From assembly GCF_964204645.1 (NCBI RefSeq), contig NC_134026.1, forward strand, positions 24,632,650-24,696,649: DNA of 64,000 bases, in the 5' to 3' direction. A program made the translations under genes and the position numbers. This document shows positions 1 through 64,000 of the stretch, piece after piece. How positions within the stretch are numbered: position 1 is the stretch's first letter; the number at the start of each line of letters is the position of its first letter. This DNA comes from Tubulanus polymorphus (lineage: Eukaryota > Nemertea > Palaeonemertea > Tubulaniformes > Tubulanidae). The notes beneath the pieces were generated by a model, which searched no databases, was not told where the DNA came from, and worked only from the letters and a program-made list of their open reading frames with translations.

Positions 1-1759
1 TGCGGATATCATCAATCAGCAGATTCATTAGACGTAATTTATCGCTGAACCCAACTAGAATGTACAGACCAGATGGATGGAGTGCGATACTGTAAGCTTC
101 TTCAGCAAACTCCTTATAAAGTTCCAGATTGCTGAAAATTTTCAATAAAAAAATAAGCATTGCAGCTATTGATGTATGCATCTACAATACAAGTTAAATA
201 AACAGATGTTTCACTGACCAGGTTTCGAAATTCCAGATACGAACGGACCGATCCACGGAACATGTTGCAATGAGCGGCTTTCTGATACAGACATCGAGAC
301 CTGACACTTGACTGGAGTGAAATGATTGCGACAGGATTTCAAAGTGGGCTTGATCCCCCTGCTAGAAATGAAATTGGAAACGTAATGAACAGTGTAATCT
401 AAAAGGAGTCAGAAGTTTGGCTTATTTCGAAATGAATAATTACCTTCCCGAGGTCTGCGCTGGATAAAGTGATGCTGTATATTTGATTAGCATCTGTCGT
501 ACAGATGAGAGTTTCCTCAGAGGGACTGACTGTGAGTGATGTGATAACTTGCTGTTCTGATCTGCTAGGATCTGCACTATTTTGATCAGCCGGTACCTGT
601 CAAAAAATGTTTTCCACCATTTACAACAATTTCACAATAACAGTATTACATGCCTTTTGTGAAAAGTATATTTTTTGAAATTTCATACCCTAATTTCTTT
701 TGACTTCCTGAAGTAATCTTTATCATCAGTCTTTTCATAAAGTAAAACGATTCCAGGTCCATAAGAGCATGCAAAACCTTTAGAGAATGAAACTATAGTA
801 GTTATCTGTGGCGGTCCTTTATGAGTTGTGTCATCTTCTGTTATTGAACTCCTGTGAATAATATAAACAAACACTCCACTGAATATTTATGACAATAGTT
901 GAAATGATATCAAAAGAAATTGATAGATAGCCTAGAACTTACCTTTCTTTTTCACCATCTTTCTGAGATAAGGCAATTTGGAATTCATACTTTAACTCTC
1001 CGGATTCAAATAATAAAAGGCGTCCAGTATCTGTCCCAACGACAACTCTTTCATCAGAAACCCAAGCATGACTGAGATAATTCTGCGGTTCTAGTTTCAG
1101 GAAGGTGAACTGCTTCAGATTTCCCTCACTGTAGCGAAACAACTTGAATATACCATGACCGACTACGCATAGTTGAGTATTATCTTGTGGATTGAAAGTC
1201 ACCTAGAATAACAGAAATAAGGAATGATTCATTCAGAAAACTCATCGGAGCTACATGTCATATGCCAAACATTACTATGAATTCTCACCTGATAAACCGG
1301 TGAATTTGTCTGTGGATTTGTTGACTTTGTTGTAGCCATAACCTTTGATTTTTCCCATGTCCAGTAAAGTAAGGTCCAATCTGGACGCCCGCCTTGAGCA
1401 ACTAGATATTTCGAATCGGGTGAGAAAGCAAGGCTAACAAATTCATCTGATTGAACTTCAGTGCTGCTCAGAACTTTCCTACGTCTCAGAGAATGTAGAT
1501 CATATATTGTGATGGTGGCACGTTCTCCTTTTTCAGCAATAGCCACATATCTTCTATTCGGACTGACAGCCATCGCTGTCATTCCATGGCTCTTTTCTGA
1601 AGCTGGAATGAATTTTTGCGACTTCTGGTCGATGTTGTAAAGTATGCAGTTCGCGCCGCATGGATACACAATGGTTTGTTCATCTTGGTAAGCGATGTTT
1701 CCCGTCACTCCTGTTCGCAAACCAAAGATATGGCGGGGCTGTGCCAAAGCAATCGACAT
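1..1759 (-). CDS. CFAP57: CFAP57 (WDR65), N-terminal WD40 part, truncated by window edge
   Basis: Cilia- and flagella-associated protein 57, a long WD-repeat plus coiled-coil protein of motile cilia. Six exons read on the minus strand: 1289-1759, 943-1202, 689-851, 444-596, 219-361 and 1-131; splice phases are consistent throughout. They give about 440 residues, roughly the first third of the family's usual ~1,250. The start [15 protein letters not shown] fits the vertebrate N-terminus, and motifs such as [51 protein letters not shown] and [16 protein letters not shown] follow the order of the known WD40 blades. Codons upstream of the ATG follow a possible acceptor at 1774-1775, so a noncoding first exon may lie further right. 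The coiled-coil C-terminus lies beyond position 1. Identification is by remembered family sequence. Confidence 0.95.
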
Positions 1760-1773
1760 TCTAATGGTCCTTG

Positions 1774-2631
1774 CTGCAATTTGAAAAAAATGGAATTTGA
1801 TGAAAGAAAACAAATTGACAAATTGGAATTGTCAAAAAAAGTCCCCAAAACTAACTACTAAGCCCCTACTAAGGCAAAACCAAAAAATTGTTTTTTTCAA
1901 ATGACTGGTCTGGTAAAAAAAGGCTAAACAATAACAACCAACGGTGCAGGAATTTAGGCCTTCTCTCTACTAACCGTAAAATGAATTCTGAAAGTCGTAC
2001 CTTTACAATCAGCGTATTACATACAGATTTTCCACAAGTTTGCTCCAGTCCAAGTTTGTTGCAAAGTCCGAAGTAATTACTTCCTGGTTACCATGACGCT
2101 CAGGGATAGCGCCCTCTATGTTAGAGTGTATTGACTCTATGCAAGTGCTGATTTATCCATTTATCTGAGTGTTCGAGTCCCATTCTTTCAACGGCACATT
2201 GCTAACTTATTACGACATGACCGTCCTTGTCGTTTGTTAAAACATATGATCGAAATGGCGATATTGATTTTGTGGTCACAAATAATTATATTTCGGCATT
2301 TTTTCTATCTTTTATCTTAGCCCTTTTATTTATCATCATGTATTTTTTGATGAATAAATGTGAATTGAATTGCTAACTTTTTCCAATAATAAGTAAACAA
2401 GAAGTTTTTTTGTCTATCTGTCTATCTTGCCCATTATGTAACTCTGAGTGAAGATATTGCAGGTGATTTTGAGGTTGTAACTGATAATGGTCCAAATATT
2501 GTGCACATTTGGACACATTTGAATGAACGGAGCGGAAATAAACCTGATTGCTGATAGATAATTTGTTTCACTTTTGTGACTGGAGTCGAGACTCACCAGT
2601 GAATGAGAGGTGCTGACTTGTTGTGGTCAAA
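1774..2631. promoter_or_regulatory. divergent promoter region between CFAP57 and ALKBH7
   Basis: About 860 bp separate the two start codons, which point away from each other. I see no coding exon with family resemblance here; the short open frames on the plus strand near 1.6-2.1 kb look fortuitous. The stretch presumably holds 5' UTRs and a shared or paired promoter. No TATA box stands out convincingly. Confidence 0.5.
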
Positions 2632-3992
2632 ATGTTCAGCTTCCTAAATGGAAGGGTTTGTATTGTCCTTGATAAACTATTAATCAAAAGAGTGCAGAGT
2701 GTATTAAAACAACTTGGACCCGTATTGTATTGCTCTTCTAAATCGTCTTCAAATACCAATACACCGGTATCATCGACATCAGTGACTTTAAATAATGAAA
2801 ATTCATCAAATAACACTAACACTAACAGTCTGTTTGGTGGTATAGACACAGCTTCGATTGCCGATTATTGTACCGACGATGGAGAATTGGATCCAATTCT
2901 TTGGTATAATGAGCCGAGTGATCGTGAAACTGGATTGCAAATAGCGAAGGACTTGCACGTGTACGAGGAATTCTTAAGCGACGATGAAGAGAAGAAACTT
3001 TGCAGCGAAATTGAGCCATATATTTCCCGATTACATTATGAATATGATCACTGGGACAATGTGAGTTTAGGAATTTTGGTAATTTATGTTGAGTCTCAGT
3101 TGAAGAAAAAATCTGTAAATGCTTGAAGGGCAAGAGATTAAAAAGTTGCCCTTTATATTTTGGTCCTATATATATTTATACTATCTAATTTCCCAATTGT
3201 TTTAGTGACAGGTGAATTCTCTTTTCTAGGCAATTCACGGATTTCGAGAAACGGAAAAGAAACATTGGAGCCAAGAAAATAACATAATTATTCAAAGAAT
3301 GAAAGATATTGCCTTTCCTCCTGGTGATATTTTGTTGCCATATGTTCATGTTCTGGATGTAGCTAAAAATGGATATATTAAACCACATATCGACAGTACA
3401 AGGGTATGTATGAAATTCAAGAGCACCGTTAGTAAATCCAATGAGAGGAAAGTTACTTATTCACTCTTCTGTTTTTCTTTGATAGTTTTGTGGGAGTATA
3501 ATTGCTGGTATATGTCTTCTTTCCCCGTGTGTTATGAAACTAGTCCATGAGAAGAATCCTGAAAAATGGGTTAAAGTCTTACTGAAACAACGAGCTTTGT
3601 ACATTATGAAGTGAGTATATATACGTTGAATTACCAGTATATACAATTTTATATACTATCTATATTGGTACTATGCTGATTTTGTACCACAGCCAGTTGC
3701 TAAAGTGTAGCTCATGTTATGTTCTATGATTGTGGTGAGCTTCAAGGTCATTTATTACTTTATTTATTCACCGGGGCGTAGATTGTCATACATTACACCA
3801 AGTTGGCATAGTGTCCCTGGACCCCTTGTTTCACTGTTTCATTACTTTTATTTCCTCAGGGGGTTGGCCAGATATGACTACACACACGCAATTCTGTCTG
3901 AAGAAGAATCGATATTCAAAGGTGCTGTTGTTCCAAGGGACAGACGAATTTCAATAATCTGCAGAAATGAAAAACAAGATGATGATGACTGA
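2632..3992 (+). CDS. ALKBH7: ALKBH7, mitochondrial AlkB-family 2-oxoglutarate/Fe(II) dioxygenase
   Basis: Four exons: 2632-3060, 3230-3403, 3486-3610 and 3860-3992, giving about 286 residues (human ~221). The catalytic fold is clear: the iron ligands H and D sit in [11 protein letters not shown] across exon 2, the distal H in [14 protein letters not shown] of exon 4, and the 2-oxoglutarate-binding arginines in [10 protein letters not shown]. In mammals ALKBH7 is a mitochondrial-matrix protein linked to programmed necrosis and fatty-acid metabolism rather than to direct DNA repair. The extra length is an N-terminal Ser/Thr/Asn-rich linker (about residues 35-75) after a short basic hydrophobic start that could be a mitochondrial presequence. 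I chose the ATG at 2632; an in-frame GTG nine bases earlier is not needed. The gene ends in an acidic DDDD tail before TGA. Confidence 0.96.
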
Positions 3993-4444
3993 TTAAATAT
4001 TTTTGATTTGACGGTGCGTTTGCTTCTGATTTTTAGACAGTTGCAAGATCAAGCTTAAACAGGATTGTTTCATGTTAATAATCACAATATCCTTCTTGTG
4101 TTTAATTGAAAAAAGTATACAAAAGAATCTACCATCTCAAATTCTGATTGCAGGAAAGTTGGGGATTCATTTGTACTTTCATCGATTTTGTGATGTATCA
4201 TCACTTAATATTGCATGAAATTTATTCTTGATATTTTATTGGCAGCCAGTATCAGTAATAGTGTTCATTGGAATTGAAAAAATGAATGTTGTGAAATGTA
4301 AGATTGTCTGTACTTATACAGCTTAATAACCTTGCGTTTTATTGCAAAATTAACTTGTATATGCACTTGTTGAATAAGCGTACATAAATATTACATGTAT
4401 TATTTACCACATTTGCATTACTGTTTAGTTGAATAATTACATTC

Positions 4445-4450
4445 AATAAA
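4445..4450 (+). terminator. poly(A) signal for ALKBH7
   Basis: AATAAA about 450 bp after the ALKBH7 stop, followed by a T-rich stretch with tgt motifs; a plausible mRNA 3' end. Confidence 0.5.
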
Positions 4451-4745
4451 TGTTTCGTTATTTCTAAATTTGTATTTATTGTTTCAATTATTTTTGATTA
4501 TTCATGTGGATGCTTGAGATTTGAGAGAAGGTCCAGTACTTAATCATCTACGAGGAACAGTAGGAATTAAATGTTGACCTGGTTTCTATTACATGGTGCC
4601 TTGTCATGTGTTCAGTTGCATCTAATGATTTACCAGTATGGACAAATTCCTAGGATTTCATTCTAGTGTCGATCAAAATACCAATCGGTACTTGCCTACC
4701 CAAACTTCATTAAAATATCTGGATGCAATAAAATCTAACACAAAC

Positions 4746-7036
4746 TTTATTTATACACATTCTTTATTCAACAACTGTGAGCTTTGTGTACAATTTTTGC
4801 AATACACAAAAATAACCCATAGTTAGGTATAAGTAATAAGGTCTACACATCACTGAGAATGAAAGACTGTAGCTATGTACACATAAAAAAACAAGAGTAC
4901 TCGTACATCTGTACAAAAATAAGTGGAAAATTTTGAGACCTGGAAACCTTTCACGATGTTAAAACATAATTCGTATCCATATACACTATCACACAACTTG
5001 AACTCAAGTAAGGTCACTACTCAGCCGATGGGTGGCAAGTTGTCTCAAAATTTATTTGCCCAACTTGTAGGAACATTTAGGATGCCTCTTCATCCATTGA
5101 TAATATTCACATGACCCAGTTTTATGGTCAATCATCAAAGTTTTGCCTCAGTTGAGCAAATGATCAAACTCACAGTTGATTTAGGGCCAAGTTTTCCTTA
5201 GCTGATACATGATTTCAGTAAACTTAACAACAGTTGCTGATAATGAATGACAATATTATATATTTCCTACAAGCAGCAGTTGATGTTCTTTAGTTGAATT
5301 TAGTGAAACATGATCACAACATATTTAGCGAACCCTATTCAACACATATAATGTTAAGAAAAACATACACATTTGGCAGAAAAGCTAGTCGTAGCCACCA
5401 TGCTCGATGAATACTTCTATTAGAATTTTCAATAATACAACAATTCATAGAATTTTCCTTAATATACATACAATCAATTAACATATTCTCTATACACATG
5501 AATCTTTTCTCTGAGTATTCAGTAACATATTTAACCAAATAAAATACAGCTTTTTGAGCACTATCCACTAAATATATACCATACTAATGCCAAAGGTTCT
5601 GATAAAACCAATTTAAGAATTTTCTTTAACAGTATATTGAACTCAATACTAAATGGTTCACACATAGAGTATGAGGCTACTATGTCATGTTGTATTGACT
5701 CAGAGAGAGCTCAGAAAAATTCATACTGAAGCCTGATTTAGATATACATGAAGTATTTGGTAAAATATACCGGTACATTCAACAGTTAACCTGTACAAAT
5801 CAAACTAATTCTGCATTATTTTCCAAAGCTATCATTGAGTATCCATCATTCTATACATATCAATATCAACTTATATCTGCAGGTTACATAATTCTATTCG
5901 TAAATGTTTAGGGTACACATGTATTTTAGATTAAAATGACAACAATTCTAGAAAGCTTCAAATCATACACGACAGTCAGTTAATCAAGCATATGCAAAGA
6001 GAGATTCTTCAGAAAACTGGGTGAGTATTTTGATTCACGACTCAACTCATAGTAGTAACCCAAAATACAAGACTTTCTGGTGATGTGTGTTTGCTCTCTA
6101 ACAATGATTTCTAGATATTTACTAAAGCTGTTTTTATGAAATTACAAAAATATCTAATCGTTCAACGCAAGAAGCATTTCCTGGCAAGAGAAAATAGATA
6201 TTCAAAAAAATCTTTCCTGATGAAGTTACCCCCAATCATTTCCTTCTAAAATACATACAAATCTAACCCTTATGATTTCCATCCATTTCTATGGAAGATT
6301 TGAGATCACTTTTTTCAGGAACACATGTACATACATATACTTTGAGGTGCATCGTGGCACTTTCTAAAACACAACTTATCTATTCCACATAAAAATTTGG
6401 AATACCGGTATACCTAAATTCATTATTTACAAACACGTTTGACATTGCAAACCTATGCAGTAACATTTACACTTATTTACAAAACTCAAGTGGCTTGTGA
6501 CATAAAATCTTTCACTGGGAGTTCAAACTCCAATGTTATAGACCACACACAAAACTAACTCCCCTTACCTTTCTATATGCCAAAAGGATGGTTTTCAACA
6601 CATCCCAAATTAAAAATCTCAATTATTTTAATATCACAGTCAACAAATCTTCATACACCATAGTTGGACATGGTGAACTGAATTAAACGAAATAGCATAC
6701 ATATCAGTGTGTAGGCAAGTAATACAAAAACTCTATCATTTAGAATAGGGCTATCTATCCTTTAGATCAATCTAACAAGAGCATACCAAATACATTTCGA
6801 AGCTCTAAAGATTGCAAAATTTCATAAATAAATACACAAATGAAGGGTTTACATATAGATATACATGTATACATCGGTATATATGTATGGTACATGTATA
6901 ATGATTGTAGTGTTTTACAGTATCACTATTCAATATTTCAAGTTCTAATTGCCTATTAGCCATGATATGCGAGTTCAACACAATGAAGCTGCAAGTGTGT
7001 AGCTACCTGGTACACTATTTTGTTTTATGAACACAT
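4746..7036 (-). other. probable long MAST 3' UTR
   Basis: There are 2.3 kb of AT-rich DNA between the MAST stop and the end of ALKBH7, with no exon I can support. Minus-strand AATAAA signals lie at 4746-4751 and 4763-4768, only about 300 bp from the presumed ALKBH7 poly(A) site. The simplest reading is one long MAST 3' UTR in a tail-to-tail arrangement. The short open frames in this stretch have no recognisable content. Confidence 0.45.
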
Positions 7037-27546
<20,510 letters not shown>

Positions 27547-28684
27547 CTGAAAAATATAATAAATCAGAAATATTTATTAACTCCAGTTTTCATATCACGT
27601 GTCTCCAATAAAATCGCATGGAATGTTTTTACGATGTGTTTGCGTGCATATTTGTTGACATATTCAAAAACCTTTTATTGCGCACGAGAAAAATTAACCG
27701 ACAAAGTCTATTCGACCGCTGCATGATCGCGTCATAGCTGAGCTATGATTGCGACCAAATTACCCAACAGCTTACCAAATATATGTAATAAGCAACTGCA
27801 AGAATTTGTCTTATCCTGTCACAAGAGTATAAGCTTAACGCGCACCGCTATCGCATTAACGCCACACATATCCAAAATGGCGCTGATATTAACCACTTGG
27901 TATTCTGAACGAGATGCTACCCCATGCGTCAACCCAGACCCAGCATCTAATGAATAAATATTCTCCGTAATCCAGCGTACACAGGTGGATGAATTTCGAA
28001 TTTATCAATAACAAATGTCGAGATATAATTATCAACTTTCTGTCCACACTCCTCGCAGGCAGACCTGTACCGAATATTGAATACTTATCACAAAGCGATT
28101 CTGAATATAAAGCGATTAATGACTGAATATATAGAGTTTTGAAAAGCTTTTTTTCGAGTTGCCAAAATTTTTATTTCTGTATTTTCATGTTGACGACTTA
28201 TTGATGAAACGATCGGCGGCAAATTCCAATTCGACGTGGTTATTGATTACTGATTTATCACTGGGGTGATGGCATCATTGGCATTTAATCCTGATACCAT
28301 ACCAGTCATCCATGTGCCTAGCTACAAAAGCAGGTTTCTGATATGGAGTTATTGGTTAGAACCAAGCCGAGTATAAAGCAATAATTTGAAGCAACGATCC
28401 TCGCATCGAGGCATATTTCATGGCTGTCCATAAAGACCGATCAATCTACGAGATTTTTTTCATCATAACTAGAACGAATAGAACCAGTGAAGCAGTGATG
28501 TGGATTAGAAAGTAAAGAAGAAGTGACTCGGATGGGAGAGAGTAAAGAGATAAGAAAGCCGATTCAGTTCCATCGCCATCTGGTGATTAAAAGAGGAACT
28601 AATTGAATAAGTAAAGAGGAGGCTGGGATACTCGGTCATATATATATATATACAGAATACCCATATGATATAATTGTAATTTAC

Positions 28685-28768
28685 CTCTAATCGCACCCTT
28701 CTCTTTGCCATTCTCAATTCATAATCATATCCACTCCATGTTAGTCCTCTGCGAAGTCGCGTCGACAT
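28685..28768 (-). CDS. MAST: MAST alternative first coding exon (28.7 kb)
   Basis: 28 codons, MSTRLRRGLTWSGYDYELRM and a basic end, from ATG at 28768 to a GTAAAT donor in phase 0, matching the next common exon at 27348-27546 (phase 0). A possible acceptor just upstream would put the exon out of frame with the 29.5-kb exon, which favours use as a separate first exon. Confidence 0.6.
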
Positions 28769-29494
28769 ATTGTCTGTCAAAACGTTTAGGGCAACATTAC
28801 GCAAAAACTAAAGGAGTCCATTCTACGACCAGATTAGTAATAACTTCACGCAACAGTACTTCATTATTTCAATAATAATACTACATGGCCGGTCAAGTGA
28901 TTTTCTACATGTTTCACGAGGATTAATTTGCTAAAATCCACAACTCTATACTCTACGCACTGCACAATCATAGTCTAGGAACTATAATAATTATAGCCAA
29001 CCGTAAACACAGACCAGTATTGGAGGTGACCCATTTCGATTGATATGGGTACAGCAAGAGATAATGCCGGTTTCGGTATAGCACACATGAACAATGATTG
29101 TCTACCTAAACAGGACACAGTTTGAAAAACTAATCCAAACCATTTATGTCGCATAAAGTTCAAAAAACCTCCACGGGGTAAAAAGTTTATCCTGTTTTGA
29201 AATTCTGTGAAATATCCAAATTGAGAAGATATTTCAGTTAATATTTACGAATTAATCCCCAATCATTTCCAATTTACAAATTTGAAGAAAAGCTTCCAGT
29301 ATGATAATGTTCCACACAGACATCTAATCTTATTGAGTCATGAAAATTTAAAAATGATGATATAAGAATCTTTTCGACAATAGGCCTAAAGAGACATTTT
29401 GAAAATAAAATATTAGAGAAACGGGTTATTTCCTTCTGACAAAATGTTACGAAACCAAAAACGAATGATTTCATTTTTCTAGATGAAAACCTAC

Positions 29495-29614
29495 CAGAAG
29501 TTTGGCACTATGTACGCGTGGTATATCGATACAATCCGAGATACGAACGCGTAACGTGATTCCTCGCCGCCTTACAATCACGGGAACCTCTTCCTCGTAG
29601 ATAGTTGAATTCAT
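29495..29614 (-). CDS. MAST: MAST alternative first coding exon (29.5 kb)
   Basis: 40 codons from ATG at 29614 (MNSTIYEEEVPVIVRRRGIT...) to a GTAGGT donor in phase 0, compatible with the common exon at 27348-27546. The composition is protein-like (acidic then basic). I do not recognise it as a known domain. This start was used for the 1,424-aa length estimate. Confidence 0.62.
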
Positions 29615-32596
29615 ATTTGCTACTTTATCCGCTGACAAAATATCGTCATGTTGACGGAGGTATTCCTATTCACAGAATGTTTCCGCTATACTAATTAAAA
29701 CCACAGAAATACACCTCACAAGTCCAGTAAACGCCTTTTCAATTCCATTAGGCTTTATTGTTTATGACTAAACGGTAGACCGAGTCAACAGTCCAATCAG
29801 GAACGGAATCGTACTCCTACTGAATTTACCTGAGTTCAAGAATAAACCAGCAGATAATGCTCTGTTGAAATAGAGAGAGAACGATATAAACAGTTTCAAA
29901 CTCTCTCGGTTTCTCTCATGTCTACAGTTTCGCTTCACTATGATACCCAGTATTGCCACATCTTGCTTTCACTCCAACAAGAAAAATACTATGTATGTGT
30001 GTGAAGAGATTCCACCATGTCATCGTACAGAAAAACGGGCACAACTATTTGAGCGGTGTTTTCACAACTGAGTCTCGCTGAAAACCTAGAATGTAATCTT
30101 CGTAGAGGCCTACCCGGCGGAAACTATATTCAGACTAGATCGCGAAGAAGCAACTGCTCCTCAGCTGTTTCTATCCAGTTCCTTTCAGAACACGCGATGT
30201 CCTCCAGTAAATTATGGTATTTTTTATCTCTAATTCCAATAGTTTCATTGAGTGCGCTTCGTGATCTTCTTACGAGCTATTCCACAATCGGAATGTCATC
30301 ATAGTCTCATAAAAAACTGTGCGAACATACCCGCCGTGTCAATATCTATCTTAATTCAAGTATTATTTATACATCGGCAGTTCTTATCATATCAAATATT
30401 GAGAAGTAAGCCAGCACCAACGGTGTTAGCTCTTCGATGAATGATCAACTAAAGTATGATATTTCTATCAAATGAAATGTATGCCTGCTGATAATATGCA
30501 AAATCTGTTGACGTCAACTTGTTATTTATGACATGTCTAGAAGCCATGATTTTGCTACTGATTGTCACTGATAGATTGAAGACTTTATTTCTTTGACATT
30601 TTCACCATCAGACAATGACTTGTTCTTACGCTCCACCTGAAAGAAATACGATGCAAAGCTAACACTTTTAACGGAGATCGCACAGAATGATGTCAACTTC
30701 AATTTCTTGATTCATCTAGAAAACATCAGGCTGATACATAGAAAGATATCTACAGTACAGTAAATCTTTTCTTTTGGAATGACAGGAGGTTCACTGTGCA
30801 GTCAGAAATAATCTTTATACTTTGTTGCAGGCGTACGTTTCAACATCAACATGTTCACAATCATGTTCACAATACAATGTTTTACATGCGTGGGTGAAAA
30901 AGACTTCTGTGTAAATTCAATTACGAGTAAAAACTCATAAGAAATTGCCATAAGACGTTGCCGGGAAAGGTCGTTCCGTTTTCAGCGATCTAAAATAAAG
31001 ATCATAGAACTAGAATGGAAATAACGCCACAGATGAGATAGGAACAAAGCAGAGCAAATACTGAAATTGAAGTTCCAAGAACAAAAATATGGATCAATCG
31101 CTTAACGACCAGGGACTGCTTCGAGAGCCTTGTACAAAATGTCACTATCGTCAAGTCGAGTATATTCTCACATGAATCAACCCCGCAAAAGATTAAGCCT
31201 CTGATTTGCGCGGCCATCAAGGGAAGGACGCTCGTCAACTGTGAAGTGACTGAATAATGCCTGAAGTTAACATACAGACAGACGTGTTTCCCATCGATGT
31301 TCTTCAGTTCAGCGAAAGTATCAGCCACGTCTGAAAAGCTCTCTTCAGCCCCTCTCTGCTAGAGAAAGCAGTTTCCTGAAATTTTCTATGATGTAATACT
31401 TTCCTGAATAGAGATCAAAACATGAAACAGACGCTTGTTCAGTGAAAGAAAGTTGCTTTGTGTTTCATTGCATTTCAGTTCTGTTTTGAAGATCGCGGTT
31501 TTCGCTGCTGGAGCTGCTGTGAATAAGACAAAGCGACGACTGTTTAAACACAAGAGTGAAGTTGAAAGAAAGAGAAATGCCAAGAGTTAACAGCAAATTG
31601 AATGGATTTTTGTGGAGGCAGATTTAGAAACTGACTCTAATAACATGAAGATATAAGACACACCCAAGATTTTTATTCGATGAAAACAAAGAGATATTTT
31701 ATCCTGAACCAATTCAGACACTTACTGAACAACAGACCTACAGGGTACATGTACTGTTATAAAAAGGACGATCTATGCTTCAATCTATTTCTAGATATAC
31801 ATAGACGACTACGTCATCAAAATAACATTAATCTCGTAAGATAATTTTCTGATATCGAGTAACAGTGCCACCACCATTACGCCATCTGGTAGCTATATCG
31901 CTTACTAGCAAGTCTTGGTTTTTTGTTCTGAACATAGATGGAGCATAAACTTTGATTTGACATTTGATCACATAAAGAATATAGGCCCTATGTATTCAAT
32001 TTAATGATTTCAATTCCCGACAATAAAAACATCAAGTATAAACTTTGTCAGAAATGAGATAATTCATTGGACAATTTTTACATTCTTCAATTAATCTATA
32101 CTGATAGAAGATGAATACTAATTGTAATTCGTTCAACAGTTCTATTTTTGGCGTATGTTTAAGTCCTCCCTTGAGGTAAACTCATGCAAATACGAGACCC
32201 AGAAGGCAGATAAATTCTCTCGTTGACATTAACACGAGACATTACAACAGCACCAAAGATGTTAACAGTACTTCAAAATGCCTGTTGGGAAAGTGTTTTC
32301 ATAATGAATGCAGCAGAAAAAAGCATTAACTGAAAGAGCGTGACCCTTTATTATAAAATGGTTCGGATTCACAACAGCTTTTAATGTGCAGAACCTGATA
32401 CAACGGGGCATTACCTCCACTAAAAGCCTGCAAGAGTAAAATTGACAATGACAGCTTCTTCAGTTTACTGAAATAATGGCAGCACGGCAGATAGAATGTG
32501 TAAAGCAGTAATGAGTGCATATTTTCGGTCTTTGCGCACAATATTGCGGATAATTTCTATTTGATAAAAGCTTGCGTTGTGATTTAACCACCTTAC

Positions 32597-32749
32597 ATCT
32601 GGAAGCCTAATAGCGTAATATCGACAGCAACTCGGATATTCAACATCATAATGATTCACATAACGACTGCATAGCTGTAAATGTTGTCTCCAAGGGAACC
32701 ATGGACACGATTTTTCATTTTTCCATGAGTAGTATGGAGTATATACCAT
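32597..32749 (-). CDS. possible MAST alternative first coding exon (32.6 kb)
   Basis: 51 codons from ATG at 32749 (MVYTPYYSWKNEKSCPWFPW...), rich in Tyr, Trp and Cys, ending in LPD before a GTAAGG donor in phase 0. Phase-compatible with the common exon at 27348-27546, but with no family resemblance; chance is a real possibility. Confidence 0.3.
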
Positions 32750-35700
32750 AAGCTTCTCTTACGATTCATTGTCAGAGTTCAGATTTCCCCGCGAGATCTT
32801 TCGAAACATTGATATCGCTAAATCGCGTTACAAAATGAGCTAAACTATAAATCGGCAGAAAAACGGTCGAAGCCTTTGAACAATGCCAGCAGACTCATTC
32901 CAAATGGAATATGATTGCTATTGCATCAGAGATGATTGGTATATTGACCATTTTCATGATCAGTCTGTGATTTTTGCAATCAATATCATCTTACACGGGA
33001 GTATTGATTGATGTGCTTATCTGACATATATACGACTACTGATCAATACAGTGTTTATCAGCTAAATATAAAACATTACAGTCAATATAGAAACTTCCTA
33101 CAAAATATTGAAGAAAGCCACTTGAGTCGAATTACATATATCACTACTCAACAAAAAAAAAAACTTCACAAAACTAAGATGAAATTGTCATCAGTGACTT
33201 CTAGACACATCAGAATTTAAAACATTGTTTGCACGGTATTTCTATCCTGCAGAAATGTACGTGATTACACCCAATACTGAGTATTGGTAACCGTCGAAAT
33301 TGTGTCCTTAACACTGATGAGAAAATCTTAGAGTCAGCGACTCTAGCATGCAGGTGCATCATCTTATATTTATTGTCATTATACCACAACTCATACAGTT
33401 GCCCGTCACATCAGTTCTACCAATAATACTTGGGTTCTGGGGAGGGGGCACTCGGTGTGTATGTCTAAGTGTTTGCCATAGTCATATATCTAATGATTTA
33501 GTTACCGATTATGGCCAGCAACCTGCGGTCTGATTTCCTCATCAGTCAAACTGTCATCATACATCTCGCATTATATCCAATTCATCGATAATGGCATTTG
33601 CACATCAAACTCAAGCGATGCATTGATGATTCCTTTATTAATTACAAATTCACCATTCCAATAGTATGAAACAAAATAATGGACATCAAAGAAACTTTTT
33701 TACAAGATTTTCTATTTCTGAAGAATTGATAGCGACTGGAATTAGATGAAGGAACGATGATTAGAACTTTATACAGTAATATCTCAATCAACTTCCTTAA
33801 ACCGGGCCTATCCTTTTGCATAATCGAGCATAAGACAAACCACACCTCACTATTGTCAAAAGCCACTCAGGTGTCAAAGGTTTTCATCATCTTCTAATGA
33901 GGACTAACGTCACATCATCAAGAGAATCTCGTGTATCCCAAAGATACATCATAAGAGAACCACTCCCAGTTTGTAAACCTACTGAGAATTCATCAACTCA
34001 GTCTTGACAGGGCAATATCGATAGGAATATTGTTTGAGAAAAATTTATGAAAAACACTGTCATAATCAATCACAATTTATGACTAAATGAAATGAGTCTG
34101 GCCGATGAAGATACTACATTTTCTTGCCCTTGTGTTGCATTGTGTGTTGTCTTTAAGGCGTTTCATATGACTTAAAGCAGTACAGAACAACTCAATGAAT
34201 AATTGCCACTTAAGACGTGATCCATCTTCTTTAGGCAACAGGAAAACTATTCTCTATCACGAGCAATGTTATCCGTACAAGACACCAAAGCCGAAAACCG
34301 ATTAATGTGAAATTTTCTGCAACAGTAAGCAGGTTTCAGTGCATGTTCGTGATTATTTTTCGATTTTCTTATGTCTGCGCAGTACACCAGCTGTAGCTGC
34401 TAATACGACCTAAGAAATAGTTGTATCTATTGAAACTAGGGGTCCATGGACAGTACGCCCACTTGTTGAAATGTTTAACATCGAACAATTTCAATATTCA
34501 AGGACCCTCATGAATACAGTAATCAATGACCTTGAAACTCTCCTCAATCGCAGAACATGTCATGAGCTACTACAATTGATTGCGGTAGAAAAATATGCAT
34601 AGGTAGCAATATATATGGAAATACCATGTTATTCCATCATTCCCAAAATGTTTAAGATCCCTTCCCTAAGTATACCCATCTCAAATTTCAATGAAAAGTG
34701 ACAAAGCATAAAGAACCTACAGCCCAATAAAGTCACACGAAGACCATCTTGTTCCCTATTAGCCTGATTTTTAGAGTGAAAATTGGCCCCAGAGGCCAAC
34801 GGAACATCATTTTTGGGCTGCAAATGTGTCTAGGATAAATACATGTATAAAACTAAATATCAAAACTCGTGGCGAATGGCAATTCTAGAGAATGGGGAAC
34901 TACAAACACTATTGTGGCAAGCAAGGATGCGCCAGCTTCGCTAGTAGTTACTTGGTCTTTCGCGTTCAATTTCTTCTACATTTCAATGAAAACCGAATGA
35001 ACTTTTCTCTTAAACAGGTCAAATGTTATGGAAACTACACCGATATCTAAGTAGAAAAATAAATTTTAAGTATATTTATAGGGTGGTATGATAAAGTGTG
35101 GATTTGGGAGCCTAAATTTCAGTTTGAAGTTCATTGAAAATGAACTGATTTTGACAATGAAAGACTGAGTATTCGTCACTCCATCTCGCAGGGAAACCTG
35201 GCATTGCACCTCCCCATCGGCTCGGTATGCAATTTTCACAAGCGGTCGAGATCGCTGAGCTTGAAACCAAAATGTTAGATATTTTTGCCGACTTTTCCAC
35301 AAAATTCATTTCACGCTACAAAATCGCTTTACGATCAACCCATTAGCCAATTGAATTGGATCTTTTAATCATGTGATCAAACAAAATGGCACCACCCATG
35401 ACACCAGCAAAAACTACAGGCTAGTTTTTGCCATGGGGCAAAACACTATAGATTACTGGAACTATTATTACCAATCTCAAGAACTTAAATTCTACAAAAT
35501 GTGAGACTAACATCATTGTCTATAAAATGTTTACACATTGTATAGGCTATTGTAGATCATGATCATTGATCTTTTTGGCTGTACAGTTTGTATAATGTAG
35601 GTAGGCCTATATAATATCTCGTACTATTTGTCTATAAGCGACTAGTGGAAAAATTGCATCATTTTGCCAGTGGATTTGCATTAAAATGCCCTGCGCTGTT

Positions 35701-37933
35701 GACTAGACACTGTTTTGAATGAGTCAGATAATTGCTCGAAACATCATCTAAAGCGCTCGGCTCCTTTCTGATATTTCAGAACCCACGAAAACTGGTGCAA
35801 TCGGCAACAAATCTAGTGTGTCCCAGCTAAAGAATTTAAGCCAATAATACATAGTCTTCTGTAACTTCAACAATGCTAAATGTAACAGCCAATGGACTGG
35901 TTAGTCATTTACCAGTTTTAGTCGGGTAACTACATCCTCTCCAACCAATTTCTTGAATGAAAAGAGCAAAGTAATAACATGATTCAGGGGATCAAAACAT
36001 GTTAACAGTTTTCCTATTGTTTGTCACAGCCATGAAGAGGCAAGTGTGAACAGAAATCTGGTATATCTTTGATAGAAGCAGAGCCGAGTGAAGTAGCTTA
36101 AAGAAATGGTTGCATGATCACTCTTCAGGGGAAATGTGTCATTTCCTTTTAGTGTAAGTTGTTCTGTGGATAATATAATCCGTAGATAGAAGTCCCGATA
36201 CTGACAGTAGTGTATTTGGTGACGGTGCTTCAACAGAAAAAAACAAACAAATAAGTATATCCGAAGATATGGACGTTATACTACACGAGAGTTATATAAT
36301 ATTCATAGAAAATAAAACTGTGCTCAACTTTCCAGGAAAATATGTCTCTCTGCTCTCGTGAACGATAAATTGCTGAGACTAAGAGATATTGAAAAAAAGG
36401 TATCAAATAAGAATAATCCTGCTCTTCTGATAAGCTTTCCAGATTGGAAAGCCGGAAAGGATGAATAATGCATGACTTTGCTGATGAATACTGGAATATA
36501 AGAGACAATTTCTTTCATTAGTTGAGTGTTTTTGGGCCAAATCAATTATATTGAAACATTACAGACACTAATTATTTTGGAAAAATTTTTCTATAATCCT
36601 CTCTTTGAAGCGAACAAACTGTCAACCGTTTATTAATCTTGATAATGTTCGACCAGTTGTATGCGATCAACTAAATAAAAACGCTATAAAATATCAATGA
36701 AATCTCATTTTCATCGGTCACTACTAAAGAAGAATTTTGAAACTTGAAACTTAATGAGCTGCCGAAGTATAGTTTTTGAAAAATAAAATCTGTTTACATG
36801 TCTCACTGGCATTAACAATTTATATATCAATAAGTAAACATCTAAACAAACAATGATTGTTCTCCTTTCATGTGAACAAGTGAACATCTATCTGCACAGG
36901 TGAAGTAAGTTATCAGGAAATTTTGATAAAAAGATGAGTTTTAATGTCGCGACCGAACTTCAGATTAGATATATCTATAGTCTAGATATATAAGATATAT
37001 AATCTTACATTCAATGACAATGAACGCTAAAATGGGAGAATGGCGCAAGTTAGGTTTTTAACTCACTCCTTTTATTCATAATATATACCGGATACTACAG
37101 TAAAATGGATGGAAATCTGATGCATGCAATAGAGAGAGAGTTAAAATATTAGATTGAAATATCGCAGTTGAATAAGTTTTGGATGCTGCCGGCAGTTCTG
37201 TGATTTTGCTTATTTCTTTTGATTGGATTATAAGGAGTACGGAGAATTTTTTATTAAGGCTTAAGTTTCAATTACCTAAATTGATGCTGATGAGAAAATT
37301 AATGCCTTCAGGTGGAAATTGCAGAGCGTTATTTCTACGGACATCAAAGGGGTTGTCTGTGACCAATGTAGATTTATCCAGACTATGGCGAGACATCATT
37401 GCATTGCGTGCGAACTGGTTATTCATTTTTACATGTGTGACTAGATTTTATACATATACAGTTTCACCCGGGGAACGCATTCTGAGAAAATAAATGTCAT
37501 AAGCAGGTTGTTAATGATTTTCTTGAATGATTTCAATATCATTTCGATTGAAGCCACATCTGACATTTTCCCAACTCGCTTTAATCAACAAGTATAATAA
37601 TAAGCAGAAGCAAACATATCCAGCGCTTGTGTCTAGACGGGCTTCTAATATTCTTTAAAAAAACATGGTTCATAGATGGATAAATAGGCTTTCTATGGTT
37701 CTTTTGCCATTTTGTCACTTGCTGCAGTTGACTATGGATGTATATACTATCGATTAATATAGGTATATCTAGGTTATGTGTCCAAGACTATTCTGACCAT
37801 GCTTGACACTTACATTAAGATTCATATCCATAGTATTGTGGTGACAATAGCTGTTAATGGTTATTTCCAGCCTTTCTCTACATGTAAATGCGCATTAACA
37901 GCCATTAATTTCAGAAAAGTTGGAAATAAAACT

Positions 37934-37979
37934 GAAAACGTGATAAAATTCACCACGAAAACGTGATAAAATTCACCGC
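37934..37979. repeat. 23-bp tandem duplication
   Basis: Two near-identical copies of GAAAACGTGATAAAATTCAC plus three bases, back to back; they differ by one base at the end. Confidence 0.75.
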
Positions 37980-38798
37980 AAAACCGAGTGTTATCGTCAT
38001 ATTTACAAATCAGATTCATTATCATTGATTATTTTCTATGTGATTATAGAAGTGTAATGATAAGACAAGGCAACGACAATCAATTCCAATTTCATGATAA
38101 AAACTGGCGTCATTCATTTTCATACGAATAACATACATGTCTAAAAACTAATAATGAAGCGAAAAATGTAGGAAACTGTATTCAAATAATTTCCAAAGCA
38201 AAAATTGAATTTATACACATGAATATTAATAACAGGATATGCATAACTCGCATTCATGAAATTTCAATTTTCAAGAGGAAAATATATTGGCCTTTAACAA
38301 TGTGAGCATAATATTACATGAGTAAATCGAAACGCTCATTTAACATCTAACCATTTTCTCTGATTCGGCCTTATATAATGTTAGCTTTAGGCAACTTTTA
38401 CTTTGCCTGTGATGAAAAGTGCAAATGATAAATAGTAAAGCAAATAATGTAAAAGCATCCTGGTTCCAGCAAATCCAGTGAATCTCTAAGGCTTTAGATA
38501 TACCACGAAAAAACTGATAATAATTCTTAGCGAGTTGCCCCAAAGCTACTTCTGTCATTTAAGTGAATTAGATACGCAGAACAAGGGTAAAAACCTAGCA
38601 CTCATGATATACGATCATACAAAAGCATACAAACAGTAGTTTTATCAGACAAACATATAATAGATAGAAGTTAAATAAGACTGAAAAATTTCAAGAACTA
38701 GAGATAAACAAGATTAGGTGAAAACTAGTTTCGCATACTTCAAAAAGTTTTCAAGCGAAAAACGTTTTATCTAAAATGTTCTAAATGAAGAGACTTAC

Positions 38799-38918
38799 AA
38801 TTATTACAGGTATCCTACTACCAACTAATTCAACTTCATGAACGGTGTATCTTCTTGTCGACAAATCATGGGTAAGATGCAGGTAAGAACTCGGGTTTTC
38901 CATTGAAAATTTCCTCAT
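38799..38918 (-). CDS. possible MAST alternative first coding exon (38.8 kb)
   Basis: 40 codons from ATG at 38918 (or 35 from the in-frame ATG at 38903) to a GTAAGT donor in phase 0. Ends HEVELVGSRIPVII. Phase-compatible with the exon at 27348-27546. No recognised domain. Confidence 0.42.
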
Positions 38919-41900
38919 TTTGTGTTCATAATCCTACAGTCGACTTTCGTAGTAAGCGTCGATAATTCTGACGATAAATCGTATCTTTTGTCCACGCTTC
39001 ATTCAGAAACGTACCGGTAGATAATAATCATCTTTCTGAAGATTAGTTTTTAATGAATGAAAACGATGTATTCACATCCGATATCTTTCAATCAGATCGA
39101 TTATTAATTTGTCGGCGTGCAGTTGTCTCTTCAGCGAATAGTATAACAATCATTCAGCCTTCAGGAAGCAATGTGCTCTCCATAAAAATGGATATCACAA
39201 CATAAATGAAGTGCTAACAACTAGAAATGCAGGAGGCGGTGTACAGTGACATCACAATGCCACCTCTGCTATACACAGCAATGTTTTTCCAATGTGCTTT
39301 TAGCATGCAGTGAATGAAACAGGAAGATACAGCACATGATGTTTCAAAGGAGAAAAATTTGCTGTCATTTGTATTAATTCGTGATGCACCGATTCAAACA
39401 TATGCAACGGCATGCAATACATATTTCATCATAACCCAGCTGACATCAATACCTGCAGGGGACAATTGACAAGAAAAAAATTAAGAGAAGGCATCGTCAC
39501 ATCAGATATGATAAGTAGTTCATAAGAGTGTGAATATCATGACCAGTCTTTTTGAAATAAATGGGATTTTCTTGTGTATTTTCTGGCAATTCATGTCTCA
39601 GTTAGAAGAAGGTAATTCGAACATTGTCTCCTCTATGGAATATTGAACCATTGGCAAGCGATGGTTCATGTCAATCTGTCTGCTTACTGTCTCAAGTAGT
39701 CGCCTTCACATCCAATATTCTTAAAGCGGTCCAAAACGGCTACAGCTTTCTGTCTCTTTATGATGATCATATATGTGCAACGAATCAATAGGCTAAGTTT
39801 TTAGGCGAAGGCAGCAAAATAACGACAGAAAAGCAAATAGACGTTCTGACGCGCAAGCTAATTACTGGACAGCGAAGATGGACATAAATAATCCACACAG
39901 GAAACACCACGCATCTGTTTCAATAAACTACTGATAAAAGATAATGTATGAAATAGCCAAGAGATTCCTGTTGGTAATAAAATATTTAATATAGATCTCT
40001 TGCTGGTGGCAAGGACCAGTCATCAAATTATTTCTTGATCACGTTTTTTTCTAGTTCTTATGCACAAAATCGTGAGTCAAATCAGGGAGCAGGTACGTGG
40101 ACTATCGCCAATGTGATACTTGATGAATTTACCAATTCAGCACAATAAAACGCCACTTTTTAATTTTGGTAAAATATCGATTTGCACTGTGAGCACCGAT
40201 GTAAGGAAGATGATAAAACGATGTTAAATTCAATACGATTTTAACAAGGAGAATATATACAATCCTCATTGATTTAACAGAACGGTTATATCTATTCTTA
40301 TGACGAATGCGTCATCACGAAAAAACTTCTGAATGAAATCGAAATAAAACCATTTCCAACCTACACTCAAACAACAGCGATACATGTAAATATAAAACCA
40401 CACAAAAAAAAATCTACTTTTACGTAAATTCGAATACCATGAATAAATCTATAACTGCCTCCACTGAGATGCATTAATGGCGGCTTAATTCGATCAATTT
40501 CAGCACACATTTTAGTTTTCATTCACTAACAAAGCTATAAAAATATGTATTTCTACAAATCGGTAGAATTTAATGAATTGTACAGGATCCGTACAGATCA
40601 GTCATTCCTGGATATATAGGAGTTTTCAAGGTGTTTCAAAGGAGAAAACTTCGAGGAAGGGTCTGCACCACTTTATATCCAAATAACAGTACACTCCTTC
40701 TAAATCAGTAGTTTATCTCGGTAAACCAGTAATTCAGAAGCAAATTTCTATCCTTAACACCATGTTAACTCGTTTCTTGGTAAATTTGGTTAAAAAATTC
40801 CTATTCCTGGTCCTGACTGTACTGATAGGCATAGTCTAGTGTATAACCATAAACTCGACAATAATTTCGAATTACCTATTTCTCCAAGTTGAAGGAGTTT
40901 TAAAGGAGCTTCAAGTATTTTCTGTTTAGAGGGAGTTTATAAGGAATCAACAAATCGTAGAGACCATGTTACTAATTAAAATGATGCCTGAAAATTGAAA
41001 ACTTAAACGGTCCATTCCGTATGAAATGACTGATATTATATCAGAGTTCACATTCAACCACTGCAAAGGTGTTCAGTAGCAGCGCCATCTATGAAAAGAA
41101 TTAGTAATGATCAACGCGAATTGTGAACAAAATACACTAGTGACATCTAACAGAGGAACTGAACACTAAACCATTGCTTAGATAAACTAACTCACGATCT
41201 AGCATTTCTTGAATTATAGAAATATTACTGAAAAGTTTTCAGCAGGCTTAGACAATTTGAAGCAACATATCATTTTGGCATTCTAATAAAATTTCCCATT
41301 GATTTCTTACATTGCAACCCCCCTGAAAATGAATGTAAAAAAATGTCTAAAGAACATTTAATTACTGTTAAACATTCCACTGTTTCACTGGATTTATTGA
41401 ACAGTAATATTTTTCGACCAACATCTGTTTTTAGCAAAAATTAATTATGGGATAGTGTCTTCTAACAGTGAATGAGCAATCTATTATAATTAAGCCGGTG
41501 AATGTTCCAATTATCAGCTTTGTCAGTGTTGTCAAAAAGTTCAATTTATCAGCGCGTTTCCATGACAACCAAGTTTTATCATCTTAGCAGACACTTTCAA
41601 ACAGACAGACTATTATTCAGGTTACCAACCTATGAATAAAATTCATTTCACTCAAAGAGACACGTCTTTCAACTTGAATGGTGACAGTCGACTAGAAATT
41701 GGAAAAATTACAGCTGTCATACGGACCAAGGCTATTCGCAAGTGAGTTATAACAGATTTACTTATGATGAAATCAAAGATAACCTGTTTCGTCCCCAGCA
41801 AGTGTGGTGGGTTTGTAGGGGACACATATAGCAAATTAAAATTAATTAACCAATGAAATAGGCTAAATAAAAGGAACAATTCTCTATTTTACGATACAAA

Positions 41901-43182
41901 ACATTGAACAATATGACTCGTAGGGAAACTTATGAAGTAACAGGTATCATGTAGATCTCTACATGCTTATAGAATGCTTACAGAAAAAACGTCTTCTTTT
42001 GAAAGAAAACATAAACTAGACCTGTAGCAAAGAGTATATGCAGCAAAGGTTACCGCATTGATAATTTCATATAAGTGTACATTACACATGTAGAACAAGC
42101 CGCACTCGCCAGGGGTAAACTTCAGTAGAACAAGCGAACAAGCCGAGCTCTCCGGGGTAAACTCCGACCCTGGAGATGAAAACTATACATCAACTTGTCA
42201 AATACATGTGAGTTTGCCAAAGCAAGCTTAGCATAAATGGCTTACAAACCATACACAAACTGAAACTGTATCAGTTCATCACACGGGACTCTCGTCGATA
42301 TCAATGTTTGTCGGGAACGCAATGCAGTCCGAGTCAATAAAGAAGAAAATTAATTTACATCAGAAAAAAAACTATTAAAGGGATCAGGACGTCTATTGTC
42401 ATTATCAAACCAGATTCGTCCGATCAATCTCATCTTTCAATCAGAAGCTTTCTGAGCACTGTAAATATGACTAAAACAGGGTTACTGGTTACTTTGTGAT
42501 CATCTTACTGCAGATAGACTAATGCATATGTACTCAACTAAAAAATAAACCACAGCTGATTTTTTAGAAGAGGATGTGGTTGCCATGAGTGGGAACAAAT
42601 GAAGAACTGATTTCCTGACATCTATATTCATGGAAATTTCAACTAACAGAATGATTTCATTCCATGGGTGTAAAAAACGTTCTAACATGAAAATCGCGGA
42701 ATTCAATCCTTATGGTTGACTTTTAAGGAAACTTATAACGGACAAATACAGTATAAACCGATGAAGTCAGGCTGCAGTGTGGCGTTGTAGTTAAACCATC
42801 GATCAGTTCAAAGGCCAGTCCAGGACAATTCTGACGTTATTCATGTGTGGTAATCCTGTTCCCCATGGAAACATATAAGAACATCAATATAAATCTATCG
42901 ACAACCGTCCAGATAGCACCGTGAACCCTCTTGAACTTTATACTCAATGATTTAATCGGAACTAATTGTTCAAAATCTTCGCAAGATAAATACCCGAATT
43001 CGAGACTAATACAAAATTGAGCTGAAATCATGCGAGATGTACAAATCTTTTGTCAACTGTTCTTTGAAAATACACGTAGAATATAAATTTCAGTTTCAGA
43101 CAGTTTCAACCTCTAAAGGTGATTCTCCCAGATTCTGGCGTTGAGCTTGCGTCAGTAAAATATAGTTTAAACCGATACTGAC

Positions 43183-43236
43183 CTGTAGTGAGTGACAGTG
43201 TTGAAGATGTAACCTTCTCACCCAAAGATTCTCCAT
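43183..43236 (-). CDS. possible MAST alternative first coding exon (43.2 kb)
   Basis: 18 codons, MENLWVRRLHLQHCHSLQ, from ATG at 43236 to a GTCAGT donor in phase 0. Compatible in phase with the common MAST exon at 27348-27546, but too short to be convincing. Confidence 0.25.
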
Positions 43237-45015
43237 CGGATTGTTTTTAGATAAAACCGAACGAAACTAGAGTAAATCCGAAATTATTCATCATTTTGAG
43301 GAAATCGATACGGTCCGATGTCGGCAATGCGCAGAAAACAACTCTGTCGAGATACATCTTCAGGATGATCCCAATACAGCTCGACGCGGCTGCTCAACTG
43401 GTGCACCTGATATACACTGGAGTAGGTCTCCTCCGACACCAAACACTACTGTGCGCTACGTGCTCTGACTGCCACCAATAACCATTCCTGATTGATTCAT
43501 TTCAGTATGGGACAGGACACCAAATAATTTACTTCCGAAACACACCGAAAAATATCCCGTTGCATTAAACCTCGAAACAATACTGAAACAACATTGCCGA
43601 CGAAATATTCAATAATGATATTCCATATAAATCTCGCCGATTTTTCAATGATTTCATAATTTCTCGGTGAATACGCCTCGGAACATAATAATAGAGGCAC
43701 CGCAGAGCTTTCATGTATCGTATCTTATTTATCGGAATAGGGGTGAGTAATGGTGATGACATCATAGTAGCAACAGTTCACCAGTAGGACTAGGTAGATA
43801 CGGTTCAGCGTAGAACCACAAACAATCCTATCTCTAGACTTTTAACAGCAATTAAACAATAATTAGACAAGACAATCTCTAACGACGCAGATGGTCATTA
43901 ACTTAATGAGGCTCCAAATTAATTGGTTTCTCATTATGCGTGCTCGATAGTATTTTTCGATGAATAATTGCAATGCGTCTGAATAATTTGATTCCAGCTC
44001 ATCCGTAATTAGTAATTCCACAATGAGCAGCGTCATGTATATTTGAATAACCAATTCATAAAAATCCTGAGGTCTAAACCCCTAAAGCTTGCCATAAAAT
44101 ATCACCTATAACGCTACATTGATCAACATCGGGATCTCATAAATCATTACATGTACTGTTGTTATCAACCATTATCAGAAAATATGTCTCATTAACGTAA
44201 GAGCATAAACCCATTTTACTATAGCAGGATATGAGGACATTTCTATTCCATTAACGTCATTGATCAGGAATTGCCATTTCGTATTTAATTATAGAAAAGT
44301 ATTGATAAGGCTTTGTCAGTATAATCAGGTGGGCATGATCAACGATTTACCAGTAATATGACATCAAAATACAAATAATAACAAATAGAATATTCTTCAA
44401 AACGTTCAGAATAATTCAAGCACTCATAAAAGCCCTCTCTAAATACAGCTGCCAATCATTGTCTAGGGTCTAACAAGTATGAAAACACATGTATTTGTTC
44501 CCTTTTCAAAATAATGCCATAATATCAGCCAATAGCTTAATCATAATAGAGCATAACATAGGGGCCGTATTCAAAGGTCAATAACTAATTTGACTAATAC
44601 TATAGGTTCTTTTTGAACGAAAAGCTTTTGAGCAACCAGACAAAAAGTTACTGTGTAATGAACCAGTTCTGGTTGTCCTATGTACACTAGAATATTTTCA
44701 GGCTGTTTCAGAACAGTTACAGCTCGACAATGCAACAGACTTAATCAAGCTTAAAAATATATTTCAATATATGCATGTTGTTCAAGTACTTAAATGCATT
44801 CCAATTGATCAGAGCCATTTGTCATGTGAAAAACAGACTGGTTAAAGCTAGGGGCCTACTCAACAATAGAACTCCATCAGAACACACAAAATGGCCCATA
44901 AGTAAAATTGGCCTCAACCACCGGGTTACCATGCCAAAGTTTTTATCAGAACTACCATACAATCTGAAACTTAAAAACATACTAATATCTACTCAAATAT
45001 ACACCTAGGGCCTAC

Positions 45016-45378
45016 CTCTTCATCAGTGATATTGTCAAATTCTTTACACGCTTTTTTCACAGCCAGCAGTAAACTACTTCTATCATCTTCTTTCACGACT
45101 TTATACACATTTATCAGTTCTTCATCAGTCAATGCCTTGAATTTGTCAAGTGAAAAATCGGATGGAAAATAATGCATGAACGGCAACAACTGATGACGCT
45201 CCATGAATGACAAATAAGCCGAATTTTTCCTGATGTGTAAACGTGGTGGTCGACTGGTTTGATGGCGAATTACTACCGGTTTTGATGATGAAATATTTGA
45301 ATCTTCCTCACGAAAAACATCATCCGAATCACCAGCATCCTCGGTCATTTCAACAATACTACTATCTGCCATCATCAT
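45016..45378 (-). CDS. first coding exon with SAM-like domain (distal MAST exon or separate gene)
   Basis: 121 codons from ATG at 45378 (one of three consecutive ATGs, with an in-frame TGA six bases upstream) to a GTAGGC donor in phase 0. The first ~45 residues are acidic then basic. Residues ~50-115 look like a SAM domain: YLSFMERHQLLPFMHYF, SLDKFKALTDEELINVY, EDDRSSLLLAVKKA. SAM domains mediate protein-protein oligomerisation. The only phase-0 acceptor with family support downstream on this strand is the MAST exon at 27348-27546. This may therefore be the most distal first exon of MAST, or the only exon I can find of a separate gene. Confidence 0.65.
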
Positions 45379-46605
45379 ATCTCAACACTGGACAAATAAT
45401 TCACAATTCTCTAGGTTAGCTGTCCTCATTCCAGTTCAACAGCTACTAAAAACACATACAAGAACCAGTCATAAGTTTAATGTCTAATGGCTGAAATAGC
45501 TGTCAAATCAAAATAATCGATCTTTTAAAAATTGAAAAAATATTACCTATACTTTAAGATTAGCTTATCAGAAACAGGTAAGGGGGCCTAAACCCTGCTG
45601 ATATGTAATCTGATAATAGAAATGTAATAATATCTCAGTTGGGGAATACTTCTTGCTAATCGCAAAGTTTCAATGTCAACAATATCAGTTGCACGCATTT
45701 AAAAAGCTTTTTTAAAAGGGACTTTTTAAGAGATTCATTTATTTGGAGGATCCTACTTTCACTGAGAACACTCATCGAAGTGTATATACAGCTGGTGGCA
45801 TGATTGACACAGGCATACGTAGAAAGGAATGATTGAAAACTGCAGTCCCTTTTGTGGTGCCGAAGTATACAGTACCGTACGTACGGAACAAATACATTAT
45901 TCATACAATGTATCATAATGTAGGCCTGCTAGATATCTGTGAGCATTCACTGAGATATCATGATTGCTCACAGGCTAGATATAATGGTAAGCCATGAGGC
46001 CTATACACTTTAGTCTTGGAGTAATAAGACTGAATAGGGTTTATGAGTTTTAGTAGCGCGGGTAACCCGTGGACCATCAGAGGCCGACCATCAGACTATA
46101 CGTAAGTCATCTCACAAGCTCACCACCACAGTTGTGATGGTTCCCACTAATGGTTCCCACTAAATTGATGATGATGATTTAGCCACTTGGCCCTTCTGAC
46201 TGTGAAACCAAAAAAGCAATAGGCCCTGAACTGGACATGGAAAGCCCAAGCCGGGATTTTAAAAACTTTTTACTCCAGCAGCTTTGGTAGTGCAGCCTAA
46301 TAAAGAAACATTGTATTGGGATGGTCTTTAGTGGGTCAGACTCTCCCTGAATATTTATGATTTTTGGATAGGCTTAAACGATACAAATGGAGGGAAAAGT
46401 GTGCGATATATTACTATTCTAATCAGTGATGAAGCTAAGTAAAAAAGATGTTTGTGTCGACGACGCATCCATGGCCATCCAACATGAAAATGCGACAAAT
46501 CGCTCCTTTTTAACCGATGTTACGTTACCTATTGCTTTTTGAGACATATTCAGCCGTACTCGTGAAACCTGTTTTATTCAACCACACCAGTTAAATGCAC
46601 TAAGT

Positions 46606-46781
46606 TCAATTACAACGACCGTTAAAGCCATACGTGTTAACAAAAACCGACTCCAACACACACACCAACCCTACAGCTGATCGGCCATAGTTGCCGTATC
46701 TTCCATTGGTGGCAGCACCTCCCGGTCGATGTCCTGGCATCTGAATTTGACCAGATAAACCCATTGTACCACGGAATAGTT
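46606..46781 (-). CDS. LMBRD2: probable alternative last exon of LMBRD2
   Basis: An acceptor (tcatag) at 46782 opens a phase-1 frame of 58 codons: ELFRGTMGLSGQIQMPGHRP, then a Gly/Asn/Tyr-rich stretch (NGRYGNYGRS), ending in TGA. Phase 1 is exactly what LMBRD2 exon 11 (48823-48948) leaves. A minus-strand AATAAA sits at 46573-46578, about 30 bp after the stop, as expected for a terminal exon. It would replace the usual C-terminal exon at 48436-48668. I do not recognise the peptide. Confidence 0.45.
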
Positions 46782-48352
46782 CTATGATAAAACCAATGAA
46801 TGAATAAATGTACTAACTTTTATTCTGAATATTTATTTCATATCTAAACCTCATCCGCACAAAGCTGGTACAATACAAATTTCACATAAAATATATTCAA
46901 AAATTATCATTCTAATGGAATTTAATAAAAAGTACTGGACCCAGATCCACCTTTATTCCCAGTTAAAATCAGTTCATTTTCAATGAGTTAACTCTATACA
47001 TAGTAAAATCTTAACCCTGAAATGTGAAACTGAGTCCAGACCAAAAGACTAGATACACATGGTCAAGATCGAGAGAAGGCAATACATCAACAACAAACCA
47101 TAAGTGATCAAATATCAGAGATTTCTGTTAAAACGGAAACAACAAATATATTATATGTATGTACCTTTACTTGTACAATTTACCTATATTGAAGCAATAA
47201 ATAAGTTAATAGATACTATATATACATATTTACCGGGTATATGTATGTGCTGGCAGCATGGTGGGCAAAACAAATCAGCTTTCAAATCTATAAAAGCCCC
47301 AAATCTTCTAGCATGATTTGATACTATATTAACACCGCATCAGCTGATTAGTCCAATCTAAGTGGACCTATTTCCAGTCTTACATCAACGGTATTTAGAA
47401 AAAAAATGTGAATCTTATCTTAATAGCTTCAATTCGTTATAAACAATAATGTCATAAGTCAACAAAGTTTAAGTTAGATTTATCAACAGTATGCCAGGCT
47501 TTGATTATCATAATAAGAAAATTTCTTATAATAGGAGGGACAATGCTCAACAGAGAATATTTGTTCATAGCTCCTAACACACTGTATTCTATCTATTTTA
47601 CTGAATCTAGCCTTAGTTATCTGCATGAAATTAGTAAAAAGATATTAAGTATACTTAATTTTATAAACTTTACTTAACCATGAGAATCAACTCAAGAATT
47701 ATGTAATCATATTTGTAAGCCCTCAATAAATTCCTCAATGGAAATAGCTCACATAAATAGGAATGATTCTTATTCTGTTAATCATATTGGTAAATTCATT
47801 GAAACGTTAAATGCAAAGTATTGAATTTCACATAGGTCTACCTATCTTTAATTTATTAATTTATCATGGAATGTATGGGTCAGACAAAAATCTATATACG
47901 AAAAGTCAGTAAATGGAAAAAGATTGAAAAACTTAATGACAAACCATTAGCTCCAGAACAATGTGCAAATTGGGAAGACGATACATTTAAAACATCAAAT
48001 TACAACTGACTATTCAAAAGATTGTGATATAGAGATCTTTTTTGCAAAGAATGATGAAAATTACTTCTGTACTACTGGTAAATGCCTTTTATGGTTCAAA
48101 GTGGAATGAATTTGAACATACCGGTACATATATTCAGATGCATTTAATATAGGTGCTCTGGAACCAGGCAAACATTGGGCCGACCAAAGATAGATTTCTA
48201 AGCTGGGGCCCTCCCACCGAAAAATTTGTGAATGGATTGTATACTAAATCTGGTTTGTAAAAAGCCAGCGAGACTGGCAGGAGGTTGTTGCAAAAAATAT
48301 CTTGGTTGGCAAAATTTTTGCCCTGACCAAGTCATGATATTTCCGGATCCCC

Positions 48353-48358
48353 TTTATT
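48353..48358 (-). terminator. poly(A) signal for the main LMBRD2 form
   Basis: Minus-strand AATAAA about 80 bp after the LMBRD2 stop at 48436. Confidence 0.5.
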
Positions 48359-48435
48359 CATGTAAAATTTAAATATGCGCATGACATAAATTCAGGCCTT
48401 CCTTTTTCTCAGCTGTACTATGCTTCGATAACTTC

Positions 48436-51400
48436 TCACACATCATCAAATATTCCTTTTGGTGGTTTGCGATTTTGTCCATTGCCTAAATTCCTAGACT
48501 GATAACGCCCACTTCCATCTCGGCTGTTCAGTGTCATATCGAATAAACTATCATCTTCATCATTGAAATCAACAGGTTCAGAGTTAAGTAGACTTATACG
48601 ATCGTTAGCCTCGAAACGTGAAAGGTGTTTTGGACTGGTAAACGTATGCCTCGGAGAGTTATGATTTACTGCAATGAGAAAATGATACAAATAGTATAAC
48701 AAAATTACAATATACATGTTTTCTTTTTCAACTCAACCTATCTATACGAAAAAGACAGCAGGACACTATTCTCTACCAGAAAGTAGTAAAATGCAACGTA
48801 CATGTGTTATATGAAGGCGTACCTCTCTTCATCTGTTTAGTGGCATCAGAATCACTTTCTTGATCATCGCGACAATCACCTCCAAATCTTTCATGCCACT
48901 GTTGACGTCGTGTTTCTCTATCTTCCTTCCTTTCCTGGCGCCTTTTCTCTAGAAATATACAATATCAAGGTAACAGAACCGTAGAATTAAAGTTTTTAGC
49001 GGAGAGACTGATATGAACTATAAATTGTTTGTCTATATTTTCACCAAACTATAGACACTATATTGGCAAGTGTTACACATTTGGCTACAGTGTTAAGGAA
49101 TTGAAAAGTGATATGATAGAAATTGTTAAGTCTGACAAAAAAATGATTGATACCTCTATTGATAAATTCTCGACCTTCGTCAATGAGATCTTGAGTCATA
49201 TCATCGTCACCGACAAATTGTTGAAATCCAAGAAAGTGCAGGACTCGACTGCCCAGATAGAAATACGTTGCCAAACATAACAGCAAAATAGCGATTGGAA
49301 AATATATGTTGAAGCCATTAGCAATGAAAGGGATGACATCCATGTGTCCCATGATCTGTAAGAGATTACATAAGACTAGATCAATACAGAAATAGAACTA
49401 CCTAGAAGGGTAACTATAAATCGAAGGTTTAGAGATTGGAAATTTGGCATTAGCAGTTTTGAATTGTTACCCTCGTATAAGCTGTTTCTACAAGATCTTG
49501 AGATTTAGTGATGTGGCTATCTAGATGTATAAGTCCGAGGAAATTCAAACACATCGGCGGTGTAAGACGACAAAGCAACCTTAAGGAAAAGAAAATTTTT
49601 CAAAAGAATTCTTTATATCTCACCCCAGTTTACTCGAAACTCAACACCAGGATCCCTCAAAAAGCCCAACTTACATGCCACTAAATATAAGACTGTTTTC
49701 ATCAGTCTGATGACGAGAAACCAACTGGAAATAATTCAGTACACGTATTTTGAAGATGGTAAAATATGCACAAATACTGATGTATGCCACTGTCAGACAG
49801 CAAGTTACCTAAAATACAGATTCATTCATTATCAGCTTCGGTTTTATGGAAAAAGACTTGTATTTAAGAACCATTCTTACTTCAACTGTGAAATAGTCGT
49901 AGTTTCTTTTGGCCAGGTAAACAAAGTTAGCAAAAATAGACAGGACTGGCTTCGGACAGAAGAATGTACACTCAGACCAAACAACCATAATAGAGACAAT
50001 TATGAGAAATCCCGACAAAAGCTTCATCACCCACGGTTCAATTCGACATCGCCAATACCATTCTGAAATAAATCCATTCTCAATATTAAAGTATCTATAA
50101 CGATTAAGCACTAAACAATGATGTAATATAATCAACATACCAATGGTCGGATTGTAGCAGTACCGGTAGAATATTCCTTCATTTCCAGGATTCCGTTTAA
50201 ACTTTCTATCAGCATTATTTTCATTAGCCACAACGTCTTGTAATCTAAACGCTTGTTCCATCAACATCTCCCACTGGCATTGAGTTCTATGATGATCGCG
50301 TATAGCGCGAATCACACGTTTGTGTAGCCTGACCAATGATTTCACAGTTGGCGTTTCAGTTGGGTTATTTCTCTCCTCAGGATCTGACAATCGCTTCAAT
50401 GCGTATTGTTGAACTGATTCTGGGCACTGTAACGAACACAAAATACAGTGTAAAATGGACATAAAAACAATGGTTTATTCAGACTACATAGTTTCACTGG
50501 TCGTGTTCAGACCAATTAGAGGTATGTGTTTAAAAGATTAAGAGAAATATCTCCAAAAAAAACGATCCCAGTTAAAAATAAAAAGACTTAAGCTTTAATA
50601 ATAATTGTACTGAAATGGTTGAGACCATTTCTTAAATTGGAGAAACTAGATATACGTATATTCTATTTAGACCTACCTTGCTCAGGATGGTCTCAACATG
50701 GGGTCTAAGTGGATTTCCACTACGTATTGATACTACAGCTCTTTTCACTTCCTATCAATAAAATACAAATCTATGAACTCCTAATTACTGTAAAATTAGC
50801 AATATCATACATAAGGCCTAAAGTATTCAATATGTACATACATCCAAAACATCTTCTAAATTTTCTTCGGCTTCGGATTTCTCGGTGCTCAATTTGGATA
50901 CTTTGAATTGAGTTTTCTCTAATCGCTTTCCTTTTTTTGAGTTCTCCCAACACATTCGTGGAACCTCCACTAATGCATATCCGAGTAGTAAAACAAGGAG
51001 ACACAGACCCCAAGTGTTACTGGCTGTGATACCAATAACCTTCAATTTTGGTCTACAATAGTGAAACAAATTGAAAAACATTAGATTACCTTCACGCAAA
51101 CGGCATAAGATCTATCAGACAAATAGCTAGAAATAGACCTACCCATCTAAATTCAAATCAGGTCTAGCAGCAACATAAATCAAGCAGATTCCGAATATAA
51201 TCAAATAAGTTCCGTAGTATATAGCATTTTCAATTAAAGAAGATTTCAGCTTTCCAGCAACAGTAAAATCTCCAGCACTTGCATATGACTGCATCATAGG
51301 CAAAACAATCCTAAAATGTAGAGAAATTTTATTTAGAGAAGAGGCATGCATATGATTTTACCAACTGTCAGGGCCTCAAACTCACCAAGTCAATAACTGT

Positions 51401-51896
51401 GATGTCCAGTAGACTATTCTCCATAATACTGGCAATATATGAGGCTCTACATAACTCCACGGTTTCTTACATGGCATTGGAATCGTTGTAGACATTCCGG
51501 TGTTCTGTGAAACATTCTGGTGATTTGGAGTAAATGTTGAATTTGATGGGTGAGATTTTAAATCAGATGAAGAATTCAAAGAAGGGGCCAATGTTGTTGT
51601 AATAGTGACAGGCATTTGGTGTTCCTTAACACACTGATGATAATACGTCTAAAATAAAGAAAATATAGAAAAATTACAAACATTATTTTCAATAATCTCT
51701 CTCGCAAATAGATTAGACTTACTGATGAGACATCGAGGGGCAGTATGAATATTATCATGAATGAGAAATACCACGCTATGAATGTGGCTAAAGTAACGAT
51801 GACATGTTGTTTTCGCCAGTTTCCATATCGATTCAGCAGAAATGCAGCCAAGCTACCGACAAGTAGTATTTCTACCACTAATGGAGCAACACTCAT
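48436..51896 (-). CDS. LMBRD2: LMBRD2, LMBR1-domain multipass membrane protein
   Basis: Twelve exons: 51723-51896, 51386-51648, 51143-51310, 50842-51052, 50677-50751, 50141-50426, 49881-50062, 49675-49808, 49471-49579, 49154-49355, 48823-48948 and 48436-48668; phases agree and give about 720 aa (human 695). Many hydrophobic segments are visible, e.g. [35 protein letters not shown] and [18 protein letters not shown]. Diagnostic family stretches include [58 protein letters not shown] and [16 protein letters not shown]. The loop after exon 2's start is Ser/Thr/Asn-rich, with NST and NVS sequons, fitting an extracellular glycosylated loop. The C-terminus ends GIFDDV, like human IFNDV. LMBRD2 is a plasma-membrane protein reported to modulate beta2-adrenergic receptor signalling. 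The start was chosen at [10 protein letters not shown], 15 codons inside a longer frame. Confidence 0.97.
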
Positions 51897-52137
51897 TCTC
51901 TCGCTGCAAAAACCCAATAGCTCTGAAAAGATTGAACACAAAGTTTTGTTTTGGTACTTAGCACAGCTGGTAATGATTTGCGATTCAGTCTCTACGTTTT
52001 ACGAATAATTTGCACCATCAAACAATATTAGACTCATAAATTCGATAGATATTCTAGTTATCATAATCAAACGAAGGAATTACACGTAATTTACCTTTTG
52101 CAAATACTATTTTACATCAAATTCATTTTTATACGTC
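51897..52137. promoter_or_regulatory. compact divergent promoter, LMBRD2 / PIGY-CRCP
   Basis: Only 241 bp separate the LMBRD2 ATG (minus) from the inferred PIGY ATG (plus). Both 5' UTRs and the promoter(s) must fit here unless upstream noncoding exons exist. No TATA box is evident. Confidence 0.5.
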
Positions 52138-53263
52138 ATGTTCGATGTTTGGGTAACACTATTTCTCGTACTGCGGCTTGGACTCACGAGTGTTTGCATG
52201 CCAACCGGGTTGTTTTCCAACTTAGAATAATTTAATGGGACAGTAGGTCTATGAAATCAACTTGAAATTAGCCTTTAATGTTTAAAGATGTGGAAAGTCT
52301 CTAAAAGAAACGTTGAAATCGTACAGAATTTAGTAAGTTTTGATTCGATTTGTAGACGTAGTCTTTCTGTCTGGCTAATTAGCGCCATTGGCCGACTGTA
52401 TCCGCCGCATACACCGTCAACACGCAGTTAAAGAACTTTTTAAAAATCTATTTTCAGTTTTATTTCCTGACTGTTGTAATATCATGGGGATTCGTACTGT
52501 TCGCTGCGTATTACATCAACAAAGATCATCTTGATTATTTAGTGAAAAGTAAATATGGACTTGCATAAATTGAACTGAAAGTTGTCGTGAAAAGTATTTT
52601 TCGAAGAAATTTTGTGGACGTATCTGGAATCGAGATTATGGAAGTTATCGATGAAAACACTGCTTTACTGAGTAATTTTGAAGTGCATCAGTTATTAAGT
52701 GAGATACAACAAAAATTGAAGGGAGAAAAAAAACCCAATAAAAGTCTACAGAATTTAGCGACAATTTCCTATGAAACGATTAAATATTTAGAAAAGTCGC
52801 CTTGTAAAGACCAGGACATCGAATCGCTCGAGCAGTTTATGAAAGCGATTGGACCGTATAATCTTACAAAAGCTGAAAAACTACAGTTGTTTAACCACCG
52901 TCCATCGACCGCCGTGGAAATACAGCTTCTAATCGAAGAGAGCGAAGAGCGTCTTTCCGAAAACCAAATCGAAGAACTTTTAGAAATTACCGCTTCAAAT
53001 ACTGGTGAGGAGGAGCAAATGACTGACACTGTATATGAAAATGAAGATGATAATCCTGACAACGAAATGTTAGAATAGTCAATTTGGGAACACTGAATAC
53101 TTGTGCTCTTTTGAATACTTGAAAAATGGAGGATGATATTTTCTCTGCTCCAGAAAATAACTGGATATTGTATTATGTTTTACTCATGCCATGCACGATT
53201 CCTGTCTTAATCGTCGCCATGTTAATAATGTGGATGGGCAAAGAGTTGTTCATAAACAATTGA
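52138..53263 (+). CDS. PIGY: PIGY, small subunit of GPI-N-acetylglucosaminyltransferase (three exons)
   Basis: Exons 52138-52152 (MFDVW), 52458-52548 and 53154-53263, with phases 0 and 1 matching at the joins; total 71 residues, the same length as human PIGY. PIG-Y is an ER membrane subunit of the PIG-A complex that starts GPI-anchor synthesis. Two membrane segments are present: FYFLTVVISWGFVLFAAYYI and LMPCTIPVLIVAMLIMWMG. The end IMWMGKELFINN parallels human WTWMGIKLFRHN, and MPCTIPV parallels LPITIPV. Exons 2 and 3 are bounded by tttcag and a ctctgctccag acceptor. The five-codon first exon (donor GTAACA) is the least certain part. An ATG at 53126 could instead start a 45-residue C-terminal product without splicing. 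Intron 2 contains the complete CRCP ORF on the same strand. Confidence 0.75.
52638..53078 (+). CDS. CRCP: RNA polymerase III subunit RPC9 (CRCP), intronless
   Basis: A single open frame of 146 codons. It starts MEVIDENTALLSNFEVHQLL, closely following human CRCP (MEVKDANSALLSNYEVFQLL), and contains NLATISYETIKYLEKSPC, LTKAEKLQLFNHRPSTAVEI and LIEESEERLSENQIEELLE. RPC9 pairs with RPC8 in the Pol III stalk, and the same protein is the vertebrate CGRP-receptor component RCP. The acidic tail (DTVYENEDDNPDNEMLE) is in place of the variable human C-terminus. I use the ATG at 52638; the longer in-frame upstream stretch begins with GTG and is not conserved. The ORF lies wholly within PIGY intron 2 (52549-53153) and carries no intron of its own. 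Confidence 0.95.
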   Translation: MEVIDENTALLSNFEVHQLLSEIQQKLKGEKKPNKSLQNLATISYETIKYLEKSPCKDQDIESLEQFMKAIGPYNLTKAEKLQLFNHRPSTAVEIQLLIEESEERLSENQIEELLEITASNTGEEEQMTDTVYENEDDNPDNEMLE

Positions 53264-53544
53264 GATTACAAAATTTTCTCAACTTAATTGTAGAATTTGA
53301 TTATATTTAGATAACTAGCCTGCCTGATATCCTTTGTTTCCTTAGACTAGTGCGGGTTGACAAAATCGAGATAATATAATGTGAAAATTGTTTATTTATA
53401 GAACATTGAGAAATGTCTCCAAGTCATTATATATGAGGAATCATGCATGACTTTGCTTTTTTATTAATAGTGTATTTCTTAAGAATACATGCAAAATAGA
53501 TATTATTAAATGATTTAGCCTAAATGAAAAAAATCTTTGTTAGA

Positions 53545-53550
53545 AATAAA
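53545..53550 (+). terminator. poly(A) signal likely shared by PIGY and CRCP transcripts
   Basis: AATAAA 282 bp after the PIGY stop. No signal is evident between the CRCP stop (53078) and PIGY exon 3, so both products probably use this 3' end. Confidence 0.5.
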
Positions 53551-54490
53551 GGCAAAATATTTTCTAATAAATCATATGACTTGTGGTACTGATCTAGTTC
53601 ATTAGAGGATTTGACTCAAGTGGAAGAAGTGCAGGTACTCTTGTGTGTGCTGCATATGTGAATGGCAGCCTTCATTAAAACATATGGACTGGGAGGTCTA
53701 CGTGGTGAATTACCAAGTTATCATTGGTGACCAACGATTCTTTGGTTAGTGTCAGTGATTTATTTCCCAAAAGTGCAGACGGTGAAAGGCTTTGGAAATA
53801 AAATTCAATTCGCATGATCTTCTGGAATAAGCTTGTTGGGTTTTTTTTGAAACTGTGTCTTCTGATTGTGCATAAATGTCAAAGAAACTGAATTGAACCC
53901 CAATCTTTTTCTTCGGAACCGGGAAATTTTGACAGCCCGAGATGTGCATGCAGATAAGATCTAACATCGTATGGTGCTGCCACCTGTAAAGGGGCAACGG
54001 GAAATAGTTGTGCATAGTTACGCTCTCTTAGCATTGCAATTATTTCATAAATTTCCTACACATTCCATTTGATAAGGATTTTCAAGCGCAGCTTTACGGA
54101 GATGGAAATGGTTCGTATCGTGGTGGTGTTGCTCAAACTTTTTAAACGTGGTTTATTACCATTTTTACGGCTAAATTTCTAATTAAAAGTACAGTGTATG
54201 ATTGCAAAGCAAGGAATGTGAAAAAATTACAACGAAATTTTATTGAATTTTTGACGTTTAAAATTTGTAGGAAATTTTAGGAAGCAACTTAAACGATACT
54301 CGGTTCTCTATTTTCAGATTTAATAAAGAGGACATTTATCATTTCACCAGTTCATGTGTCAAGACTACTTTAACAAGAAACACAAAGAGTAATGGAAAAT
54401 AATTGTTAAAACCGTCAGTCATCAATTTCATATACTCTCTCTCGGAAATAGCTTTAAGCTCACCTTTTTGGTGGTGTCTCATTACGAAAA
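53551..54490. other. intergenic, PIGY/CRCP to CCDC74
   Basis: About 0.9 kb with no supportable exon. It presumably holds the CCDC74 promoter and 5' UTR; a minus-strand open frame near 53.75-54.0 kb has no family support. Confidence 0.4.
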
Positions 54491-56875
54491 ATGAATCCAA
54501 TCCTGGTGCAAGAAACAGTTCCCTTACCTTCATCGATGGATATCAATCAACAATTGCCACCTCTACAGCAACAGATGCCACAATGGTCACGTGTTGGTGC
54601 TCTCGACAAAGCAAGGTACCCGAAACCATTCCTCAAAGACCGCCTTCAGCCATTACCTCCAACAAATGATAACAGCAGTGTTAAAACGCGTGAAAACTCA
54701 GCTGATTCCAGTGAAAGATCCATAGAAATCAAAAAAGATCTGAATGCGTCGTCATCAAGGGTACAGCATTTAGAAAGAAGTATCCTATTCCTGAAGCAAC
54801 AACATTGTGACATATTATCTAGTCTTCACCAAGAAATAGACACTTTAAAAAAAGAGAATAAAGGTTGGTGAAATAAACACCGATTTCTCAATCAAAACCT
54901 ATGACAGTGTCTCGATTCTCATGATGACAATTTCCTCATTCTTTTTAGAATTACAGTTCCAGTTGGTGATGGTTCAAAAGTTATCCCCACCAGCATCTGC
55001 TAAGCAATCATCTCGACATAACAGCGCTAAAGGAAATGCTAAGGAACAGAAACGTAATTTTCAGATTATCTTTTGAATGAAATTTGTGTAAAAACACATG
55101 ATGTTCTTGCTGCTTTCATAATTACTTTATGATAATAGTCTCCTAATGCTTTTCATTAAAACCAATTTTATTTCACCTAGGATCTAGTGCTGTTAGAAGA
55201 CTACCTCCTGTAGAGAAAATTTCATCTGGTATGTTGGTCCTATCATGAATTGTCTTCCAAATTAAAACCAAACCATGAAATGATCAAATGCTTTGTCAAC
55301 ATGAAAGATTAAGTGTATTTTGATAATTTCGCAGCAGGTAGCAGTAAAAAGAATGTAGAAGTCCGTGCAGTGTATTTAGATGATGAGATCAAGCAATTGA
55401 AATTTCAACTGAAAGAGGCTCAAAATAAGAATGCCTACCTCAAACAATTACTAGACGAACAAAATAAGAATATAATGTGAGTATAGACCTACTGAAACAA
55501 TTAACACTTCATAAAGCTTCTACAATCTGTGCTAATAAATATTTCCTGTTATTTTGAAGTTGTATATGCGTTGTGTTTTTAGCAAGGAATCGATTGAAAG
55601 AAAGGCGATTGATGGGCCTGTTGGTGAATTCGGAGGGGCAGGTGCTGCATCTGCACCGGATGTCAGTCATATTGACTTAGAAGGAGAAGGTACGGAACAC
55701 ATGGATATCACGACTAATCCAATAACTATTAACAGCATGCACACTGGTTCGCGAAAACCAACTACTGCAGAATACGAAGCCATGATTCGATATTTGCATG
55801 GATTGAATCAAAGACAGAATAATGAGGTAAATCAACAATTCAGATCAATCTATTAATCACCTCTGAATAAGAAAGGATGGCTTGTAATTTACTACCAGTG
55901 TATTGTTCTATATTACAGTTAATGCAGTTAAAAACAGATTTAAAAGATGTTATATATTCACAAAAGTGGACACCAGATGCTTACCTTCTGGCTAAAGCTT
56001 ACATAGCTGAAGATGAAGACATAGAATTGGCAGAGAAGAATCATCTACCAAAGGTTCCAATGAAACATGCTACTCGCAAATTGTAAGTTGGGTATATCTG
56101 AAATAAAATGATGGTTAATTTCTTCTATCTATATTTCGTCTTTCTTCCTTTCTTCACTCTGTCTCGTGTATATCTTGTATTGAGGTATTTTTTTAATTGA
56201 ACCTTTTATTTACGGAAGCCATAAGGAGCTTCAAGTTGTTGCGTGCCAACTCAACAAGTGGCCATAATTATGTCGACATATTGCATCGAGGTGACGTAAA
56301 TATGTTGACATATCTATTGCATCAAGTTGACATAAATAAGTTGACATATCATGTTTTGATGACATATTTCGTTTTGTTGACCATTTTCCCCATGAAAAAC
56401 TGAAATGTTGAAATGTAAGATGAAGATGTCAGAAATATGAGGAATGAGTTTCAAGTTGTCATTTTCAACTTGTCGTGAGGAAAATGGTTGAAAAAACCAA
56501 ATATACTGTCAAAAAATCACGATATGTCGACATGACGCAATATATCGCGATATGTCTACAAAAATATGGAAAATTGTTGAGTTGGAACAGGACAAGTGAA
56601 GGCCCCTTATCACTTCCATATATTCATTAGTGTCTGGTGAACAGAAAATTTTCCTAAAGATACATTACTTTTATAGTACTTTGATCTTTTTTAATTCAAC
56701 TGATATGGATTGATAATATTTGATTGCTCTATTTTCTAGGCCCAATGTAGCTTACGCTCAACGTGATAACGCATCCCTCCCAGCTCTGAAACAGACATTG
56801 GGTAACAAGGCTGCAGAAAGGAGAAAACGCACTCAAATTCTACAGAAAGCAAGATTAAAGAAAGAAATCCTGTAG
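54491..56875 (+). CDS. CCDC74: CCDC74-like coiled-coil protein
   Basis: Seven exons: 54491-54863, 54949-55053, 55181-55228, 55338-55476 (or from 55335), 55583-55826, 55919-56082 and 56740-56875; about 402 aa. Family landmarks: the N-terminal coiled coil VQHLERSILFLKQQHCDILS followed by HQEIDTLKKENKELQFQLVM (human [33 protein letters not shown]), a second helix LDDEIKQLKFQLKEAQNKNA, the RKPTTAEYEAMIRYL box and the C-terminal LPALKQTLGNKAAERRKRTQ. CCDC74 proteins act with kinesin-8 at spindle or ciliary microtubules in vertebrates. The first donor (GTTGGT) is weak, but phase and homology across it are good. Vertebrate CCDC74A/B are a recent duplicate pair, so the letter is omitted. Confidence 0.93.
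56221..56610. mobile_element. MITE-like element in CCDC74 intron 6
   Basis: A 390-bp stretch with imperfect terminal inverted repeats of about 37 bp: left ATAAGGAGCTTCAAGTTGTT..., right (reverse complement) ATAAGGGGCCTTCACTTGTC..., both ending CCAACTCAACAA inward. The inside contains many degenerate GTTGACATAT/GTCGACATAT units in both orientations. There is no coding capacity and no clear target-site duplication. Confidence 0.7.
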
Positions 56876-58071
56876 CTTTGTATGATGTCATGTCCATGGT
56901 TTGGTGATAACTCATATTTCACTGTCATTCCAACTACCAATTTTTGAGTGACTTATACCCATTCTATGAATGTTTCATTCCTGATCTTTATGTATAGAGG
57001 AAAATTGTTGTCATAGGTCACACATTTACACCCCATTCCATATTGAATGTATTTGTAAAGCTTGAGGATGCATTCCACGGTTTTTGTGCATCAAGGCAAG
57101 TTGTTAGACGGGCTTCAAGCATAATTTATTGTAAACTGGTTTTATCATAAATGGACCTAGTTGGCCTGTATTGTATGATACTTGTTGTTAGGGTGCTATG
57201 TTTGACTTGTTGATGTGGATTGTTAATTTAATCCGTCCATTAGATGATGCGAAAATTGTTCATGGAATCAATTTTCACAATTCATAAACTCTACTTCACT
57301 TAACCTCTTCAATATATCATAATGCATGCATCTCATGAGAACTTTATCCTCGATAAGAGCATTGGTGCAATATCTGTGTTCGGATCATCAGTTTTGATAA
57401 TCGAGCAATTAGTTATTAGACAATTAATGTAAAATTGTTACCCAGACTATTTGCTAAGATAGAAAAATACAATATGATTTTATGATATGAAACACTACCA
57501 GCTACAGGCTATTGTTACATAGTGATTATTTATTATTGTAGTCTTGAATACAATGAATGTAATTATCAAACAGTGAAGTGTTTTTATTTGGAAGAATTAT
57601 TTAATCATGCTGCTGTTGTATTTTGTTTAAATGGGAAATTCTATGTACTATTTATTTTTAGTAAATGTAAATCAAGTACAATATTGTACATATAATGTAA
57701 TCAAAACTTCTTTCCTTAGTAACTTCTCTAGGTGTATCAACAGGAAGGAGTGGTTGAAATACATGCATAGTCTCTTTTATTGCTCATATTTATGTCCTGG
57801 AGACATTCCTTATTCACCAAACACCAACTATGTCACAAGTCATCTTCAGCAGATTCCAGTTTATCCACTTTCTGATACGATTCCACGATGATTATGATAC
57901 GTTACAATAACATTATATAAGACTATACCATTTATTTACATCAAATATACAAATATTACAGAAGTGGGATTTGAATATAATTAACTCTCTAGTTCAATGG
58001 AGACTGTTAATGATTTACAGTAGTTTTAAGCAATAATTTCAATAGGAGTTGAATCCAATGTCCTAACACTG
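56876..58071. other. 3' UTRs of convergent CCDC74 and RFC2
   Basis: 1.2 kb between the two stop codons of convergent genes; AT-rich. Minus-strand AATAAA motifs near 57.65 and 57.77 kb could serve RFC2. An 86-codon plus-strand frame at 57631-57891 shows no family resemblance. Confidence 0.45.
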
Positions 58072-60321
58072 CTACTGAGTGTTAACCGTAGGAGTGGCTG
58101 ATAATTTACACAACCTAGCAAGTAAACCAGACATCTGCAGCAAAGTTTGTACACCTTCCGATATTCTCATGTGTGTGTAACCAATTTCCTAGAAATATTC
58201 GGAAACCAAGTAAATTTACACCCAGATAATTCAGAACAAAGTGTGAAAGCCTTTCATTATCACCGGTCAGCTCCTACCTTAATGAACTCTAGCTTTAGGA
58301 ATTCAGGCATGTTATACGTTTTACACACTCGAAATACAATAGTGATGATATCTTCAGCAGAATAACCGAGTTTCCACAGATGCGACATGATTTTATAAGC
58401 TTCATCTATTTCTCCTTCGACACAATGCTGTAACATATTCTTGATCAACATCGGATGTGGTTCATCGCAAACCTTAAAATCAAGAATGAAATAAGTATCA
58501 TTTACATATATAGTAGTGGGTACAGACACTTGGAGAGGTTTTTCAGATCATCATTTAATACAAAAACGAACCTTAAAAACATTCTCACTATTGACATGTC
58601 CGAAACCTTTGTAAGTAGATTGTAGGTTGTTAAGCGCCTGGAAATATATAGAGGATGTTTCTTCAACATCACGCTTTAGACAATTTTATAAGAGTTTAGT
58701 GAGCGGTCGCTCTACCTGTCTCATGTCCCCTTGAGATGTAAATATGATTGCTTCCATTCCATCATCTGCGAAACTAACATTTTCTCCCCGACAAACTTCT
58801 AGCAGCCGCGCTAACAGTTGAGCATCAGTTAATTTACTGTAACGTAAAACAGCACATCGAGACTGGATAGGTTCTAAAAAAATAAATATCTTGGTTATGT
58901 ACTACTGGAAAAGCGTAATAAGAAAAGATATTACATATCATCTTTGAAATATACAATTACCTATGATTTTGTCAGAAGCATTACAAGCCAGAGCAAACCT
59001 CGTAGTTTTTGAATAAATTTCCATAGTTCGACGAAGAGCTTGTTGAGCGCCATCTGTCATACTTTAAAATGATAAAACAATAGATTCATCTACTACTTGA
59101 ATATGTTAGATAAAACTGAAAAATTATACACAGAAACTTAGAACTAACCTATCGGCTTCATCTAAAATAATAATCTTGTGTCGTCCTTTCGGTAGTGTTA
59201 CTTTTGATTGGGCAAACATCTTAATTTTGTTTCTTACTACATCTATACCTCTAAAAAAAGGAAATTATGCTGCAATAAGTAGTGGAAGTTTAGGGTTAAA
59301 ATCTGTAGATCAACAATTACATACCTGTCATTTGAGGCATTAAGTTCTAAAACTGCATCTTTGTATGAAGCACCAAGTAATGCTCTGGCTAAGCAAAGAA
59401 TGCTTGTTGTTTTACCAGTACCAGGTGGTCCCTAAGAGTCAGAGTAACCAGGTGGTGAAGCATCAACTAATCAAGTTTGCAAAGAAATTATCCATTTATG
59501 AAATACCTACAGCAATGATTATATTTGGGACGTTCCCTTCTCTTGCAAACACTTCCAGTCTGCTAACAGTCTCTTCATTGCCAACAATATTTTTCAATTC
59601 TGTCGGTCTGTATTTTTCAACCCTGCATGAGAGGGACAAAACGTATCATGATAAATATCAAAGTAGCCTGCTATATCGGCTGATACAGCTCTGCTGTGTT
59701 TCGTTAACTTTATAATACTTTTTTCATCTCTAACGCCAGTTGCGGAACGGCCACAGGCACAGTTGATCTAATAATAGTCTTAATGGTATCAAATCCTTCA
59801 GAACGTAACTTAGTACCACCACGTTTCAGCTTGATCTGATAAAAACTAGTAGCAATTTGAAGTAAAAGTTGATCGACAGAGAAGTGTTTAATCATGCAAT
59901 AGGCGATCATTATAAAAACCAAAGGGGCTCGTATTTGACTAACTTCATTTCATTTCTTATTTGATGTTTGGGGGTGAACTGTAGCTTAGATCATCCAGTA
60001 TCCCTGGTACTATATATATATATATAAAAAGAATATTCTTTTTATATATATAGTACCAGGGATACAGGATTATCTAAGCTACAGTTCATCCCAAAACATC
60101 AAATACGAGTCCCTGTGATAAAAACAAAACAAAGGAAAAATCATAATGTGTATTTTAGGATTCGTAAATATTGGGATTCGAACCCAGCATGCCTGATATC
60201 ACTCTCACCAAGGCAATTCGTATCTACTTTTCTTCTTTCCATCGACCGTATCTCTTTTGTCAGCTGATTTAGATGATTCACCCTGATCTGTAGGTGTAAC
60301 TTCCATACTTTCAACATCCAT
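58072..60321 (-). CDS. RFC2: RFC2, replication factor C 40-kDa subunit (clamp-loader ATPase)
   Basis: Nine exons: 60209-60321, 59511-59622, 59325-59431, 59149-59250, 58961-59061, 58716-58873, 58572-58637, 58278-58472 and 58072-58188; about 356 aa, the family's usual length. RFC2 is one of the small subunits that open PCNA and load it onto primed DNA. Visible motifs: [10 protein letters not shown], Walker [11 protein letters not shown], Walker [10 protein letters not shown], the SRC arginine finger in [10 protein letters not shown], sensor motifs ACNASDKII, and the collar [14 protein letters not shown] and [19 protein letters not shown]. The start [14 protein letters not shown] is a variable acidic tail. 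Exon 7's donor is GTTCGT, unusual after the GT, but the frame and homology continue across it. Confidence 0.97.
59925..60115. repeat. foldback element in RFC2 intron 1
   Basis: The arms, roughly 59959-60033 and 60036-60107, are reverse complements (GGTACTATATATA...TATAGTACC and CTGTAGCTTAGAT...ATCTAAGCTACAG) around a GAATATTC centre at 60031-60038. The outer CTCGTATTTGA word recurs at 59928-59938, just beyond a short interruption. Probably a small palindromic MITE. It contains a (TA)n core. Confidence 0.75.
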
Positions 60322-61138
60322 CGTAGACGGAAAAACCTTTCGAATTGAGATTTAGTGTTTTTTTAACGCGAAAGAACTATACTTCCCGGACAGCCAAGCT
60401 AGGGGTTAGATGCAATAACGCTGGGTTGTTTTACTGTTGAAATCGCCGTGAGGTTCGAATGCACTATTGGCGGAATTTTTCCTCCTAACTTCACGACAAC
60501 AAAAACAAAGCAATCACCTCAATATGGATAAAATAATTTGGCTAAACTTTATTAAGATACAATAGATTACATGCGTTTATAAATTGTTTCATGTCATGAT
60601 CATGAACTATATTACAGTACACACACTCTTACAGTACACATAGGTCACCAGTTTTTAATTAAAAGCGAATCATGCAACAATCTATCTTTATTTAGTAACT
60701 AGTATTTTGTACAATAAGATCACAGTGTCTTGTCAATATTGCTTACAAGTAATTGTTTGCGTATTAAGTAATCATTACATAACAAAAGAATTACTGAATG
60801 TCTTTTTTTATCAGCAAAATACTGTAAAACTTGTATAAGACGGAAATGGTGGGACCAGCAAAACATGTTCAACTTTATAAAAATTCTGAATAAGAGTAAG
60901 TCAGACTCAGAGACATTCACTGAAAAAATTTTACATAGATAGCATATGTAATCTAAAATCTAAATTGGATTAACTTCGACTGAAGGATGTCTTAGCTCCC
61001 ATATAGGATTGCATTCCAACCAGAAAACTAATGAGCCAGGCAATTATGGGACCCAGGAAAATTCAGGGCCTATAAATTCCTTTAGACTAGTCCAACTTAT
61101 GCAAATTTTACTGTAAAGTATTAATTTTCTTCTTTAGT
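60322..61138 (-). other. CHFR 3' UTR and RFC2 promoter region
   Basis: 0.8 kb between the CHFR stop and the RFC2 start on the same strand. Minus-strand AATAAA motifs at about 60548 and 60690 could end the CHFR mRNA within 250 bp of the RFC2 start. An open frame at 60720-60920 is not needed for CHFR because the conserved C-terminus is already in the exon at 61139-61178. Confidence 0.45.
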
Positions 61139-63932
61139 CTATGAAGTCCTTGTTTGTTCACAAATGTGACTGAATTTTCTGAAAATAGAAATGGATGAGA
61201 TATTCTATTTGAACGGAGCATTATGACTGTTATGAAGCCATAATTTTTTCAACAACACTTACTGTGCATGTGGAGGTCTATTCTTCTGAGTACGACAATT
61301 CCGTCCCCAGTAACAATCTGGTCGTGAAGTGACAGCATCAGGCAATTCAGAACGGGCTATATCCCTTCTGTACTGATATGCTAACTCTTTATAGTTCCTC
61401 AGACCGCAGGAGTAACACATGTATATATCTGGATTGCCTCGAATTCGTGCTCCATCTGTAACAAGAAATAAGCATTGTGGAGATACATGTATATCATTTT
61501 CTAGCCTACACCCGTTTCTATTCAAATCAACGAACTCTATGGTAAGAAGGTTTCAAACAAATATAACTCACCAGGACATGTATAGGCACCCGCATGTAAC
61601 TTGTCAACACACTCACGTTGTAATTGTCTCACAGATATATTCTTTTCAACTAAATAATCCTACAAGACACATTGATATTTCTCAAGACACATTGATTTTT
61701 CTCATGTGCTACCGGTACTATGTTTATGTAGGATATTTCACGGCTCTTTTTTTATTCAAAACCAAACAACAATAATGGTATACCTTAAATACATTTGATT
61801 CATGGAGATTATCTAAGATTATGTTGGTAAGACATTTTCGTCCCAAAGTAATCACTGCAAGAGAAGATTTGACACAATAATCCAATAAATAATTCTTCAC
61901 CAATATGTTATTGAATTGTGCTTAATTGAAACCCACCGCTAAACTTGGCTATGCAGCCTAAACAATCACTTTTCTGACAGCCCCAATATGCATGGCAGAA
62001 AGCGCGAAAACATATTGCACCTGTTGAAATAAAGAACATAGTAGATACGTACATATGAAATAACAAAAATTTATAACTTTCAATCATAAGAATAATATGG
62101 AACTCACAATTTTGTGCAGGTATAGATTGTTCGTGACGTCGGTCTGGCATTGGTAAAAGACAACATGTACACAATATATGGTTCTGATTCAAATTACAAA
62201 CATAGTTTGGTATAGTTGGCATAATCTTCTGGTCATCTGGATGAACTCTACTAGTAGTGCCAGTGCTAGTACCTAACAAGAAATAATATCGTTATAGAAA
62301 GAGACACTGGAACACAGTCTTTTGAAACTGAGTATGAGCTCACTTGGTTCAGCCGAGTTTCCCTGAGATTCTGAAGTTTCTGTAGATGCAATATTTACAG
62401 GCGTTGATGAAGGAACATTATTTTCTGAACTACTTGATGTTGTTGAATCTGCAGATACCGGTACTTGTTGAGCACCTGAACCTGTTGGATCTGGTGGGCA
62501 TTGCCTGCAAAGTGTTCTTGGTGGTCTGAAAAATTACGCAAGCGACTAAATAATTCTTTACCATATGCATGTACATTTTCCGGAGTATGCATGTGCAAAA
62601 ACACTAAGAGTAAGAAATAATTTATTCTACCTAATTGTAGCATATGGAGTCGTCAGCCCATGTCCTAGGCTAACCAAAGCAGGATTGAAGTTTACAATTC
62701 TGTAAGTAAGCACAATTACAGCTGATACAACCCAAACTAAATTCTTTGATTTGATAACTGTTAATGTGAGCATCTAGTTAATCTATCAGTGAATGACAGC
62801 ATGACACAAATGAATAGAATTTGGAACAATACTGAAGTGCTCTGATCAAATTTTGGGCTAACCCTGGGTTATATCTTGGTCTGTAATGAAATCTTGGGGT
62901 AACACTGAATCTCTCATCTTCAGAACTGCTACTTCCCTCTGAAGAATGTCGCACCAGGGTCTTCTTAGAATAAAGCTGGAATAAGGTGGGTGAAATGAAA
63001 GCTGAGTAACAAATATAAATCAGACCCAAATGAATCATCCTCTTCTTCAGCATCATTATCATAATCTGAGTCATCAGAGTGTCCACGATTTTTAGGGTAC
63101 AACTGAAAGAAGCCAAAACCAATACTGGTCATACTTGACATTCTTCACAATACATCAATCACATGAAGTGGACGTTTCAATCAACGATTTTATGGAATTT
63201 AAACATGTATTTAGACATGAAATACATGTATATCAGATTCTCAATCAAAATTCTAACCATATCTCTTGTTATCCGATTACGAGAATCCAAATCTTTCATA
63301 TCCTCTTCGGATCGTTTCTTATCTAAAGGAGATTAATCTTTATTAGAAGCATCTTTAAAATATTAATCAAACGGACTATTTCTAGAGTGTTTTCAATAAT
63401 CTACCTGGATGAGATTTCAGATATGATTCCACACAATTGTTCACTATGTGATTTTTATTAATGCGATCTACTTTCACTCTACACTGGAAATAAAAACATC
63501 ATAAATCATACAGTTTGAAAACACGTCGACAACAATCATCTGAAGTAGCTTGTCTTCTTACTGTTGGACATTCATTTGAAGTTTTCATCCAGTCCGAGTA
63601 ACAACCGGAACAGAATGAATGCATACAAGGCTGTAAACTGAAATGAAAAAAGTCAAAAAATTGTGTCATTCTCAACCCATGAATTGCAATATGAGATGAA
63701 AAAGAATATTCCCATATCATACAAACCTGATGCAATCATATAAGATTTCTTGGCATATGATACAAGTCAGTGATTGTAACATATCATCATCATCTTCAGC
63801 CATTGCACTAGTTCCCGGTTTACTGCTTGCTTCTTTAGAGCTTGCAGCATGCTCACTATCAACTTCTGTTGCTTGACTGTCAGGTTCATCATCCGCCTTA
63901 GGTTTCTTTGAGGGTGTTTCACTGACATCTTC
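61139..63932 (-). CDS. CHFR: CHFR E3 ubiquitin ligase, RING to C-terminus, truncated by window edge
   Basis: Exons from the right: 63727-63932, 63562-63637, 63405-63483, 63258-63322, 63026-63102 or 62833-62975 (see separate entry), 62344-62525, 62108-62272, 61937-62020, 61784-61854, 61572-61659, 61263-61455 and 61139-61178. CHFR is the mitotic-stress checkpoint RING E3. The RING is complete: LTCIICQEILYDCISLQPCM, HSFCSGCYSDWM, ECPTCRVKVDRI. Downstream are NHIVNNCVESYLKSHPDKKR, the cysteine-rich PAR-binding region (CTCCLLPMPDRR, AFCHAYWGCQKSDCLGC), YLVEKNISVR, ITLGRKCLTNIILDN, CYSCGLRNYKELAYQYRRDI and RPDCYWGRNCRTQ. The last exon is only 40 nt and encodes QKFSHICEQTRTS, matching human MKFNHICEQTRF. 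The N-terminal FHA domain lies beyond 64,000. A low-complexity acidic linker precedes the RING. Confidence 0.96.
62833..63102 (-). CDS. CHFR: tandem pair of alternative CHFR linker exons
   Basis: Exon a (63026-63102, 77 nt) encodes LYPKNRGHSDDSDYDNDAEE and more acidic residues. Exon b (62833-62975, 143 nt) encodes LYSKKTLVRHSSEGSSSSED and then a basic/aromatic extension. Both begin phase 0 with LY-x-K, both align to the vertebrate LQPKVRRSFSDEEGSSED segment that follows TQDM, and both end in phase 2, fitting the next exon (62344-62525, PPRTLCRQCPP). Joining a to b would break the frame, so they appear to be mutually exclusive. Donors are GTCTGA (a) and GTATTG (b), both weak. Confidence 0.65.
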
Positions 63933-64000
63933 CTACAATAGAATATGTGCGAATATCTACAATACCGAGGCAAATTCCAGCGATTTACGATAAAACAATA

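Follow-up and report, generated by a model that had tools for sequence, protein, structure and literature searches.

A predicted intron of PIGY holds a same-strand, intronless CRCP gene in Tubulanus polymorphus

The window, a stretch of 64,000 nucleotides, is part of contig C2 in an animal genome of 267.8 Mb, with the genes CRCP and PIGY located at 24.685 Mb of this contig. They form a small block on the + strand, which sits between a divergent LMBR1-family gene (− strand, start codon near 51896, recognised by Pfam LMBR1) and a gene with a CCDC92 domain (+ strand, start near 54491). The LMBR1-family gene and the PIGY/CRCP block are arranged head to head (51896–52152), with start codons approximately 240 bp apart, which suggests a bidirectional promoter between them. 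Positions 40000–64000 of the window contain no RNA genes detectable with Rfam. In a gene-poor part of the window, a region of 3.7 kb (20251–24000) displays a raised CpG ratio (1.2–1.8) and a slightly increased GC content.

The larger of the two coding regions in the block is an intact, complete and intronless ORF at 52638–53078 (+ strand), encoding a protein of 146 amino acids that is identified as CRCP/RPC9, a subunit of RNA polymerase III. Its product matches the Pfam family RNA_pol_Rpb4 (PF03874) with an E-value of 5.1e-25, essentially over the full length of the domain (profile positions 1–111 of 116), and shares 52% identity with human CRCP. All four matches in the PDB are RPC9 or 18-kDa Pol III subunits, including the human RPC9 chain 7a6h_D (1.3e-36). 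At a threshold of E≤1, the ORF is the sole match for this protein in a genome-wide search. The human gene is divided into several exons; an intron-bearing copy was not found in the genome search, and neither were relatives of CRCP on viral contigs.

PIGY is a subunit of the GPI-GlcNAc-transferase, and the presence of PIGA in the genome indicates that the GPI pathway exists in this animal. The best-defined part of PIGY is exon 3 (53154–53263, + strand, acceptor TTTTCTCTGCTCCAG), which encodes the second transmembrane helix and the conserved C-terminus. The helix is clearly hydrophobic (KD19 of 2.45), and the exon by itself matches the Pfam family PIG-Y (PF15159) with 29.7–32 bits in the genome search and with hmmscan, above the curated cut-off of 25; the spliced three-exon protein scores 28.7 bits. 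The identities given to PIGY and CRCP by the first-pass annotation hold. A better PIGY gene elsewhere would have spoken against its model, and genome searches revealed neither a second PIGY locus nor a processed copy displaying the exon junctions. A search of the PDB with the PIGY protein gave no match, and with human PIGY one spurious match only.

Human PIGY and the Pfam PIG-Y profile span two helices, the first of which is predicted here to be encoded by exon 2 (52458–52548, + strand, FYFLTVVISWGFVLFAAYYINKDHLDYLVK; KD19 of 1.82). Its splice sites were evaluated with models derived from 22 introns of this genome, taken from EF1A (two copies), RAN (two copies), RACK1 and PCNA, with the junctions selected by protein match. 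These introns have a median length of 482 nt (range 236–2777 nt), and their donors obtain leave-one-out scores of 3.2–12.2. Both sites of exon 2 fall inside the range of true sites (acceptor 7.0, donor 5.9), the donor being of below-average strength. The acceptor of exon 3 is poor in a position-by-position model of the 22 sites (−1.2), and reaches 6.05 in a model with a pooled pyrimidine tract, at the low end of the true sites, one of the 22 scoring lower. At 605 nt, the intron between exons 2 and 3 (52549–53153) has a length inside the measured range.

The PIG-Y profile itself does not credit the upstream exons. Exons 2 and 3 together score 29.6 bits, against 29.7 bits for exon 3 alone, and three hand-made N-terminal shuffles of similar composition score 23.9–25.7 bits. 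For this reason exon 2 was assessed by other means, namely by counting stretches with splice sites at least as strong, a phase fitting exon 3 and a helix with KD19≥1.8. No such exon occurred in 1500 simulated third-order Markov sequences of 1 kb each, by which a pure chance origin of exon 2 is rejected. On the + strand of the window, exon 2 is the sole stretch that passes this test; when hydrophobicity is disregarded and either strand is considered, the other passing stretches include recognisable kinase and coiled-coil exons. As the thresholds were taken from exon 2 itself and few introns were available for training, the test provides strong support rather than proof, and exon 2 is best described as a supported but not proven coding exon of PIGY. 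Conditional on this exon, the same-strand nesting claimed in the first-pass annotation stands, with CRCP (52638–53078) lying entirely between exons 2 and 3.

The beginning of the PIGY coding sequence is less clear. The segments 52138–52152, 52458–52548 and 53154–53263 do join in phase to an ORF of 71 codons, as first described, and this equals the human length. The agreement is nevertheless weak evidence, because it depends on a doubtful exon 1. That exon (52138–52152, + strand, MFDVW) is free of stop codons and joins exon 2 in phase 0, and its donor TGG|GTAACACT scores 2.8, weaker than all 22 leave-one-out donors. An alternative at 52288–52332 (+ strand, MWKVSKRNVEIVQNL|GTAAGT, with the donor TTA|GTAAGTTT at 5.5 bits) is the top-scoring combination of an ATG and a phase-0 donor within 51901–52420. 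The intron following it would measure 125 nt, shorter than any of the 22 measured introns, and an out-of-frame ATG is present ten bases 5′ of this candidate exon. Human PIGY begins with MF, like the 52138–52152 exon, and both candidates are therefore retained; neither is fully convincing.

In agreement with the first-pass annotation, neither AATAAA nor ATTAAA occurs between the CRCP stop codon and the end of PIGY exon 3 (53079–53263), while candidate common signals are present at 53505–53571 on the + strand (ATTAAA at 53505, AATAAA at 53545 and 53566). From this absence it follows that CRCP and PIGY probably share their 3′ end, and that PIGY exon 3 probably lies within the 3′ UTR of the CRCP mRNA. 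At the 5′ side, the ATGs at 52484 and 52555 would form a handicap for translation of CRCP from any distal start. The CRCP ATG is the first ATG only of an mRNA that starts after the ATG at 52555, and a putative zone for a separate CRCP transcription start is accordingly placed at 52556–52637 (+ strand). The observed/expected CpG ratio is 1.2–1.6 at approximately 52.0–53.0 kb and drops to 0.35–0.48 beyond. This is compatible with promoter activity throughout the block, though not specific; the block also covers the start of the divergent LMBR1-family gene and does not point to CRCP alone. A core promoter motif for CRCP was not identified.

Since a start within 52556–52637 avoids the upstream ATGs and is compatible with the CpG profile, the preferred reading, with a probability of roughly 0.58, is that of a spliced PIGY gene and, within one of its introns and in the same orientation, a CRCP gene free of introns, with its own start, a common 3′ end and an old shared neighbourhood. 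The PIGY mRNA would begin 5′ of 52458 and be spliced around CRCP, the whole of which is contained in the second coding intron. The CRCP mRNA most likely begins separately, just 5′ of the CRCP ATG, and would remain unspliced, reading through PIGY exon 3 as 3′ UTR. Both mRNAs are expected to end at common poly(A) sites near 53.5–53.6 kb.

The first-pass annotation had proposed instead that one promoter drives one primary transcript, which yields CRCP when intron 2 is retained and PIGY when it is removed. Such a switch agrees with the common strand, the exons in phase and the lack of a canonical poly(A) signal separating CRCP from exon 3, and the below-average donor of exon 2 makes partial retention conceivable. 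However, the retained mRNA opens with a truncated PIGY ORF of 41 codons, which starts in exon 1 and ends inside the intron, and the ATGs at 52484 and 52555 likewise precede CRCP. As a consequence, CRCP, an essential subunit, would have to be translated by reinitiation or leaky scanning. With the CRCP ATG placed behind upstream ORFs, a retention switch is not favoured and is regarded as possible but unlikely.

Rather improbable, too, is a dicistronic mRNA in which CRCP is followed by a single-helix PIGY of 45 amino acids, containing only the second transmembrane helix and translated by reinitiation, with exons 1 and 2 being no part of PIGY. Only with this short form could both full ORFs occur on one mature mRNA. 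The ORF concerned (MEDDIFSAPENN...ELFINN, 53126–53263, + strand) starts at the first ATG past the CRCP stop codon, 47 nt 3′ of it and in a strong context (aaaaATGg); it is in the PIGY frame, takes in the entire PIGY portion of exon 3 and matches PF15159 with 31.9 bits, a score that equals or exceeds that of the spliced protein. There are also parallels in other animals: CG46311, proposed to be the PIG-Y of flies, has an annotated length of only 40 amino acids, and the knockout is rescued by its coding sequence (PMC12259957), and human PIGY is partnered with PYURF on a bicistronic transcript (PMC13303939). On the other hand, a short PIGY leaves unexplained why an in-phase exon encoding a transmembrane helix, with good splice sites, lies just 5′, and it lacks one of the two helices of human PIGY and the Pfam profile. 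A longer version of CG46311 was likewise built, and the main text does not specify which version rescues (PMC12259957). A spliced-leader operon was rejected, as the ATG at 53186, the first one in frame past the acceptor at 53153, yields 25 amino acids only.

The neighbourhood of the locus suggests how the pairing of the two genes arose. In human 7q11.21 the gene order is VKORC1L1-GUSB-ASL-CRCP-TPST1 (PMC5017670), and CG46311 in flies is a smORF inside Tpst that was shown to act in GPI synthesis (PMC12259957). A search of the present genome for TPST, carried out with this linkage already in mind, located all three copies on C2, at 24.37, 25.10 and 25.11 Mb, which is 0.31–0.43 Mb from CRCP/PIGY. 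ASL is found on C2 at 24.362–24.366 Mb, approximately 7 kb from the first TPST. For a site chosen at random, the chance of lying 0.31 Mb or less from a particular gene is about 0.2% (0.62 of 267.8 Mb). It is therefore distinctly improbable that CRCP is a retrocopy that inserted at random in a PIGY intron and displaced an intron-bearing parent: its intronless state and the failure to find an intron-bearing copy would fit, but it lies 310 kb from TPST and ASL, the neighbours of human CRCP, and has no evident poly(A) tail or target-site duplication. ASL adjoins TPST here (C2:24362098–24375612), as it does around CRCP in human 7q11.21. The two other TPST copies are in tandem, approximately 9 kb apart (C2:25104679–25114734). 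A VKORC1L1-like gene is also present on C2, at 0.38 Mb, and SBDS is located elsewhere.

The pairing of CRCP and PIGY probably derives from an old TPST-PIGY-CRCP-ASL neighbourhood, as judged from three genomes, two of them known through papers only. From such an ancestral neighbourhood, PIGY would have become interleaved with CRCP in the present lineage and come to lie inside Tpst in flies, and would have moved to PYURF in vertebrates. The first-pass annotation had remarked on the coincidence that PIGY twice shares a transcript with an unrelated small protein. The repeated sharing of loci is real and extends to flies, where the proposed PIG-Y, CG46311, lies inside Tpst; the coincidence is smaller than thought, because PIGY, CRCP and TPST seem to be neighbours of long standing. 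A broader proposal, put forward tentatively and at less than even odds, is that PIGY, as a member of a TPST-PIGY-CRCP-ASL cluster of the ancestral animal, repeatedly enters the transcription unit of a remaining neighbour (Tpst in flies, CRCP here) or of a new host (PYURF in vertebrates), so that in the present locus the choice of start site or splicing within a single unit would tie GPI-anchor synthesis to a Pol III subunit.

The nesting of CRCP in PIGY is of a known type, that of nested genes, and can be compared with several described systems. VAChT, which occupies the first intron of ChAT, is likewise a complete single-exon ORF within the intron of another gene, and both genes are expressed with the help of several promoters and alternative splicing (PMC3053374). 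VAChT and ChAT act in one pathway, and their arrangement is kept from nematodes to mammals (PMC3053374), whereas CRCP (Pol III) is unrelated to PIGY (GPI synthesis) and their arrangement is known here from one genome. KTI12 in intron 2 of TXNDC12 is also a tandem protein-coding gene of unrelated function in a host intron; KTI12 was shown to disturb TXNDC12 splicing (PMC3192792), and CRCP seems to be without a canonical poly(A) signal of its own. In human PYURF-PIGY, an unrelated small protein is similarly encoded in the same transcription unit as PIGY, but there both ORFs are on one mature mRNA (PMC13303939), whereas CRCP is intronic and would be removed for full-length PIGY. The ORF at the present locus is moreover CRCP and not PYURF; PYURF/Trm112 was not found in the genome search, a type of search that misses short exons. 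CG46311 resembles the present case in that PIGY coding sequence is enclosed by a different gene, yet its partner is Tpst rather than CRCP (PMC12259957), and TPST here is 310 kb away.

PIGY would have three unrelated partners in three lineages, and two of these partners are linked to each other both in human and in the present genome. If true, this pattern would help to explain why the tiny PIGY is often missed by annotation; it was believed absent from flies until 2025. Two aspects are worth following, namely that PIGY repeatedly becomes entangled with other genes and that its neighbourhood seems to be old, and the present locus offers a testable case of small ORFs locked into the transcripts of other genes. 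Within CRCP, a good donor, CTG|GTGAGGAG, follows position 53004 and is in phase with the acceptor of PIGY exon 3 (53154). Splicing between these sites would fuse CRCP residues 1–122 to the C-terminal helix of PIGY; the intron of 149 nt would be shorter than every intron measured in this genome, and the fit of the two sites is probably due to chance.
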